Assembly: GCA_029880265.1 (NCBI GenBank)
Contig: JAOUOT010000015.1
Span: 1 to 64,000 of the forward strand
Source: Spirochaetia bacterium
GTDB lineage: Bacteria; Spirochaetota; Leptospiria; Turneriellales; JAOUOS01
Reading direction: 5' to 3'
DNA length: 64,000 bases
Positions within the stretch are counted from its first letter, which is position 1. The number at the start of each line of letters is the position of its first letter. Below, piece after piece: positions 1 to 64,000 of this stretch. Position numbers and translations under genes: made by a program. The notes under the pieces were generated by a model. It was given only the letters and a program-made list of their open reading frames with translations, ran no database searches and was not told the origin of the DNA.

Positions 1-2085
1 GAAGCGGAAAGTCTTTTTAATCCGCTAAATAAACCCCTTGAATTAATCATAAAGGTAATAAAAGACAATAAAGGAAAAGCCGCCGCGTTTCTAACCATAG
101 CAAAAGACTTAACAAAAGAAAAAGAAAACGAAGAAAAACTAAAGACGCTTGATAAATTAAACAAATTGGTTATAGAGAGTTCAAATATCGGAATCTGGGA
201 AAGGGATCTTATTAACGATACCGTTTATTTTTCGCCCCAATGGAAAGAGCTGATAGGATACAAAGACAATGAAATTAAAAATAATTATAACGAATGGGTA
301 AATCGAATTCATCCCGATGATATGCATAATATTACAAACACAATAACGAGACATTTAAGCGGCAAGCTCCCTTTTTACAAAACAGAATACCGACTGCGCC
401 ACAAAGACGGCACATATAAATGGGTACTTTCGCAGGGCATCGCCTCAAGAAATAAAGACGGTAAACTAAGCCGCTTTACGGGAAGTCATACCGATATAAC
501 CGACATAAAAGAAAAAGAAGAAAAACTCATCTCTATTAATAATATTCTGACAACGCTAAGTATGACAAGCGAGGCCCTTGTTCATCTCGATAATGAAAAC
601 GAACTAATTGAAGAAATATGCCGTATTTTGGTAGATACGGGCGGATATAAACTGGCATTTATTGGCTTTGTCAAAAAAGACAGAATAAAATCTATAGATA
701 TAAAGGCGTCTTACGGCGAGACAAAGTATTTAGATAATATAAAGATTCGCTGGTCAAATACAAAATTAGGAAACGGCCCCGTAGGAGAATCTATTAAAAA
801 GGGAAAGTTGCAGATAATTAATAATTTAGACGAAACCAAATCTTTTCAACCATGGAGAAAACTTGCCTTAAAGCATAACCTTAAATCGAGCATAGCTTTG
901 CCGATAAAATTCGGCAAAGAAACAATGGGCGTTTTAGGCGTTTATTCAGAAAAACTAGACTGTTTTCAAGATAAAGACGTTTTTTTATTAGAGAAATTAT
1001 CCGACGATTTATCATATAAATTAGGTTTTCTAATTAACGAAAAAGAGAAGACAAGAGCCGCGATAAAACTTAAAAAACAAGAGACCCAATTACGCTCAAT
1101 AATCAATAATTCTCCGGCTCTAATTTCAATCAGAGATATAAAAGGGAATATTATTCTGGCCAATAATAACTTTAGGGTAATCGACGATACTTTTCCCGAA
1201 AATATTCTGGGAAAAAATATCCGCGATTTGTTTACGCCCGAACTTGCCGAGAAAATATTTAAAAACGATAAACTTATTTTTAAGAAAAAAAAACCGATTC
1301 AAACCGAAGAGCGCATTTTTCATAAAGACGGCAGCAGACACACCTATTTGACCGTAAAATTTCCAGTATACCTTGAAAAAAAGACCCCCTACGGAACCTG
1401 CGCCATTTCTACCGATATTACAGAGAGAATTGAATCTGAAAAAAAAATAAAAGATTCTCTTTATGAAAAAGACATTCTTTTGCAAGAAATTCATCATCGC
1501 GTAAAAAACAACCTTCAGGTAATATCAAGCCTTCTTCAATTGCAAAGCTATTACAGCGAAAACGCAGGCGTTAAGACGATTTTAGCAGAAAGCCAAAGTC
1601 GAATAAGGGCAATGAGTCTTGCCCATGAAATTTTATATAAATCGCCCAATTTAAGCAAAATTAATTTTAAAGAATATATTGAAAAACTAATTAAAACTCT
1701 ATTTAACATACAAAAACCAAAGAAGCAAAATATCCGTTTGAAATTAAATATTCAAGAAGATAAATATAGAATAGACGCCTCTATTTATTGTGGATTGATT
1801 ATCAACGAGCTTATTACAAATTCCTTAAAATATGCGTTTTCTGAATTGCAATCGGGTGAAATCGGCGTTGTCTTTCATAAAAAAAAGAACAAAGAATGTC
1901 TGCTTGAAGTTTACGACAACGGAAAAGGCGTTAAGAACAAAGATATATTAAAAAACTCAAAATCTTTAGGTCTTAAACTGGTACATATGCTTGTCGAAGG
2001 TCAGTTAAAAGGCAAAATGAATATAATTAATAAAAAGGGTTTAAGATATAAAATTCAATACAAAGAGGCGCTTGATGAACAATAA
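1..2085 (+). CDS. Multi-PAS/GAF sensor histidine kinase, HisKA_2 type (5' end outside window)
   Basis: The frame is open from base 1, so the gene is truncated on the left; 694 codons remain. Visible in order are the tail of one PAS domain (about codons 1-50), a full PAS (about 60-170), a GAF domain (about 180-345), another PAS (about 365-475), a HisKA_2 dimerisation/phosphoacceptor segment with EIHHRVKNN (His pair at codons 498-499), and an HATPase_c domain with N box NELITNSLKYA and G boxes DNGKGV and SLGLKLV. No membrane segment is visible in the part present, so it probably senses a cytoplasmic signal. The stop overlaps the response regulator gene by 11 bases, indicating a coupled two-component pair. 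A TTG at 166 could be mistaken for the start, but it lies inside the frame and cuts a domain. Confidence 0.93.
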   Translation, partial: EAESLFNPLNKPLELIIKVIKDNKGKAAAFLTIAKDLTKEKENEEKLKTLDKLNKLVIESSNIGIWERDLINDTVYFSPQWKELIGYKDNEIKNNYNEWVNRIHPDDMHNITNTITRHLSGKLPFYKTEYRLRHKDGTYKWVLSQGIASRNKDGKLSRFTGSHTDITDIKEKEEKLISINNILTTLSMTSEALVHLDNENELIEEICRILVDTGGYKLAFIGFVKKDRIKSIDIKASYGETKYLDNIKIRWSNTKLGNGPVGESIKKGKLQIINNLDETKSFQPWRKLALKHNLKSSIALPIKFGKETMGVLGVYSEKLDCFQDKDVFLLEKLSDDLSYKLGFLINEKEKTRAAIKLKKQETQLRSIINNSPALISIRDIKGNIILANNNFRVIDDTFPENILGKNIRDLFTPELAEKIFKNDKLIFKKKKPIQTEERIFHKDGSRHTYLTVKFPVYLEKKTPYGTCAISTDITERIESEKKIKDSLYEKDILLQEIHHRVKNNLQVISSLLQLQSYYSENAGVKTILAESQSRIRAMSLAHEILYKSPNLSKINFKEYIEKLIKTLFNIQKPKKQNIRLKLNIQEDKYRIDASIYCGLIINELITNSLKYAFSELQSGEIGVVFHKKKNKECLLEVYDNGKGVKNKDILKNSKSLGLKLVHMLVEGQLKGKMNIINKKGLRYKIQYKEALDEQ

Positions 2086-3028
2086 AATATTAATTGTCGA
2101 AGACGAAAATATTACGGCAACCAGCATTAAACTGATATTAGAACAGGCGGGATATTCAACATGCCCTTTAGCCTCTACGGGAAAAGAAGCGATAAGTATC
2201 GCCCAAAAAGAAAAACCCAATCTTGCGCTTCTCGATATTAAATTAAAAGGAAACATGAACGGCATTGAAACGGGTCAAGTCTTAAAAAAGATGAATATTC
2301 CTATTATCTTTTTAACAGCTTATACCGACGCAGAAATTCGCTCTGAGGCAAAAAAAGTCGAACCTTACGGCTACTTTGAAAAGCCCTTTATTTCAAAAGA
2401 GCTTTTATCTACCATAGAATTCGCTTTATACAAAAGCGTAAACGAAAAAAAGGTTAATCGCTTAAACTTATTATTTAACGCCCAAAGAAAACTTAATAAA
2501 ATATTATTAAAAGAAAATCAAAGCTTATTAAAAATTCGCACAGAAATATGCGATATCTTTGTCAATGAAAACATATATGATATTTCATGGTTGTTACTGT
2601 TTGAAGATAAAAACCTTCTGACTTTTAGTATGAAAGATAAAAAAGAAGAAAAGAAAATAATAAGTTTAATTAATAAAAAAGAAGAAATTAAAAATCTTAT
2701 GAAATGCGCCAATAAAAACAGATATCACGATAAAGCGATATTTACCGTCAATAAAGAGCGATTTTTCAACTCTTGTCCTATTCTGAAAAATATTTCCGAT
2801 GATTTTGTGGCATTTTTATCGCCGCTTTTTTATAACGGCTCCAGAATTGGCATATTTGGAGGAACTTTTGAGATAAGTCAGCTTTATTCTTCAGAAAAAA
2901 AAGAGTCTTATTTTTCTGAAGAACTTGAAATATTCTCAGAATTTGCGGAACAAATAGGCTATAGTATAGGCGAAATCTACATAAATAAAAAAGCTTCTGT
3001 TAAAGAAGAGCTAACCTATCAAATATAA
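2075..3028 (+). CDS. Response regulator with C-terminal GAF-like domain
   Basis: The N-terminal receiver domain is complete: acidic pair in VEDEN, phosphoacceptor Asp54 in LLDIKL, Thr in LTAYTD and Lys in EKPF. No DNA-binding domain follows; residues about 140-305 look like a divergent GAF-type sensory domain. Output is therefore probably protein-protein signalling or phosphorelay. ATG at 2075 is preferred over the TTG at 2072 because AAAGAGG lies six bases upstream. It overlaps the preceding kinase gene, which is its likely cognate partner. The exact output is not deducible. Confidence 0.9.
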   Translation: MNNKILIVEDENITATSIKLILEQAGYSTCPLASTGKEAISIAQKEKPNLALLDIKLKGNMNGIETGQVLKKMNIPIIFLTAYTDAEIRSEAKKVEPYGYFEKPFISKELLSTIEFALYKSVNEKKVNRLNLLFNAQRKLNKILLKENQSLLKIRTEICDIFVNENIYDISWLLLFEDKNLLTFSMKDKKEEKKIISLINKKEEIKNLMKCANKNRYHDKAIFTVNKERFFNSCPILKNISDDFVAFLSPLFYNGSRIGIFGGTFEISQLYSSEKKESYFSEELEIFSEFAEQIGYSIGEIYINKKASVKEELTYQI

Positions 3029-3130
3029 TCTTATAAAAAGAAAAAACTTTACACCCTGTATTTCTTTAATTTTTAATACATTAATAGCGTCGATGCCGCA
3101 TTTTGGTATAAAGGCGCAAGCGAGTAAAAT

Positions 3131-4009
3131 ATGTTTGTTATAAGAAGTTATATTAAAAAAAATATCATTAAAGACTATAAATTTATTCGCTTTTTTGCAT
3201 TAATATTCGTTTATTTCTTTCAAACTCATACGGTATACTCTGTAGAAGAACTAGATAATGCCGACGTTGAATATATAGGCATCATTTACGACAAAGCTCT
3301 CGAAAAATATAATATGCAAAAATATGAAGCCTCTCTTGAAGATATACGGCATGTCATAAAATCAGATATGACAAATTATAATTTGCGCTATTTAGCCGCT
3401 CATAATCACTGGAGACTGGGTAATTATGATTCTGCTATCGCGCATTTTGAAACCGCTATGAATAAAAATTCTCAAAAGCCCGGGTCATATATCGACTTAA
3501 GTCTGCTTTATTTACAATTGAAAAATTATAAGGCAAGCAAAAAGATTCTCTTAAAAGGCATAGACGACTTAAATGCCGCTAATACATCCGTTCCTTCGAA
3601 AGTTTATAACATACTTTCAAGACTCAGCTTTTATGAGGGCAATTTTACCGAAGCGTTAGAATATGCGCAAGAGGCAAAAGCGATATTTAATCAAAATAAG
3701 GCGGGCATCAAAGATAAGTTAGAAGCGGTAATTCTTGAAGCAAGGGCGCATTTAGAATTAAAAAACTTTGAAAAGGCAGAATTATCTGCGTTATGGGCCC
3801 TGAATCTGAAAAAAGATAACCCTTATGCCTATAATTTGCTGGGATATATCTATGAGAAATGGGCAAATACTGTTTCTGACGAAAATAAAAAACAAGAATT
3901 ATTAAAAAAATCCAAAGAAAATTATGAAATAACAATTCACAACTCAAATAATCCTGAAAATTTAAATAAGCTTATTCAAGAAAATATCAACCGAATCATA
4001 ACTCCGTAA
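3131..4009 (+). CDS. Tetratricopeptide-repeat protein with N-terminal membrane/export segment
   Basis: A basic N-terminus is followed by a hydrophobic stretch (about residues 20-38) ending near VYSVEE, which fits a signal peptide or anchor. The rest is helical with several TPR-like units (for example around residues 50-120 and 150-260, with LGNYDSAIAHFE and AYNLLGYIYEKW). TPR proteins are scaffolds, so no enzymatic role is claimed. The stop is 7 bases before mtaB, suggesting co-transcription. The start is ATG with only a weak upstream purine tract. Confidence 0.8.
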   Translation: MFVIRSYIKKNIIKDYKFIRFFALIFVYFFQTHTVYSVEELDNADVEYIGIIYDKALEKYNMQKYEASLEDIRHVIKSDMTNYNLRYLAAHNHWRLGNYDSAIAHFETAMNKNSQKPGSYIDLSLLYLQLKNYKASKKILLKGIDDLNAANTSVPSKVYNILSRLSFYEGNFTEALEYAQEAKAIFNQNKAGIKDKLEAVILEARAHLELKNFEKAELSALWALNLKKDNPYAYNLLGYIYEKWANTVSDENKKQELLKKSKENYEITIHNSNNPENLNKLIQENINRIITP

Positions 4010-4016
4010 TTTTTAA

Positions 4017-5291
4017 ATGCATAATAAAAATATCGCCCTCGTTAACTTCGGATGCCGATTAAATTCATATGAAACCCAGTCTCTCAAACAAGAAATAGAA
4101 AACAAAGGCTTTAATCTGTGCGGCGAAGACAGGGCAGACTATGTCATAATCAATACTTGTACGGTTACAAACAGGGCCGATCTTAAAAATAAAAATACAA
4201 TCAGAAAAATACACGAAAAAAATAATAGCGCTAAAATTATTGTTACCGGCTGTTACGCTTCAACCGACGCCGAAGAAATTAAAAATCTGCCGGGCGTCTT
4301 TTCTATAATAAACAACCAAAACAAATCTCAGATTCCCGAATATCTTTTAAAAAACACAAATTTAATATCGACTCCGAAAGACGTTTTTAACTATAAAACG
4401 TCTTATCAAAAAGAAAAATCAAGGGCTCATGTAAAAATTCAAGACGGATGCAATAGAGCCTGCTCTTACTGTAAAATACCCTCGGCAAGAGGAAAAGCTA
4501 TTTCAAGAAGTTCTCTCGATATATTAAATGAGACCAGGGCTCTGTTAGATTCGGGCTTTAGAGAAATTATTCTGACGGGCATAAATATAGGCTCTTATAA
4601 AGACGAATCGGGAAAAAACCTTGCTCATTTATTAGATAAATTATGCCTTATTGATAAAGAATTTCTTATAAGAATAAGCTCTATAGAACCCGGCAAAAGC
4701 GTAACAGAACTGGTACCATTCTTTGCTAAAGAATCAAAATTATGCCGATTTATGCATATACCTCTTCAAAGCGGCAGTAGTAAAATCTTAAAGAATATGC
4801 AGCGCGGATATTCTATATCAAAATACTCTAAAATTATTGACAATTTAAGAAAACAATGCCCTGAAATTCATATAGGAACAGATATTATAACGGGATATCC
4901 GGGCGAAAGCGATTTTGAATTTAAAGAAACGGCCGCATTCTTAAACGAAATGCGATTTTCTAATATTCATGTATTTCCCTTTTCAAGAAGAAACGGCACC
5001 CATATTGACGATTTATTAAATCAAAAAACAGGCTTAATTGAAACTCCGTCCGATGAAAAAAAAAGAAGAGTTTCTGAAATTCTAGAGATTAAAGAAAAAA
5101 GTTATAATCATTACATAAAACAAACCTCAGGCGTTAAATTCAGAGCTATTGTTGAAAGATCAAGCGAAAACGGAATAAACGCGTTAACTGAAAATTACGT
5201 AAAACTATACTGCAAAACGCGGGTTAACGAGCCAAGAGGCTCTATTATAAATGTTTCTTATGGTAAAAACGCAAATACTATTTTATTATAG
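4017..5291 (+). CDS. mtaB: tRNA N6-threonylcarbamoyladenosine methylthiotransferase MtaB
   Basis: This radical-SAM enzyme of the MiaB family converts t6A37 to ms2t6A37 in tRNAs reading ANN codons. The N-terminal UPF0004 domain carries the three cluster cysteines C13 (FGCRLN), C48 (NTCTVT) and C79 (TGCYA). The radical-SAM Cx3Cx2C is C145, C149 and C152. The GCRLNSYET signature favours MtaB over MiaB or RimO. A TRAM-like tail follows after about residue 365. Length 424 is normal for MtaB. It lies close behind the TPR gene on the same strand. Confidence 0.93.
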   Translation: MHNKNIALVNFGCRLNSYETQSLKQEIENKGFNLCGEDRADYVIINTCTVTNRADLKNKNTIRKIHEKNNSAKIIVTGCYASTDAEEIKNLPGVFSIINNQNKSQIPEYLLKNTNLISTPKDVFNYKTSYQKEKSRAHVKIQDGCNRACSYCKIPSARGKAISRSSLDILNETRALLDSGFREIILTGINIGSYKDESGKNLAHLLDKLCLIDKEFLIRISSIEPGKSVTELVPFFAKESKLCRFMHIPLQSGSSKILKNMQRGYSISKYSKIIDNLRKQCPEIHIGTDIITGYPGESDFEFKETAAFLNEMRFSNIHVFPFSRRNGTHIDDLLNQKTGLIETPSDEKKRRVSEILEIKEKSYNHYIKQTSGVKFRAIVERSSENGINALTENYVKLYCKTRVNEPRGSIINVSYGKNANTILL

Positions 5292-5307
5292 AATTTTTTT
5301 TCTATCT

Positions 5308-5598
5308 TTATAATTTTATATTCTTTTGAATTTCTGCCATATTTAATTTTTCTAAAACATTGATTTTTTTCTCTTCTATCTTTTGATTGATTTTTTTATC
5401 AAGAAAAAAATAATATGACCAAAGTATGTTTTTATTAGAGTCGTTATTTAATTTCAAAAGCGTTTTTTTAACGTATTTTTTTTCAAATATGATCTGTTTT
5501 TCGAGATTATTAAAGATTTTATCGTAATTTTGATTTTCATTTTGCAGAATATTCAACTGCTTTATCTTATACAAAAGAAGCTTGTATAAGATAAACAA
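5308..5598 (-). CDS. Small Lys-rich helical protein downstream of fliS; FliT-position candidate
   Basis: This 96-residue, highly charged, predicted all-helical protein has no recognisable motif. It begins 2 bases after the fliS stop on the same strand, so the two are almost certainly translated together. In many flagellated bacteria the gene after fliS encodes the small helical export chaperone FliT; position, size and helicity fit, but sequence similarity cannot be claimed. Reality as a gene is supported by spacing and by the lack of another explanation for the interval. FliT assignment is inference only. Confidence 0.55.
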   Translation of the reverse strand: MFILYKLLLYKIKQLNILQNENQNYDKIFNNLEKQIIFEKKYVKKTLLKLNNDSNKNILWSYYFFLDKKINQKIEEKKINVLEKLNMAEIQKNIKL

Positions 5599-5600
5599 AC

Positions 5601-6053
5601 TTAACCCTCGGCGGCAAATCCGCCATATTCGCCGTTTGAATTATGAATTGGCGCCTTATTTTGTGATGCGGCGCTTTTATTCGGATCTACCTCTTGCCAT
5701 GTGTTTTTAAGATCGGTTAAGTAATTTAATATACGCTTTGCCTTATCTGAATTTTTTTCGACATTCGCCTCTAACAGCTCTTTTTTCATGTACGCGTAAA
5801 TATTAAATAAGCTTTCAGAAATCTGACCGCCTTTATCCATATCAAGGGACAACATAAGCTCTGTTATAATATTTTGAGTTTTTATAATATTCTCGTTTGC
5901 GATATCGTATGTCTTAAAACTCTGCATATTTTCTATCGCGGTAGTTAAAAATTTTACCGCACCTTCATATAGCATTACAATTAATTCTTTAGGTTCGGCA
6001 GTCTCTATGCTGTTATTTTTATATTGTAGATACGGATTTGCTGATGGTTTCAT
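5601..6053 (-). CDS. fliS: Flagellar export chaperone FliS
   Basis: FliS binds unpolymerised flagellin in the cytoplasm and hands it to the flagellar type III exporter. The N-terminus with NPYLQYK, followed by PKELIVMLYEGAVKFL and a four-helix pattern to about residue 125, is the family signature. Residues 125-150 form an extra, less conserved tail. GGGAG sits nine bases before the ATG. A FliA-like promoter lies about 70 bases upstream (separate entry). It shows that the organism assembles flagella, which are periplasmic if it is a spirochaete. Confidence 0.92.
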   Translation of the reverse strand: MKPSANPYLQYKNNSIETAEPKELIVMLYEGAVKFLTTAIENMQSFKTYDIANENIIKTQNIITELMLSLDMDKGGQISESLFNIYAYMKKELLEANVEKNSDKAKRILNYLTDLKNTWQEVDPNKSAASQNKAPIHNSNGEYGGFAAEG

Positions 6054-6124
6054 TAAATTCTCCCTATTTTAATAAATCTATTTTAAATAAAGACCTTTAG
6101 CGTCAATATTCACATAGCTTTGTT

Positions 6125-6154
6125 ATTATATCGGCTTAAAACTCTGCTTACTAT
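6125..6154 (-). promoter_or_regulatory. Candidate FliA (sigma-28)-like promoter for fliS
   Basis: Read on the minus strand, TATAGTAA is followed after 12 bases by GCCGATAT. The FliA consensus is TAAAGTTT-N11-GCCGATAA, so the -10 matches 7 of 8 and the -35 matches 5 of 8. The same bases contain TATAAT, so a sigma-70 promoter is an alternative. The position, about 70 bases before fliS, is appropriate for a late flagellar gene. Confidence 0.4.
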
Positions 6155-6196
6155 AGGAAAAAAGGCCCAAATCAATAAAAGTATTCTGAATTGATT

Positions 6197-6832
6197 TTAA
6201 TTAATATTTGCTTTCTCTTTTTTTTGCTTGTTCTTTTTCTTTTTGAGAATAATAATGATAACAATAACGAATATTACTAATATTGCGCCCACAACAGAAT
6301 TGTAAATTTTTAAATATTTCATTACCAAAGACCAGTTTTCGCCTAGCTTGTATCCGCCAAAAATTAATAAGAAATTCCAAATAAAAGTCGCTATGCTAAA
6401 TGACAAAATAAAAAGCCAGATATTCATTTTAGCCATACCAGCTACAATGGCCACAAAAAAGCGAATTCCCGCCGAGAATCTCGATACAATAACCGCTGAA
6501 ATTCCGTATCTTTTAAACCAATGGTGAGTTTTAAGCAGATTTTTAGGATTCAAAAGCTCTTGTAATGAATGAAGTTTTGTTTTTTTGCGAAAATAGCGCA
6601 TCACTTTTTCGCCCATATAGTACATAAAAATAGCTCCGGCCAAAGAGCCTGAATAAACAGAAAATACCAGCGAATACAATGAGATACGCCCCGTTCCGGC
6701 CAGATAACCGCCAAAAACGGTTACAGAATCGCCGGGATACGGCGGAAATATATTTTCAATTACAGAACTGATAAAAACAAACAGCCAATAAATGCTTTCG
6801 GGTATTTTACTTAATATTTCGCTTATATCCAT
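6197..6832 (-). CDS. DedA-family (SNARE-associated/VTT) membrane protein
   Basis: This 211-residue polytopic membrane protein has the DedA signature: an N-terminal ENIFPPYPGD segment with glycine-rich loops, then RFSAGIRFFVAIVAG around residues 120-135, and a C-terminal hydrophobic helix with a basic Lys-rich tail. DedA proteins support lipid-carrier (undecaprenyl phosphate/phospholipid) translocation and envelope homeostasis. AGGG precedes the ATG. It is divergent from the PAP2 gene, also a lipid-phosphate protein, with 139 bases between them. Confidence 0.88.
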   Translation of the reverse strand: MDISEILSKIPESIYWLFVFISSVIENIFPPYPGDSVTVFGGYLAGTGRISLYSLVFSVYSGSLAGAIFMYYMGEKVMRYFRKKTKLHSLQELLNPKNLLKTHHWFKRYGISAVIVSRFSAGIRFFVAIVAGMAKMNIWLFILSFSIATFIWNFLLIFGGYKLGENWSLVMKYLKIYNSVVGAILVIFVIVIIIILKKKKNKQKKEKANIN

Positions 6833-6971
6833 TATTTAACCCTGCGCCCATATTTTTAGGCGCGGTTTGCGTGCTCTTTTGTTTTTTATAATCGCTATCA
6901 CACCCCTTATTTGTTTGTTATCATGACAAGAATTTTTGTTTTCAGCAGGGATTTTTTCTCTACTATGACAA

Positions 6972-7751
6972 ATGGATTTTTTAAGCAAAAATAAAAATAA
7001 TGTTTTTATTTATCTTATAATATTTATTTTCGCCGGTCTAATAATACATATCTATAACCATTCAATATTTAATCTGATTAACGGCTTTTGGCCCGATATT
7101 TTTTCATATCCCATGCTGTTTTTAACTTCTTTTGCAGACGGATTTTTTGTTTTGATATTTTTAACTCTTCTATACCCTTACAGAAAAAATGAATATTTTT
7201 CGGCCCTGATAGCCTTTATCGTTACCGGTATTTTCGTGCAACTTATTAAATATTATTTTCCTATGCCGCGGCCCCTTTCGGTTTTTCCCGAAGAAGATAT
7301 TTTCATACTCGGGATGCAAATCAGAACAAGAAGCTTTCCTTCGGGCCATTCTACATCGGCCATGGTTTTGGCTTGGTATTTAACGCGTACCGATAAAACG
7401 TTATTTAAATATTTATTTTTTTCTTTTGGAGCGTTATCATGCTTATCAAGAGTTTACATAGGGGTTCACTTTCCCTTAGATATATGGGTAGGCGGATGGC
7501 TAGGCTTTGTATCTTCGATATTTTTTCATAAATATTTAATAAAATACAAAATTTTTATTAACCGAGGCGAACTTAAATCTATCGTAATAAATATATTGGG
7601 CGTTTTAATTGTATTTATTTACATATTTTTTTATAATGAAAAAACTAAAGAGCTAGAGTTTATTTTGACTCCTGTAACGGTATTGCTTTCTTTATATTTT
7701 ATTTACAGAGCAATTGTCGATTATAAATTTTTAACTAAAAATAAGGCGTAA
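6972..7751 (+). CDS. PAP2-superfamily membrane phosphatase
   Basis: The three PAP2 motifs are present in order: KYYFPMPRP, FPSGHS and SRVYIGVHFPLD, giving the Arg/His/His/Asp catalytic set facing the periplasm. About six to seven membrane helices are predicted. Family members dephosphorylate undecaprenyl pyrophosphate, phosphatidate or lipid A; which substrate applies cannot be read from the sequence. A GTG-start aminopeptidase gene follows 4 bases downstream, so the two form an operon. Confidence 0.88.
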   Translation: MDFLSKNKNNVFIYLIIFIFAGLIIHIYNHSIFNLINGFWPDIFSYPMLFLTSFADGFFVLIFLTLLYPYRKNEYFSALIAFIVTGIFVQLIKYYFPMPRPLSVFPEEDIFILGMQIRTRSFPSGHSTSAMVLAWYLTRTDKTLFKYLFFSFGALSCLSRVYIGVHFPLDIWVGGWLGFVSSIFFHKYLIKYKIFINRGELKSIVINILGVLIVFIYIFFYNEKTKELEFILTPVTVLLSLYFIYRAIVDYKFLTKNKA

Positions 7752-7755
7752 CTTT

Positions 7756-8877
7756 GTGAAAATATTTATAAATCTTAAAAAGAATAAAATACTCTTTTAT
7801 TTTTTCGTTTTCTCTCTATTAATATCGTTGTTTTTTTTTAAGTGGATACACTATTTATATCATTTGGCCAAACATCAGATATCTATTCTCGGCTCTACAG
7901 TTGAAATTTCAAATATATTAAACAATTCGACTCTGGATGAAAAAACGCGTAAAAAACTGAATTTGTTAATTGAAGTCAAAGATTTTGCTTTAAAAGAATA
8001 TCAATTAAACGAATCAAAGGCCTATTTGACCTTTGTTCAGCTGCCGCGAAACGAACTGGGCTGGAACATAACCGCGGCTTATTCTTTAGAGATGAAAGCA
8101 AAAGAATTTTATTTTCCTTTTATCGGCAGTTTTAGCTACCTGGGTTTTTTTGATAATCAATTAAAAGACAAATGGAAGCAATCTTTATTAAAAGAAAATT
8201 TTGACGTTTATGAAACTACAATAGCCGCTTATTCAACATTAGGTATTTTAAACGATCCCGTTTTCTCAACCTATCTTGAATTTTCTGACTTTTTCTTAAT
8301 ACGGTTAATTTTTCACGAAATCGCTCATGAAAAACTTTATTTTACCGACGATACTAATTTCTCTGAAAGTCTCGCGTCTTTTATTGAGATTGTGATGTTA
8401 AAAATGTTTCTAAAAGAAAAATATCCCGGCCAAATAGGCTCTGATTTTTTACTTTCAAGGAATAAATATTCTAAATATATTTTAACGGTTCATGCCCTTA
8501 TTGATGAATATAAGCATAAATTAGAAAATCTTTATTCTGAAAAGATATCCGACGAAAATAAATTAACCTTAAAAAAGAAATATTTTACTGAATTGCGCCA
8601 AAAATTAACCGAACTAAATGAAAATAAAAAATATGAACCCTTTACACAACCCATTCTTGACGTTCCCGAATTAAATAACGCCTTTTTAATTCAATTCAAA
8701 AGATACAGACCGCATCTAACGGGATTTAAGCCCCTTCTTTTAGAATGCAATGATGACATAATATGCTTTTTCAAGAAATTAGAAAAATTAAAAGATTGTG
8801 ATGTAGAAAAAAGGCAAATATTTCTAAATCAAGAAATTTCTTATTCTAAAATGCTGAACATATGCAGGAATAATTAA
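7756..8877 (+). CDS. Membrane-anchored putative zinc aminopeptidase
   Basis: An N-terminal membrane helix (about residues 12-32) precedes a soluble domain with HEIAHEKLYF and, about 12 residues on, a Glu in FSESLASFIE, the HExxH-like gluzincin arrangement of the predicted bacterial aminopeptidase family PF10023. Length 373 fits that family. The start is GTG, 4 bases after the PAP2 stop. The gene converges on fusA with only 9 bases between stops and no clear terminator. Substrate is unknown. Confidence 0.75.
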   Translation: MKIFINLKKNKILFYFFVFSLLISLFFFKWIHYLYHLAKHQISILGSTVEISNILNNSTLDEKTRKKLNLLIEVKDFALKEYQLNESKAYLTFVQLPRNELGWNITAAYSLEMKAKEFYFPFIGSFSYLGFFDNQLKDKWKQSLLKENFDVYETTIAAYSTLGILNDPVFSTYLEFSDFFLIRLIFHEIAHEKLYFTDDTNFSESLASFIEIVMLKMFLKEKYPGQIGSDFLLSRNKYSKYILTVHALIDEYKHKLENLYSEKISDENKLTLKKKYFTELRQKLTELNENKKYEPFTQPILDVPELNNAFLIQFKRYRPHLTGFKPLLLECNDDIICFFKKLEKLKDCDVEKRQIFLNQEISYSKMLNICRNN

Positions 8878-8886
8878 AAATCAAAT

Positions 8887-10983
8887 TCAAGCTTTAACTG
8901 AGGCTTTTTCGGCTATTTCTTTGGCAATATTTGACGGAACTTCTTCATAAAATTCAAATTGCATTGTATATGCGGCCCTGCCTTGCGTTAAACTTCTTAA
9001 TTCTGTCGCATAACCAAACATTTCAGAAAGAGGAACATGGGAATTCACTACGCGTGCGTTCCCTCTTTGATTCATAGAGTTCACTTTGCCTCTTCTTCGG
9101 TTTAAATCGCCAACTACGTCGCCCATATAATCTTCAGGAGTCACAACTTCAACCTTCATGATTGGTTCTAATAAAACCGGGTTCGCTTTTCTACATGCCT
9201 CTTTAAAAGCCATTGAGCCCGCTATCTTAAAAGCCATCTCTGACGAGTCTACATCATGATACGAACCGTCATATAATTTTGCGCCAATATCAACCATCGG
9301 ATAACCTGCTATTACGCCGGTTTTCATGGCCTCTATAATGCCTTTTTCTACAGCGGGAATATATTCTCTTGGTACCACGCCGCCAACAATTTTATTTTCA
9401 AAAGTAAAACCCTTGCCCGGCTCATGAGGCTCGACTTCTATCCAAACATGCCCATATTGTCCGCGCCCGCCGGTTTGTTTGATATACTTGCCTTCTTGCT
9501 GAACTCCCTTTCGAATTGTTTCTCGATAAGCTACCTGGGGTTTGCCCACGTTTGCTTCGACTTTAAATTCTCTTTTCATTCTATCTACAAGAATTTCAAG
9601 ATGAAGTTCGCCCATACCTGAAATAATAGTTTGAGCGGTTTCTTCGTCAGATTTAACCTGGAATGTAGGATCTTCTTCGGCGAGTTTCTGCAAAGCCGTG
9701 CTCATTTTTTCTTGGTCTGCTTTTGTTTTAGGCTCAACGGCTACCGATATAACGGGCTCAGGAAATGTCATTTTTTCAAGAATTACAGCATTATTTTCAT
9801 CGCACAACGTATCGCCGGTGCTGGTTTCTTTTAGCCCGACTGCGGCGGCAATATCTCCTGCTCTTACTTCGTCAATTTCTGAACGATTATTTGCGTGCAT
9901 TTGCAAGAGACGCCCTATTCGTTCTTTTTTACCGTTTACGCTGTTTAATACATATGATCCTTTTTCTAAAACGCCTGAATATACTCTAAAATAAGTCAGT
10001 TTTCCTATAAAGGGGTCTGATACTATCTTAAAAGCTAAAGCAGAAAAAGGCTCATTATCGTCAGATTTTCTTGTCAATGTAGGCTCTATCATTTCTTCGT
10101 CTTTTACGTCAAAGCCATTTACAGGCGGAACATCCATAGGCGAAGGTAAAAAATCAACTACGGCGTCTAAAAGTTTTTGAACACCCTTATTTTTAAAAGC
10201 AGAACCGCATATTACGGGAAAAATTTTCATATTTATAACTGCATTTCTAATGCCTTTTTTCAACTCTTCTTGCGTAAGATCGCCCGTTTCTAAATATTTT
10301 TCAAGAAGATCTTCATTCGCTTCGGCAACGGCGTCAATCATCTTCTGGCGATATTGTTGCGCTTTTTCTTTATATTCATCGGGAATTTCAACTTCGTCAA
10401 ATTTTGCGCCTAATTCTTCATTTTGCCAAACAAACGCTGTTTGCGAAATTAAGTCTATAACGCCTGCAAAATCGGCCTCCGCGCCAATAGGCAACTGAAT
10501 TGGAACAGCATTTGCCCCAAGCCTGTCTATCATCATATCAACCGCGTTATAGAAATCGGCCCCCATTCTATCCAGTTTATTGACAAAACACATTCTGGGA
10601 ACTCTATACTTGTCAGCCTGGCGCCAAACAGTCTCTGTCTGGGGTTCAACACCCGCGACTCCGTCATATACGGCAACCGCGCCGTCTAATACGCGAAGTG
10701 ACCTTTCTACTTCAACCGTAAAGTCTACGTGACCAGGAGTATCAATAATGTTAATTTGACAATCTTTCCAAAAACATGTTGTAGCGGCCGATGTTATTGT
10801 AATTCCTCTTTCTTTTTCTTGTTCCATCCAGTCCATTTCTGCGGCGCCGTCATGAACTTCGCCGATTTTATAGGTTTTACCTGTATAGTATAGTATTCTT
10901 TCAGTTGTTGTTGTTTTACCGGCGTCAATATGCGCCATGATGCCAATATTTCTAAAACTATTTAAATCAACTTTACGTGCCAT
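8887..10983 (-). CDS. fusA: Elongation factor G
   Basis: This translocation GTPase of 698 residues has the P-loop AHIDAGKTT, the switch [10 protein letters not shown] and NKLD, followed by the beta-barrel, domain IV and EF-G C-terminal modules at normal length. AAGGAAAG precedes the ATG. It is the last gene of the rpsL-rpsG-fusA segment; tuf, which often follows, is absent here, and the next gene is convergent. Confidence 0.98.
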
Positions 10984-11052
10984 GATCTTTCCTTATTAAT
11001 TAATTACAGATGTTTTTTGATTTTTTAAAGGGTTGCATTTTAATCAGTCAAA

Positions 11053-11526
11053 TTACCATGCATAGTGTGAAAAGGCCTTGTTTGCTTCGGCCATTCTTTT
11101 TACTTCTTCTTTCTTTTTAACTGCTCCGCCGGTATTATTATAGGCGTCCATTAATTCAGCGGCCAGCTTTTGTTGCATGCTTTTACCGCTTCGAATTCTA
11201 GCTTCTTTAATAATCCATTTTATACCCAATGCTTGTTTTCGAGCGGGATATACTTCTACAGGAACCTGATAGGTGGCCCCGCCTACTCGTCTGCTTTTTA
11301 CCTGAACGGCAGGCTTGACATTCTCTACGGCTTTTTCAAAGATGATAAAGCCGTCTTCACCCATTTTTTCTTTAACGATGCCCAAAGCGGAATAAAATAT
11401 TTTTTCAGCCGTAGACCGTTTACCGTCCCACATCATTGAATTGATAAATTTTGAGACAAGAACGCTGTTATGCACGCTGTCTGGTTTTACGTCTCTTATT
11501 AGACTTTTTCCTCTTCTTCTCGCCAT
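11053..11526 (-). CDS. rpsG: 30S ribosomal protein S7
   Basis: At 157 residues this is full length. It starts MARRRGKS and contains the conserved RRVGGATYQVPVEV segment that contacts 16S rRNA, ending near HYAW. S7 nucleates assembly of the 30S head and, in other bacteria, autoregulates the str operon. It lies between rpsL (21 bases upstream) and fusA (69 bases downstream). Confidence 0.98.
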   Translation of the reverse strand: MARRRGKSLIRDVKPDSVHNSVLVSKFINSMMWDGKRSTAEKIFYSALGIVKEKMGEDGFIIFEKAVENVKPAVQVKSRRVGGATYQVPVEVYPARKQALGIKWIIKEARIRSGKSMQQKLAAELMDAYNNTGGAVKKKEEVKRMAEANKAFSHYAW

Positions 11527-11547
11527 GTTTTCTTCTCTCTTATTAAA

Positions 11548-11922
11548 TTATGCTTTAGGTCTTTTCGCCCCGTATTTTGAGCGTCTTTTTCTTCTTTTTT
11601 CAACCCCAAGAGTATCTAACGCCCCGCGAATAATATGATATCTAACGCCGGGTAAATCTTTCACCCTGCCGCCGCGAACAAGAACAACAGAGTGCTCTTG
11701 CAGATTATGGCCTTCACCAGGAATATACGCAGTTATTTCAATGCCATTTGTAAGCCTTACCCTTGCGACCTTTCTTAGGGCCGAATTTGGCTTTTTAGGC
11801 GTAAAAGTCATAACCCTTGTACATACCCCTCTTTTCTGGGGACATGCAGATAATGCGGGCGACTTTGTTTTCTTTACAAGGCTCTCTCGGCCTTCTCTGA
11901 TTAATTGGTTAATTGTAGGCAT
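11548..11922 (-). CDS. rpsL: 30S ribosomal protein S12
   Basis: At 124 residues this is full length and starts MPTINQLIR. The decoding-centre loops are wild type: [12 protein letters not shown] carries the Lys that is mutated in streptomycin-resistant strains, and the second loop [13 protein letters not shown] is intact. It begins 69 bases after rpoC, so the str genes appear to be appended to the rpoBC transcript. Confidence 0.98.
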
Positions 11923-11991
11923 TTTTGTTTACTCTTTTTCATAGTCAGAAACTAAAACTTATTCACAGCGTCAATAATTTACCGGCCTTCT

Positions 11992-14900
11992 TTATTCTTC
12001 TTCGCGCATCGCCATTTCTGCCGGGTCAGGAACGGAACCGTCGGTCGATTGAATTTGCGGATGATATAGTTCTTCTATCTCTTCTTCGGTATAATACAAA
12101 TCGCCTAATATATTCTTATAGGCTCTTACTTTAAGATAATCTCGTAATCCCGTACCGGCGGGAATCAAGTTTCCTATAATGATATTTTCTTTCAAACCGT
12201 TGAGCGGATCTTGCTTTCCCTTGATGGCGGCGTCGGTAAGAACTCTTGTAGTTTCTTGAAAAGAGGCAGCCGATAAAAAGCTTTCTGAATTTAAAGAGGC
12301 TTTCGTAAGACCCATTAAAACAAAACTTGCAGTTGCGGGAGCCCCGCCCTCTTTAATTACTCTCTCGTTTTCTGCTCTAAAAATATCTTTATCAACAGTC
12401 GTCATTGGAACAAAAGACGTATCGCCTGCGTCGACAATCTCAACTTTTCGAAGCATTTGTCTGATTATAATTTCAATATGCTTATCGTGAATAAACACGC
12501 CCTGAAGTCGATAAACTTCCTGAATTTCGCGGATCAAATACCTCTGCAAAACCTCTTCTCCTAAAATTCTCAAAATATCATGGCAATCCATAACTCCGTC
12601 ATCTAGCGAATCGCCTTTTTGTACTCTTTCTTTATCTTGAACAAGAAGCTGTTTGTGCATGGGTATAGCAATAGTAACTTTAGCGTCTTCAATTTCATCT
12701 TCGGGAAGGTCGTCGGGAATAATATGTATCAGTCTTTTTTCCCTTAAAATTTCGCCTCTGTCTGAAATTGTTCCGTCAATTTCGGCCATATGACATGGAT
12801 CTTTCGGATGCCTGGCTTCAAAAAGCTCGTCAACCCTAGGCAGACCTCCAGTAATATCTCTTGTTTTTTCGGCCAGCGTTTCTATTTTAGCAATCGTATC
12901 GCCGCCTTTTACCAAGTCGCCGTTTTCAACAACGAGAATGGCCCCCATAGGAAGCATTATTTCTTCTACCAGTTTTCCTTTTTCATAAATATTAATATAG
13001 GGAGTCAACTTTTTACCCCTGTGCGGCACCAGCTTTTTAATCTTGCCTTTTTTGTCTTCTGACTCTTCCATTTTCAGGTTTTTTCCCTCTTCAATATCGC
13101 CGTATTCGACTCTACCGCTATGAGAGGTTAAGATAATCGTATTAAAAGGGTCATACTCTGTGATAATTTTCCCTTCGTTTATCATAGAGTTCTCTTCAAC
13201 ATGTAAAATAGCCCCTGAATGCAAATGCACCGGATAATCGGGACCCAACAAATAAACATTTTTATCGTCTTCATGAATAATACCGGCTGAAGGCGTGTAC
13301 ACCGGCGTTACTTTTTTATCTTTTCCCGTTAGCTTTCCTATAACTTCGCCTCTAATAACCCTTGTATCGGGTTTTAAAGTATATTCGATCAAGTCAGATT
13401 TTTTATGGCTCATAATGATTTGCGCAATAATTGCAGTGCCTCTTTTGGCCATAATTTTTTTATTTTCTTTATTTACGATAATTCGTCCCTGAACTTTTTT
13501 TACAATAGCGTCATAAGGAGCCTTTATTTTGCTTTCTATCGATTTTGTAGTAGCGGTACCGCCTATATGAAATGTTCTCATCGTAAGCTGGGTTCCCGGC
13601 TGTCCAATTGATTGGGCGGCAATAATTCCAACCGCTTCGCCTTTTTCAACTTCTCCAAGCGTCGAGAGGTCTAAACCATAGCATTTTTTACAGACGCCGG
13701 TCTCCGATTCGCATGTTAAAATAGAACGCGCCTTGACTTCTTCATAACCCATGTTCTCAATTTGCTGGGCAACCTCTTCGTCGACTAACTGATTCTTTTC
13801 ATATATTACTTCGTCGGTATTCGGATCATAAATTTCTTCGGCCAGATGTCTTCCGTATAATTTATTTTTTAAACTGACAATAACCTTATCGCCTTCCATA
13901 TCGGCCTTTAGAAGATATCCTCCTTGTGTCCCGCAATCGTCTTCTCGAATGATAACATCCTGCGCCACGTCTACAAGACGTCTTGTTAAATAACCCGCGT
14001 CAGCCGTTTTTAAGGCTGTATCGGCCAGACCTTTTCTTGCGCCGTGAGTTGAAATATAAAATTCTAATACGCCTAGACCCTCTTTAAAATTAGAGCGTAT
14101 AGGAAGCTCGATAATGTCGCCTGAGGGTTTTGCCATAAGACCCCGCATGCCGGCAAGCTGTCTTATCTGTGATCTTGACCCTCTCGCGCCCGATACCGCC
14201 ATGGCATATATGGGGTTAAATCCATTTTGATCTTTACTTAAAAGCTCAAATAAGCTTTCAGTAATTTGCTCGTTGGTATTTGTCCAAACTTCAATGACTT
14301 TTTTATAACGCTCGTCGTTGGTAATAACGCCTTTTCTGTGCTCGTTTTCAATTCTTTCAACTTCTTTATTCGCTTGAGCAATCAGCTTAGTTTTGCTATC
14401 AGGAATTTTTACGTCATCAATAGATATTGTAGGCGCAAATAGCGTCGCCGAAGAAAATCCGAGTTTTTTAAGAGAATCTAAAAATTTAACGGTTACCGAA
14501 CCGCCTCTTGTCTTATAAATATCCTGAATAATCTCGTTTATAGTTTTATTCGTAAGAGGACGGTTAACATATGAATAATCTGCCGGTAAAAGTTCGTTAA
14601 ACAAAAGCTTTCCCGGGGTCGTTTCTATTAATCTGTCCTGGTATAAATACTGAATCTTTGTTCTATGCTCAATTACGCCCCTGTCTAATGCATATTCGAT
14701 TTCTGCCATATTATCAAACAAAAGCCCCTCGCCTTTTCCTTTTTCCATTTCAGCGGTTAAATAATACAGACCCAAAATCATATCTTGCGTTGGCCCTACA
14801 ATCGGATGTCCATTGGCGGGGTTTAGCAGATTATGAGCAGAAAGAATAAGCAACCATGCTTCTAGCTGAGCTCGGGGAGATAAAGGCATATGAATCGCCA

Positions 14901-16263
14901 TTTGATCTCCGTCAAAGTCTGCGTTAAAAGCGTGACAAACCAAAGGATGAAGATGTATCGCCTTGCCTTCGACAAGTACCGGCAAGAATGCCTGTATACC
15001 AAGCCTGTGAAGCGTAGGAGCGCGGTTTAATAATACCGGATGTTCATGAATAACCTCTTCAAGGCCTTCAAAAACCTCTCTTTCTTCATTTTCAATCATT
15101 CTCTTGGCTGATTTTATATTCTGTGTATATTCATGCTCTACCAGCCATTTCATGACAAACGGCTTAAAAAGCTCAAGAGCCATTTTTTTTGGCAACCCGC
15201 ATTGGTATATTTTCAGTTCAGGTCCTACAACAATTACCGTTCTTCCCGAATAATCAACCCTTTTACCAAGTAGATTTTGTCTGAATCTTCCTTGTTTGCC
15301 TTTTAGCATATCTGAAAGAGATTTTAAAGGTCTGTTGCCTTTGCCTTTTATCGATTTTTTTCTTCTTGAATTGTCAAAAAGCGCGTCTACAGATTCCTGA
15401 AGCATTCGTTTTTCATTACTTACGATAATATCGGGAGCCTTTAAGGCTAAGAGTCTTTTCAAACGGTTATTTCGGTTAATCACCCTTCGGTAAAGATCAT
15501 TTAAATCTGATGTAGCGAAACGCCCGCCTTCTAGCTGTACCATAGGTCTTAACTCGGGGGGCAGTACCGGAACAACGTCTAAAATCATCCACTCGGGTCG
15601 ATTTGCGCTGTCTCTAAATGATTCTAATATCTCGAGTCTTTTTAGCAGTCTCTTGTCTGATATTTTTTTCTTCTCTTCAATTCTGGCGCGTATTGCTCTT
15701 ATCGCGTCTTCTAAATTCACAAGAGCCAAAAGTTCTTTTATTCCCTCTGCCCCTATTGAAGCGTAAACTTTATCGCCATATTGTTCGGCCAAGCGATGGT
15801 ATTCGTCCGTTGTAATAAGCTGTTTTGTTTCTAATCCTGAATCGCCGGGTTCAATAACAACATAACGCTCAAAATACAATACGCTTTTAACGTCATTTGC
15901 CGACATATCAAGAACCAACGCGATTCTACTGGGAACAGTTCTGTAATACCATATATGCGCCACCGGATAAGAAAGCTCAATATGCCCCATTCTTTCGCGG
16001 CGCACCTTATAGTGAGTCACTTCGACGCCGCACTTATCGCAGACGACGCCTTTGTATCTTACCGACTTGAATTTTCCGCAGTAACACTCCCATTCTTTGG
16101 TTGTGCCAAAAATTTTCTCGCAGAAAAGACCATCTCTTTCGGGTTTCAATGTTCTATAATTTATGGTTTCCGGTTTTTTAACTTCACCGTATGACCAGTC
16201 GCGCACCTTCTCGGGAGACGATAATCTTATACGTATTTTATTAAAATCATGAAATTCGCGCAT
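11992..16263 (-). CDS. rpoC: RNA polymerase subunit beta-prime
   Basis: At 1423 residues this carries the catalytic Mg-binding NADFDGDQM (about residues 445-455), an N-terminal zinc ribbon (CYCGKF and CDKCGVEV) and the second zinc cluster around [13 protein letters not shown]. The bridge helix/trigger loop segment with [15 protein letters not shown] is intact. GGAG lies five bases before the ATG, and the gene follows rpoB by 19 bases. Confidence 0.98.
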
Positions 16264-16282
16264 TTCTGGCTCCTTGTCTTTC

Positions 16283-19200
16283 TTAAGCGTTTTCTAGAGA
16301 ATCTATTTTAATTTTTTTTCTGGCCTTTCCGTATTCATTTTCGATGTCAGATACTTCTATAGCCTGTTCATCTGAGTCTAGTACCGTAATATCTAGCCCT
16401 AAAGACCTAATTTCTTTTATTAAAACGTTAAACGATTCAGGAATTCCCGGTTTAATGGCGTGAATTCCTTTTACAATTGATTCATAAACCCTGGCTCTGC
16501 CCAGCATATCGTCTGATTTTACCGTTAAAAGTTCTTGAAGAGTATGAGCCGCGCCGTAAGCTTCAAGCGCCCATACCTCCATTTCTCCGAGTCTTTGACC
16601 GCCAAACTGGGCCTTGCCCCCAAGCGGTTGTTGAGTGACAAGAGAATACGGCCCCGTAGAACGAGCATGCATTTTATCTTCAACCATATGATGTAATTTC
16701 AACATATAAATTACGCCCACAAAAACAGACTGCTTAAAATAATCGCCCGTTCTGCCGTCGCGTAGTCGAATTTTTGAATCAACGGGAAGATTGGCCTCTT
16801 TCATAAACCGTTCGATATCTTCCCATTTTGCGCCGTCAAAAACCGGCGTTTCAAACAGGGTATTCAATATTTTACCCGCCCAGCCTAATTGGGTTTCAAA
16901 TACCTGCCCCAAATTCATTCTTGAAGGAACCCCCAACGGGTTTAATACAATATCAACCGGCGTACCGTCGGGCAGAAACGGCATATCTTCTTCGGGCAGA
17001 ATGATTGAAATAACGCCTTTATTACCGTGACGTCCCGCCATTTTATCGCCTACCTGAAGTTTTCTTTTTTGGGCCACAAAAACCTTAACAACCTCGCTGA
17101 TACCCGGCGAAAGTTCATCGCCCTCGTCTCTATTAAATCTTTTTACGTCGACAACAATACCGCCATGACCGTTTGGCACGCGCAATGAGTTGTCTCTGAC
17201 TTCTTTGGCTTTTTCTCCAAAGATACTGTGCAATAGTCTATATTCAGGGGTAAGATCGGTTTCGCCCTTAGGAGTAACCATTCCAACGAGAATATCTCCC
17301 GCTCTGACCTCTGCCCCTATTCGAATGATGCCTTCTTCGTCTAAATCTCTAAACGCCCGTTCGCCGATATTAGGAATATCTCGAGTAATTGCTTCTCTGC
17401 CCAGCTTTGTTTCACGAGCTTGTATTTCAAATACTTCGACCTGAATTGATGTATAACAGTCTTCTTTAACTACTTTTTCTGAAACGACAATGGCGTCTTC
17501 AAAATTATAACCTTCCCAGGGCATAAAAGCTACAGTAATATTTCTGCCTAAGGCCAGTCTGCCTTTGTTTGTGGCCTGACCGTCGGCTAAAATTGTGGCT
17601 TTTCTTTTGTCTGCGCCTTCTTTATCTTCGCCCACGATTATCTCGCCCGCGATAAGATCTCCTCTTGCGATTTTTTTATTTTCTGAAACAAGAAGTTTCA
17701 TTTTACTTTGCCATGTTTTTGCTGTAAAGTTGTATTCTTTGCCGCTTTCGCCTTCAAAAAGTATTTCATTTGCGGTAATTTTTTTCAATTTACCGTCTTC
17801 AGGAGCGTTAAACACGTGCACCAGAGGAACCTGGTTTATGCAAGTGCTTTGATTTGTTCTTCTAAATTTAATAAGATTATAAACGTCTATGTCGCCTTTA
17901 TCGGTTTTTACATGTATTTGTTCAGAGTCAACCTTAACCGCCACGCCGCTTCTTTTGGCCGCCACAGAAACCCCTGCGTCATAAGCGATGGCATATTCAA
18001 GCCCTGTTCCTACGATAGGCGCCTCGGGGTTTAACAACGGCACTGCCTGTCTCTGCATATTTGAACCCATTAACGCGCGGTTGGCGTCGTCATGCTCTAA
18101 GAACGGAATTAGACCCGTTGATAACGATACAACCTGAAGCGGAGCTACATCCATCAAATCAATTTCTTCGGGATTTCTCAAAGGAAAATCGTCCCTATAG
18201 CGGCAGCTCACCAGTTTATCAATAAATTCTCCCTTATCGCTTAAGCGGGCGTTTGCCTGAGCGACAACATAATGGTCCTCTTCATTGGCCGATAAATACT
18301 GTACATCTCCGGTATCTTTACCTTTTTTAACAACTCTATAGGGAGTTTCAACAAACCCGTATGGGTTTAGCCTTCCATATGCGGCCAAAGAAGTAATTAG
18401 CCCGATATTCGGGCCCTCAGGAGTTTCAATGGGGCACAACCTTCCGTAGTGCGTGTAATGCACGTCTCGTACTTCAAAGCCCGCTCTTTCTCGCGTAAGA
18501 CCTCCGGGCCCTAGCGCGTTTAACCTTCTTTTATGAGTAAGTTCAGAAAGAGGATTGGTTTGATCCATAAATTGCGAAAGTTGGCTGGTGCCAAAAAACT
18601 CGTTGACTACAGCCGTTATAGGTTTAATTGAAATTAAAAGTTGAGGAGTCATTACGTCAAGATCGTTCATGCTCATTCTTTCTTTAACGACTCTCTCCAT
18701 TCTGGCGAAGCCGGTTTTTAGCTGAAGTGTCAACAATTCGCCTACGGTTCGAATTCGTCTATTGCCTAGATGATCAATATCGTCGACCTTATATCCGTCT
18801 ACCTCGTTGATAACGTTTACCATGTATTTTAAAGTTTCAATGATATCTATCGGTCTTAGAGTCTGCGTTTTTACCTTATCGTCAAACTCGCTTTTATTAA
18901 TATGGTTGAATTTTGCGTTTATTTTATAGCGACCTACCGGCCCCATGTTATATGTTTTTTTGTTGAAAAACAAACGGTCAAGTTCGGCGTTTGCTCTTTC
19001 GACGTTTTTTTCTCTTTTCTCAGGAGAGCCTTGTTCTGACGAATAATCTAAAGGTTTTTGAATTTTTAAGAACTCTACCAACGCGTCTTCGTGACTGTTT
19101 AACCCGTCTTTTTCAAGAGCGCGAATCACAATCATATCGTCTGCGTGACCTTCGTTTATAATTAATTCTATTTTGGCAATTTTAGCTTCTTTAATAATAT

Positions 19201-20023
19201 CTAAGTTATCTTCATTTAATGCCGCCCCGGCCTCGACAATGATCTCTCCGGTTTCTGGGTTTACAATATCGGCTATAACGCGTCTGCCAAGTATACCTTG
19301 TACAGTTTTGGGCTGAGCTCCCTTAATAGAAACCTCTTCTTTTTCGTAAAAAAGCCTGAGAATTTCTTCGTTTGTACCATACCCAAGGGCTCTGACCAAT
19401 AAACTAAACGGGAATTTTTTTCTTCTGTCAATTCGCGCTACCAAAAGGCCTTTTGCGTCAGTTTCAAACTCTAACCATGAACCCTTGTGATCGGGAATAA
19501 TTCGGGCGGAATATACATTTTTTATTTCATCGTAAAAAACAAAGATCCCCGGAGAACGATGCAACTGATTTACAACGACCCTTTCGGCGCCGTTAATAAC
19601 AAAAGTACCCGTTGGCGTCATTAAAGGCAAATCGCCGATATAGACTTCCTGCTCACGCACTTCTCCGGTTTCCATTATGATAAGGCGAATAACCGCCTTT
19701 AACGGAGCGGCATAAGATACGCTATTTATTTTACAGTTCCATATGTCTTTCTTTGGTTCGCCTAAAATATATTCAACAAATTCTAAAACAACGTCGCCGT
19801 TTGAACTTTCAATGGGAAAATATTCTTCAAAAACCGAATGCAAACCGACATTTTGCCTTTTTGAGGGGGAGGTAGTCGTTTGAAGAAATTCATTGTAAGA
19901 TTCAAGCTGTATCTGCACAAGATGGGGAAGCTCTAAGGCTTTTTTTATTTTACCCATATTTATGACATTAAAGTTCTCTTCTTGGCTTTGCAGATTGATG
20001 ACGTTACTTTTGTTTTTTCCCAT
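16283..20023 (-). CDS. rpoB: RNA polymerase subunit beta
   Basis: At 1246 residues this shows the standard beta lobes, the rifampicin pocket and the C-terminal clamp. The pocket reads [15 protein letters not shown] then [12 protein letters not shown]: Asn502 (codon 18518-18520, AAC) occupies the position of E. coli Ser531. Asn at this site is the known natural difference of spirochaetes and is associated with intrinsic rifampicin resistance. GGAG precedes the ATG. A 184-base leader with two strong hairpins separates it from rplL. Confidence 0.98.
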
Positions 20024-20088
20024 ATTTATTCTCCGGAAATTTTATAAAAAAATAAGCTATATATTTTTCGCTTGTTTTTTACTATATA

Positions 20089-20165
20089 CGCAAATAATCT
20101 CCATGTCGAAAATGGAGATTTTGCGTTTCTCGCCTACGCGATTTTATCGCCAATTAAAATTGGCG
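20089..20165 (-). promoter_or_regulatory. Two hairpins in the rplL-rpoB intercistronic region
   Basis: Hairpin A spans 20089-20125: a 9-bp perfect stem (20096-20104 with 20112-20120) extended by 5 more pairs past a 2-base bulge. Hairpin B spans 20148-20165: CGCCAATT pairs with AATTGGCG. Neither is followed by a U-run on the minus strand, so simple termination is unlikely. In E. coli this interval holds an attenuator and an RNase III site that set the ratio of L7/L12 to RNA polymerase; a similar role is inferred. Confidence 0.55.
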
Positions 20166-20207
20166 GTATTCTCAATTTACTATCTGTAATTTTTCGGACT
20201 TCCCGTT

Positions 20208-20579
20208 TTATTTAAGCGTTACTTTACCGCCGATGGCCTCTAATTCAGATTTGATTTTTTCAGCTTCTTCTTTAGGAACTCCCTCTTTTAACGTACCGCC
20301 GCCTTCTACCATTTTCTTGGCGTCCATTAGGGGCAGGCTAGTTATCTCGCGAACCTTTTTGATAGCGTCCACTTTTTTATCTCCTGAAAAAGAATCCAAA
20401 ACAACCGTATATTCTGATTTGGCTTCTTCGCCGGCGGCGGCGCCCGCTGCGGGGGCTGCTGCGGCTACTGCCACAGGGGCTGCGGCTGAAATACCAAACT
20501 TGTCTTCCATCTTTTTTACCAGTTCGGCAGCCTGTACTAAAGTAAGGCCTCCTATTTTATCTAGCAATTCATCAAGCAT
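20208..20579 (-). CDS. rplL: 50S ribosomal protein L7/L12
   Basis: At 123 residues this has the N-terminal dimerisation helices, the Ala-rich hinge (about residues 38-55) and the C-terminal factor-binding domain with KKVREITSLPLMDAKKMVE. It forms the ribosomal stalk with L10 and recruits translational GTPases. GGAG lies seven bases before the ATG. Confidence 0.97.
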   Translation of the reverse strand: MLDELLDKIGGLTLVQAAELVKKMEDKFGISAAAPVAVAAAAPAAGAAAGEEAKSEYTVVLDSFSGDKKVDAIKKVREITSLPLMDAKKMVEGGGTLKEGVPKEEAEKIKSELEAIGGKVTLK

Positions 20580-20648
20580 TGTATGGTCTCCTTTATATTA
20601 TTTGTTCTTTATTATACTTTCGTTAACTTGTTTTTTGATAATTCTATA

Positions 20649-21173
20649 TTATCCGTTTTTTTCACCGACTGCCTTAATTGCTCTGGCCAAAGAAGATATA
20701 ATCTGGTTTACCAAAGAAGCAGTTTGTCTGGCAGGCCCATTTAACACCGAGGCGACTCTTGCCAGCGATTCGTCTCTTGACGGCAGGGTCGCTATCTCTT
20801 CAATCCCCTGCTTATCGTAATACTTTGACTCCATCACGCCTGAGTGAATTTCAAAGCTCTCATATTCGCCGCTAAAATTCTTTAAAACCTTGGCCGCGGC
20901 GGGCGTATCGTCTCTCGTAAAAGCGACGCCGATTGGCCCAGTAAACATTTCATCGAGCGGTACGTCTTTATATATTTCGTTTTTCTTGGCCGCTAATTTA
21001 AAGATATTATTCTTTATAACGCGAAATGAAATTTCTTTTTCTCGCAGCTTTTGGCGAAGCTCGGTGATTTGAGCCACGTCTAAACCTTTAAATCGAGTCA
21101 AGATAAAATCAGAGCTTTCTTCAATATTTTTTGTATATTCTTCTTCTAATTTTACATTTTTCGCTGACGGCAT
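20649..21173 (-). CDS. rplJ: 50S ribosomal protein L10
   Basis: At 174 residues this has an N-terminal rRNA-binding domain (DFILTRFKGLDVAQITELR) and a C-terminal helix that binds L7/L12 dimers. It sits between rplA (12 bases upstream) and rplL (69 bases downstream), the canonical order. A GGA motif precedes the ATG. Confidence 0.96.
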   Translation of the reverse strand: MPSAKNVKLEEEYTKNIEESSDFILTRFKGLDVAQITELRQKLREKEISFRVIKNNIFKLAAKKNEIYKDVPLDEMFTGPIGVAFTRDDTPAAAKVLKNFSGEYESFEIHSGVMESKYYDKQGIEEIATLPSRDESLARVASVLNGPARQTASLVNQIISSLARAIKAVGEKNG

Positions 21174-21185
21174 TTTAAATTCCTG

Positions 21186-21872
21186 TTATTTTCTTAATTC
21201 TTTTGTACTGATTCTTAGAGACGGGGTCATTGTCGAACCGACAAACATCCCCACCACAAAATCGCCTTTCGCGTCTGAAGGCTTATCTCTCATTATTACA
21301 TTAAAAGCAGACGTTATATTTTCGCAAATCTTATCGTCTTCAAAAGAAAGCTTACCTAAACCAAAGTGAACAACGCCTGTCTTGTCGGCCTTATACTCAA
21401 TTCTACCCGATTTTAGCTGTTTTATAATTTGCTCAACTTCGGTTGTAACAGTGCCGGCCTTAGGCTTTGGCATGAGGCCCTTTCTGCCGAGAACGGGGCC
21501 GAGCTTGCCCACGTCTTTCATCATATCGGGAGTACTGACAACGGCGTCAAAATCTGTCCAACCTTCTTGAACCTTCTTAAGCAGCTCTGCGTCGCCTACA
21601 TAATCGGCTCCCGCCTTTTTAGCGGCCTCTGCCTTGTCGCCTTTGGCAAAAACCAGAACTTTTGTCTGCTTGCCCGTACCGTGCGGCAACTGTATTACGC
21701 CTCGAACGTTTTGAAGGCTTTTATATTTTATGTTAAAATGCCCTTCTACTGAAGCGTCAAACTTAACATAATTCATTTTTTTTATAATTTCTACGGCCTC
21801 TTGAATTGAGTACTCTTTATCTTTCTCAACTTCTTTTAATGCGGCCCTGTACTGCTTACCGTGCTTTGCCAT
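21186..21872 (-). CDS. rplA: 50S ribosomal protein L1
   Basis: At 228 residues this starts MAKHGKQYR and carries the family signature around GKLGPVLGRKGLMPKPK. L1 binds the L1 stalk of 23S rRNA and in other bacteria represses its own rplK-rplA mRNA. GAGG is placed about 10 bases before the ATG. The gene follows rplK by 23 bases. Confidence 0.97.
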   Translation of the reverse strand: MAKHGKQYRAALKEVEKDKEYSIQEAVEIIKKMNYVKFDASVEGHFNIKYKSLQNVRGVIQLPHGTGKQTKVLVFAKGDKAEAAKKAGADYVGDAELLKKVQEGWTDFDAVVSTPDMMKDVGKLGPVLGRKGLMPKPKAGTVTTEVEQIIKQLKSGRIEYKADKTGVVHFGLGKLSFEDDKICENITSAFNVIMRDKPSDAKGDFVVGMFVGSTMTPSLRISTKELRK

Positions 21873-21895
21873 AATAATAAAACCTCTTACGCCGA

Positions 21896-22324
21896 TTAAG
21901 ACGAAGCGACATCTACTCCCATTGAGCGCGCCGTGCCGGCCACAATATTTTTCGCCATCTCTATATCATAAGCGTTTAAGTCAGGCATCTTTTGTTTCGC
22001 AATTGCCTCTAACTGCTCTTGCGTAAGCTTTGCCACCTTATCTTTATGCGGCACCGGAGAGCCCTTCTGAAGGTTCAAAGATTTTTTAATCAGATCGCTT
22101 ACAGGAGGAACTTTCGTAATAAAAGTAAATGACTTATCTTGAAATATAGTGATTACTGCGGGAACTACGCTGCCTTCCATTGATTGAGTTTTCGCGTTAA
22201 AGGCCTTGCAAAAATCCATAATATTAATGCCATGCGGCCCTAAAGCGGTACCTACAGGCGGCGCCGGATTAGCCTTGCCTGCCTGAATTTGAATTTTAAC
22301 CTGCGCTTTAATTTTTTTTGCCAT
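21896..22324 (-). CDS. rplK: 50S ribosomal protein L11
   Basis: At 142 residues this has the Pro-rich N-terminal domain ([19 protein letters not shown]) and the C-terminal domain that binds the GTPase-associated centre of 23S rRNA. The interval to nusG is 136 bases, the longest untranslated stretch in the early part of the operon; it is pyrimidine-rich on the plus strand and shows no clear hairpin to my eye. Confidence 0.97.
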
Positions 22325-22460
22325 ATATTCTTATTTCTTTCTAAATTTTTGTTTCAAGCTTATCTTGCCTCTTTCAATTTCTAAGAAGCTTTAAACTTGA
22401 CTGTTTTTTTCAATTACCATTTTTTTTTTTATAGACAAGACGGCAAGCCTTTTAGGGAGT

Positions 22461-22997
22461 CTATATTTTGCCGACCTGCAGATAATCTAGCTCAACGGGG
22501 GTAGATCTTCCGAAAATTTCTACACGAACGCGAACCTTTCCTTTTTCGGGGTTCACTTCGTCTATAACGCCCTGAAAATTAGCAAACGGCCCGTCAATAA
22601 TGCGAACTGTTTCGCCTTCTGAAAATAAAATTCGGGGAGCGGCCTTTTCTTCTGCGGGGAGTTCGCCCATCTCTGCAAACAGGCTCTGCATTTCTTCTTC
22701 GGTTAATATTTGGGGCTCGTTTCCCGTTCCTACAAAGCCCATCACACCCGGTATTGCGCGAACCTTACGGTAAAGCTCGTCGGTCATGGCAAGCTCTATA
22801 AACAAATAACCGGGCATAAACTTCTTTTTTACGACCTGCTTCTTGCCTCCTCTGAGTTCCGCCATTTCAAGGGTAGGGATTTTTATTTGACCAATTCTGT
22901 CTTTTTCTTCCCACCTTGTCTTTTCTCTTTCGATAAGCTTTTTTACCTTACCCTCATGAGACGAGAGAGTGTGTATAACATACCATTTTAGTTCCAT
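22461..22997 (-). CDS. nusG: Transcription termination/antitermination factor NusG
   Basis: This 178-residue protein has the NGN domain beginning KWYVIHTLSSHE and a C-terminal KOW domain (EGETVRIIDGPFANFQG). An upstream in-frame ATG at 23114 would add 39 residues, but these are read from inside secE in another frame and are not NusG-like. The ATG at 22997 is chosen because it overlaps the secE stop as TAATG, a classic coupling junction. Confidence 0.95.
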   Translation of the reverse strand: MELKWYVIHTLSSHEGKVKKLIEREKTRWEEKDRIGQIKIPTLEMAELRGGKKQVVKKKFMPGYLFIELAMTDELYRKVRAIPGVMGFVGTGNEPQILTEEEMQSLFAEMGELPAEEKAAPRILFSEGETVRIIDGPFANFQGVIDEVNPEKGKVRVRVEIFGRSTPVELDYLQVGKI

Positions 22998-23179
22998 TAG
23001 CCTAAAACCTTGGTTACAACATAGCTGATTGCTTCGTCTGAAAAATATATAAGCACAGTAAAAATGATCACTGTAATAAAAACCACAACCGTAGAGCGGC
23101 TTACGTCTTCCCATGTGGGCCAGCTTACTTTTTTCAACTCGCCTCTCGCTTCTTTAATGAATCTAAACATCTTTTTCAT
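22997..23179 (-). CDS. secE: Preprotein translocase subunit SecE
   Basis: This 60-residue single-helix form of SecE has an amphipathic N-terminal helix with GELKKVSWPTWEDV followed by one membrane helix (about residues 30-50). It clamps SecY in the inner membrane. It lies between tRNA-Trp and nusG, the widely conserved order, and its stop overlaps the nusG start. Confidence 0.95.
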   Translation of the reverse strand: MKKMFRFIKEARGELKKVSWPTWEDVSRSTVVVFITVIIFTVLIYFSDEAISYVVTKVLG

Positions 23180-23223
23180 ATGACATCCTGTGTATATAAC
23201 CGCTTAAAATCCGCGGGTTAACT

Positions 23224-23294
23224 CAGGGTGAGAAGGAATTGAACCCTCATTAACGGTTTTGGAGACCGCTGTTCTACCATTGAACTACCACCCT
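23224..23294 (-). tRNA. tRNA-Trp (CCA anticodon)
   Basis: The minus strand folds into a full cloverleaf: a 7-bp acceptor stem (AGGGTGG with TCACCCT, one G-U), a D arm, an anticodon stem GCGGT/ACCGT with 7-base loop CTCCAAA (anticodon CCA), and a T arm GAGGG/CCTTC. The discriminator is G and the 3' CCA is not encoded. It lies directly upstream of secE. Confidence 0.95.
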
Positions 23295-23306
23295 CTTTTT
23301 TAGTAC

Positions 23307-23459
23307 TTAAGCCTTTTTCTCTTTATGTTCTTTGTGTTGTCTACACACTTTGCAAAACTTTTTTTGCGCGAATTTCTCTGTTTGCGTCTTTTTGTTCTTC
23401 GTCGTGCTATACAAACGATTGCCGCACCCTGAGCATTCTAACAGTATTATATCTCTCAT
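23307..23459 (-). CDS. rpmG: 50S ribosomal protein L33
   Basis: This 50-residue protein retains both Cys pairs (CSGC and CKVC), so it is the zinc-binding form. The frame extends upstream through tRNA-Thr, but the real start is the ATG at 23459, with GGAG six bases before it. The gene is enclosed by tRNA-Thr and tRNA-Trp, so RNA processing on both sides should release its short mRNA. Confidence 0.93.
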   Translation of the reverse strand: MRDIILLECSGCGNRLYSTTKNKKTQTEKFAQKKFCKVCRQHKEHKEKKA

Positions 23460-23470
23460 TTTAACTCCTG

Positions 23471-23543
23471 AGCCCACAACCGGATTCGAACCGGTGACCT
23501 TTTCCTTACCATGGAAATGCTCTACCAACTGAGCTATGTGGGC
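23471..23543 (-). tRNA. tRNA-Thr (GGU anticodon)
   Basis: The minus strand gives a 73-base cloverleaf: acceptor GCCCACA/TGTGGGC, D arm AGCTCAGTTGGTAGAGC, anticodon stem TTTCC/GGAAA with loop ATGGTAA (anticodon GGT), and T arm ACCGG/CCGGT around TTCGAAT. CCA is not encoded. It is the first recognisable product of the secE-nusG-rpl-rpo transcript. Confidence 0.95.
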
Positions 23544-23558
23544 AGAGTGATTTAAATC

Positions 23559-23587
23559 CAGTTTGGTATTTTTACATGCCGTGTCAA
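23559..23587 (-). promoter_or_regulatory. Candidate promoter for the tRNA-Thr/rpmG/secE-rpo operon
   Basis: On the minus strand a perfect TTGACA (23582-23587) lies 39 bases before the tRNA-Thr 5' end. The -10 is poor: CAAACT or AAACTG at 16-17 bases. Position and the exact -35 support it; the weak -10 lowers confidence. Bases 23588-23757 contain nothing else I recognise apart from the leader of the divergent lipoprotein. Confidence 0.4.
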
Positions 23588-23757
23588 TTAAAGTAATTTT
23601 GAAGAATGGCTGACATAAGCCGCGCCGACAGCATCTCCCTTCATTTTTAGGCGGTTTCTATTAATTTCCTTTACAAATTAAGACAAAAGTTAACTTTGAT
23701 CAGCTAAATAATAAATAAAATTAAGAATAAATTATTTTTTTAATACAAGGTACGAAT

Positions 23758-24546
23758 ATGAGAAAAAGAAAATTTGCAGGTTTGGGTTTAGTAATTTTTT
23801 TAACAATAAATATTATAAACTGTAAAGATAAAAAACAGGAAGGCGCAGGCGAAATACTAGAGAAAAAATATGCCACTACCAGGGTTGCAATCTTTAAAGA
23901 TTCTTCGTTTAACAAAGATAAATATGTGGCGACAGTCGAAAAAGCCGAAGAAGTCGGTTTACTAGAAGAAGTAAAACCCAAAGAAGGCCAAAAGCCGACT
24001 CTTGCGAAGATTCGTCTTGTAGACGGTAAAGAAGGCTACTTAAAATTGAAATATCTTGCGGGAACGCCTATTGTATTTAATGAAGATACAAAAGTATACG
24101 ATAGACCCACAATAGCGAGCCGGGTTCGCGTAACCGCCCCAAAAGGAAAACTTGGCTTTATTCTCGAACAAAAAGGCGGATGGTCGCAGGTTTACATAGG
24201 AAAAGTTAAAGGAAAATGGTATACGAAACATTGGGTTGAAAGCGCTTCTTATAGTACCGAAAAAAATTCAGTTTATGAATCGAGAGAATATGAATCAGCT
24301 TTAGAGCTCTTGTCTGAAAATAAAAGAGAAGAAGCCTTGACAAAGCTGCAAGATTTAACCAGCGGATCTTCAGAGCTTATTTCAACATTAGCTACTCAAA
24401 AACTTGCCGAAATTGAAGGCGGCGCCGTACCAGATTCTTCGGGTGAACAATCTGAACCCGAAGAAGACCAGCCCGAAGACTCTTCAGAAGACGCGCAAAG
24501 CGACTCATCTGAAGAACCCATCAATACGATTGAAGAATCTAGATAG
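23758..24546 (+). CDS. Lipoprotein with SH3-like domains and acidic Ser-rich tail
   Basis: A basic N-terminus, a hydrophobic stretch and IINC (lipidated Cys22) form a spirochaete-style lipobox with Asn at -1. Residues about 40-165 look like two bacterial SH3-like beta modules (VAIFKDSSFNKDKYVATVEK and a second unit from about 105). Residues 225-262 are very acidic and Ser-rich, probably disordered. AAGG precedes the ATG. Function is unknown; an envelope-binding or surface role is inferred from the architecture. Confidence 0.82.
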   Translation: MRKRKFAGLGLVIFLTINIINCKDKKQEGAGEILEKKYATTRVAIFKDSSFNKDKYVATVEKAEEVGLLEEVKPKEGQKPTLAKIRLVDGKEGYLKLKYLAGTPIVFNEDTKVYDRPTIASRVRVTAPKGKLGFILEQKGGWSQVYIGKVKGKWYTKHWVESASYSTEKNSVYESREYESALELLSENKREEALTKLQDLTSGSSELISTLATQKLAEIEGGAVPDSSGEQSEPEEDQPEDSSEDAQSDSSEEPINTIEESR

Positions 24547-24583
24547 TTTAATTAAAGAATAATTAAATTATTCTTTAATTAAA
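24547..24583. terminator. AT-rich perfect palindrome between convergent genes (bidirectional terminator)
   Basis: Sixteen base pairs match perfectly (24547-24562 with 24568-24583) around a five-base loop. It begins right after the lipoprotein stop and its right arm covers the stop and last codons of the carbonic anhydrase gene. The stem has a single G-C pair, so its strength as an intrinsic terminator is uncertain, but the symmetry and position argue for a bidirectional role. Confidence 0.55.
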
Positions 24584-25104
24584 TACAAGCGATTATCTTC
24601 TACTTTATAAATAAGCGGCGCTATTAAAATTTTAGGATATATTTTTCGTAACGTATTTACCTGATTGATAACAAATTCGGCTTCATTGCCTATTTCATAC
24701 TTAGAGTACTGCCCAAAATGTTCTTCAGCTTCTTGCCGGTTTATTCCCGCGCTTTCGCTTAACGTTTTAATAAACTCGTCTTTTTTTGACGTTAAATCTG
24801 ACATCCCGCATTGAGTATGACCTATAATGGCAATCGATTTTATTTTCCCTATAGCAATGGCGAAAGAAATTTTAAACTCGCTGTATTTCATATTTGCTCC
24901 GCCGGTTCTTAAAACATAGGCAAACTGAGGAGGTATGTTTAACATTTTTCTGTGGTCCATACACATACCGATTAACAACTGAGCGTTTTCAAGTTCTTCA
25001 AAATCTCTGTTTAAATTATGATATTCTAAAAGCCTGCCAATGGGCGTATCTTTATACTGAGAAAGAATATCTTCTTGTTTGTTAATAGGTATTAAACGTT
25101 CCAT
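24568..25104 (-). CDS. Beta-class carbonic anhydrase
   Basis: Zinc ligands and the catalytic dyad are in place: C48-M-D50-H-R52 followed by H96-T-Q-C99, the CxDxR and HxxC pattern of beta carbonic anhydrases, which interconvert CO2 and bicarbonate. At 178 residues it is a short member. RTGGANM (66-72) replaces the more usual glycine-rich loop. No signal peptide is seen, so it is probably cytoplasmic. It stands alone, divergent from proA. Confidence 0.82.
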   Translation of the reverse strand: MERLIPINKQEDILSQYKDTPIGRLLEYHNLNRDFEELENAQLLIGMCMDHRKMLNIPPQFAYVLRTGGANMKYSEFKISFAIAIGKIKSIAIIGHTQCGMSDLTSKKDEFIKTLSESAGINRQEAEEHFGQYSKYEIGNEAEFVINQVNTLRKIYPKILIAPLIYKVEDNRLYLIKE

Positions 25105-25207
25105 ATAATATAGCCCTCTTTTAATTTTTTAGGCACAAATCAACAGAGCGTCGATATGTAAATGGTATTTTCCTTTACATCTTATCTTTAAAAAGCGATT
25201 TTGAATC

Positions 25208-26494
25208 GTGAGCCAAACAAATCAAACGCAATTAAACGAAGAAGAAAAAAATTACATTGAATCTCTCGCAAAAGACGCTAAAAAAGCGTCGATAAACTTA
25301 AGGGCCGTTGATACATGGCAGAAAAACGAAGCCTTAGTAATTCTAGCCGATTTACTTGATGCAAACCGCGTAGAAATTCAACAAGAAAATTCAAAAGACA
25401 TTGAAGCGGCAAAATCGGCCGGTTTATCGCGGGCCATGATTGACAGACTTTTATTAAACGATAAGGTCATAAATTCAATGATACAATCGCTTCATGAAAT
25501 TTCTGCCTTAACCGACCCCGTAGGCGAAATTGCCGAGGGCAAAACTCTGCCAAACGGCTTAAGGCTTGTGAAAAAAAGAATACCCATAGGGGTTGTCGCC
25601 ATTATTTATGAATCGCGCCCGAATGTCACTGTCGACGTAGGGGCATTGGGTTTAAAATCTTCAAACGCCGTTATTTTAAGAGGCGGCAAAGAGGCCGTAT
25701 TCAGCAATAAATATCTTGCTTCTTTATTTCAAAAGGCTCTTGAAAAGGCAAACCTTCCGCCTGCGGCTATTACGTTTATGGAAAATCCCGATCGAAATTT
25801 ATTGCGCGGCCTTTTAAGATTAAAAAACGATATCGATTTAATTGTTCCGAGAGGCGGTTCGGCGCTTATTAACTTTGTGGCCGAAAACTCGCTTATACCA
25901 GTCGTCAAACATGACGCGGGCGTCTGCCATGTATACATTCACAAATCGGCCGACAAAGAAAAGGCCCTCTCTATTTTATTAAACGCCAAAACCCAGAGAC
26001 CGGGCGTATGCAACGCAGCCGAGACGGTTTTACTAGATAAAGATTTACCCTTTTTAGACGAAACGCTAAACGCTTTAACAAAAGCGGGGGTAACTCTTCA
26101 CGGCGATATTGAAACAAAAAAAGAACTTTCAGAATTTGACATAAAAGATTTAAATGAAGAGGGCTATCATACAGAATATTTAAGCATGAATATTTCGGTA
26201 AAAACGGTGAACGGTTATCAAGAGGCCATTGATCATATTCAGATTTATAATTCGGCGCACTCAGAGGCCATAATTGCCGAAGATATCAGCGTCGTAAACG
26301 AATTTGAAAAACAACTTGATTCGGCCGCTATCTTCATCAACTGCTCGACCCGTTTTCATGACGGCGGACAGTTTGGCATGGGCGCCGAAGTGGGCATTGC
26401 CACGGGAAAACTTCACGCAAGGGGTCCCATGGGGCTTCGCGATTTGACCACGACAAAATTTGTCGTTTCGGGCAACGGCCAGATTCGAACCTGA
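25208..26494 (+). CDS. proA: Glutamate-5-semialdehyde dehydrogenase (gamma-glutamyl phosphate reductase)
   Basis: This NADPH-dependent enzyme makes glutamate-5-semialdehyde in proline synthesis. It is 428 residues with the aldehyde-dehydrogenase fold, the catalytic Cys in QRPGVCNAAE and a conserved C-terminal FGMGAEVGIAT. The start is GTG; an in-frame TGA at 25202 sets the upstream limit. The stop overlaps the nadD start as TGATG. proB is not adjacent in this window. Confidence 0.95.
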   Translation: MSQTNQTQLNEEEKNYIESLAKDAKKASINLRAVDTWQKNEALVILADLLDANRVEIQQENSKDIEAAKSAGLSRAMIDRLLLNDKVINSMIQSLHEISALTDPVGEIAEGKTLPNGLRLVKKRIPIGVVAIIYESRPNVTVDVGALGLKSSNAVILRGGKEAVFSNKYLASLFQKALEKANLPPAAITFMENPDRNLLRGLLRLKNDIDLIVPRGGSALINFVAENSLIPVVKHDAGVCHVYIHKSADKEKALSILLNAKTQRPGVCNAAETVLLDKDLPFLDETLNALTKAGVTLHGDIETKKELSEFDIKDLNEEGYHTEYLSMNISVKTVNGYQEAIDHIQIYNSAHSEAIIAEDISVVNEFEKQLDSAAIFINCSTRFHDGGQFGMGAEVGIATGKLHARGPMGLRDLTTTKFVVSGNGQIRT

Positions 26495-27162
26495 TGCATG
26501 CCCCTGAAAAATATGCCATATTCGGCGGCAGCTTTAACCCGGTTCAAAAGGCGCATGTAGAAATCGTAAAAGAAATCATCAAAAAATTCAACATTGAAAA
26601 GATTTTTATTGTTCCGGCATATGAGCCTCCCCATAAAGCCGATGTTTCTCTTCTTTCTTTCAGATACCGGTTCAAGCTTTTAAGAGCGGCCTTCTTAGAA
26701 TTAATTAAAAGCGGCAAGGTAAAGCTTTCAATTATTGAAAAAAAACTTCCAGCGCCGAGTTATACCGTAAATACGATGAAAAAGTTTTTGACCTGCTTTC
26801 CTGAAACAGAGTTTTCGCTTATTATCGGCTATGATATGTATATGACTTTTGATAAATGGCGCGACAGCGAATTTCTCGCCGAAAATTTTCATTTTATTGT
26901 CGCAGAAAGAGAAGAACAAAAAAAGCCTGGGGCCAGTCTTGAATTTAAAAAAGGCGTCTCTTCTTTAGATCATAAGCATGCGGATGTATCTTCGACCGGC
27001 GCAAGAGAACTTCTCGCGGAATACTATAAAGCCGTAGACAAAAAGAGCGGCGTCAAGGCTGACGAGATACTTTCAGAGCTTAAAAAAATTATACCTGAAG
27101 AGGCGCTTTATTATATTCTTGAAAAGAAATTATATTTTAATTATGGCCACAGAGAACACTAA
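26494..27162 (+). CDS. nadD: Nicotinate-nucleotide adenylyltransferase NadD
   Basis: NadD adenylates nicotinate mononucleotide in NAD synthesis. It is 222 residues with GGSFNPVQKAH at the N-terminus and the ISSTxxR-type motif VSSTGAR. The (H/T)xGH motif is altered: Gln18-Lys-Ala-His21 replaces the usual His-x-Gly-His, so only the second His is kept. The start overlaps the proA stop (TGATG). The last codons lie in the inserted element described next, so the native C-terminus was probably slightly different. Confidence 0.85.
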   Translation: MHAPEKYAIFGGSFNPVQKAHVEIVKEIIKKFNIEKIFIVPAYEPPHKADVSLLSFRYRFKLLRAAFLELIKSGKVKLSIIEKKLPAPSYTVNTMKKFLTCFPETEFSLIIGYDMYMTFDKWRDSEFLAENFHFIVAEREEQKKPGASLEFKKGVSSLDHKHADVSSTGARELLAEYYKAVDKKSGVKADEILSELKKIIPEEALYYILEKKLYFNYGHREH

Positions 27163-27496
27163 GCGGAGTAGAAGGGCATTTTCTGCGCAGCCCCAGCACA
27201 ACAAATCCAGACAGTTCTCATTAGAAAAGGTTTGACAAGATTAATAGAATTTTACATGATTTTCTTAAGGAGGGATAAAGTGTTTTTTAATCAGATCTGT
27301 TTGAAAATTGAGAAGAATGCAAATATTGCAGAGCGATCACGCATAAAATTGTATCAAGACAAAGGTTATACCATGCTTCAACAGGTATGTCTATGGCAGC
27401 TTTGTAACAAACTAAACTTTGGATGCCAAAATTTACTGAAAGTTCTTTTCTTTTTAAGTCTCTGTGCGCTCTGTGGCTTTTATTTTTAATTATGGC
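27135..27496. mobile_element. Short inserted element with direct-repeat flanks between nadD and mnmG
   Basis: A 13-base direct repeat, TTTTAATTATGGC, occurs at 27135-27147 and 27484-27496. Just inside, an imperfect inverted pair is seen: GCCACAGAG at 27146-27154 and CTCTGTGGC at 27469-27477 (9 bp exact, weaker similarity beyond). Removing one repeat plus the intervening bases (349 bp) makes nadD end in NYGN-stop overlapping the mnmG ATG. The interior holds a long stop-free but non-protein-like frame (27172-27489). It resembles a non-autonomous insertion or a relic of a larger one; no transposase is seen. Confidence 0.6.
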
Positions 27497-29408
27497 AATT
27501 GAAATACTAAAAAAGAACCCTAAGACCGGCAATTTCAAATTTCAGAAAAAATTTGACGTCATTGTCGTAGGCGCTGGCCACGCCGGATGCGAGGCGGCCC
27601 ACATTACCGCCCTTGCCGGTCTTGAAACTCTTCTTATAACCATGAATCTTGATACCATCGCGCAAATGAGCTGCAACCCGGCCATTGGCGGCGTGGCGAA
27701 AGGTCATATTGTTCGCGAGGTAGACGCTCTCGGCGGCATCATGGGAAGGGCCATTGACGAAACCGGAATTCATTTTAAAATGCTGAACCTCTCAAAAGGG
27801 CCGGCTGTTTATTCGCCGCGCGCGCAGGCCGACAAAAAACTATACCAGCAAAAAATTAAAGAGATTCTTGAAAACACTCAAAATTTAACTCTTTTTCAAG
27901 ATACCGCCGCTGACATTCTTATCGCAAAAAATAAAGCCGCAGGGGTTCAAACCCAGCGCGGTTATGAATTTATGGCCGATAACGTAATTGTAACCACGGG
28001 CACTTTTCTTCGCGGTTTAATTCATATAGGCGATTATGAAACAGCCGCCGGACGTTTTGGCGATAAAAGCTCTGAAGAGCTTTCTCATTCAATCGCTAAA
28101 ATAGGCTTTCCTCTTGGCAGGCTGAAAACGGGTACGCCGCCAAGAATTGACGCCAAGACAATTGATTTTACGCAGACGACGCCCCAACCGCCCGATGAAT
28201 TCTGGCAGCCCTTTTCTTATGAATCTGAATATTCGCAGAAATCTGCGCCCATCAAACAAATAGACTGTCATATAACTTATACCGGCAAAGATACGCATGA
28301 AACCATCCGTAAGAATATCAACCGCTCGCCTCTTTATTCGGGAAAAATTCAATCGACAGGGCCAAGGTACTGCCCTTCAATTGAAGATAAGGTCATTCGC
28401 TTTGCCGAGAAAGAAAGGCACCAGATTTTTTTAGAGCCCGAGGGCCTGACCACAAATGAAGTATACTGCAACGGAATTTCAACCAGCCTTCCCGAAGACG
28501 TTCAATGGAAATTTTTAAGAAGCATCAAGGGGCTTGAAGAGGCCGTCATTGTAAGAGCGGGATATGCCATTGAATATGACTTTGTGCCGCCTACGGAACT
28601 TAATCCGCACCTTGAAACCAAAAAAGTTAAAGGTCTTTATTTCGCGGGTCAAATCAACGGAACTACAGGTTACGAAGAGGCCGCCGCCCAGGGTATTGTC
28701 GCCGGATACAATGTCATTCACAGCAAGCGAAAACTAAAGCCGTTTACGCTTCGAAGAGACGAGGCATACACAGGCGTTTTAATTGACGATTTGGTTACAA
28801 AAGGCGTCGACGAGCCTTACCGCATGTTTACATCGCGCGCCGAATACCGGCTTTTACTGCGGCAAGATAACGCCGACAGAAGACTGATGAAATATGCCAG
28901 AAGACTCGGTTTGCGCGAAGAGCTGTACGGGCAGATGATAGAGCGCTATCGAAAATATTTTCATGTTAAAAAGGCGATTAAAAGAGAAAAACTTACAGTC
29001 TCTGCTATCAATACTTTAAAAGAAAAAGGTATTGAAGTTCAAAAAGGCGTTTTTTTTGACGCTGTTTTTAAAAGACCGCAAATTAATTCAGAAATCATTT
29101 CTCTTTTGTATGAACATCTGCCGCATAAAAATAATCTGCCTTTTTTAGATCAAAAAGAGCGTGAACTAATCGCCATGGAAATCAAATATGAGGGCTACAT
29201 ACGCCGCGAAAAAATGAAAACTAAAAGACGCCTTGAAGCCTTAACGAGAAAAATTCCCGCTAATATTAATTACGACAAACTTGAAGGCATAAAATTTGAA
29301 GCAAAACAGAAACTCAAAAAAATTCAACCCGAAACCATCGGCCAAGCCGCAAGAATAAGCGGCGTTGACCCATCTGATATTGATATATTATTATTGTATC
29401 TGAAATGA
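27492..29408 (+). CDS. mnmG: tRNA U34 carboxymethylaminomethyl synthase subunit MnmG
   Basis: This FAD protein works with MnmE to install the cmnm5 group on wobble uridine. It has the FAD-binding [10 protein letters not shown], the signatures [11 protein letters not shown] and [18 protein letters not shown], and normal length (638 residues). The ATG at 27492 is used; an upstream in-frame ATG at 27423 adds 23 hydrophobic residues encoded by the inserted element and is rejected. No Shine-Dalgarno is seen, which fits former coupling to nadD. Confidence 0.95.
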
Positions 29409-29494
29409 AATATCATAAAAATCAGGCAAAAAACATTTTTCAGTTTATCTGGTAATTAAAAACTTATTCAACAAAAAATACAAAGGAGAATCTC

Positions 29495-29674
29495 ATGTCT
29501 AAAGAAGAAAAACTGTACTCTACGGGAAAAATTGCCGAAGAAGCGGGCATATCAGCGGGAAAAGTAAAAAAGGCCATTGAAAGCCTGGGCTTAAAGCCGC
29601 ATTCAACAAAAGGCAAATGCGCTTACTATACCGGGGCCGACCTTAAAAAAATTAAAAAAGAAACAAGTGAATAA
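29495..29674 (+). CDS. Small MerR-like helix-turn-helix protein (59 residues)
   Basis: AAAGGAG lies just upstream of the ATG. The product reads like a stand-alone winged-helix/MerR-type DNA-binding unit: YSTGKIAEEAGISAGKVKKA, then a short segment with CAYYTGADLKKIKK. It has no effector domain. The long palindrome immediately downstream supports it as a real short transcript. It may act as a small nucleoid or transcription regulator; targets are unknown. Confidence 0.75.
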   Translation: MSKEEKLYSTGKIAEEAGISAGKVKKAIESLGLKPHSTKGKCAYYTGADLKKIKKETSE

Positions 29675-29682
29675 GACTTGAA

Positions 29683-29726
29683 ATGCTTATAAATTGCCTC
29701 TTTTTTTAAGCGCGATTTATAAGCAT
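29683..29726. terminator. Long palindrome between convergent genes
   Basis: ATGCTTATAAAT (29683-29694) pairs perfectly with ATTTATAAGCAT (29715-29726), with three more pairs possible inside and a loop containing seven T. It follows the small HTH gene and includes the stop codon of the convergent Cys-rich gene, so it can serve both strands. Confidence 0.6.
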
Positions 29727-30421
29727 ATTTCGTCGTCTAAATAACTTTCTTTTTTAAGCAACGAATTAATTAAGCTTTCAATTTCTTCTTTTGTTTTATT
29801 CTTTATATTTATAATTTCTTCAAAGCTGTCTACGGGAAGACGATTTTTGCTTAATTTTTTTGAATTCTTTTTTATAAAATCTTCAATATCTTTTTCATTG
29901 TCTTTAAATAAAAATCTCAACGCAGAAAGCAGATTATAATTTGGCGCAATTTGAGAATATAGAAAACTGCTGTTTATTTTTATTCTTTCTGAAAGAAGAT
30001 TCTTACTCTTTGCCGGGCAGTCATATGACTGGCATATAGAATGCCCGTAGAAAGAATAGTTTTGCGGGTTTTTTAAGCGGCCTATATCTTTATGGGGGCT
30101 TCCCGTCGAGTGAAGAAGGCACCCGGTTTTTTTGCGAGTTTCGTCAATCCATCCGACAAACGGACAAACATAAACCTCTTGCTTTAATATCAGTTTTTGA
30201 TTTTCTTTTTCTTTTCGCATACGATAACGAACGGCTTCTTTATCGTTTAATAAATTTATATTTATAAATTCAGTCGTGTTTTTTGTAAGATATTCTCTTA
30301 GCCTGTTTTCGTCGAAATCTAAATTATTAATTCCGCAGCATGCGCTGCAAGAAACGTTTTTTCTCTGGCAGTAAGTTTGAGAATTTTCTTTTTTTGTCTC
30401 TTCAGGCTCTTCTTTTGTCAT
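29717..30421 (-). CDS. Cys-rich protein with CxxCC motif, putative metal-chelating family
   Basis: This 234-residue protein carries CSACCG (about residues 25-30) followed by Cys residues in VCPFVGW, TGCLLH, SICQS and DCPAK. That spacing resembles the YkgJ/UPF0153 'putative zinc- or iron-chelating' family, extended at the C-terminus by a charged helical region. No signal peptide is seen. Function is unknown; metal or Fe-S binding is inferred from the cysteines only. Neighbours are convergent or divergent, so context adds little. Confidence 0.7.
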   Translation of the reverse strand: MTKEEPEETKKENSQTYCQRKNVSCSACCGINNLDFDENRLREYLTKNTTEFININLLNDKEAVRYRMRKEKENQKLILKQEVYVCPFVGWIDETRKKTGCLLHSTGSPHKDIGRLKNPQNYSFYGHSICQSYDCPAKSKNLLSERIKINSSFLYSQIAPNYNLLSALRFLFKDNEKDIEDFIKKNSKKLSKNRLPVDSFEEIINIKNKTKEEIESLINSLLKKESYLDDEICL

Positions 30422-30481
30422 AAAAAATATAGCAGTTTTTTTTAATTTCGGATATAATTTAATATAGGGGCGTATTGTGAA

Positions 30482-31267
30482 ATGATTTTAACTCGGCTTG
30501 TTCAATGGACGATATTTTTTATCTGCGTGCCTCATTTATTGAATTGCCGAATAGGCTCTGAAAATAAAAATGCAACCAAAATAAATAATATAAATAAAAA
30601 AGAAAACGTTAAAACAACGCAAGAAACGATGGAACTCAAAAGAGATATTATGGTAAAACGCCAGCTTCAGGCGCGTGATATCGTTAATGAAGACGTGTTA
30701 AAAGCCATGCAAACCGTAGAGCGGCACAAGTTTGTTCCCGAAGAATACCAGAGAAGCGCATACGACGACGGGCCCCTGCCTATCGGGTATAGGCAGACCA
30801 TTTCTCAACCTTACATTGTAGCTTATATGACGCAGGCGTTAAATCCGCAAAAAAAAGACAGGGTACTTGAAATAGGAACAGGCTCAGGATACCAGGCCGC
30901 CGTCTTATCTGTTCTTGTTAAAGAGGTCTACACCATTGAAATTGTCGAACCGCTATGCGAGAAAACAAAAGAATTACTTAAAAAAGAAAAGTATGAAAAC
31001 ATTAAAGTAAAATGCGGCGACGGTTATAAGGGCTGGCCCGAAGCGGCTCCGTTTGATTTGATTATTTTAACGGCGGCCCCTTCGCATATACCCCAGCCAT
31101 TAATTGATCAGCTTGCCCCTGAAGGCAGGCTGATTGCTCCGGTGGGTTCTTTTTATCAGGAACTTATTCTTTTAGTAAAAGATGAAACCGGCAAAATCAA
31201 AAAAGAAAAACTTCTGCCCGTTCGTTTTGTTCCCATGACGGGAGAGGCCGAAAAAAGAAATTTTTAA
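30482..31267 (+). CDS. pcm: Protein-L-isoaspartate O-methyltransferase, predicted lipoprotein form
   Basis: Residues about 55-258 form a complete PIMT: ISQPYIVAYMTQAL, the SAM-binding EIGTGSGYQAA and the FVPMTG end. It methylates isoaspartyl residues so that damaged proteins can be repaired. Unusually the N-terminus is a signal peptide ending HLLNC (Cys22) followed by a Lys/Asn-rich linker, so the enzyme should be exported and lipidated, whereas canonical PIMT is cytoplasmic. The 3' end overlaps the convergent glycosyltransferase gene by 4 bases. Confidence 0.85.
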   Translation: MILTRLVQWTIFFICVPHLLNCRIGSENKNATKINNINKKENVKTTQETMELKRDIMVKRQLQARDIVNEDVLKAMQTVERHKFVPEEYQRSAYDDGPLPIGYRQTISQPYIVAYMTQALNPQKKDRVLEIGTGSGYQAAVLSVLVKEVYTIEIVEPLCEKTKELLKKEKYENIKVKCGDGYKGWPEAAPFDLIILTAAPSHIPQPLIDQLAPEGRLIAPVGSFYQELILLVKDETGKIKKEKLLPVRFVPMTGEAEKRNF

Positions 31268-32346
31268 CTCTGTTTTTTACTGTTTTTAAAAGAAATTTTC
31301 TGGTGCCTGCAGGCGGCTAAAGCGTCTTCAACAGAAATAGACGCCGTGCAGTTAAAGTAGCGGCATTTTTCTCTTTCGCAGTTTACGCAGTTTTTATCGA
31401 AAGCCGAAGACAACAAAAATTTTTGATAATCGTCTTTTTTAGATAGAGGCAGCGTTTGCCACCTGACCCTTGAAGAGGCCTTATTCTGCGGAAAAAACCC
31501 GATATGAGCAATCTTAACCAGCGCGCTTAAATGCAGAGGTCCCGACGAATTGCCTATAAATAATCTTGATTGAGAAATAAGATAAGATAAGCCCTGCAGA
31601 CTAAGACTAGTATGAATCGACAGATTTTTACCCGGCTTAAACTGTTTCTTTAGAAAAATTTCGTCTTCTTTATCGCCTATTATGGTTATTTTATATCCAG
31701 ATTTTATAAGAATTTCGGCAAGGTTTTTAAAACTTTCAACGGGCCAGCTTAGCGCCGTAGAATTTCTTTTATAAGGGTGCATAATTATTGTTTTTTTATT
31801 CGCCTTGATCTTTTTATCTGAGATTAACTTTATCTTGGGAGCGGCATAGTTTTCTTTTATATTTATTTTTTTCAAATATGCCATGTTTAATTTATATTCG
31901 GGAAGATTTGATTTTTTTCTGCCCTGCCATAATTTCACGTTAAATCGCCATGAAAAAACGCGACGCCCCGTACCCGCTCGAAAAGGAATTTTTGCCTGAT
32001 AAATAATTTTTGCCGATTCTTTTTCTGCATAAGGCAAAACGGCAAGATTAAAATTATGCTTTTTGATGATTTCTAAAAGCTCTTTTTTCTTTCTTTCTTG
32101 CTCTGATTTATTAAATAAATTTCGATGTCTTTTTAATAAAATTCCTTCGTCGATGATACATCCGTCGATATCAGATAAAACGGGAACAAGGTTCTCAATA
32201 TTTTTATTTACAAGAACGTAAATTTTAGATTTCCTGAAATTATTTTTCAGGGCAGATATCAAGGGCAGGGTTAAAATAAAATCGCCAAGCCCGTCGTTTC
32301 TAACAATTAATATTTTAGGATTTTCAGACAGTTTAAGTTTCTTCAT
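31264..32346 (-). CDS. Glycosyltransferase family 9 (heptosyltransferase-like)
   Basis: This 360-residue protein has the GT9 start ILIVRNDGLGDFILTLPL and the nucleotide-sugar-binding FIGNSSGPLHLSAL, the pattern of LPS core heptosyltransferases. A Cys-rich C-terminus (CVNCEREKCRYFNC) is an unusual addition. Its ATG overlaps the gspF stop by 4 bases, placing it at the end of the secretion operon although it probably acts in lipopolysaccharide synthesis at the inner membrane. Confidence 0.86.
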   Translation of the reverse strand: MKKLKLSENPKILIVRNDGLGDFILTLPLISALKNNFRKSKIYVLVNKNIENLVPVLSDIDGCIIDEGILLKRHRNLFNKSEQERKKKELLEIIKKHNFNLAVLPYAEKESAKIIYQAKIPFRAGTGRRVFSWRFNVKLWQGRKKSNLPEYKLNMAYLKKINIKENYAAPKIKLISDKKIKANKKTIIMHPYKRNSTALSWPVESFKNLAEILIKSGYKITIIGDKEDEIFLKKQFKPGKNLSIHTSLSLQGLSYLISQSRLFIGNSSGPLHLSALVKIAHIGFFPQNKASSRVRWQTLPLSKKDDYQKFLLSSAFDKNCVNCEREKCRYFNCTASISVEDALAACRHQKISFKNSKKQS

Positions 32347-33563
32347 TTAATAAATTCTGTCATTTTTGAAAACGGAAGCATGATAGAGCCCATAATTCCG
32401 CCGACAATAAAACCCATGACAATAATCATGAGGGGCTCGAGAGAATTTGTCAGACTTTTTACCGCCGTATCAATTTCGTTATCCATGACCTCGGCCACCT
32501 TAATTAAAAGTTCGGCCATTCTATCGCTCGCTTCGCCTGCAGAAATCATGCCTTTGACCATGTCGGGCAGTATTTTTGAATTTTTAATGGCCATATGCAG
32601 ACTGCTTCCCTCGCGCAAATCTTGATGAGCCTTCAAGAGTTCCTGTTTGAAAATTTCATTGCTAGAGGCCCCCGCCATAATTTCAAGAGCGGTAAGCAGA
32701 GAAACGTTTGATTTTAAAAGAACACCAAGGTTTCTGGCAAACCGGTTTACCTGCACTTTTTTTATTAAATTTCCGAATAGGGGTATTTTCATGGTCATGG
32801 TATCCCATTTTTTTCTACCCTCTATTGTTTTTCGAAACATGTGAATGCCGTATGCCCCACCTATGCCCGCCGGTATTATCAGCCACCATGTGCTTCTTAC
32901 AAATTTAGAGACGCCTAAAACAATTCTTGTGGGCAGCGGCAGCTCAGATTGAAAAGACGCGAAAACATTTTCTATTTGCGGTATTACCGACGTCAATAAA
33001 AAGAGAATTACCAGCAAAGAAAATCCGCCCATAAAAGCCGGATATATCATAGCCGTAAGAGCCTTATTTTTCAGTTCGGCGTTTTTTTCTTCTAGATCAG
33101 AAAGACTTACCAGCGTCGGCTCGTAAGAGCCCGTCGCCTCGCCTACTTTTACCATGCTTTCGTAAACAACAGGAAATATATCTTTATGGGCGCCGAGGGC
33201 CTCTGAAAGAGACTTTCCCTGTATGATATCTTCTTTAATTTGCGCTATAATTTTTTTTAAGTGTCTGTTTTGGCACTGTTCCCATATATCGCTTATGGCC
33301 TCGTCAAGAGAAATTCCCGCCCCTAGAAGCGTGCCAAGCTGTCTGGCAAAAAGCCCGATTTCTTTTCTGGGTATTCTGTATAATAACTTGCTTAAAAAAG
33401 GAAAGAGCTCTCTGTCTCTTTTGGCGATATCTTCTCTGATTTCTTTGACGTAAAGACCCTGCTGGCGCAGCTTTTTCTGCGCCATCTGCGTATTCACGGC
33501 GTCGACATGACCCTCAGATATTTTACCCTGACGATCAAAAGCTTTATAAACAAAAATAGCCAT
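32343..33563 (-). CDS. gspF: Type II secretion inner-membrane protein GspF
   Basis: This 406-residue protein has two T2SSF domains and three membrane helices (near 170-190, 220-240 and 375-400). It starts with the N-terminal FVYKAFDRQGK typical of GspF/PilC and contains ARQLGTLLGAGISLDEA. It forms the inner-membrane platform that transmits ATPase motion to the pseudopilus. It lies one base after gspE. Confidence 0.9.
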   Translation of the reverse strand: MAIFVYKAFDRQGKISEGHVDAVNTQMAQKKLRQQGLYVKEIREDIAKRDRELFPFLSKLLYRIPRKEIGLFARQLGTLLGAGISLDEAISDIWEQCQNRHLKKIIAQIKEDIIQGKSLSEALGAHKDIFPVVYESMVKVGEATGSYEPTLVSLSDLEEKNAELKNKALTAMIYPAFMGGFSLLVILFLLTSVIPQIENVFASFQSELPLPTRIVLGVSKFVRSTWWLIIPAGIGGAYGIHMFRKTIEGRKKWDTMTMKIPLFGNLIKKVQVNRFARNLGVLLKSNVSLLTALEIMAGASSNEIFKQELLKAHQDLREGSSLHMAIKNSKILPDMVKGMISAGEASDRMAELLIKVAEVMDNEIDTAVKSLTNSLEPLMIIVMGFIVGGIMGSIMLPFSKMTEFIK

Positions 33564-33564
33564 T

Positions 33565-35262
33565 TTAAGTAACTCTTAGGGCTTCTTCAAGGCATGTTTG
33601 ACCGTCTACCACTTTTCTAAGAGCGGCCTCGCGAAGCGTCATCATACCCGATTTTATAGCGGCGGTTTTTAACTCGTCAATACTCGCGTTTTTCACTATA
33701 AGTTCGCGTATTTTATCGTTTACAAAAAGAAGTTCGTAAATGCCGACTCTGCCTTTGTATCCCGTGCCCATGCAATCGTCGCAGCCTTCGGCTTTATATA
33801 TAGAAATTTTTCCGGCGGTTTTTGCCGTTATGGCCGCCGGCGAAATTAACCCTAATTTTTTTAATTCGGGCATGCTGATTGAATTTTTCTTTTTACATTT
33901 TGGACACAAACGGCGCACCAGCCTTTGGGCCATAAATCCGCGGCACGTGGCCGAAATTAAATAAGGCTCAATGTTCATGTCAAGAAGCCTGCTTATGGCC
34001 GAAGGAGCGTCGTTTGTATGAAGCGTAGAAAAGACAAGGTGTCCCGTCAGGGCCGATTGTATCGCAACGCGGGCCGTTTCTTCGTCTCTTATCTCGCCCA
34101 CCATGATGATATCGGGGTCTTGCCTTAAAATAGATCGCAAACCCTCGGCAAAGGTCAGGCCTATCTTGGGCCGCGCCTGAATTTGACCTATGCCCGATAT
34201 CTGATACTCAACCGGATCTTCTACAGTGATAATATTCGTGTTTTCGTTATTGATTCTTTCAAGTGAAGCGTAAAGCGTGCTTGTCTTGCCCGAACCGGTG
34301 GGGCCGGTTATTAAAATAATGCCGTTTGGGTTTTTAATTAACTTTTCATAATCAACCCGCACTTGTTTTTCAAAACCTATACTGTCAATATCAAAATTGC
34401 TTTCAGATTTATTTAAAAGACGCATCACGATGCGCTCTCCGAACTGGGTGGGCAGGGTAGAAACCCTGATGTCTATATCTTTGCCCCCAAAGCGAATTTT
34501 AATTCGGCCGTCTTGCGGCAGACGCGTTTCGGCGATGTTTAAATTTGACATGATTTTTACGCGCGATATGATTCCGCTTTGAATCGACTTTGGCGGATTT
34601 AATATTTTATGCAGCATGCCGTCAATTCGGTATCTGACAAGAAGCTCTTTTTCTTGCGGCTCTATGTGAATGTCTGAAGCTCTCTGGTTAACCGCGTTTG
34701 ATAAAATAACGTTAACCATCTTTATGATGGGGGCCTCGTTCGCCAAATCGACGGAATCTCGCAAGTCTTGAATGTCTTCTAAGAACTCAAAACCTTCTTC
34801 AGATTCCATTTCAGTGGCCGAGCTTTCTTTGACCTCGTAATAATTATTGATAACCCTTAAGATTTCAGATTCAAGCGTTATAACCGGAGTAATTTTATAG
34901 CCTATCCACAACAGTCTCAATTCGTCTAAAGGATGCAGCTGTAAAGGATCAGACAGCGCCACTTTTAAATTTAATTTATCAAGATGGTACGGTATGATTC
35001 TGTATTTTTGCACAAACTTCAAAGAAGTTCTCTGTTTGATGACGTCGATATTTTTTACGTCAATCTTAGATATATATTCAAAATTATATTGAGCCGCAAG
35101 GGCGTCTTGCAAATCTTCTTCTGAGATGGTTCCCTTTTTTAAAAGAATTTGCCCCAGTTTAACTTCTACCGACGATTTTTTTTGAAGTTTTAAGGCTTTA
35201 TCAAGGTCTTCATCATCAATTATATTCTTTTCTATTAATATTTTTCCGATAGGTTTGTACAT
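33565..35262 (-). CDS. gspE: Type II secretion ATPase GspE
   Basis: This 565-residue protein has an N-terminal MshEN-like domain, Walker A GPTGSGKTS, Walker B IIMVGEIRDEETA, His box STLHTNDAPSA and a tetracysteine zinc site (CPKC and CDDC). It powers pseudopilus assembly at the inner membrane. It sits 12 bases after gspD and one base before gspF, the order of a compact type II secretion operon; gspG-type pseudopilins are not in this window. Confidence 0.93.
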   Translation of the reverse strand: MYKPIGKILIEKNIIDDEDLDKALKLQKKSSVEVKLGQILLKKGTISEEDLQDALAAQYNFEYISKIDVKNIDVIKQRTSLKFVQKYRIIPYHLDKLNLKVALSDPLQLHPLDELRLLWIGYKITPVITLESEILRVINNYYEVKESSATEMESEEGFEFLEDIQDLRDSVDLANEAPIIKMVNVILSNAVNQRASDIHIEPQEKELLVRYRIDGMLHKILNPPKSIQSGIISRVKIMSNLNIAETRLPQDGRIKIRFGGKDIDIRVSTLPTQFGERIVMRLLNKSESNFDIDSIGFEKQVRVDYEKLIKNPNGIILITGPTGSGKTSTLYASLERINNENTNIITVEDPVEYQISGIGQIQARPKIGLTFAEGLRSILRQDPDIIMVGEIRDEETARVAIQSALTGHLVFSTLHTNDAPSAISRLLDMNIEPYLISATCRGFMAQRLVRRLCPKCKKKNSISMPELKKLGLISPAAITAKTAGKISIYKAEGCDDCMGTGYKGRVGIYELLFVNDKIRELIVKNASIDELKTAAIKSGMMTLREAALRKVVDGQTCLEEALRVT

Positions 35263-35274
35263 AACGGGTTTTAA

Positions 35275-37092
35275 TTAGTTCGTTGATTTTTGCATTTCAA
35301 TGGCCTGATTTGTTATAGAATCGGCAATTTTTCGACTTGATAAAATATGGGGCGTGATAAAAACAAGAAGATTGGTTTTTTTAACTTGCATACTGGTTCT
35401 CTTGAAAAGATATCCCAATACGGGGATATCGCCGAGCAGAGGAACTTTTCTTTCGGTTCTTGTCTTATCGGTAGATATGAGCCCGCCTATAACGATGGTT
35501 TGATTGTCTTTTACTCTCACAACGGTTTTAATATCGCGTTTTTTAAAAGTAGGGTTTTTGGTAAAATCGTCAGATCCGGTTTTGGCTTTTACTTCCTGGT
35601 ACAGATCGATAGTGATTTCTTTGTTGCTGTTCACCTGCGGCGTAAATTTAAGACGAACGCCCACCGATTTATATTCATAAGAAAAATTGCTGTCGCCGCT
35701 GGCGTCTGAAAGTCTCATGCCCGTGGCTACGGGAACGTCTTCGCCCACGTTAATTTCGGCCTCTTGATTTGAGAGGGTTAAAATTTGAGGGGCCGATAAA
35801 ATGGCAAAATTTTCTTTGTTAATATTGGCGTTTAACAGCGACATCAAGTTGGGGCCGCCGCCGTTGTCGCTAAGATAGCCTAAAGAAAAGCCTAAGAGCG
35901 TGTTAATAGGATTTTTTGATATAGCTCCGCTTTCTGAATCTATATTCAGAATGCCGCTTTCTGCGGTAAGGCCGCTGTTAAACTGCCCGCTGCCAAAACT
36001 CCAGTCGATACCGAATGAATTCGCGTCGTCTTCTGAAACCTCGACAATTAATACTTCAAGAAGAACCTGATCTCTTTTTATGTCGAGCTTTTTTATAAGT
36101 CTTTTTATTTCTTTAAATTCTTCGCGGCTGCCAATGTATATAAGGTTATTTGATTCTTTATGAGATACTATATCAATTTGCTTTGACGTATTGCTTTGCC
36201 CCGGCTTGTGAACAGGGGCAGGAGGCGCCGGTCTTCTTTGCGGCTGCCCTTGTCTTCGCGGATCATTATTCTGCTGCTGCGGCTGGGCGGCTGGAGTCTG
36301 CTGTTTCATTTCAGGAATGCGCATTTTTCTTAAAGTAGCCTCTATTTTATCGGCCTCCATATTTTGAACCGTGTACAAATGAACGAAATCAAAATCTTCG
36401 CCTAAATCTTCTTCTATGACCTTATCTTTAGGGTCAAGCGTAGGAATTAACGTTAAGAGCCTGTTTACTTCTACAGCGTCGCCCATTATCACAAGCATGT
36501 TTAATTCGTCATAATCGACAAGATTCGTATTGGCGCTCGTCAGTCTTTTTAAGATGCCCGCGAGTCTTGACGGCTTGCCGCTGAGAACCGAAAAAATGGC
36601 CGTTATCGCCTTATTTTCTTTTACCCACCCAGGCAAAAGAGGCTCTCTGCCGAAATGAACATCTTGCTCTATGGCCAAAGCGTCTTTTAAAGGGGATATT
36701 TTTAAGATATCGCCTTCTTCTACGACGCTGAAACCTTTCACCGTCAGTACCGTGGTAAAATAGTTATAGGCCATGCTTTTATGAATTCTCTTGGGCGATA
36801 TGACCGTTATTTTGCCCTTTAATTTTTCGTCGGCTATAATATTTTTATCTATCAATTTCGACATAGCCTTTATAAAATCTGTGATCTCTGTATCTCTGAA
36901 ATCGGGTCTGAAGCTGTTTTTTTTGGTGATCTCAAGCTCTTTTTTTTCTTCTTTGGGTTTAACCGCCCCTTCTTTCTCTTCGTCTTTTTTCTGGCTAAAC
37001 GCCGGTTTTGAAAAGGAAAAAGCCGATAGCAAGATTAAAAATATGGCGGATGTTTTTATTATAAAGTTCTTTTTTTTGACTATGTTCATCAT
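35275..37092 (-). CDS. gspD: Type II secretion outer-membrane secretin GspD
   Basis: A signal peptide is followed by a charged linker, N0-N3 domains, a Gln/Pro-rich low-complexity insert (about residues 255-300, within N3) and the C-terminal secretin domain (VPLLGDIPVLGYLF). The 605-residue protein would form the multimeric outer-membrane pore. Two ATG codons lie in tandem at 37092 and 37089; the first is used. Shine-Dalgarno is weak. First gene of the gspD-E-F unit. Confidence 0.93.
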   Translation of the reverse strand: MMNIVKKKNFIIKTSAIFLILLSAFSFSKPAFSQKKDEEKEGAVKPKEEKKELEITKKNSFRPDFRDTEITDFIKAMSKLIDKNIIADEKLKGKITVISPKRIHKSMAYNYFTTVLTVKGFSVVEEGDILKISPLKDALAIEQDVHFGREPLLPGWVKENKAITAIFSVLSGKPSRLAGILKRLTSANTNLVDYDELNMLVIMGDAVEVNRLLTLIPTLDPKDKVIEEDLGEDFDFVHLYTVQNMEADKIEATLRKMRIPEMKQQTPAAQPQQQNNDPRRQGQPQRRPAPPAPVHKPGQSNTSKQIDIVSHKESNNLIYIGSREEFKEIKRLIKKLDIKRDQVLLEVLIVEVSEDDANSFGIDWSFGSGQFNSGLTAESGILNIDSESGAISKNPINTLLGFSLGYLSDNGGGPNLMSLLNANINKENFAILSAPQILTLSNQEAEINVGEDVPVATGMRLSDASGDSNFSYEYKSVGVRLKFTPQVNSNKEITIDLYQEVKAKTGSDDFTKNPTFKKRDIKTVVRVKDNQTIVIGGLISTDKTRTERKVPLLGDIPVLGYLFKRTSMQVKKTNLLVFITPHILSSRKIADSITNQAIEMQKSTN

Positions 37093-37496
37093 ACTTTTTT
37101 TATATTAATTGGTTTATTAAAACAGTCTTAATTTTATATGTTATCTAAACCGTTTTTTTCTCGTAAATTTTTATTTTTTCCATTTTTGATTAAACAGACA
37201 TAAAGACAAGCTTATTATCGGCTGTATTGTGTTTATCTCTTTTAATAAAGAAGACCTTAAAGAATGTCTCTCTAACATAAAGAAACTATTTCATGAACCA
37301 AATCACTTTATACACCCCCAGAAAAATGGGGTAACATAATCCCTTTTTTACAAGTGATTCTCAAAAAATATATGCAGAAATAAGTTGACATAATAAATGC
37401 TCACTTTAGTGTGTCAGTAAATAAAAATTATTTTATAATTAAACGAAATCGCAAACTTATCTATTTAAGAAAATAATTAATTATGGAGAAAATAAC
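37093..37496. other. Intergenic region between gspD and the Cys-repeat lipoprotein
   Basis: This 404-base AT-rich interval separates divergent genes. A stop-free stretch at about 37193-37339 could be read as roughly 48 codons (HKDKLIIGCIVF...) but has no start or ribosome site, so it is at most a relic. A short ACCCC/GGGGT hairpin lies near 37315-37335. The only feature I support is the promoter listed next. Confidence 0.4.
37385..37412 (+). promoter_or_regulatory. Candidate promoter for the Cys-repeat lipoprotein
   Basis: A perfect TTGACA (37385-37390) is followed after 16 bases by TAGTGT (37407-37412), which shares only the first two and last bases with the -10 consensus. It lies 85 bases before the start codon; GGAG is present at 37483-37486. 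Confidence 0.45.
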
Positions 37497-38684
37497 ATGA
37501 AAAAAACAATAAAATACATAATCATGCTATTGACGCTTGCGTTTTTAAGCATGGGTACACAATCTTGTACGACAAACATTACAGCCAGCGTATGCGGCGA
37601 CTGGGTATGCGACTCTGATGAAGACGTCTATAGTTGCGCTGAAGACTGCGGATACTGCGGCGACTATTATTGCGCTTCAAATGAAGACAGTTCATGGTGT
37701 TCTGACTGTGGTACGTCAGCTTATTGCGGCGACGGCTGGTGTGACGCAGGCGAATATACATCTACATGTCCTTCTGACTGCGGAACAAGCTGCGGCGACG
37801 GCGCTTGTAACGGTTCAGAATCTTCTGTAACATGCTCTACTGACTGCGGCGCGGCGCCTGTCTGCGGCGACGGCTGGTGTGACGCAGGCGAATATACATC
37901 TACTTGTCCTTCAGACTGCGGAACAAGCTGCGGCGACGGCGCATGTAACGGCTCAGAAACATGGTCTTCATGCGGAATAGACTGCAGCACAGACGCAGAT
38001 GATTCATACTCAAGCGCAAACTTTACATCACTTGGCAGTACAATTAGCGGCAATGCTATTGACGTTAGCAACGATGTTGATTATTATTATCTTTATGTGT
38101 ATGCCGGTGAAACTATAACGTTTGAAACCTCAGACGGCGCAGGAAGTTGTTTAACCGATACACAACTTTATCTATACGACTCTGACGGTACTACAATGCT
38201 CACATCAAACGACGACGGGGGCTCGGGTAATTGCTCAAAGATAACTTACTCATTCGCGACTTCGCGTTATGTTTATATTGAAGTTGCCGGATATTTATCA
38301 AATACCGGGTCTTATGTGCTGGATATATATGAAGCCCCTGATTTACAGCCCAGCTCTTTTTCACCGCCCTTGTATCCTACATTTAGCGCATATAATACAT
38401 TTTCGGGATACGTTTATAATGACGGTTCTGTTGATGCTACAGATGTAGATGTTGATATCTATTGCTCAACAGATTCAATCATAACTGTTGGCGTAGATAC
38501 ATACTTGGGCTGGGTAACAATTGCAAATGTTCCGGCAGGTACTTCTACGTCCTTTTCAGGTTCCATTTTTGTATCTAGCACATGTCCGGCTACAGGTTAT
38601 TTTGGGTATGTGATTGATAAGTTTGATAACATAATTGAATTTAATGAATCAAATAATGTAAGTGGCGGATATATTTATTATTAA
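37497..38684 (+). CDS. Secreted lipoprotein with tandem CGDGxC Cys-rich repeats, pre-peptidase-like and CARDB-like domains
   Basis: A signal peptide ends GTQSC (Cys24). Residues about 32-165 contain six Cys-rich units of the form CGDGxCxxGE...CxxDCG, a pattern seen in secreted disulfide-rich modules. Residues about 165-280 resemble a bacterial pre-peptidase C-terminal (PPC) beta domain, and 285-395 resemble a CARDB adhesion module. Two larger units are near-identical at DNA level (separate entry). It is predicted to be surface or periplasmic, probably binding or adhesive. A strong terminator follows, so it is monocistronic. Confidence 0.83.
   Translation: MKKTIKYIIMLLTLAFLSMGTQSCTTNITASVCGDWVCDSDEDVYSCAEDCGYCGDYYCASNEDSSWCSDCGTSAYCGDGWCDAGEYTSTCPSDCGTSCGDGACNGSESSVTCSTDCGAAPVCGDGWCDAGEYTSTCPSDCGTSCGDGACNGSETWSSCGIDCSTDADDSYSSANFTSLGSTISGNAIDVSNDVDYYYLYVYAGETITFETSDGAGSCLTDTQLYLYDSDGTTMLTSNDDGGSGNCSKITYSFATSRYVYIEVAGYLSNTGSYVLDIYEAPDLQPSSFSPPLYPTFSAYNTFSGYVYNDGSVDATDVDVDIYCSTDSIITVGVDTYLGWVTIANVPAGTSTSFSGSIFVSSTCPATGYFGYVIDKFDNIIEFNESNNVSGGYIYY
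37725..38000 (+). repeat. Two tandem 138-bp (46-codon) repeats inside the Cys-rich gene
   Basis: Copies run 37725-37862 and 37863-38000. The first 100 or so bases of each are nearly identical, with third-position differences such as acatgt/acttgt; the last 35 bases diverge. Period is a multiple of three, so copy-number change would keep the frame. Confidence 0.85.
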
Positions 38685-38722
38685 ATAAAATTACAAAAAC
38701 AATTTATTTTCTAATAAAGTTC

Positions 38723-38760
38723 AAAACCGAATGCGAATTTATCGCATTCGGTTTTTTTTT
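38723..38760 (+). terminator. Strong rho-independent terminator
   Basis: A 14-bp perfect stem (38723-38736 with 38742-38755), loop of five, and a run of T to 38760. It follows the Cys-rich lipoprotein stop by 38 bases. Confidence 0.92.
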
Positions 38761-38950
38761 GGCCATTTAATATATTATAACATATATCATACTTGAGAAT
38801 TGAAAAATCTACAGGCAAATATGGCCCAATTATCACATTGACGATAAAACTTTAAAACAAGCTGGGGTTTCTACTTAAATAACATCTCAAGCAGCGCGGC
38901 CCGTTGACATTCTTAACAAAAGATAATCGCAAGAGTTACGGGTGTTATAA
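38761..38950. other. Intergenic DNA with possible decayed coding fragment
   Basis: No intact gene. Bases about 38802-38876 read as KIYRQIWPNYHIDDK then TLKQAGVST-stop, which looks protein-like but has no start or ribosome site and is not recognised. A TTGACA occurs at 38904-38909 without a -10 at a usable distance. Decay of a former gene is a guess. Confidence 0.3.
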
Positions 38951-38960
38951 ATAATCCATA

Positions 38961-39120
38961 TCTACCTGCGGTTAGCTTCGATACAGAGGCGAAGGCATCA
39001 GTAGCTTGTACCCTTCCTGTGTTCACCCGTCGGCGTGGGGCAACCCAGCCGGCCCCGTACACTCTTCCTCTGTACTCTGTGTCACATCGACCTTGTTCGG
39101 CACAAGTCTCTGTGGCCCAA
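38961..39120 (+). ncRNA. Candidate structured noncoding RNA, unidentified
   Basis: This stretch is far more GC-rich than its flanks and has no plausible reading frame. Helices seen by eye: TACAGAGG (38982-38989) with CCTCTGTA (39067-39074), extended by AAG/CTT past a CG bulge; TGTAC (39007-39011) with GTACA (39057-39061); a central 10-bp hairpin 39029-39053 capped by GCAA, a GNRA tetraloop; a 3' hairpin 39089-39108. The plus strand is favoured because the central stem has a G-U pair and GNRA loop there, but A-C and UUGC on the other strand. I could not match it to 6S, SRP, tmRNA, RNase P or known riboswitches. Confidence 0.4.
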
Positions 39121-39151
39121 CTCTTCTCTTCTCAAAACTAAAGAAAACGCT

Positions 39152-39181
39152 TTGACAAATCGAGTCATTTTAGAATAAGAT
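39152..39181 (+). promoter_or_regulatory. Candidate promoter for the sensor kinase/phosphatase gene
   Basis: TTGACA (39152-39157), an 18-base spacer, then TAAGAT (39176-39181), which matches four of six -10 positions. It lies between the structured-RNA candidate and the gene starting at 39244. Confidence 0.5.
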
Positions 39182-39188
39182 TCTTAAA

Positions 39189-39218
39189 TAGCGGCAGAAA
39201 TTTATATTTTTGCCGCTA
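39189..39218 (+). promoter_or_regulatory. Inverted repeat in the leader of the sensor kinase/phosphatase gene
   Basis: TAGCGGCA (39189-39196) pairs with TGCCGCTA (39211-39218), and the inside can pair further through A-T and one G-T. It lies just downstream of the predicted promoter and 26 bases before the start codon, so it could be an operator or a leader hairpin affecting translation. There is no T-run directly after it. Confidence 0.45.
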
Positions 39219-39243
39219 TACTTCTTTAGATTAGAAACAATAA

Positions 39244-42200
39244 ATGAAAAAAATATTCTTATTCTTTGTAATTTTTTTAGGCATTTTTTTGCTTTTTCAA
39301 ACCGGGGGGCTAAAAGCCGAGCCTACAGAAAATGAACATCCCTTTGAGCTTATATTAAACGGAGAATGGGAACTTTATATAGGCGACGATATAAACATCA
39401 AAAATATAGATTACGCGCCCCAGGGCGCAATGAAAAAAATCATTATGCCCGGCAGATACCATAAACAAGGCTATAAAAATTTGACGGGATATTCGTGGGT
39501 TAGAAAAAAATTTATGATCGATAAAATTCCCAATCAAAGTCTGGGAATTTTTTTAGGAGAAGTAAAATCAATCGACGAATGCTATTTAAATGGCCTCTTG
39601 ATTGGCAAAACAGGGTCAATGCCGCCTCATATGAATCAGGCTTATGACGTAAGACGAATTTATGACGTTCCCCTGACCATTCTAAAAAAAGGCGTCAACT
39701 CGATATCTATTCGAATCTATGAACCTCCGCCTCAAAATAGATCGGGCATAGAGGCCCAGAAAATTAAAATAGCAAGTCTTAAAAAGCTTCACAAAGAAGA
39801 CAATTATAAAAATTTTCTGGCGGCCATGGTCGCCGCCGCCTGCATGATATTAGGCTTTTACTTTCTAATACTTTATAAAAGCTTCTCGCGTTACAAAGAG
39901 GTTTTATACTTTGGTCTGGTATCAAGCGTTTTGGGGGTATATTTATTTTTCTATGAAAATACCAAGTACATTTTCTTTGATTTGAATTTTTTTAATTTCT
40001 TCTTATTAAAAAAAATAGAATACGCCTTCTTATACATGATTCCCATATTTTACATACAGTTTATATATCACTTATTCCAGTTTAAGCATGAACGTTTTCT
40101 GAAAATATTTTTGACGTTAGGTTATGTTTTATTAACTCTGGCAATGGCGGCGCCTTCTTCATATTATATGCTAAGATCTCTTTGGGCCTTTCAGCCTTAT
40201 CTTTTTTTCTCGCTCTTATACGGATTATGGGGCCATGTAAGGTTTTTTAATCAAAATAAAAAAGAGTCGTTTTATCTATTAATCGGAAACCTCTTTATGG
40301 TTATTTTCGGATTTATCGACGCGGCGGCCGTATTTAATGTTCATGATTTGCCAAAATTTCTGGCCTACGGGGTAACCGGCTATACGATAATGATAACTTT
40401 TTTTCTAAATCTCAGGCTGAAAAGAATGGATAATATTATCACAAACCAGTATAAAAGCCTGATATATTTAACCGAAAATCCCGTAGAAATTTACGATTAT
40501 TACTCTCTGGCGAGAAATTATTACGAATATTTAATGACGCGCCTAGATCTTGATAATTTTTGCATATCTATATTTGACCATAACAAGAATCGATTTTCTT
40601 TTTGCTCTAATCAAAAATGGAACAAAATATGCGAATCTTCTGAGATAGAATCTATTGACGAAGCTGATTTTTTTCTTAAAGAAGACGTCGTTAAAAATAA
40701 ATTTGCCGGGTTTCTTGCCCCGAAAGAAAAAATGTTAACAATGAATTTTCGGCTAAACGACGAAACGAGGGGAACTCTGGCCGTCGCTCACAAATTTACT
40801 GAAGATAACGAACATATTATTAATGTTTTAAGAATATTGAAAACCGAAATTGAATCGCACATACTGCGAATCGACTATAAAACCGACCTCGAGATATTAA
40901 ACACAGAACTTGAAAAAAAAGTTCGCGATAGAACAAAAGAAATTCAATTAAAAAATCTTGAACTAAAACGCTTAAATGAAATGAAAACAAGCTTTTATAC
41001 CAACATGACGCATGATATTAGAACGCCGCTTTCTCTTATTACCATACCTTTAGACAAGCTTTTGACCCAATCAGATAATTTAAATAATCTTCAAAAAAAA
41101 TCAATCGAGCACATCAAGCACAACACATATAAAATTATAACCATGGTAAACAGCCTTCTTGACGCCGCAAAAATTGAATCAAAAAAAGCTTCGGCAAATT
41201 TTGTTTACGACGATATCGCCGCTTTTATCAAAAAAATATCCGAATTATTTAAAGACATAGCTCTGCAAAAGAAAATGTTATTTAATATTAAAATCATTAA
41301 TTCTCCCATTTTGACCCTGTTTGATCCCGAAAAAATAGAAAAAACATTAAATAATTTACTGGAAAACGCTCTTAAATATAATATTCAAAATAAAGAGATT
41401 TTAATTCGCGTCGAAAAGAAAAACGATAAACTATATGAAATTGAAGTGACCGATCACGGCAGAGGCATTCCTAAAACCCGACTAAAGCATATCTTCAGAA
41501 AATTCTGGCAGCATCTTGACAATAAAGGAATTTCTCAAACCGGCACAGGTTTAGGTCTTGCTATTGTCAATGAATTTGTAAAAATGCATAAAGGAACGAT
41601 TGAAGCAAACAGCGTTGAAAATAAATATACAAAATTCATATTAAAAATGCCTATTTTAAAGCAAAAAAAATTAATTTTAAATCAGGCGTCTGACAACTTT
41701 TATCTTTCTCATCAGCAAAAAGCGAAATTTCAATCTGATATTAACAAGCAAAATCACTCGTTAAATGAAGGCGCGAATATAACCATTGAGCATCTGCCGA
41801 GGCTTCTCGCTTTTTCTGAAGATAACTCGATAAAAGAACTTTTATCAGACGCCTTAAAAGATTATTTTTCGGTCATATTCTTTCGCGATGAAAAATCGAT
41901 GAGCGACTATGCCGGCAGAAACGTTCCCGAATTTTTAATTTTTTATTATAAAAAAATTAATTCAGAAATTGTTTCGCGCTTAAATCTAATAAAAAATAAT
42001 GTAAACGTAAAGTATATTCCCGTCGTCGTTCTTTCGGCTGAAACCGACGCTCTGTCAAAAAAAGAAATCTTATCTATGGGCATAGACGATTACATTGCGC
42101 ATCCTTTTCATCCCGAAGAGCTAATCTTAAAGATGCAAAATCTAATCAATCAAAAAGGCATAAGACTTGAATTAAAAGAAAAATATCTTCAGCTAAACAG

Positions 42201-42909
42201 CGAACTTGAACTGGCAAAAAAAATACAGGAAAGTCTTCTTCCTGATATACGACTTTTGAAACCCGAGTGGAACATCGGCTACCACTTTAACCCTATCAGC
42301 AAGCTCGGAGGAGATTTTTTTTACCTTGAAAAACTTGAAGACAATTCGCTAGCGGGCATGATTTTAGACGTATCGGGTCACGGCATAGGGCCCGCTATTT
42401 TGACCATTTTATCAAGAGCGCTTTTAGAACACATCATCTTCAATGAAGGGAAAAATCCCGCCAGATTATTAGAGATTTTAAACGAGCATATTCACAAAAC
42501 CGTTATAAATTATTTTTTAACCGCATTTGCGTTTCACATATCGGCCGATAAATCTAAGATTACTTTTTCAAACGCGGGGCACCCCCCCGCTCTGCTTATA
42601 CAAAATGACAAGATAAAAGAATTAGATAACCCGGGCAAGCTGATAGGCCCATTTATAGGAAATTTCTGGAAAAATAAAGAGGTAAAATTTTCAAAAGATT
42701 CTCGTTTATTCTTGTATACTGACGGCATACTCGAAACCAGATCTGCCGGTAAAAAAAACGATATGTACGGTATAAACAAGTTAAAAAATAAAATACAGAA
42801 ATCTTTCAGAAACCAGAACGTTGTCGACGATATTATTAAAGATGTAGAATCGTATAAAGGGCCTAATAACGAATTTGAAGACGATATAACGCTTCTTATG
42901 ATAAAATAG
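39244..42909 (+). CDS. Hybrid sensor: 7TM-DISM histidine kinase with pseudo-receiver and SpoIIE-type PP2C phosphatase
   Basis: Order along 1221 residues: signal peptide; extracellular 7TMR-DISM jelly-roll-like domain (about 30-180); seven membrane helices (about 190-390); a GAF-like linker and coiled coil; HisKA with His590 in NMTHDIRTPL; HATPase_c with LLENALKYN, DHGRGI and GTGLGLAI; a receiver-like domain (about 851-975); and a SpoIIE/RsbU PP2C domain with KLGGDFF and DVSGHGIG. In the receiver, Tyr901 occupies the phospho-Asp position and His replaces the usual Lys (HPF), so it cannot be phosphorylated in the normal way. PP2C outputs usually control anti-sigma-factor antagonists. Confidence 0.9.
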   Translation: MKKIFLFFVIFLGIFLLFQTGGLKAEPTENEHPFELILNGEWELYIGDDINIKNIDYAPQGAMKKIIMPGRYHKQGYKNLTGYSWVRKKFMIDKIPNQSLGIFLGEVKSIDECYLNGLLIGKTGSMPPHMNQAYDVRRIYDVPLTILKKGVNSISIRIYEPPPQNRSGIEAQKIKIASLKKLHKEDNYKNFLAAMVAAACMILGFYFLILYKSFSRYKEVLYFGLVSSVLGVYLFFYENTKYIFFDLNFFNFFLLKKIEYAFLYMIPIFYIQFIYHLFQFKHERFLKIFLTLGYVLLTLAMAAPSSYYMLRSLWAFQPYLFFSLLYGLWGHVRFFNQNKKESFYLLIGNLFMVIFGFIDAAAVFNVHDLPKFLAYGVTGYTIMITFFLNLRLKRMDNIITNQYKSLIYLTENPVEIYDYYSLARNYYEYLMTRLDLDNFCISIFDHNKNRFSFCSNQKWNKICESSEIESIDEADFFLKEDVVKNKFAGFLAPKEKMLTMNFRLNDETRGTLAVAHKFTEDNEHIINVLRILKTEIESHILRIDYKTDLEILNTELEKKVRDRTKEIQLKNLELKRLNEMKTSFYTNMTHDIRTPLSLITIPLDKLLTQSDNLNNLQKKSIEHIKHNTYKIITMVNSLLDAAKIESKKASANFVYDDIAAFIKKISELFKDIALQKKMLFNIKIINSPILTLFDPEKIEKTLNNLLENALKYNIQNKEILIRVEKKNDKLYEIEVTDHGRGIPKTRLKHIFRKFWQHLDNKGISQTGTGLGLAIVNEFVKMHKGTIEANSVENKYTKFILKMPILKQKKLILNQASDNFYLSHQQKAKFQSDINKQNHSLNEGANITIEHLPRLLAFSEDNSIKELLSDALKDYFSVIFFRDEKSMSDYAGRNVPEFLIFYYKKINSEIVSRLNLIKNNVNVKYIPVVVLSAETDALSKKEILSMGIDDYIAHPFHPEELILKMQNLINQKGIRLELKEKYLQLNSELELAKKIQESLLPDIRLLKPEWNIGYHFNPISKLGGDFFYLEKLEDNSLAGMILDVSGHGIGPAILTILSRALLEHIIFNEGKNPARLLEILNEHIHKTVINYFLTAFAFHISADKSKITFSNAGHPPALLIQNDKIKELDNPGKLIGPFIGNFWKNKEVKFSKDSRLFLYTDGILETRSAGKKNDMYGINKLKNKIQKSFRNQNVVDDIIKDVESYKGPNNEFEDDITLLMIK

Positions 42910-42911
42910 AT

Positions 42912-43934
42912 ATGTCAGATAAAGAAAATTACGCAGAAAGAATTACGCTTATTTCTGTTTTTTCCCGCGAAAATCTGATATTAAGAAAAAATCTGTCTGT
43001 TATTTCAAACTGGCTAAAAAAAAACAAGAATCTAAAAATAAAATACCTGATTTTTTACGACAAGCCTTTTCAGTTAAAAAATGAAGCTTCCCGCTTTCCC
43101 TTTTTACAATTCTGGCGCGTTACGCCCTTTTCTTATAAAAGCTCTTTTCGGCTATTAAAGACGATTCGTTCAAAATCAAACGATAATATTCTTGTCTTCT
43201 TGCCTGAAAATATTCTTATTTTTCCGAAAGATATTCTTCATTTGGCCAATACCGTCAACGCCGAAAATAAGCCCGCCGCTTTTTTAAAACCCGTTATTAA
43301 ATACCAAAAAAAAGATTTTACAAACATGGGCCCGGCGAAAAATTCAAGAATCTTATATTCTTTTCGCCGCGTATGGATAAACGAGAAAGAAAGACTTTAT
43401 AACATATTCTATAAAAACAGTTTTTATTTAAGCTCTGACATGTTTGCCGTAAATATTCGAATTTTCGTTTTTCTTTTTAAGAATATGTCTTTTACAGAAA
43501 AAAAAATATTCGCGAAACTCATTCATCGATATTTTAAGAAATCGGCGCTTGATTATAAGTTTTTATTTAACTATTTAGCCGAAAATAATTCAATGAAAAT
43601 AGCGTCGGTTAATTCAAAAAAAAGCAGAATATATTTTAAGGGTTTCCCTCATTTTTTTTTATACCGTCAAATTCTGACTTTGCTGAGACAGTCCTTTTAT
43701 ATTAAGCGCCGGGTTCCATCTTTAAGCAGGCTTCATTTTTTAATGCCAGTGATACAGTTAACCCAGATTATAATGCTTTATTCTGTATTTTTTGAGCAAG
43801 AAAAAGCCGCTTACTTTCTCTTGCTTTTTCTTGCTTTTGTTTTTCCGTATTTTTACAGAGATCTGTCGATAAAAAATCCGATTAAAGCTCTTGGGAAAAT
43901 AATTATGAGATTCTTTGTATATCTATCGGTTTAA
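42912..43934 (+). CDS. Membrane protein, possible degenerate family 2 glycosyltransferase
   Basis: This 340-residue basic protein begins two bases after the kinase stop. Residues about 10-125 resemble the GT-A Rossmann part of family 2 transferases (ILVFLPENILIFP sits where a DxD segment would be, but the Asp residues are missing). Two to three C-terminal membrane helices lie in residues 270-335. The glycosyltransferase link is a weak inference. Its 3' end overlaps the convergent small gene by 32 bases. Confidence 0.6.
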   Translation: MSDKENYAERITLISVFSRENLILRKNLSVISNWLKKNKNLKIKYLIFYDKPFQLKNEASRFPFLQFWRVTPFSYKSSFRLLKTIRSKSNDNILVFLPENILIFPKDILHLANTVNAENKPAAFLKPVIKYQKKDFTNMGPAKNSRILYSFRRVWINEKERLYNIFYKNSFYLSSDMFAVNIRIFVFLFKNMSFTEKKIFAKLIHRYFKKSALDYKFLFNYLAENNSMKIASVNSKKSRIYFKGFPHFFLYRQILTLLRQSFYIKRRVPSLSRLHFLMPVIQLTQIIMLYSVFFEQEKAAYFLLLFLAFVFPYFYRDLSIKNPIKALGKIIMRFFVYLSV

Positions 43935-44223
43935 ATGTTTTATCTGAAACCGGCATTACGCGGTAAGTAATATATGTATTTACAGAAGCGGTTTGACTGT
44001 ATCTGACGAGTTCATAGCCTAGTTTTTGCGAGCGAAAATACATATTATTTTTAAGCCTGCTTTTTATATCCATTTCGATATTCTCTCGGGCCTCTTCAAG
44101 ACTATGATAAACCCTTGGTATTAATATTTCGTTTCTGGTACCTATTGTCGAATTTTTTTCGACGGCTACAATAAGCTTGATTTTATATCGTTCAGAAATA
44201 TTATTTTCAGGAATCTCGAGCAT
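43903..44223 (-). CDS. Hypothetical protein, 106 residues
   Basis: I do not recognise a family. It is soluble and mixed alpha/beta, with a charged central helix (SLEEARENIEMDIKSRL) and several beta-like segments. Its 3' end overlaps the preceding convergent gene by 32 bases and no good Shine-Dalgarno is seen, which lowers certainty. An inverted repeat CGGTTT/AAACCG (43927-43952) lies at the convergent ends. Confidence 0.5.
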   Translation of the reverse strand: MLEIPENNISERYKIKLIVAVEKNSTIGTRNEILIPRVYHSLEEARENIEMDIKSRLKNNMYFRSQKLGYELVRYSQTASVNTYITYRVMPVSDKTFKPIDIQRIS

Positions 44224-44303
44224 ATAAAGTATATATATTATCGCATTTCAAAACTGCGTACTTAAAGCCAGATGAACAAAAAATAATTAAAAAAACAGAT
44301 AAA

Positions 44304-45104
44304 TTAAAGAAACAGAGAAAGGCCGTCATACGCCGGATATATGGGCGGAGCATCAGAAGAAAGGTTTTTTTCTAAATTTCGATGTAAAACATCATGACTT
44401 ATATGCGTAATAAAGGCTCTTTCAGGTCTAAATTTATGAATTAATGCCTTGGCCTGTTCCATTGAAATATGCGTAGACGTTTCAAACGGCAGGGGAGCCC
44501 CTAAAACAAGCAGTTTAAGATTATATAAATATTTTTCGTCTTCGGCATTAATTGTCTTAAAATCTGTTAGATAACCGAATTTTTTATCAAAAATAAATCC
44601 GACGCTGTCTAAAGATATCTGCGGCGCGTGAACAAGTCTCACCGGTTGAATTTCAATATCGCCGATATTAAAAGGCGCAAACTCGCCTTCTTTATCAGAT
44701 TTTAAAATATTAATCTGCAAATTTGGCAGCCTATTTGAAATTTTACCCGCGGTTTGTTCTACGTAAGAATATTTATTTATGATTTCATCTCTGCATTTTT
44801 TATCTGCCCAAACGGGAAAAGCCTGTTTATCATTAAGCGAAAAAGGACGCAGATCGTCCATGCCGCCAATATGATCGTAATGCAAATGGGTATATAACGC
44901 CGCGTCGAGGTTTTGTATAGAATGTTCAAGCATTTGAAAACGAAAGTCGGGCCCTGTATCGATAACAATTCGTTTTCTTTTTTCAACAAGTATAGAGGCC
45001 CTCATTCTGCGGTCTTTTTCATCTTTAGAAGAGCAAACGAGGCAACTACACTTGATAACGGGAACCCCTGAAGATGTTCCGCTTCCTAAAAATATTATTT
45101 TCAT
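44304..45104 (-). CDS. MBL-fold metallohydrolase, PhnP-like
   Basis: This 266-residue protein begins IIFLGSGTSSGVP, the hallmark of the PhnP-like branch, and has the metal-binding THLHYDHIGG and a C-terminal ITHISHD. An N-terminal Cys cluster (CSCLVCSS) matches the extra zinc site of PhnP relatives. The branch includes cyclic-phosphodiesterases; the substrate is not predictable. It is the last gene of a minus-strand unit, directly abutting the patatin gene. Confidence 0.85.
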   Translation of the reverse strand: MKIIFLGSGTSSGVPVIKCSCLVCSSKDEKDRRMRASILVEKRKRIVIDTGPDFRFQMLEHSIQNLDAALYTHLHYDHIGGMDDLRPFSLNDKQAFPVWADKKCRDEIINKYSYVEQTAGKISNRLPNLQINILKSDKEGEFAPFNIGDIEIQPVRLVHAPQISLDSVGFIFDKKFGYLTDFKTINAEDEKYLYNLKLLVLGAPLPFETSTHISMEQAKALIHKFRPERAFITHISHDVLHRNLEKNLSSDAPPIYPAYDGLSLFL

Positions 45105-46037
45105 TTAAGACTTTAATTTTCTTCTTTCTAAAAAGAACCATTTTTTAAAAGGATTTTTTAAATTTAATTTATGTCTTATCTCTTCAATTTGTTTTCTAGT
45201 AGTTTCATAGCCCGATTCAATTAACTCTTTACTCGAAGAATAGTCTGACCAGTGTATATCTTTATGAACCGGTTTTATAATAACCGTCGCTTTTTCTAAC
45301 TGTCTTTTTTTACGGTATTTTGAGGCCGTTTCTTCTATAAAAAACATAATATCCAGACCGTTTCGAATAATTGGTTTCTTTATGTTTTCATTAGATACGT
45401 CTGAAACTATCGTAAAATCAATATTCAGCTCTTCTGAAGCGTCTATCGCGACCTTATCGATAACGCCGCCGTCAATATAGTTTAAGCCGTCAATTTCTTT
45501 CGGAGGGAACACCAAAGGCAGGCTTGCCGAAGCCAAAACAGCGTCTTTAACCGACCCTTTATTAAAGATTCTTGTCTCACCCTCTTCTAGGCAAACCCCA
45601 ACGCAGGCAAAGGGAAATTTCATCTTTTCAAAAGAAATATCGGGTATAAAACATCCTAAAAGCTCTTCAATGTCTTCGTCGTTTAAGATTCCTGTGCTTA
45701 AAAGTATCTTGCCGATAATGCCTGTTTTTTTGTATAGGCTATTTAAAATCTTTAATATATTACGGGCGCTTTGACTTGAATCTTTGTGCCAGCTTCCTAA
45801 AATTGATTCTTTAAATTTTTCGGCCTCTACGATTTTCAGGCCGACCTTTTCAAGATTTTCAATATCGGGGTTCTCGCAATAAATAGAGCCTACAACGGCG
45901 CCCATAGAAACCCCGATTATCATATCATATGGGATTTTTTCTTCATTAAGCGCTCTTATAACGCCTATATGCGCAAAGCCCCGCGCGGCGCCGCCGCCTA
46001 GATTTAACGATATTCTATTTTTTCTTTTCAATGACAT
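45105..46037 (-). CDS. Patatin-like phospholipase
   Basis: This 310-residue protein has the oxyanion-hole GGGAARGFAHIGV, the nucleophile elbow GVSMG and the catalytic Asp in YIDGGV, the Ser-Asp dyad of patatin/RssA-type serine hydrolases. A basic C-terminal tail may touch membranes. No signal peptide is seen, so a cytoplasmic lipase or regulatory esterase is likely. It is 5 bases after the YaaR-like gene. Confidence 0.88.
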   Translation of the reverse strand: MSLKRKNRISLNLGGGAARGFAHIGVIRALNEEKIPYDMIIGVSMGAVVGSIYCENPDIENLEKVGLKIVEAEKFKESILGSWHKDSSQSARNILKILNSLYKKTGIIGKILLSTGILNDEDIEELLGCFIPDISFEKMKFPFACVGVCLEEGETRIFNKGSVKDAVLASASLPLVFPPKEIDGLNYIDGGVIDKVAIDASEELNIDFTIVSDVSNENIKKPIIRNGLDIMFFIEETASKYRKKRQLEKATVIIKPVHKDIHWSDYSSSKELIESGYETTRKQIEEIRHKLNLKNPFKKWFFLERRKLKS

Positions 46038-46042
46038 CTATC

Positions 46043-46510
46043 TTAAGCAGAGACATCTAAAATCAAACCCTTTATTTGTCCCATGAGATGAAGCATGATT
46101 ACGACTTCTTTATTGCGCCTTGTAATTGTCTTTAATAAATCGTTTAGATTTTCATCTATAACTTTTATAAATTCATATCTCTTTTGTTTTTTGTCTCTAA
46201 AACTTTTATATAAGAATGCCTTGTCAACAATCTTTCTGGCGATTTCTTTTACATGATTTTTGTAAGAATTAAAATTTTCAATATCGGGTAGACTTAAAAG
46301 TTTTTCTTCATAAATTTCAAGTTCTTCAATCATATCTTCAAGCCGATAATTTTCTTTAGACAAAGGCCTTGAAACTTCTTCTACGCGATGCGTCATCATG
46401 CGCTGAAAAATTCCGCCTTTTGAAACTTTTTTTTTAAGATTTTTATCAGATTTAGATTCAAGCTTTCGATCTGACTTTAAATGCGAACCCGTAATTTTAG
46501 GCGAAAACAT
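46043..46510 (-). CDS. YaaR-family (DUF327) protein
   Basis: This 155-residue, highly charged helical protein has the YaaR pattern: a basic N-terminus, a central long helix (RLEDMIEELEIYEEKLL) and a C-terminal MGQIKGLILDVSA. The family is common in flagellated Firmicutes and spirochaetes and has no assigned enzymatic function. It lies between bactofilin and patatin genes in the same operon. Confidence 0.7.
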   Translation of the reverse strand: MFSPKITGSHLKSDRKLESKSDKNLKKKVSKGGIFQRMMTHRVEEVSRPLSKENYRLEDMIEELEIYEEKLLSLPDIENFNSYKNHVKEIARKIVDKAFLYKSFRDKKQKRYEFIKVIDENLNDLLKTITRRNKEVVIMLHLMGQIKGLILDVSA

Positions 46511-46532
46511 TTGTTTTATTATCGGGAAATTC

Positions 46533-46913
46533 TCATATGACGGTCGAAAAAAAATCTTCAGACTTTAAAAGCTTGTTGATTTTTGCCCTGCCTTCAAAAA
46601 TAACCCCTTCTTCAATCGAAAGATTTGCGCTTATAATATCTCCATGTACTTTTGCCGATTCTAACAAATGAACATTTTCAAGAGCATAGATATTGCCGTC
46701 GACAATACCCGCCACTATTACGCTTTTAGCCTGAATATTGGTTTGAACATGCCCGGTTTTGCCCACAATTACTTTGCCATGAGACATTATTTTTCCCGAA
46801 AAAGTACCGTCTATTCGAAGAGAACCTTCTAATATAAAGTCGCCGTTAAATTTTGCTTTTTCACCGATTATGGTGTCGATAGGTTCATAAGTAACTTCGT
46901 TTGAACCGCTCAT
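46533..46913 (-). CDS. Bactofilin
   Basis: This 126-residue protein consists of right-handed beta-helix repeats (IIGEKAKFNGDFILEGSL then repeated G-rich turns), the bactofilin/CcmA fold that polymerises without nucleotide and shapes the cell wall. Short N- and C-terminal tails are typical. It starts 7 bases after the LytM-like gene, a pairing known from Helicobacter, Caulobacter and Leptospira relatives where the two cooperate in cell-shape control. Confidence 0.92.
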   Translation of the reverse strand: MSGSNEVTYEPIDTIIGEKAKFNGDFILEGSLRIDGTFSGKIMSHGKVIVGKTGHVQTNIQAKSVIVAGIVDGNIYALENVHLLESAKVHGDIISANLSIEEGVIFEGRAKINKLLKSEDFFSTVI

Positions 46914-46920
46914 TGGCTCT

Positions 46921-48039
46921 TTATTCAGCGCCTAAAAGCGTCAAATAAGGCATTGGATTTTGCGGTTCAACGCCTACAATAATCTGGTATTTCAAAACGG
47001 GCTCCATTCTATTTTTAGAATGTCCCATAAACCCTATTCGCTCGCCTTTGTTGATTTTATCGTCTTTTGAAAGAACAATGCGTTCTAAACCTTTATAAAC
47101 CGTTTCATACCCGAAGTTATGTCGAACTCTGACTTCCCACATCCATTCAGAATCTTTTTTTACAGACGTCACAATTCCGGGAGCGGCGCTTAAAACCTCC
47201 GCCCCGGGAACGGCCGCGATATCAATTCCTTTATTAAAAAACACGTTCATTTTTTCTGAATCTCGTATAAAGCCGTATGGGTTTATAATATATCCCTTAA
47301 CCGGCCACAAAGTAGGCGTGTTGCTTATTATTTTTTTTCTTTTTTTAATAAATTCTTCAATTTCGTCTAAGGGTTGTTTTGATATTTTCATATCTTCAAG
47401 AATTCTATTTAATACCGATATCTCGAGAGGCAATTCGTTTACCGATTGAAGATGCTGAGCGTTTTCGCCGTTTTCATTAATAGGTATAGAGGCCCCGCCA
47501 TGGGCAAAAATTATATTATCAGCCTCTTCAATATCTTTGCCTTTGGCCATAGAGTATAAAACGCCTATATTCTGTCTTATCTCTTCATAGATACCGGTAA
47601 TAGACTTTATTTCATCTTTTATTTTTTCAAATTGAATTTTAGCTTCTTCTTGAGAAATCTTAAGCTTATCGACCTCTTGAATGGTGCTTGTATGATTAAT
47701 AATTAAAACAGAGCTTACAAGCACAATAACAATAACAATTGCGCTTGCTATGGTCATTGTCAAGTTTGATATATGAAAATTTCTTGTTTTTTTATCATTA
47801 TGGGGAATAAACATCAGCGTAAGCTTTTCATTTTTCTTGCGCCATATTACAGAAATAATATTTCTATATATATTCTTAATCTTGTTAAAAATAACGTTGA
47901 ACATTTTTAATAAAAAGTTTTTCTTGAGATCGGTTTTTGATTCAATATAAGTATCTTCAATAGTATATACTTCTTGACTTATTGTCGGCTTTTTTTTCTG
48001 TTTTTTTAGTTTACCGGCGTTACGAAATACTTTTTTCAT
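46921..48039 (-). CDS. LytM/M23-like membrane protein with degenerate active site
   Basis: A basic cytoplasmic tail (about 85 residues) is followed by one membrane helix (about 95-118), a coiled coil (about 120-165) and a C-terminal M23 fold (about 250-372). Two of the three zinc-ligand positions are changed: the HxxxD His is Asn269 (NKGID) and the HxH pair is Val348-Lys350 (VLKYQ). It therefore probably lacks endopeptidase activity and may regulate another hydrolase, as EnvC and NlpD do. GGAGG precedes the ATG. First gene of the bactofilin operon. Confidence 0.88.
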   Translation of the reverse strand: MKKVFRNAGKLKKQKKKPTISQEVYTIEDTYIESKTDLKKNFLLKMFNVIFNKIKNIYRNIISVIWRKKNEKLTLMFIPHNDKKTRNFHISNLTMTIASAIVIVIVLVSSVLIINHTSTIQEVDKLKISQEEAKIQFEKIKDEIKSITGIYEEIRQNIGVLYSMAKGKDIEEADNIIFAHGGASIPINENGENAQHLQSVNELPLEISVLNRILEDMKISKQPLDEIEEFIKKRKKIISNTPTLWPVKGYIINPYGFIRDSEKMNVFFNKGIDIAAVPGAEVLSAAPGIVTSVKKDSEWMWEVRVRHNFGYETVYKGLERIVLSKDDKINKGERIGFMGHSKNRMEPVLKYQIIVGVEPQNPMPYLTLLGAE

Positions 48040-48095
48040 AAGCCTCCTTCTAACAAGCTTCCCAGCATAGGTAAATTCTTTATTTTTTCACCATC

Positions 48096-48160
48096 TGTCA
48101 ATGTTTTTTTATCGGGATTTCAGTTAATATGATTGACATTGAAACTTAAATTACTAACTT
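48096..48160. promoter_or_regulatory. Divergent promoter pair between the LytM-like gene and the next plus-strand gene
   Basis: Minus strand: TTGACA at 48096-48101 facing the LytM-like/bactofilin operon, with only a weak -10 (AGAATT at 16 bases). Plus strand: TTGACA at 48133-48138 followed after 16 bases by TAACTT (48155-48160). Exact -35 boxes with poor -10 boxes recur in this window. Confidence 0.45.
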
Positions 48161-48213
48161 GTTTAAATGCAGCCATACGGTATATTTTGGCGTTAAATTA
48201 AAAAAATACAAAT

Positions 48214-49428
48214 ATGTTCGAAGCAATAAAAACAATTTTTCAAGGAATATGGGCCAATAAATATACCCGCATTGGCTTATTTTTATTTATTTTTCTTCTC
48301 GTTTTCGGAAATATTATCAAAATTCGTTTTGAAATTCACAATGTCATAGAAAGTTTTTTCAAAGAGCCCTCTTTTGACGACCCTGCCACATACAAAGGAA
48401 AACTCTATGATTTTGAAGAAGATCGCTTAGCGGCTTTAAAGGCCTATAAAAAAGGCATAGAGAAAATGCTAGAAGAAATCTATGATATTTATAACTATGA
48501 AATTCCTGAAGAAATTTTTGTAAAAGATATTGACATACACGATAATTGGCAGAAAAGTCTTGTGAAAGACTCTATTGAGAAAGCTTATTATTTTTTTACC
48601 GATTTAAATTTATTTTGTATGCCCACAACAGAATTTAATACCGTCGGCACAAAATGGCAAAGAGACGAAAAATTAAAAAAAAGAAGACTTCGTAATCAAA
48701 AGGGTAAAAACTATTCTCCTTTTGATTACGCGATTAGAACAGATAAAATCTTTGAAATTAGAAATTTTTTGTTCGAGCTTGATAACGAATATTTCTTAAA
48801 AGCGGCTCAAAAAAAACCCGATGCCCGTCTGTATTTGACCTTTCGAAGTTCATTATACGACGCCTTATGCGAACCCGAGAAAAAAAATCACTTCTGGCAG
48901 AAAGCTCTTGAATACCGCGAATATCTTAACGAGAAAAAAGTATATGAATCTTACCTGAAAGACCAAAGCGAAAGCGAAATCAATACAGAAGAAGTAGCGC
49001 GAAAAGCCGCCATCACGATTAGAACTGACCCATACTATCCTTCATTTTTAAAAGAATTTTATCTTTCGTCATTCTCAAATACTTCAAATCTAGACTGGAA
49101 ACTCAAAAAAAGCGAAGATTTATACCGCAGTTATAAAGATAAAAGTTACTTAAAATCTTATATCTTGTCGCTTCTTGAAAAATCGAGAATATCGGGAGTC
49201 ATAGAAAACAAAAAGATTTTTCAGACGCTTTATGAAATAAAATACCCTTCTATAGAATCTGACTTTGATTATCTTTACGCTCTATCAGAAACCGCGCTTC
49301 GGGCCGGCGAATATAAAAAATCAAAGGCGCTTATAAAAAATATCATAAAAAATAATTACTATAAAACCCGGTTAGACTTAAAAAAAGTTCAGCGTCTTTC
49401 TTTTATGCTTGAACTCAAAGGCTATTAA
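48214..49428 (+). CDS. Membrane-anchored helical repeat protein, unknown function
   Basis: This 404-residue protein has one N-terminal membrane helix (about 20-37) and an extracytoplasmic or cytoplasmic helical body; the last 80 residues have TPR-like spacing (ALSETALRAGEYKKSKAL). I recognise no family. Its stop is one base before the cysteine desulfurase start (TAAAATG), so they are co-translated, although no functional link is evident. Confidence 0.7.
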   Translation: MFEAIKTIFQGIWANKYTRIGLFLFIFLLVFGNIIKIRFEIHNVIESFFKEPSFDDPATYKGKLYDFEEDRLAALKAYKKGIEKMLEEIYDIYNYEIPEEIFVKDIDIHDNWQKSLVKDSIEKAYYFFTDLNLFCMPTTEFNTVGTKWQRDEKLKKRRLRNQKGKNYSPFDYAIRTDKIFEIRNFLFELDNEYFLKAAQKKPDARLYLTFRSSLYDALCEPEKKNHFWQKALEYREYLNEKKVYESYLKDQSESEINTEEVARKAAITIRTDPYYPSFLKEFYLSSFSNTSNLDWKLKKSEDLYRSYKDKSYLKSYILSLLEKSRISGVIENKKIFQTLYEIKYPSIESDFDYLYALSETALRAGEYKKSKALIKNIIKNNYYKTRLDLKKVQRLSFMLELKGY

Positions 49429-49429
49429 A

Positions 49430-50608
49430 ATGCCCCCCCTGTATCTTGATTACAACGCGACGCATCCACCCGATATGCCGAGTCTTCAAAAAGCGATTGA
49501 AATTTATTCAATAAATTACGCCAATACTTCAGGCATATCCAGATTGTCTCAAAAGGCCGCCTATTTGCTCGAAGAAGCAAGACGAAATATTTCTACAAAT
49601 TTAGATATTGATTCTAAACAAATTATCTTTACGTCTTCTGCTTCTGAATCAAACGCCTTATTTATACAAAGCATGCTTAATTATAACAGGCTTCAAAATA
49701 AAAAAAAACTGCAAGTCTACGCAAGCCCACTGGATCATCCGTCGGTTATTGATACTCTTGAAGCCGAACCCGATATTGAAACGAAATATTTAAACGTCAA
49801 TAAAAACGGAGCTCTCGACTTAGAAAACCTGGAAATTATCTTAAAAAATAAACAGGCCGATTTTTTATGCATTTCGCATACTCATAATGAAACAGGAATT
49901 TTTCAACCATTTGACGAAATTGTTAAAATTCTGCGAGAATATCCGGTTGTAACGTTAGTCGACGCGACGCAGACTTTGCCTAAATTAAACAAGCTTTATT
50001 TAAAAAAAGAAAATATATTTCTTCCCTCAAAAGATTTACCTGTCTTTTTTTCGGCTTCGGGCCATAAAATAGGAGCGGGCTTTGGAACAGGCATTTTAAT
50101 AAGACCTGATTTACCGATAGGAAAAAACCTCGAACATTATGTTTTTGCAAAAGGCGGAGGTCAGGAGTTCAAAATTCGTTCGGGTACGCACAACCTGCCC
50201 TCTATTTTAGCTTTTGATATGGTTTTAACCAAAAGAATGAACGACGATAAGCTTCTTGAGAAACTTTTTGAAAACACATCTTTTTTTGAAGAGGAGCTTT
50301 CTAAAGAATTAAATGTTGAAATTATAGGCGCAAACTCTCACAGAATGCCCGGAGTAAGCGGCATAATTTTTAAGGATATCAACGTAGACTTTTTGCTTCT
50401 GGGTCTCGATCAAAAAGAAATAACCGTCTCAACCGGAAGTTCATGCAAATCTAAAGCTAAAAAAGTTTCAAAGGGTCTTGTTTCAATGGGCATTTCTGAA
50501 AAAGACGCTTTAAATGTCTTGCGGTTTTCATACGGCAAATCATTTAATGATGAACAATCGTCTTATACTGTAAACGAAATTTGCGATATCGCCAAGAAAA
50601 TAAAGTAA
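49430..50608 (+). CDS. Cysteine desulfurase (NifS/IscS-like, class V aminotransferase fold)
   Basis: This PLP enzyme of 392 residues mobilises sulfur from cysteine. Visible are LDYNATHPP at the N-terminus, the His/Asp PLP contacts (SHTHNETG and VDATQ), the PLP Lys in SGHKIGAG, GTHN and the catalytic Cys in GSSCKS. The ATG at 49430 is preferred over an in-frame TTG at 49409 inside the previous gene. No iscU, nifU or trmU is adjacent, so whether it serves Fe-S clusters or tRNA thiolation is open. Confidence 0.88.
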   Translation: MPPLYLDYNATHPPDMPSLQKAIEIYSINYANTSGISRLSQKAAYLLEEARRNISTNLDIDSKQIIFTSSASESNALFIQSMLNYNRLQNKKKLQVYASPLDHPSVIDTLEAEPDIETKYLNVNKNGALDLENLEIILKNKQADFLCISHTHNETGIFQPFDEIVKILREYPVVTLVDATQTLPKLNKLYLKKENIFLPSKDLPVFFSASGHKIGAGFGTGILIRPDLPIGKNLEHYVFAKGGGQEFKIRSGTHNLPSILAFDMVLTKRMNDDKLLEKLFENTSFFEEELSKELNVEIIGANSHRMPGVSGIIFKDINVDFLLLGLDQKEITVSTGSSCKSKAKKVSKGLVSMGISEKDALNVLRFSYGKSFNDEQSSYTVNEICDIAKKIK

Positions 50609-50612
50609 TTTA

Positions 50613-50650
50613 ATATGCGGCTTATATCAAGTTATAAGATTTCTGCATAT
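50613..50650. terminator. Interrupted palindrome between convergent genes
   Basis: ATATGC (50613-50618) pairs with GCATAT (50645-50650), and CTTATA (50621-50626) with TATAAG (50633-50638), separated by an internal loop. It covers the stop of the host-attachment-family gene, a layout shared with the palindromes at 24547 and 29683. A bidirectional terminator is plausible. Confidence 0.4.
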
Positions 50651-51068
50651 ATTCGGCCAATTCCTTTTGAGTAAAATGGGTCAAATCTTTTGCGATTTCC
50701 TGCTTAACGGCCTTCGAGAGATTTGCAGAAATTTTCTTTCTAAATTTACCTAAAAAATGCGGCGACATCGCTATTATTATTTCTTCAAATTCATTGGCAG
50801 CCAAATGTTTTTCAAGCGTCTGAATAATATTTTGGGCAAAAGTTTCTTCGAAAATATCATTAAAGCTCTTTTCTTTAGAGTATCCGTGCTTGGCAAAACC
50901 ATGGCTATCTTGCGACGAACCTTGTCTATCGGTTTCTATATCGCGTCCTTTTTTTCTCATGTCGTCATTTTTAAAAATCTCTATTAAATCTAGATCTTTT
51001 TGAATTCGATTATATTTGTAAAGCTTTGCCTCAGCCGCATTTGCCGCCATTATCCATTTTATTCCCAT
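50622..51068 (-). CDS. Host-attachment-family protein (PF10116-like, baeRF-related)
   Basis: This 148-residue protein starts KWIMAANAAEAKLYKY and has the central FAQNIIQTLE and IIIAMSPHFLGKFRK followed by the C-terminal TKEL-type helix. These are the markers of the 'protein required for attachment to host cells' family, which has a release-factor-1-like (baeRF) fold. Despite the family name a role in host contact should not be assumed. AGGAGGG-like bases lie upstream. It stands alone between nifS-like and ccmF genes. Confidence 0.78.
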   Translation of the reverse strand: MGIKWIMAANAAEAKLYKYNRIQKDLDLIEIFKNDDMRKKGRDIETDRQGSSQDSHGFAKHGYSKEKSFNDIFEETFAQNIIQTLEKHLAANEFEEIIIAMSPHFLGKFRKKISANLSKAVKQEIAKDLTHFTQKELAEYMQKSYNLI

Positions 51069-51177
51069 ATTACCCTCCTTAAATTAGATTTTACCGGAAT
51101 TATTTTTTTGAATATTCTCTTCTTTAAAATAAAGATAATAAAGAGGGCTTGAACTTGCCAATATTATGCTTTTTTTA

Positions 51178-53286
51178 TCAACTTTTCGCCGACGAAGGAG
51201 CAACGGGCATTACACTGGCGTGCCAGCTGCCTATTTTGATGAAACGGCCCTCGCCTATAGGCAGTAAAAGCACAATGCCCGATACCGTAAAAAAGATAAA
51301 CCCGAACCATACCCAAAAAACAAGCGAGTTGACCCATACCTGAATTATAACTCTATTATCTTCGCCAATACCGCCATATTGCACATACACATCTTCAAGA
51401 ATTGAGGGCATAATTCCCGGTTCAGACGTCGTTTGTTCATCGTCATACTCGTTGGTCATTCTATTGTACATAGGATATTTACGAAGTTCGGTTGTGTCGC
51501 TTTTCCAGAGTTTATTGTTTTTATAAACATTCATCGTGACCTTATCGGTATAATAAAGGGGCATTGTATCTTTGGGCAAATCAGGCGGATAGGTTGTTCT
51601 TTCAAAATTTGCGAGCTCAAAATTATAGCCGTCAAAATAAACCGTTTCGCCTTTTCTTAGATCAATTTTAATTTCTTTTGAAAAAGCGTTTCCGGTAAAG
51701 CCGATGCATAAAAAAGCGAAACCAAGATGCACCATATATCCTAAATAACGTCTCTTGTTTTGAAATAATACCAGTATAAAGCCTAAGATAAAGTTTTCTT
51801 TCGTATAATTTACTCTTGTTCTGGCCGCCTTATAAAATTCTTCAAGAACTCCCGCGATAACCAAAACAGATAACGCAAAACCCAAACCCGCCGCAGGCTT
51901 TAAAGCCTCAAGAGAAAAACTATGAGCTCTGTTGTACATAACGACAAAATAAATACCAAGCGTTAGGAACATGGCAGAGAAAGGCAGTCTGAAATTTTTG
52001 ATTAATGTTTTTTTAGCGGTCTTGCGCCACGCTAAAAGAGGGCCCGTGCCCGTTAAAAAAAGAACCAAAAGACCGACGGGAACCATCCACTTATTAAACC
52101 AAATTCCCGTAAGCGATATTTTTTGCCCCGAAAAAAGTTCGGTTAAGGCGGGATACATGGTGCCCCATACGGTCGTAAAAAGAGCGATTAAAAGAACAAC
52201 GTTATTAAATAAAAACCCGGCTTCTCTGCTTAAGAACGAATTAAAAGCGTTATCTGATTTCAACAAATGCAGTCTTGTTAAAATCACATAGGCGCTGCCA
52301 AAAATAATAAAAACCATAAAGACCAGGAAAAACACGCCTAAGTTAGAGCCCCCGAAAGCGTGAACCGAACTTACGACCCCCGAGCGCGTTAAAAAGGTTC
52401 CAAAAATACACATTAAAAAAGAAATACTTACGAGCGACATGTTCCAGACTTTCAACATCCCTCGTTTTTCCTGCACCAAGATAGAATGCAAAAAGGCCGT
52501 ACCTGTAAGCCACGGGAACAGCGAAGCGTTTTCAACCGGATCCCATGCCCAGTAACCGCCCCAGCCAAGTTCTTCATAGGCCCATTTACCGCCAAGAAGC
52601 ATTCCCACGCCTAAAAAATACCATGAGAAAAGGGTCCATCGTCGAATCAAGCGCGTCCAATTTAAGTTCATGCGGTTGGCCAGAAGCGCCGCCATCGCGA
52701 TAGCGTATGGCACGGTAAAAGCGACGTAACCAAAATACAAAGTAGGCGGATGTATCACCATCGCCCAATGCTGCAAAAGAGGATTCAACCCCCTGCCGTC
52801 AGGCATCGCATAAGGAACTCCGTTAGCCATAAAAACCCTGAAAGGGTCTGAACCGGGCTCAAAATTTCCCAGAGCAGAGAAAAATAAACTGATAGCCATT
52901 AAGATTACCGTCATATAAGGCACAAGTATGGGCTCTCTTTTTTCTACATTTTTAATTCCTAAAACAGAAAAGAATACCAGCAGGAAGTTCCAGAACAGCA
53001 AAGAACCGGCCTGCCCCGCCCAAACCGACGTTATTTTATAAAACAAGGGAAGGCGATTGTTTACGTTGCTTTGAACATAAACGACCGAATAATCGGGAAT
53101 AATCAATAATATTAGCAAAATTACGGTAGACGCCAGTAAAACATAAAAATGCAAAAATGCGGACTGCCTCGAGAAGCTAAGCATTTTTTCATTTTTTTTT
53201 GAAATACCCCACATTCCCGATGCTATGGCAAATATACAGGTTGCCAGCGAAAATGCATAGAAGGCCGCGCCTAATTCAGCTAACAT
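51178..53286 (-). CDS. ccmF: Cytochrome c maturation haem lyase subunit CcmF
   Basis: This 702-residue polytopic membrane protein has about 14 helices and the WWD haem-handling motif (WGGYWAWDPVENASL). It ligates haem from CcmE to apocytochrome c in the periplasm. AGGAG precedes the ATG. It follows ccmE by 30 bases. The other ccm genes (A-D, G, H) are not in this window. Confidence 0.94.
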   Translation of the reverse strand: MLAELGAAFYAFSLATCIFAIASGMWGISKKNEKMLSFSRQSAFLHFYVLLASTVILLILLIIPDYSVVYVQSNVNNRLPLFYKITSVWAGQAGSLLFWNFLLVFFSVLGIKNVEKREPILVPYMTVILMAISLFFSALGNFEPGSDPFRVFMANGVPYAMPDGRGLNPLLQHWAMVIHPPTLYFGYVAFTVPYAIAMAALLANRMNLNWTRLIRRWTLFSWYFLGVGMLLGGKWAYEELGWGGYWAWDPVENASLFPWLTGTAFLHSILVQEKRGMLKVWNMSLVSISFLMCIFGTFLTRSGVVSSVHAFGGSNLGVFFLVFMVFIIFGSAYVILTRLHLLKSDNAFNSFLSREAGFLFNNVVLLIALFTTVWGTMYPALTELFSGQKISLTGIWFNKWMVPVGLLVLFLTGTGPLLAWRKTAKKTLIKNFRLPFSAMFLTLGIYFVVMYNRAHSFSLEALKPAAGLGFALSVLVIAGVLEEFYKAARTRVNYTKENFILGFILVLFQNKRRYLGYMVHLGFAFLCIGFTGNAFSKEIKIDLRKGETVYFDGYNFELANFERTTYPPDLPKDTMPLYYTDKVTMNVYKNNKLWKSDTTELRKYPMYNRMTNEYDDEQTTSEPGIMPSILEDVYVQYGGIGEDNRVIIQVWVNSLVFWVWFGFIFFTVSGIVLLLPIGEGRFIKIGSWHASVMPVAPSSAKS

Positions 53287-53316
53287 AAGTGCTCCTTATT
53301 AAAACAAATAAAATAT

Positions 53317-53727
53317 TTAAGATTGATCTTCTGCAATAGCTTTATACTTTGAAGCGCATTTGGCCATTACCTTATCTGCCACAAATAGTCTTTTCTGACC
53401 GTCATATGTACCGTCAATTGTGGCGTCTGCCCCTTCTTTAAAAGTATCGGGAAGAAGCGTTTTTCCGGTAAAAAAAATTGCAAGTTCTTTGCCTTCCTGC
53501 TCTATCACAAAATTGGCTTTTACCCCCTGACGCGTAATGGTGCCTTCTTTGACCTTGCCATACACTGTCATAAATCGGTTATTTAATTTATGGGGGCTTT
53601 CTTTTAAGATTTCATGAAATTCTGTAAGCTGATAATGAGGGTGCCCCGCGTCTCCGCTTGAAGATACGACTAAAAAGATGGCCCCTGCCACCAGCGAGAC
53701 AATGACTGCCGCTAATTTTACTTTCAT
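53317..53727 (-). CDS. ccmE: Cytochrome c maturation haem chaperone CcmE, CxxxY variant
   Basis: This 136-residue protein has one N-terminal membrane anchor (about 5-22) and an OB-fold domain with GKVKEGTI and the VADKVMAKC end. CcmE normally binds haem covalently through His in HxxxY; here the segment is C124-A-S-K-Y128 (TGC codon at 53356-53358). CxxxY CcmE proteins are known from archaea and some Desulfovibrio. GGGAG lies upstream of the ATG. First gene of the ccmE-ccmF pair. Confidence 0.9.
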   Translation of the reverse strand: MKVKLAAVIVSLVAGAIFLVVSSSGDAGHPHYQLTEFHEILKESPHKLNNRFMTVYGKVKEGTITRQGVKANFVIEQEGKELAIFFTGKTLLPDTFKEGADATIDGTYDGQKRLFVADKVMAKCASKYKAIAEDQS

Positions 53728-54034
53728 AAGTTATACTCCCTTATTGAAACACTTTGACAAGTCTTTTATGCTCTTTCTTCTGCCGAATTCAAGAACTGTG
53801 ATTTGTACGCAAATCTAAACGGCGCCTGAATAAAGCCTGGAAAAAACCTTCAAAGAATTTGCTTTATATTTATTCAACAATACTCAAAAAAAACAATCTA
53901 ATACTATTGAATATTTTATATACTACGATTTTTTTGTATTTAAAAGGCAAAATAATAATATATTAAAACTCTATTGTAAGAAAGATGTAATAAATTTATG
54001 GGGCCAAAAAGACCCCGTAAATTAAGAAACTCTA
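53728..54034. other. Intergenic region upstream of ccmE
   Basis: The 307-base interval lies between two minus-strand genes. It holds the ccmE ribosome site and leader. Near 54000-54016 GGGGCC/GACCCC can form a 6-bp stem after the outer-membrane protein gene, a weak terminator candidate without a T-run. I see no gene or clear promoter in the rest. Confidence 0.4.
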
Positions 54035-54559
54035 TTAAAACCCATAACCTATGCCAAGACCATAAACATACGCCACATGATGATGTGCATAGTCAAAATT
54101 TACGGTAGGGGTTAAAGAAAGACTTCCTACGTGAATATCATAGGCCAGACCGCCTCTGAATACAAACGCCTTTTCGCCGCTGTGCATTTCAACGCCGGGG
54201 GCCAAAGCAATCTTAAAACCTCCCGCCGGATGTATAAACAACGCGCCCGCTACTATTGTCTGCATATGATCGCGAAACGCAAAATCAAGTATCAGGCCAA
54301 GGCCCAACAAGCCGTGCATGGCAGAAAAACGATATTCATAATCGGCTCCGGCTGTAAAGCTGGTGCTTTTATCGTAAAAAGTGGTCGCTCCAAGAAAAAT
54401 CGCCGCATGATTTGAATGAATCGCATGCCCGTCTTTTTCTTCAGAAGATTCTGTTTCTTTTGCTTCTTCAGATATCGTCTCTTCAGCCGCGTCTTGCGAA
54501 AAAAGAGGCATTGAGAAGGCTAAAAAAACAATCGCTAATATACTTGTAAACTTTTTCAT
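54035..54559 (-). CDS. Small outer-membrane beta-barrel protein
   Basis: A signal peptide (cleavage near LFSQDA) is followed by an acidic low-complexity segment (about 22-45) and eight or so alternating beta strands, ending in GLGIGYGF with C-terminal Phe, as in outer-membrane barrels of the OmpA/OmpW size class. His residues are unusually frequent (HAIHSNH and YAHHHVAY), which might bind metal. It is 174 residues. Function is unknown. Confidence 0.75.
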   Translation of the reverse strand: MKKFTSILAIVFLAFSMPLFSQDAAEETISEEAKETESSEEKDGHAIHSNHAAIFLGATTFYDKSTSFTAGADYEYRFSAMHGLLGLGLILDFAFRDHMQTIVAGALFIHPAGGFKIALAPGVEMHSGEKAFVFRGGLAYDIHVGSLSLTPTVNFDYAHHHVAYVYGLGIGYGF

Positions 54560-54657
54560 AATGGCGGCATATCTATAAAGAAGAATCTCTAGGTCAATAA
54601 TTTTTAACCGGGGCTATTCCTGAAATTATTATGCTTTTCTGCAGGTCAATGCCTTAA

Positions 54658-54768
54658 AACGGTTTTGTTGAACGCTTGCGTACCGACGACTTCACTTATT
54701 TCAACATCGACTATATCGGGAACAGCATAGGGAAGGCGGTTCAAGAGACGCTACTGTTTAGAAACTAG
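54658..54768 (+). pseudogene. Possible gene remnant (37 codons, no start)
   Basis: Between a TAA at 54655 and the TAG at 54766 the plus strand reads a protein-like, relatively GC-rich sequence (VERLRTDDFTYFNIDYIGNS and on to ETLLFRN). There is no start codon with a ribosome site. I do not recognise the family. Its position at the edge of the dlt-type operon would fit debris from insertion or rearrangement. Confidence 0.35.
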
Positions 54769-54792
54769 GTTCTCTTTATAATATTACTAATT

Positions 54793-56298
54793 TTATAAGT
54801 TCATATAAAACTCTGTTAATGCTTTTTTATCAATTTTATGATTATTGCTATACGGGAACTTCTCAACTATGACAATATCTGTCGGTATCATATATTCAGG
54901 TAATTTTTTACCCAGTTTCATTTTAATTATATTAAGAATTTCTTTATATTCTTCATTAATATTATTTCGTAAAATTATAAATGCAACAATTTTAGTCACT
55001 TTCATATTTCTGCACAAAGGAACGGCAATAGCATCCTTTATTTCTTCAATTTGCAGCATAGAATTATTTATATCGCCAACCTCTATTCGAAAACCATTCA
55101 GCTTTATTTGCTCATCTTTTCTGCCAACAAAATATAAAATATTACCTTTTAAAAACCCAAAGTCTCCGGTCTTAAAGCAACGCTTATTTTCTTTTATATA
55201 AAATTTTTCTTTATTTAATTTCTCGTTATTAAAATATCCAATACTGACATGATCTCCTATAATTTCAATTTCTCCTATCTCTTTGCCATTTTCATTTTGA
55301 ACATTAATTAAGTTTATTTTCTTTTCTTTATCTATCATACCGATTGGCAAAGAGGGTTCATTATTGATGATATCTTGAGTAATTTCGATCATAGTCGTAC
55401 ATACGGTAGCTTCTGTAGGTCCGTATGCATTTATTATTCTACTATTAGAAAAATTATTTTTTATATTTTGAGTTATTTTATTCGGAAGAATCTCTCCGCA
55501 AAAAAAGAAAATTTGCAATACTGGCAATTCCCTTTCATTAAAATCTCTACTTAAAAGCATTTTAGAAATAAAGGATGGCGTTGAAACCCATATTGAACAA
55601 TCATATGCCTTTACTCTTTCAATAAACATATCAGCTTTTTCTGCAGTATTCCTATCAACCATAACTAATGAGCCGCCAAAATGCAAAAAACTCATAAGTT
55701 CAAATACTGACAAATCAAAACTAAATGGCGCCTGATTCATAAAAACCGGTTTTGAAGGCAAATTATAATCTTTTTCAATCCAGGATAAGAAGTTAATAAT
55801 TGATTTTCTGGTGATTTGAACCCCCTTCGGTTCGCCTGTACTGCCCGAAGTGAATATTATATAAACAATAGGGTCATCACTATAATAGTATTTTTCAGCA
55901 AAAACTGACGATTGTTGTATCTTAATTCCCTCTTGATAAACAATAACCGAGAAATTTGAATTTTCAATTTCTAAAGTTGATATTAATATCTCAGAACCGG
56001 TTATTTTTCTTATTTTTTCGATTCTCTCTAACGGAACATTGGTATCGAGAGGAACATAAGGCAATTCTAAGCGAATACACGCAATAATCGCAACAACATA
56101 GAACGACTCTTTATGGCCATATATGATTACCGGATGCCCTTTCGGTAAATTCATCTCTTCTAATCTTTTGCATAAACTTTCAACATTTTCTTTTAAAAAC
56201 TTCCAGCTTAAGTCAATATCTGAGCCCGAAATTGATATTCGTTCGTTATTATAGTTTATTATTTCTTCAAAGTTATTTGTTAAAAAATTATATCTCAT
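54793..56298 (-). CDS. dltA: D-alanine--carrier protein ligase, DltA-like
   Basis: This 501-residue adenylation-domain enzyme activates an amino acid with ATP and loads it on DltC. Core motifs are intact: FTSGSTGEPKG (A3), NAYGPTEAT (A5), KTGDFGF (A7), GRKDEQIKLNGFRIE (A8) and the catalytic Lys near NHKIDKKAL (A10). The FFFCGEILP segment carries the Cys that in characterised DltA favours D-alanine, so D-Ala is the likely substrate. It ends the operon, 6 bases after dltB. Composition is AT-rich compared with the flanking genes. Confidence 0.85.
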   Translation of the reverse strand: MRYNFLTNNFEEIINYNNERISISGSDIDLSWKFLKENVESLCKRLEEMNLPKGHPVIIYGHKESFYVVAIIACIRLELPYVPLDTNVPLERIEKIRKITGSEILISTLEIENSNFSVIVYQEGIKIQQSSVFAEKYYYSDDPIVYIIFTSGSTGEPKGVQITRKSIINFLSWIEKDYNLPSKPVFMNQAPFSFDLSVFELMSFLHFGGSLVMVDRNTAEKADMFIERVKAYDCSIWVSTPSFISKMLLSRDFNERELPVLQIFFFCGEILPNKITQNIKNNFSNSRIINAYGPTEATVCTTMIEITQDIINNEPSLPIGMIDKEKKINLINVQNENGKEIGEIEIIGDHVSIGYFNNEKLNKEKFYIKENKRCFKTGDFGFLKGNILYFVGRKDEQIKLNGFRIEVGDINNSMLQIEEIKDAIAVPLCRNMKVTKIVAFIILRNNINEEYKEILNIIKMKLGKKLPEYMIPTDIVIVEKFPYSNNHKIDKKALTEFYMNL

Positions 56299-56304
56299 AA
56301 TTTA

Positions 56305-57573
56305 TTAAAATCCTAAATTCATTAATATTTTATTATCTATATCTTTAAGATATGGAACCTTGGCGCTGAAAACATAGAGAGCCAGAACAACAAAATTTAT
56401 TAATATAAAAGCAGATAATACTCCGGTTATCTTAGGTGAATTAAATAAACTGTCTTTGCCTTTTATCCCTAAATAATAACGATAGCTGTTATGAACCGCA
56501 GAATAAATTCCAAACATAAAACCACTTAAAATAAAATGAAATTTTATACCATTCCACATTCCCATCAATAAAAATGTTATTATCAAAGATATATTTTGTA
56601 ATGACAATCGATATTTTCTAAGTTTTTTAAATTTATACAAATACATATAAATGGGTTTAAAGAAATAATCTTTAAGCCACGAACCTAATGTTATATGAAA
56701 CCTTCGCCAAAATTCCTGGGGATTTTTCGAAAGAAAAGGATAATTAAAATTTTCAGGTATATTTATTCCTATCATTTTCGCCGACCCGATTGCCATTGAT
56801 GAATAACCGGCAAAATCAAAATAAAAATATATAGAATATCCATACATCATCGAAATCATATCTTTTAAATTTGTACTGTTCTCATCAATATTTTTTATCC
56901 AAAAATCATCAATCATTTTAGCAATAATAAATTTTTGCAGCACGCCAATCAATAAAATACGCCAGCCTGATAAAATGTTATCTGTAGATATCTGGTCGTA
57001 TCCATTTTCAATATTATTCGCAAACCGATATGACCGATCAATTGGCCCCGCTAACAAAGTAGGCGGGAAAAGCAGAAAAGAAACAAAATCTATAATATTC
57101 ATCTCGGGATTATGCTGGCTGTCAATAATCAATTGAACCGTACGAAAAGTAATATATGACAAACCTATAAATGTGATTAATGGAATTAATATATAGAACT
57201 TTACTAATACCATTGGCAGAGCGACTAAAAGTATCCCCAAAATATTTATTATTTTCTTAGGTAAAACTAAATACTTATAAATAAAATAAATATAGACTAT
57301 AAATAATAAAGCATGAATCGGCTGAGGAAATAATATAATGATATACAAAAGGGTTAAAAAAAATATTAATTTACTATATGAAATAAATTTCTTGAAATAT
57401 TTTTTAATCAAAACTACGCCAACAGTTACTAGAATTATTATGATAAAATATTTCAATTCAGTAAAAGGTAAAATATTTCGGGAAATCTTATTTGAAAGAT
57501 TATTCTCAAAATTGTTGATATATAAACTGAACTGTTCTATTAATTTCAGAAGAGTCAATGATTTTACCTCCAT
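56305..57573 (-). CDS. dltB: MBOAT acyltransferase, DltB-like, with altered catalytic motif
   Basis: This polytopic protein of about 11 helices has the MBOAT signature NPQEFWRRFHITLG. His293 matches one conserved His, but the segment normally reading GxWHG is GMWNG: Asn341 (codon 56551-56553) replaces the His considered catalytic in DltB. The second WHG-like His is also absent (GFMFG). It should pass D-alanine from DltC across the membrane. Start is uncertain: ATG 57573 is shown, but GGAGG at 57567-57571 is ideally placed for TTG 57558. Both starts lie inside dltX. Confidence 0.82.
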   Translation of the reverse strand: MEVKSLTLLKLIEQFSLYINNFENNLSNKISRNILPFTELKYFIIIILVTVGVVLIKKYFKKFISYSKLIFFLTLLYIIILFPQPIHALLFIVYIYFIYKYLVLPKKIINILGILLVALPMVLVKFYILIPLITFIGLSYITFRTVQLIIDSQHNPEMNIIDFVSFLLFPPTLLAGPIDRSYRFANNIENGYDQISTDNILSGWRILLIGVLQKFIIAKMIDDFWIKNIDENSTNLKDMISMMYGYSIYFYFDFAGYSSMAIGSAKMIGINIPENFNYPFLSKNPQEFWRRFHITLGSWLKDYFFKPIYMYLYKFKKLRKYRLSLQNISLIITFLLMGMWNGIKFHFILSGFMFGIYSAVHNSYRYYLGIKGKDSLFNSPKITGVLSAFILINFVVLALYVFSAKVPYLKDIDNKILMNLGF

Positions 57574-57649
57574 ATAGCATTGGCATAAACAAGAGTAAGA
57601 TCAGATATAAAATAATATCAAGTATAAATACTAAGATTTTGTTTCTCAT
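57506..57649 (-). CDS. dltX: DltX-like membrane microprotein (47 residues)
   Basis: This gene fills the gap between dltD and dltB. It encodes one membrane helix (about residues 5-26) and an extracytoplasmic tail that ends QFIYQQF-stop. The C-terminal FIYxxF motif is the hallmark of DltX (FIYNEF in Gram-positives), where the tail, including its Tyr, works with DltB and DltD in D-alanine transfer. It begins 17 bases after the dltD stop and overlaps dltB in another frame, so translation is probably coupled. Shine-Dalgarno is weak. Confidence 0.75.
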   Translation of the reverse strand: MRNKILVFILDIILYLILLLFMPMLYGGKIIDSSEINRTVQFIYQQF

Positions 57650-57666
57650 ATTACGTTTTTATTTAT

Positions 57667-58830
57667 CTAATTATTATGTATAAAGCGTTTATATATTTCT
57701 TTATTCACTTTAGCCCATCCATATTCTCCGGGATGCATAAGGTCAGTTAAAACTCCTATTTCGATTTCTCCCTCATTCATCCATAAATCTAACAGCTCAA
57801 AATTTTCTTGTTTTAATTTTTTTCGAATTTTATTCAATACCTCATCATATCGATTCAGTTTTGCGTGCGCAGTCGGATGTATGGGCCATAGAACAAAAAG
57901 AGGTCTATTCTTAAAATTCTTTAATAAGTTGATAAGCATTTCAAAGTCATCATATTCTTGATTAAACAAGGGTAATCGCCTTACATGCTTTGGTAATCTT
58001 TCATACTTCATGTATTTTGTAAAATAGTCGTCATATATATAGTAATCATTATTTGTATATTTATTTATCTCTGCTATTTTTGCATTTTCTAAAATCTTTT
58101 CCCAGTCTATTTTTTTTCCCTCGTAAACAGAGTAGTCATGGGTTTCAATATCATGATTTTTTTTTAAATACTTAAAAAAATAAGCTAAATTTATTGAACC
58201 AATATTCTTTTTAAAAGAATACGCCATTGACAAGGGAGTAATATCCATTATTGTGTCATAACGTCGGTTAATATTAGAAATAATATAATTTTTAAATTCT
58301 TTTGGCGCTGAACTTTGATAGTACAAACGGTAAAACAATTCTGCATTAATATAATCAGTAAATCTTTTTATATTCGTACCTTCTGTATTAAACCATCCCG
58401 GCGATATTAAAAATACCAACCGCGCATTATTCAGCAATATCTCATTATAGAGAGAAGACAATTCTGCGAGCATTATCAGACTTTGGTGCCCTCCGCCTCC
58501 TATAGCGTTTACGGGAATTCCTAATTCTTTATTGAAAAAAATATGTGGATTATTACCGAGAGAACTTGCCAGTTCAGAAGACCCGAATATAGTAATCTTA
58601 CCGGACAACAAGGCCTTTTCGAGTTTTAAATATGATCTTTTCTTATCTGATAAATCATACAAATATTGAAAATCGGAGATTTTTCCTATATCTTCATAAG
58701 TATTTTTTTCTTTAGAATAAATATTTATATATGCAAAATTGTATTTTTCTAAAAATTTATTTATGCCGGCAGAAAATATTACAGCTATTGCCAATGCAAC
58801 AACATGCAGCATAAAATTAGTTTTTTTCAT
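57667..58830 (-). CDS. dltD: DltD-like SGNH-type acyl transfer protein
   Basis: This 387-residue protein has an N-terminal membrane anchor (about 7-25) and an extracytoplasmic SGNH-hydrolase-like domain. The Ser nucleophile lies in FGSSEL and the Asp/His pair in TDLMHPGEYGW, as in DltD, so the triad is intact. In Gram-positives DltD moves D-alanine to lipoteichoic acid on the outer face of the membrane. It overlaps dltC by 14 bases. Confidence 0.84.
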   Translation of the reverse strand: MKKTNFMLHVVALAIAVIFSAGINKFLEKYNFAYINIYSKEKNTYEDIGKISDFQYLYDLSDKKRSYLKLEKALLSGKITIFGSSELASSLGNNPHIFFNKELGIPVNAIGGGGHQSLIMLAELSSLYNEILLNNARLVFLISPGWFNTEGTNIKRFTDYINAELFYRLYYQSSAPKEFKNYIISNINRRYDTIMDITPLSMAYSFKKNIGSINLAYFFKYLKKNHDIETHDYSVYEGKKIDWEKILENAKIAEINKYTNNDYYIYDDYFTKYMKYERLPKHVRRLPLFNQEYDDFEMLINLLKNFKNRPLFVLWPIHPTAHAKLNRYDEVLNKIRKKLKQENFELLDLWMNEGEIEIGVLTDLMHPGEYGWAKVNKEIYKRFIHNN

Positions 58831-59056
58831 TTAATCGTTTTGAAATAAAATCAGAAATTTTTTCAATTGTATCAAAACTTTCAACTGTTATCTCGGTAGC
58901 GTCTATTTTTATCTTAAAAGCTTCTTCGATATTAACAGCAAGTTCAACCATATCAATTGAGCTAAGAAGATTATTCGATAATAATGGCTGATCAGCATTA
59001 ACATTTCGCATAACAATTTCTTTAACTAATTGAACAATTTTTTCTTGTATATCCAT
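58817..59056 (-). CDS. dltC: D-alanyl carrier protein, DltC-like
   Basis: This 79-residue acyl-carrier-type four-helix protein has Ser33 in LLSSIDMVEL at the phosphopantetheine attachment site; the usual preceding Asp is Ser32. It would carry the thioester-bound D-alanine from DltA to DltB. It is the first gene of the operon, with AGGA upstream of the ATG. The region 59057-59237 separates it from a divergent lipoprotein and shows no convincing promoter to my eye. Confidence 0.83.
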   Translation of the reverse strand: MDIQEKIVQLVKEIVMRNVNADQPLLSNNLLSSIDMVELAVNIEEAFKIKIDATEITVESFDTIEKISDFISKRLNEKN

Positions 59057-59237
59057 AAATCATTTTCCTGTAGATTTACCTAAAGAACTTAACCTATATT
59101 AAAAGACATTGTGCAAAGTTTTTTTTATTAACCACCCTGAATTATTTTTTTCTCTCTCTTTCAGTTTTTAATCGAACATGTTTTTAAAACCCATTCGGCT
59201 TGCGTCAAATGAATAGTAAAGAAAAAAGGAGTTTCTC

Positions 59238-62200
59238 ATGAAACAGAATTCTAAACTTAAGACTTTTTTAATAATCTCGGCGACTTTCATATTGCTTAAT
59301 TGCAACAACAATACGTTTGAGCTTTTATCAAGCGGTCAAATCGTAAAAACGGCTGATAACATCCCTTCAATTATATCGATAACAACGTCAACGCCAGACG
59401 GAACATACGGTTTAGGCGCCGTTATAAATATTACGGTAACCATGAATGAACCGGTTACGCTATCAAACGGAACTCTTGAGGCGACCCTAGATACCGGCGA
59501 TATCGTCTCTGTTTCGGGAACCTACCCTACAGATATCTTAACGGGAACTTATATCGTGGGCTTGTCTGATTTTTCGACCGCCTTAGACGCTGTAAGCGTT
59601 GGCCTTTCAAACGGCGCGTCTCTTGAAGACGATACGGGAAACAACGCCGATTTAACAATGCCGTCTATTACAATAGCCTCAAACAGTTTTATCGTTATAG
59701 ATACCGCTTCGCCTTCTGTTCTTTCGGTAACTTCGTCAACGGCAGACGGGTCTTATAAAGAAGGCGCATCAGTAAATGTTACGGTTACCATGAGCGCACA
59801 GGTTATCTTATCAGGAGGAACTCTTGACGTGACGCTAGATACAGGCGACGTGATCTCTGTTTCAGGAAGCTATCCCGCCGATATATTAACCGGAAGCTAT
59901 ATTGTTGGCGCAGGCGATACCTCTCTAGCTTTAGATTCTACCACAATTTCATTAAACGGGGGCACCTTAAAAGACAGCCTCGGAAACAACGCTAATTTAA
60001 CAATGCCCGCGACAACAATCGCAACAACAAGCGCTATTGTCATTGATACATCTGCCCCGGCGATTATTTCAGCGCAGACATTAGACGCCGATCATAACGG
60101 CTTTGTCGATCATTACAAAATTACTTTTTCTGAAAATGTTCAAGATTCAACATTCCCCGGATATATCGCCAACGCGCAGGGAACCATTACAACCGACTGG
60201 CTTATAGCCGGTTATACAAACGTAAAACTGGCCCATGGAACAGCCGCCCCTGAGGTTGATAATACAGACGACAATGTCATTTATATTATTTTTACCGAAG
60301 CCGCATCAGAAGACACCGGCTTAAAACCCGATTTAACGACAAGCGCGCTACCCGGCTTACAAGATATCGCCGGCAATAGTATCTCTCAATTAACGACAGT
60401 CAGCGTTACAGAAACCGACGGCGCGATACCGGTTGTAGCATTTGCCGAAGGTACAAGCAATACATCGGTCGAGGTTACATTTTCTGAACCTGTTCAGGCG
60501 GCTGACGCCGAAATTGCCGTTAATTATACCGTTACGGGCGACGGAGGATTAACCGTCTCTAACGCTGTCATGTCGGGAGGATCCGGCGTTGACGGCAAGA
60601 AAGTCGTTCTTACAACATTTTCGCAGACGGTGGGCATAAACAACTATACCGTAACCGTAACAGAGGGGGCCGTTAAAGATTTAGCGAATAACGGCGTTTT
60701 AACAGGCTTTAGCAGCGCGTTATTTTCGGGACAGCCTGAAGTACTTCGTCTTTCTTCGGCTTCGGGCATAAATAACACAACCGTATACATAACATTTTCT
60801 GCGGCAGTAAAGGCCCCAGACGCCGAATGCTCAAGCGCAGTCGCCTGCGACGGGGTAATTTACTCTATAGCCGGTTTAACGGTACAAAACGCGGCCATGG
60901 CAGGCGGCCCGGGCATTGACGGAACAACAGTCGTCTTGACCACGTCGCAGCAGTTAAACAGCGCCGTTAACGGATATACCATTACGGTAACAGGCGGAAT
61001 AATAAGAGATTCAGCCACAGGCACAGTTACCTGCGACGGCCCCGATAATACCGCTTCTTTCACGGGAGATAAACTGCCTTCTATAATTTCGGCCTCGTCT
61101 ATTGACGCAACGCATGTAAATGTTACATTTTCAGAACCCGTCACCTGGGATGCAAGCGCAACGGGGGCTCTTCTTGAAACAAATTACGCGATAGACAACG
61201 GCTTAACAGTATCATCGTCTACGTCGCAAACTCCTACAACGGTTGTTCAGCTAACCACTTTGTCGCAGACAGCCTCAACTTTGTATACCGTTACCGTCTC
61301 GAATATAACCGATACAACGGGCAACACAATAAACCCCGCGGCAAATACGGCGACATTTCTGGGGCTTGAAAATATAAAGGTTTTAAGCATGGCAGAAATT
61401 ATCGCAAATACGGCGACAACCTTTAGAATCTTAGAAACTACCTTTTCAAAAGAATTCATAACCGACGGCGGCGCAAACGCAGTAAATAATCTGTTAAACT
61501 GGAAAGCCCCCGCCGGCGCGAATATACTGGGCGTCTGTACATCGGTAGACGATACCGCCTGCCCGGTAAGCGGTTATTCAAACGGCAATACAATAATTTA
61601 CTTTAAGGTAGACGACGGTTTAGGATCCCCTCCGGTTCAAGGCGCATATACCTTTGTCGCCTCGGGCTGGGACGGAGCCGCTTACACTGTAGCAGGCGCC
61701 CCGGGCTGTATTCTTCCTAACGGCGGGGCCGAATACGGCGATTGTCTGCAGTCAAACCCTAACGATCGCGCCAGTGTAGAATTTGGCGCTTTGCCCACCA
61801 ACCCCGGCGACGGCCCGGTTTACTCTGACCCTTTTAACGACGGCGTTACGCTTTCGGGTCTGGTATTTACCTATAACGGCAAGCTAATGATAGGGCCAAA
61901 CGATACCGATTCGGGAATTTTTCAGGTAGACGTCGATATGCTTAACTCGCAGACAATCACTCTTGACGCCGATAATGTTACAGCGGGCAACCAAGCCTTC
62001 GCGCCGCCTCTTCTAGAAGACCCTACTGGCAACATTCTGGCCGGCATCGATTACTTTTACGCGGGATGCTACAGCGACACATTGAACCTTGATTCAACCC
62101 TTACGGGAACAGATTGTTCAACGGCAGGCGGATCAGAATACTTGTTTACCCTTGGCTACAATACCGATAACGCGGGCGGTTCTGTCGGTTATAATTCAAA

Positions 62201-63479
62201 CTGGAACACCACAAATATCACGTCGCCTTTTGTTTTTAACCACATCACAGGCTTATCAAGCAACGTAACCAGAACCTTCAGAGCAATGAGCATTGTCATC
62301 TTCAAAGGATGGATCTACCAGGCCTCGCAGCATCAGGCGGGCACTCGCGCCGTAAGATGGAACCGCTTTCTGCCCGACGGGTCAAGCAAACCCGATTTAA
62401 GAGGAGACCGTCTAAACAGAATAGGAGAAGGCGGCACAATACCAAACGGGCAGGGAGCCAAGATTATAGGCCTAATATCTATAGACAGCATGTATGAATA
62501 TGACAATGACGGAGCGGGTTCAAACGAATCTCAGCTTTATATCGCCAACGGCGGCTCATGCCTTGAAGCGGGCGGCGGCCTTCCCGGAGGCTCTGACGAC
62601 TGCTTAACCGATCAGGTAAGAAACGGTACAACAGATTCAGACGGAGGCATCTTGCGAACAAATTTAACCTATTCGACTTTTGCCAACCCGCCCCTTACAT
62701 GCACATCGACAGCTCATTGCGACAGCATGTGGGACGACGTAACGCCGAATCACTCAAACTGGCTTAAATTTATGTCAATAGCTCTGCCCGATGACGCGAC
62801 AGCGGGGGGCGACTGGGACGCTCTTGTACCCGCCAATACAATCACGCCCGCTATTAAGGCCATACCCTATATGGTTTCTTTTAACGGCGATATGTATATC
62901 ATTCGAAACGCCTGCTCGAGCGTATATACCCACACTGTCGCGACGGGAGATTTTATCTCTAACGGCCGAAAAACCTGCACCGCCGGCAACGAAGTTCCGC
63001 AATTATGGAAGCTTCCCGCCGGAACGACAGCGTCTCCTAAAGGGTCTTCTGACTGGGCCTTTATAGGCAATGTTACAAACGGCAAAACAACCATGGCAGG
63101 GGCCGACTGGTCAGATACGATAAACCATCCGTCATATGCCGACAATAATACTGAAATCACACTTTTAGCGGTGGTAGGCGACAGACTTTATGTCGGCTTT
63201 GACAACGCGGTAAACGGCGTTAATATATGGCGAAGCAAAAACGGCATTACAAGCCCCGCCGGAGAATCTGACTTTGAAGCTATCTGCGATACCAATCTGG
63301 CCTGCTCAGATATGGCCAAGCAATTCGGATTCGGCACCATAGGCGACGCGAGCTCTACAAACGACATTAAACGTCTGTTTGACAAAACTGAAGTTACCGA
63401 CGCGGGAGTCGACTATCTGGTATTTACCGCCGGCGACGGGGTAAATCCCGTAAAGGTTTACCGCTCGACCAACGATTAA
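59238..63479 (+). CDS. Very large surface lipoprotein with repeated Ig-like/SwmB-like beta domains
   Basis: A signal peptide ends ILLNC (Cys22). At least six beta-sandwich units follow (about residues 45-725), each with the SEPV/TFSEPV-type 'functionally opposed sign' pattern of SwmB/Big-like domains. The first two (about 45-155 and 158-270) are close duplicates, sharing ATLDTGD/DVTLDTGD and NNADLTMP/NNANLTMP. Residues 730-1413 form a distinct, Cys-containing region that looks like a beta-propeller or lectin-like fold. AAAGGAG precedes the ATG. It is probably an exposed adhesin or binding protein; the ligand is unknown. Confidence 0.85.
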   Translation: MKQNSKLKTFLIISATFILLNCNNNTFELLSSGQIVKTADNIPSIISITTSTPDGTYGLGAVINITVTMNEPVTLSNGTLEATLDTGDIVSVSGTYPTDILTGTYIVGLSDFSTALDAVSVGLSNGASLEDDTGNNADLTMPSITIASNSFIVIDTASPSVLSVTSSTADGSYKEGASVNVTVTMSAQVILSGGTLDVTLDTGDVISVSGSYPADILTGSYIVGAGDTSLALDSTTISLNGGTLKDSLGNNANLTMPATTIATTSAIVIDTSAPAIISAQTLDADHNGFVDHYKITFSENVQDSTFPGYIANAQGTITTDWLIAGYTNVKLAHGTAAPEVDNTDDNVIYIIFTEAASEDTGLKPDLTTSALPGLQDIAGNSISQLTTVSVTETDGAIPVVAFAEGTSNTSVEVTFSEPVQAADAEIAVNYTVTGDGGLTVSNAVMSGGSGVDGKKVVLTTFSQTVGINNYTVTVTEGAVKDLANNGVLTGFSSALFSGQPEVLRLSSASGINNTTVYITFSAAVKAPDAECSSAVACDGVIYSIAGLTVQNAAMAGGPGIDGTTVVLTTSQQLNSAVNGYTITVTGGIIRDSATGTVTCDGPDNTASFTGDKLPSIISASSIDATHVNVTFSEPVTWDASATGALLETNYAIDNGLTVSSSTSQTPTTVVQLTTLSQTASTLYTVTVSNITDTTGNTINPAANTATFLGLENIKVLSMAEIIANTATTFRILETTFSKEFITDGGANAVNNLLNWKAPAGANILGVCTSVDDTACPVSGYSNGNTIIYFKVDDGLGSPPVQGAYTFVASGWDGAAYTVAGAPGCILPNGGAEYGDCLQSNPNDRASVEFGALPTNPGDGPVYSDPFNDGVTLSGLVFTYNGKLMIGPNDTDSGIFQVDVDMLNSQTITLDADNVTAGNQAFAPPLLEDPTGNILAGIDYFYAGCYSDTLNLDSTLTGTDCSTAGGSEYLFTLGYNTDNAGGSVGYNSNWNTTNITSPFVFNHITGLSSNVTRTFRAMSIVIFKGWIYQASQHQAGTRAVRWNRFLPDGSSKPDLRGDRLNRIGEGGTIPNGQGAKIIGLISIDSMYEYDNDGAGSNESQLYIANGGSCLEAGGGLPGGSDDCLTDQVRNGTTDSDGGILRTNLTYSTFANPPLTCTSTAHCDSMWDDVTPNHSNWLKFMSIALPDDATAGGDWDALVPANTITPAIKAIPYMVSFNGDMYIIRNACSSVYTHTVATGDFISNGRKTCTAGNEVPQLWKLPAGTTASPKGSSDWAFIGNVTNGKTTMAGADWSDTINHPSYADNNTEITLLAVVGDRLYVGFDNAVNGVNIWRSKNGITSPAGESDFEAICDTNLACSDMAKQFGFGTIGDASSTNDIKRLFDKTEVTDAGVDYLVFTAGDGVNPVKVYRSTND

Positions 63480-63482
63480 AAT

Positions 63483-63929
63483 ATGATTTATAATTTTATG
63501 ATGTTGAACATTAAAAAAAAGGCTGTATATTTGCTTATCGTTTTGGTAAGCCTTTATGCAGCCGCCTGCGGCGGTCAAGACAAGCCCGACTTTAGCGAAA
63601 CGCAAGCAGAATATACCGAAGAAAACCCCGGCAAGTGGGCAGACAAGGTTTCGGATCACTTGCCGAAAATAGAAATTTTACAGAAACAAAGAGATAATGT
63701 TCTAATTTACGTTATCTTAAAAGACGCAAGCGATACTCATTATATAGAAAAAATAGGCGTCATCGACGCCGACAACAAAATACTGCATGAAAAATCTTTC
63801 GGCAGGGGCCGCCAAAACAGCTATAACGCATGGTTTACCATGAACCTCTCTGATTATAAGGGCAAAGAATTAAAAGTTTACGCCAAATGCAGCAGGCACG
63901 ACTTGTGGGTCAAGATGTGGGCGCCGTAA
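63483..63929 (+). CDS. Lipoprotein of the desulfoferrodoxin/superoxide reductase family with an incomplete iron site
   Basis: A signal peptide ends LYAAAC (Cys29). The mature part matches the superoxide reductase fold: H59 in DHLPKIEI, H86 in DTHYIEKIG, then C136 and H139 in KCSRHDLW. The fourth equatorial His (of the usual HPM) is Lys80, so only four of five iron ligands are present. It may be a weakened superoxide reductase or have another role. It begins 3 bases after the large lipoprotein, so the two are co-transcribed. Start could also be ATG 63501. Confidence 0.65.
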   Translation: MIYNFMMLNIKKKAVYLLIVLVSLYAAACGGQDKPDFSETQAEYTEENPGKWADKVSDHLPKIEILQKQRDNVLIYVILKDASDTHYIEKIGVIDADNKILHEKSFGRGRQNSYNAWFTMNLSDYKGKELKVYAKCSRHDLWVKMWAP

Positions 63930-64000
63930 AACCCATAATTTCTTTAGAAATCAATTTCCTGCCTTCATGGTTTCTTTATAAATTAATTTTTAATATTTAA

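Follow-up and report, generated by a model that had tools for sequence, protein, structure and literature searches.

Described Dlt systems and the operon

In Gram-positive bacteria, D-alanine is relayed from DltA through DltC, DltB, a tyrosine of DltX and a serine of DltD to its acceptor (PMC12148441), which for the dltXABCD systems is teichoic acid. Among diderm bacteria, the Bordetella dra locus has been reported to add D-alanine to the outer membrane (PMC4448142), and dltB mutants of Dickeya dadantii are sensitive to polymyxin (PMC3544676). According to the citation of Pandin 2016 in PMC5541007, mutation of dltD in D. dadantii did not make the cells sensitive to peptides, which makes the role of DltD in diderms less clear. 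The PatA/PatB system of peptidoglycan O-acetylation resembles the operon described here in its pair of MBOAT and SGNH proteins and its tyrosine shuttle motif (PMC12148441). However, it uses acetyl-CoA as donor, has no carrier or adenylating enzyme, carries the shuttle motif fused to the MBOAT and keeps the MBOAT histidine.

We analyzed a 64,000-nt stretch of spirochaete DNA (the window), in which five minus-strand genes at 54793-59056 form a C-D-X-B-A set with all five frames open (Table 1), as an earlier note on this DNA had claimed. The dltC and dltD genes overlap by 14 nt, 17 nt lie between the end of dltD and the start of dltX, and dltB ends 6 nt before dltA. The start of dltB falls within dltX or just past its end. 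Its candidates are an ATG at 57573, overlapping dltX, and a TTG at 57558, preceded by GGAGG, and homology to relatives starts at 57468. Promoter and terminator counts were at chance level.

Table 1. Genes of the Dlt-type operon, with positions in the window
Gene	Position	Strand	Product and features	Main match
dltC-like	58817..59056	-	79-aa carrier protein, phosphopantetheine site Ser33	PP-binding (PF00550) 1.6e-6
dltD-like	57667..58830	-	387-aa SGNH transferase, one N-terminal TM helix, triad Ser85/Asp363/His366	DltD (PF04914) 5.9e-52
dltX-like	57506..57649	-	47-aa microprotein, C-terminal FIYQQF	position in D-B gap and motif
dltB-like	56305..57573	-	MBOAT, 5' start uncertain	Pfam MBOAT 6.9e-15; TIGR04091 258 bits
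dltA-like	54793..56298	-	501-aa amino-acid adenylating enzyme; Asp195, Cys267, Lys488	Pfam AMP-binding 1.2e-54; PRK04813 462 bits

Family assignment and predicted folds

All five components of a Dlt system are encoded together. The top NCBIfam models for the DltA, DltB and DltD proteins were those of DltA, DltB and DltD, at 462, 258 and 135 bits against curated cut-offs of 476, 375 and 150. The carrier was matched best by models of other acyl carriers, with DltC ranking third (34 bits against a cut-off of 68), and the microprotein scored 10 bits against Pfam DltX. Scores under all four curated NCBIfam cut-offs indicate a divergent relative of the Dlt system. Of the 353 ORFs in the window that encode 30-80 aa, the microprotein's alone ends in FxYxxF, and equivalents are present in the loci of relatives.

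The top matches of the adenylating enzyme in both NCBIfam and the PDB are DltA (in the PDB, B. cereus DltA at 6.9e-95). The predicted DltB structure (pLDDT 90.8) is closest to solved DltB structures, with TM scores of 0.78-0.80, and that of DltD (pLDDT 79.7) to DltD structures (E 5e-13, TM 0.5-0.6); plasmid-derived rows were left out of the alignments behind the structure models. The DltA motifs, the carrier serine and the DltD triad that had been read as intact are all present, and DltA Asp195, Lys158 and Lys488, DltC Ser33 and DltD Ser85, Asp363 and His366 are invariant among aligned relatives. DltB has the MBOAT fold and matches the Pfam model but has Asn341 at the position of the histidine in transmembrane helix 7 (TM7).

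Gene order and phylogeny

A scan of 84,980 species genomes with a two-row DltB alignment as query yielded 80 loci, and neither a single-protein DltB scan of genomes nor a DltD search of plasmids gave a match. The closest relatives are Bacteroidota metagenome-assembled genomes (MAGs), followed by Bordetella and other Alcaligenaceae, Enterobacteriaceae and Firmicutes. Gene order was read by homology and DltX by motif search. The C-D-X-B-A order recurs in the Bacteroidota and Bordetella loci. X was not called by the motif search in five Candidimonas/Paralcaligenes loci, two of which nevertheless gave a match to an X-like ORF. Enterobacteriaceae and one Chryseobacterium record have D-X-B-A-C, most Firmicutes have A-B-C-D, and D lies upstream in Peptostreptococcus. 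The earlier note had set the order in the window against the Gram-positive X-A-B-C-D. The difference is real, but the order is not peculiar, being the ordinary diderm one of Bordetella and Bacteroidota. The shared order marks this as a diderm (dra-type) operon rather than a Gram-positive dlt with its genes reshuffled.

The Bacteroidota loci (L014-L020) share with the window the order, X being called in 7/7, the FxYxxF tails and an Asn in DltB, which is 39-46% identical to that of the window. They differ in having Ala, Met or Ile at DltA position 267 and in their neighboring genes. The Bordetella/Alcaligenaceae loci (L021-L027, L053, L059 and L067) have the same order, the DltB Asn and the DltA Cys, with a DltX tail of FQYQQF in Bordetella, but form a separate clade, and their DltB is 33-41% identical to that of the window over the best-matching segment. 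We take these loci to be the dra locus on the basis of their genus and gene content; none of them comes from B. pertussis itself. The enterobacterial systems (Dickeya, Pectobacterium and a Klebsiella plasmid) share the D-X-B-A block and the DltB Asn, whereas their C is last and Ile replaces the DltA Cys. Gram-positive dltXABCD systems have the same five components, motifs and folds, but another gene order and a catalytic His336.

In a tree of DltA, DltB and DltD, the window branches beside the Bacteroidota (support 97/96), and a 100/100 branch parts all diderm loci from Firmicutes. A tree built without DltB concurs (96/88). As the end branch of the window is long (0.98-1.18), the sister relation to Bacteroidota is likely, not certain. 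With its D-X-B-A block, its DltB Asn and its place in the diderm clade, features by which we, rather than a curator, delimit the group, the operon is by its sequence a diderm (dra-type) Dlt, first seen here in Spirochaetota.

An asparagine in place of the MBOAT histidine

The TM7 histidine of MBOAT proteins is considered universally conserved and is required in DltB and PatA (PMC12148441), and the MBOAT histidine is elsewhere described as invariant (PMC12979248). In the window DltB, His293 falls at the position of His289 in S. thermophilus DltB, and Asn341 at that of His336. The latter position is Asn in 69/69 diderm-type DltBs, a count that includes the window, and His in 15/15 Gram-positive ones, in a sample biased to window-like sequences and containing many near-copies. 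This distribution amounts to one change on the tree built without DltB. The patterns by which the loci were retrieved lie elsewhere in DltB, so the residue at this position was not directly selected for. We found no published mention of the Asn in the literature searched, which leaves out most subscription journals. The apparently clade-wide asparagine is the feature of most interest in the operon, and the earlier note had missed it.

Does the substitution leave DltB inactive? It could be dead at its MBOAT site and act only as a channel or scaffold, with D-alanine reaching DltX or DltD in some other way. The requirement for His in DltB and PatA speaks for this reading, which we nevertheless consider quite unlikely: conservation of Asn in all 69 diderm-type proteins indicates constraint rather than decay, His293 and the DltX shuttle tail are retained, and D. 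dadantii dltB mutants show a phenotype. Since the Dickeya species read here (L033 and L034) have the Asn, that phenotype suggests that an Asn-type DltB matters in vivo. It speaks to the need for the protein, the catalytic role of the Asn being a separate question.

On balance, and by a small margin, we favor the view that diderm DltBs transfer the D-alanyl group without the TM7 MBOAT histidine, by way of the histidine of the re-entrant loop and the TM7 asparagine. This putative dyad may well mirror the Asn/His pair seen in PORCN and DGAT1, with the places exchanged, and would then be a clade-wide alternative active site that reaches Spirochaetota. The departure from a residue called universally conserved and required (PMC12148441, PMC12979248) raises the question of whether MBOAT transfer needs the histidine.

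The only other MBOAT found in the genome (L114, C26:68532-69203) is PatA-like and keeps the histidine of the WHG motif. Its C-terminal FIYFVF is an acyl-shuttle tail on the same chain as the MBOAT.

Cargo of the relay

DltA Cys267 corresponds in the alignment to Cys269 of the B. cereus enzyme, where this residue sets chirality. Alcaligenaceae and most Firmicutes have Cys at this position, Enterobacteriaceae have Ile, and Bacteroidota have Ala, Met or Ile, so the cargo may differ within the group. It is conceivable, if rather improbable, that the same machinery carries another small amino acid (L-Ala, Gly or Ser) activated by DltA, much as AlmE of Vibrio cholerae uses glycine. The variability of this position in the nearest relatives and the DltA and DltC scores under the NCBIfam cut-offs would fit such a substrate. 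However, the window DltA retains the Cys, as Gram-positive DltA does, and its top matches by model and in the PDB are DltA proteins. Cys267 agrees with D-alanine as the substrate, short of proof.

Host genome and evidence for lateral transfer

FlaA (PF04620) was detected in 59/60 genomes of the phylum and in 0/14 controls, and its three copies in this genome identify the host as a spirochaete. The genome also encodes LpxB, an alanine racemase and two PPTase-type proteins. No gene of the Glyphos_transf (TagF-type) family, the teichoic-acid family to which the search was limited, was found in it.

Full-length DltD (PF04914) occurs in this genome only, 1/393 in the phylum (~168 genera), five others having partial, weak matches. 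As the model recovers diderm DltDs in five other genomes at 4e-23 or better, absence from the other spirochaete genomes is meaningful. We saw the operon in no other sampled genome of the phylum. Genes of Leptospira named "dltB" owe the name to an MBOAT annotation, and no other sampled genome of the phylum has a full DltD. In the phylum of one of the relatives, Bacteroidota, a clear DltD match was likewise found in 1/396 genomes, namely that relative itself. The Dlt module is thus rare and scattered among diderms. On plasmids of Klebsiella electrica and Enterobacter cloacae (L011 and L012), a complete D-X-B-A-C block is flanked by insertion sequences, and one of the plasmids is typed as conjugative, which indicates that the diderm module is mobile. 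The Dlt relay circulates among diderm bacteria as a rare module.

The dlt genes have 25-30% GC and 15-27% GC3, against 38.2% (sd 5.0) and 36.2% (sd 5.7) in the 45 other genes of the window, the lowest GC among which is 28.8%. The AT-richness relative to the flanks that had been claimed is thus genuine, though not extreme. Given the spirochaete host, the AT-rich operon and the absence of DltD from the rest of the 393 genomes, lateral acquisition is well supported, and the tree adds to the support for the transfer that the earlier note had suggested.

Could the operon be a stray acquisition without lasting function (recent or silent), or foreign to the genome through an assembly error? In favor of this are the AT-richness, a clear DltD match in 1/393 genomes and the draft state of the genome, which is in 50 contigs; the contig with the operon is 78 kb long. 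We regard this as very improbable, however. All frames are open and the conserved residues are all kept, except for the clade-wide Asn. CcmF on one flank and a 699-aa protein on the other have their best matches (76% and 63% identity) in the same genome, the one other of the family, which argues against a chimera. That genome keeps only CcmE-CcmF beside the site with no further synteny, so an empty site is not definable.

Proposed function and acceptor

We consider the locus to be a laterally acquired diderm (dra-type) Dlt operon that runs a D-alanine relay to an envelope acceptor, with a probability of about 0.78. Its direct basis is which genes are present and in what order, together with their conserved residues, the folds, the trees and the host phylum, and every chemical step and the specificity for D-alanine are read across from homologues. 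In favor are the five components with their catalytic residues and folds, the order shared with Bordetella and Bacteroidota, the tree, DltA Cys267, and a host with alanine racemase, PPTase-type genes and LpxB and no Glyphos_transf gene, together with the relay mechanism described for Gram-positives (PMC12148441), the polymyxin sensitivity of D. dadantii dltB mutants (PMC3544676) and the report on dra (PMC4448142). Against it we count the sub-cut-off scores, a DltB lacking the His required in Gram-positive DltB (PMC12148441) and the D. dadantii dltD mutant without peptide sensitivity (Pandin 2016, cited in PMC5541007). The Dlt-type operon and its transfer into a spirochaete, as first proposed, are supported, with the gene-order argument corrected.

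In the relay, DltA would adenylate D-alanine and load it onto the phosphopantetheine of DltC Ser33. DltB would pick it up at the cytoplasmic face and pass it to the tyrosine of the DltX FIYQQF tail, from which DltX would deliver it to DltD Ser85 on the periplasmic side. DltD would then esterify it to the envelope acceptor. This would reduce negative charge and probably increase resistance to cationic peptides.

The acceptor would most probably be a glycan or protein of the periplasm or outer membrane, not teichoic acid, and the finding sharpens the question of what Dlt modifies in a diderm cell. The neighbors of the Bacteroidota loci include no shared gene and no common acceptor candidate. By position only, a 1413-aa putative lipoprotein (59238-63479, plus strand) is a candidate acceptor. 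Its gene is divergent, 181 nt from dltC, and encodes Ig-like repeats (Big_5, 6.1e-13). At 48% GC it is markedly GC-rich compared with the adjoining AT-rich operon, and the surroundings of CcmE-CcmF in the same-family genome contain no homologue of it.

Other ORFs in the window

Between ccmE and dltA, a 174-aa minus-strand ORF (54035-54559) has a signal peptide and the look of an outer-membrane barrel, with no Pfam or NCBIfam match. A lipoprotein-like plus-strand ORF at 63483-63929 has a weak match to a desulfoferrodoxin domain (1.3e-4), unusual for an exported protein. Farther away on the plus strand, the lipoprotein-like ORF at 37497-38684 contains tandem cysteine-rich repeats of CGDGWCDAGEYTSTCPSDCG type, and a 1221-aa ORF (39244-42909) appears by eye to combine a 7TM sensor, a histidine kinase, a receiver and a SpoIIE-type phosphatase.

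Follow-up and report, generated by a model that had tools for sequence, protein, structure and literature searches.

The window, by which we mean the whole stretch of 64,000 nucleotides analysed here, carries on its minus strand a compact operon with the gene order dltC-dltD-dltX-dltB-dltA. The third gene in this order is a short frame lying between dltD and dltB, which had originally been predicted to encode a hidden DltX-like microprotein. The genes and the features within them are as follows.

54793-56298, minus strand: dltA, a D-alanine carrier-protein ligase-like adenylation enzyme of 501 aa
56305-57573, minus strand: dltB, an MBOAT of 422 aa if read from ATG 57573; the likelier start is TTG 57558
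56551-56553, minus strand: Asn341 codon (AAT) of DltB, which aligns with the catalytic His336 of Streptococcus thermophilus (St) DltB
56695-56697, minus strand: His293 codon of DltB, equivalent to St His289 and invariant in both clades
57506-57649, minus strand: dltX, a single-pass microprotein of 47 aa (47 codons, span including the stop)
57509-57526, minus strand: FIYQQF hexapeptide of DltX by direct reading, with the proposed acyl-accepting Tyr44 codon at 57518-57520
57566-57571, minus strand: GGAGGT, a Shine-Dalgarno-like sequence for dltB by direct reading, inside dltX and preceding TTG 57558
57572-57637, minus strand: transmembrane segment of DltX (about residues 5-26), from hydropathy and a predicted helix 2-30
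57667-58830, minus strand: dltD, an SGNH transferase of 387 aa (Pfam DltD, 177.6 bits, E 5.9e-52)
58817-59056, minus strand: dltC, a D-alanyl/acyl carrier protein of 79 aa with a candidate Ppant serine in LSSIDMVEL

DltD has the catalytic motifs FGSSEL (Ser) and DLMHPGEYGW (Asp/His) when aligned to the solved DltD proteins 3bma/6pfx. DltC scores E 1.6e-6 on the PP-binding model and E 1.9e-8, under the cut-off, on the NCBIfam DltC model NF003464. DltA reaches 462.3 bits on NF003417 against a cut-off of 476 (E 1.7e-138) and is closest to true DltA; relative to the solved DltA 3fcc/3dhv it preserves the Cys in FFFCGE as well as NQAPFSFDLSVF, so that in the alignment the Cys and the FSFDLS residues around the D-Ala pocket are retained, the substrate itself being predicted. 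DltB scores 257.8 bits on TIGR04091 (E 1.9e-76), below the equivalog cut-off of 375, and its predicted structure (pLDDT 91.5) finds its best PDB matches in DltB 8jem/6bug (TM 0.77-0.78), followed by HHAT and PORCN. All five dlt frames are unbroken, and their catalytic motifs are intact except for the clade-wide H336N and Y345S changes of DltB. The claim that the whole transfer chain has been kept holds with a qualification. DltA, DltC, DltD and DltX retain their key residues, whereas DltB, like its entire diderm clade, does not have the canonical catalytic His; the chain is present with a rebuilt DltB active site. Divergent to the operon, positions 59238-63479 of the window encode a putative lipoprotein of 1413 residues with SVTSSTADG-like repeat modules and 48% GC.

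The dltX frame and its counterparts in diderm relatives

Direct translation of 57506-57649 (minus strand) gives MRNKILVFILDIILYLILLLFMPMLYGGKIIDSSEINRTVQFIYQQF*, with an ATG start and the tail FIYQQF. The product has a single hydrophobic segment (Kyte-Doolittle maximum 2.86, residues 5-23), and its AlphaFold model shows a single helix spanning residues 2-30, followed by a tail of low confidence. Translation, hydropathy and model thus agree with the frame as first described, namely 47 codons between dltD and dltB, one membrane helix and an FIYxxF end. The N-terminal MRNK suggests that the N-terminus lies inside and the C-terminus outside. The overlap with dltB in another frame, also described at the outset, amounts to 68 nt when dltB is read from ATG 57573 and to 53 nt when it is read from TTG 57558. 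A weak spot, by direct reading, is the region upstream of the dltX ATG, where there is no strong ribosome-binding site; the base composition of the frame is 25% GC. From dinucleotide shuffles of the 400-nt dltD/dltB junction, 0.01 stop-terminated frames with an F[hydrophobic]YxxF tail would be expected, and one is observed. The window DltX reaches 10 bits on the Pfam DltX model PF12459 (E 0.64), short of the cut-off of 25, and matches none of the NCBIfam models. Its sole match among PDB sequences, a GPI mannosyltransferase, was dismissed as a chance match.

Comparison with relatives gives the frame its context. Every intact diderm dlt locus examined (L013-L040, L045, L111-L118 and L126-L132, from Bacteroidota, Bordetella/Alcaligenaceae, Enterobacterales and two enterobacterial plasmids) has a frame of 39-51 residues between dltD and dltB, which in most loci does not overlap dltB; in L015, dltC sits between dltD and dltX. 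These frames share the tail [F/Y]xY[Q/A][Q/K]F, which reads FVYQQF or FIYQQF in Bacteroidota (exceptions: FVYQKF in L021, FVYAQF in L024), FQYQQF in Bordetella, FEYQQF or FEYQKF in enterobacteria and YEYQQF in Photorhabdus. In an alignment of 25 diderm DltX sequences Tyr44 and Phe47 are invariant, and Phe42, Gln45, Gln46 and Tyr15 are conserved in at least 90%. The pooled pN/pS of diderm dltX in five groups of close relatives is 0.09, 0.25, 0.07, 0.22 and 0.38; purifying selection acts on these frames. Other small FxYxxF frames in the loci lie elsewhere, have no helix or no start, and were discarded. The original prediction had proposed a search for short FIYxxF frames at the same place in relatives, with loss of frame or tail beside a retained dltB and dltD counting against it. 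Such frames are present in every intact diderm dlt locus and, since frame and tail are found in all the diderm relatives examined that keep dltB and dltD, the DltX reading came through this test.

Existing models do not recover this group. The Pfam DltX cut-off is reached by none of the 25 diderm sequences (best E 7.5e-4), no diderm DltX was matched as DltX by NCBIfam, and a whole-genome search with the Pfam model did not return the diderm copies, so that this model appears to miss the diderm branch. Profile-profile alignment of the 25 diderm with 16 Gram-positive DltX sequences covers 35 columns with 95.7% probability and E 1e-8, a two-profile E-value that, both families being short and hydrophobic, serves as supporting evidence only. 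Because none passes the Pfam cut-off and none is matched by NCBIfam, the diderm frames are best filed, by context and motif, as an unmodelled and divergent DltX subfamily. The frame had also been called too short for ordinary gene calling, which is true in part: on the Klebsiella and Enterobacter plasmids the gene does carry an annotation, that of a 'hypothetical protein' of 40 aa. Taken together, the position, length and topology of the frame, its FxYxxF tail, its conservation in diderms, purifying selection and the profile-profile match bear out the proposed identity, and we consider it very probable that the frame at 57506-57649 encodes the DltX of a diderm-type Dlt operon.

Several Bordetella loci (L119-L125 and L136-L139; genomes G1117, G1118, G1120 and G1123) contain an additional dltD-like gene with another DltX-like frame after it (for example MKRFLRLYLLYLGLALTILLLCDTSANLGRPITVEFQYQQF). 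No dltB was detected near this gene in the fetched regions, which extend about 4.2-4.6 kb downstream, and in L137 the pair adjoins pheST, ihfA-like and merR-like genes. It is apparently an orphan DltD-DltX pair under purifying selection (pN/pS 0.22).

The DltB active site and the proposed acyl path

Alignment separates diderm from other DltBs at the catalytic centre. The position of St His336, in the WHG motif, is Asn in 27 of 27 diderm sequences (WNG) and His in all 49 others; that of St Tyr345 is likewise Ser in 27/27 and Tyr in 49/49, while at St His349 there is Phe in 25 of the 27 diderm sequences, the other DltBs having His or Gln. All 76 DltBs retain St His289. WNG also occurs in 15 further diderm loci, some of them near-duplicates. 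A maximum-likelihood tree of 85 DltBs splits 36 WNG from 49 WHG (Gram-positive-type) sequences with support 100/100, and groups the window DltB, on a long branch, with Bacteroidota (91/74); the direction of the His/Asn exchange is not established, as the tree is unrooted and the groups are connected by long branches. The possibility that Asn341 stems from a sequencing or assembly error was rejected, Asn being common to 35 other DltBs. As for outliers, L032, labelled Chryseobacterium sp. 18061, holds an enterobacterial dlt operon with its DltB beside Enterobacterales G1334 in the tree, and the contig is probably mislabelled or contaminated. A Verrucomicrobia genome (L091, L098) has a Gram-positive-type (WHG) DltB, and is thus a diderm with the other system type; another stretch of the same genome encodes, beside a dltA-like gene, a DltX that passes the Pfam cut-off and ends in FVYQEF.

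The MBOAT His equivalent to St His336 has been called invariant, with Asn, Asp or His as its partner on a re-entrant loop (PMC12979248), and the MBOATs in which it is described as invariant and essential include PatA (His315) and DltB (PMC12148441, PMC12979248). The inhibitor m-AMSA occupies a site in St DltB between His289 and His336, bonding to Tyr345 (PMC11035591); two of these three named residues differ in the diderm clade. We see an even chance that the diderm DltBs are active MBOATs without the 'invariant' His, their site rebuilt from the re-entrant-loop His (St His289) and the transmembrane-helix Asn (St 336), with a matched YQ[Q/K]F tail on DltX. HHAT, PORCN, DGAT1 and ACAT1 have an Asn/Asp plus His arrangement, and it is an evenly balanced question whether the diderm His plus Asn pair mirrors it. 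Judging from the alignment, an Asn-type DltB might use His293 as base and Asn341 as its partner. DltB His361 (window 56491-56493), which is His in 25 of the 27 diderm sequences and is not kept as His in Gram-positive-type DltBs, is a possible compensating residue. As the sole candidate for an invariant replacement of the catalytic His it was rejected, 25 of 27 not being invariant.

In the published path, DltB moves D-Ala from DltC to the Tyr of the DltX FxYxxF motif, and DltX passes it to the DltD Ser (PMC12148441). By analogy, D-alanine would be activated in the spirochaete by DltA and loaded onto DltC; the MBOAT DltB would carry the D-alanyl group over the inner membrane and place it on Tyr44 of DltX, whose FIYQQF tail would be periplasmic, and DltX would hand it to the catalytic serine of DltD. 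DltD would then esterify an envelope acceptor, likely LPS or another outer-membrane component, since a spirochaete would not be expected to have teichoic acid. That Tyr44 becomes acylated, which acyl group it receives and what the acceptor is are all inferred from this analogy.

Data on function come from two other diderms. Dickeya dadantii shows a 9-32 fold induction of dltBAC in aphids, and polymyxin kills 99% of the cells of a dltB insertion mutant (PMC3544676), a phenotype that could stem from polarity of the insertion on dltA and dltC. The Dickeya dltB primers of that paper match L126 on both sides of a WNG dltB with 2-3 mismatches and a spacing of about 1.68 kb (1.7 kb in the paper); it is these primer matches that link Dickeya to L126. 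PMC9858536, citing Taneja 2013, reports that the dra locus of Bordetella pertussis is needed for outer-membrane D-alanine. The Bordetella loci read here, none of which is assigned by name to B. pertussis, have a WNG DltB together with DltX.

These data bear on two rival readings, both of which we judge unlikely and to a similar degree. The first accepts a true DltX homologue and regards the diderm DltB as a non-acyltransferase scaffold or channel, with DltX merely joining DltB and DltD; it draws on the presence of Asn, across the diderm clade, in place of a His described as invariant and essential. However, the remainder of the active-site region is invariant, His289 included, the acyl-accepting Tyr of DltX and the catalytic motifs of DltD are conserved, and the Asn is uniform, as a functional residue would be, whereas loss would leave a mixture. 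Moreover, such operons affect polymyxin survival (Dickeya, PMC3544676) and outer-membrane D-Ala (Bordetella, PMC9858536). The second reading keeps the shuttle and replaces its cargo with another amino acid or small acyl group, so that this would not be a D-alanine system. DltA, DltB and DltC all fall under the NCBIfam equivalog cut-offs, the DltB active site is rebuilt, and glycine is moved by the related Gram-negative machinery Alm of Vibrio cholerae (as cited in PMC3783018). Against this, DltA aligns best with true DltA and retains the Cys and FSFDLS around the D-Ala pocket, and a related Bordetella locus is reported to add D-alanine (PMC9858536).

Origin of the operon in the spirochaete

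The window genome contains two FlaA genes over the Pfam cut-off, and the control genomes none; FlaA being a spirochaete-specific family, this identifies the genome as that of a spirochaete. No rRNA match was found in the assembly. A real DltD was found in one of 393 sampled genomes of the phylum, the window genome itself, and in none of 60 near relatives. The dlt operon genes have 25-30% GC against 42-48% in the adjacent genes measured. The nearest relative is G001, a genome of the same family; its ccmE and ccmF share 76-79% identity with those of the window, and the 13 kb beside them contains no dlt gene. Given the isolation of DltD in the phylum, the contrast in GC and the G001 ccmE/ccmF site without dlt genes, the operon was probably acquired horizontally. 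The closest DltBs are those of Bacteroidota (at most 46% identity), then of Bordetella/Alcaligenaceae and Enterobacterales, then of Bacillota, as found by scanning species genome contigs with a two-row DltB alignment (a single-sequence query matched nothing); a Bacteroidota-like donor is most likely. A plasmid search found a complete D-X-B-A-C dlt operon flanked by insertion sequences on Klebsiella electrica and Enterobacter cloacae plasmids (L013, L014), with identical protein accessions in both and DltX labelled as hypothetical protein.

A recent arrival could also be on its way out, that is, an operon decaying or silent after transfer and without function in this spirochaete; its isolation in the phylum, its unameliorated GC and the nearest relative without dlt genes beside ccmE/ccmF would fit. 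This is clearly less likely than either of the readings above, as the five frames are intact, the catalytic motifs are kept save for the clade-wide H336N and Y345S, and the window DltB, although on a long branch, has an unbroken frame. Finally, we dismiss as having next to no probability the idea that dltX arose by chance as an open frame in AT-rich DNA, or that it is the 5' region of dltB read in the wrong frame: its shortness, low GC, overlap with dltB, missing strong ribosome-binding site and sub-threshold Pfam score are outweighed by the chance control (0.01 expected per 400 nt), by counterparts, most of them clear of dltB, in all the intact diderm dlt loci, and by pN/pS values far under 1.

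Significance and comparison with known systems

The DltX descriptions in the literature searched concern Gram-positive bacteria only. That search, to which most subscription papers were outside scope so that an earlier report is possible, returned no report of DltX in diderm dlt operons and, under the same limit, none of the His-to-Asn exchange in DltB. A selected DltX in all the diderm dlt operons examined would supply these systems with their missing acyl carrier and a mechanism, and the clade-wide exchange in DltB challenges the view of the MBOAT His as 'invariant' and required. With the WNG and WHG DltBs, nature provides an experiment that could tell which of the two active-site residues performs the chemistry. 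They also bear on DltB inhibitors such as m-AMSA, given the two changed site residues in diderms.

The window DltX resembles Gram-positive DltX (PF12459; for example in S. aureus and B. thuringiensis) in having 40-55 residues, one helix, an N-terminus that is likely inside and a C-terminal FxYxxF, and in being encoded with dltABCD. The two differ in place, between dltD and dltB in diderms and usually before dltA in Gram-positives, and in the fourth motif residue, which is Gln in 24 of 25 diderm sequences and Asn, Thr, Ser or Ala in the Bacillota DltX found. The Bordetella dra genes and the dlt genes of Dickeya, Pectobacterium and Photorhabdus are other diderm dlt operons. In the Bordetella, Photorhabdus and enterobacterial loci read, as in the window, the DltB is of the WNG type and a DltX-like frame separates dltD from dltB, while the gene order is D-X-B-A-C in the enterobacterial plasmids and C-D-X-B-A in the window and most Bacteroidota.

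PatA/PatB and other MBOAT-SGNH pairs are alike in that the Tyr of a C-terminal FxYxxF hexapeptide receives the acyl group from the MBOAT and passes it to the SGNH protein (PMC12148441). Those pairs have the hexapeptide as part of the MBOAT itself, use acetyl-CoA as donor and keep the catalytic His, whereas the window encodes a carrier protein, places the motif on a separate microprotein and has Asn instead of the His. The window DltB shares with S. thermophilus DltB (6bug, 8jem) its fold and St His289, Trp335, Phe250 and Tyr253, and departs from it at His336 (Asn341), Tyr345 (Ser350) and His349 (Phe354).
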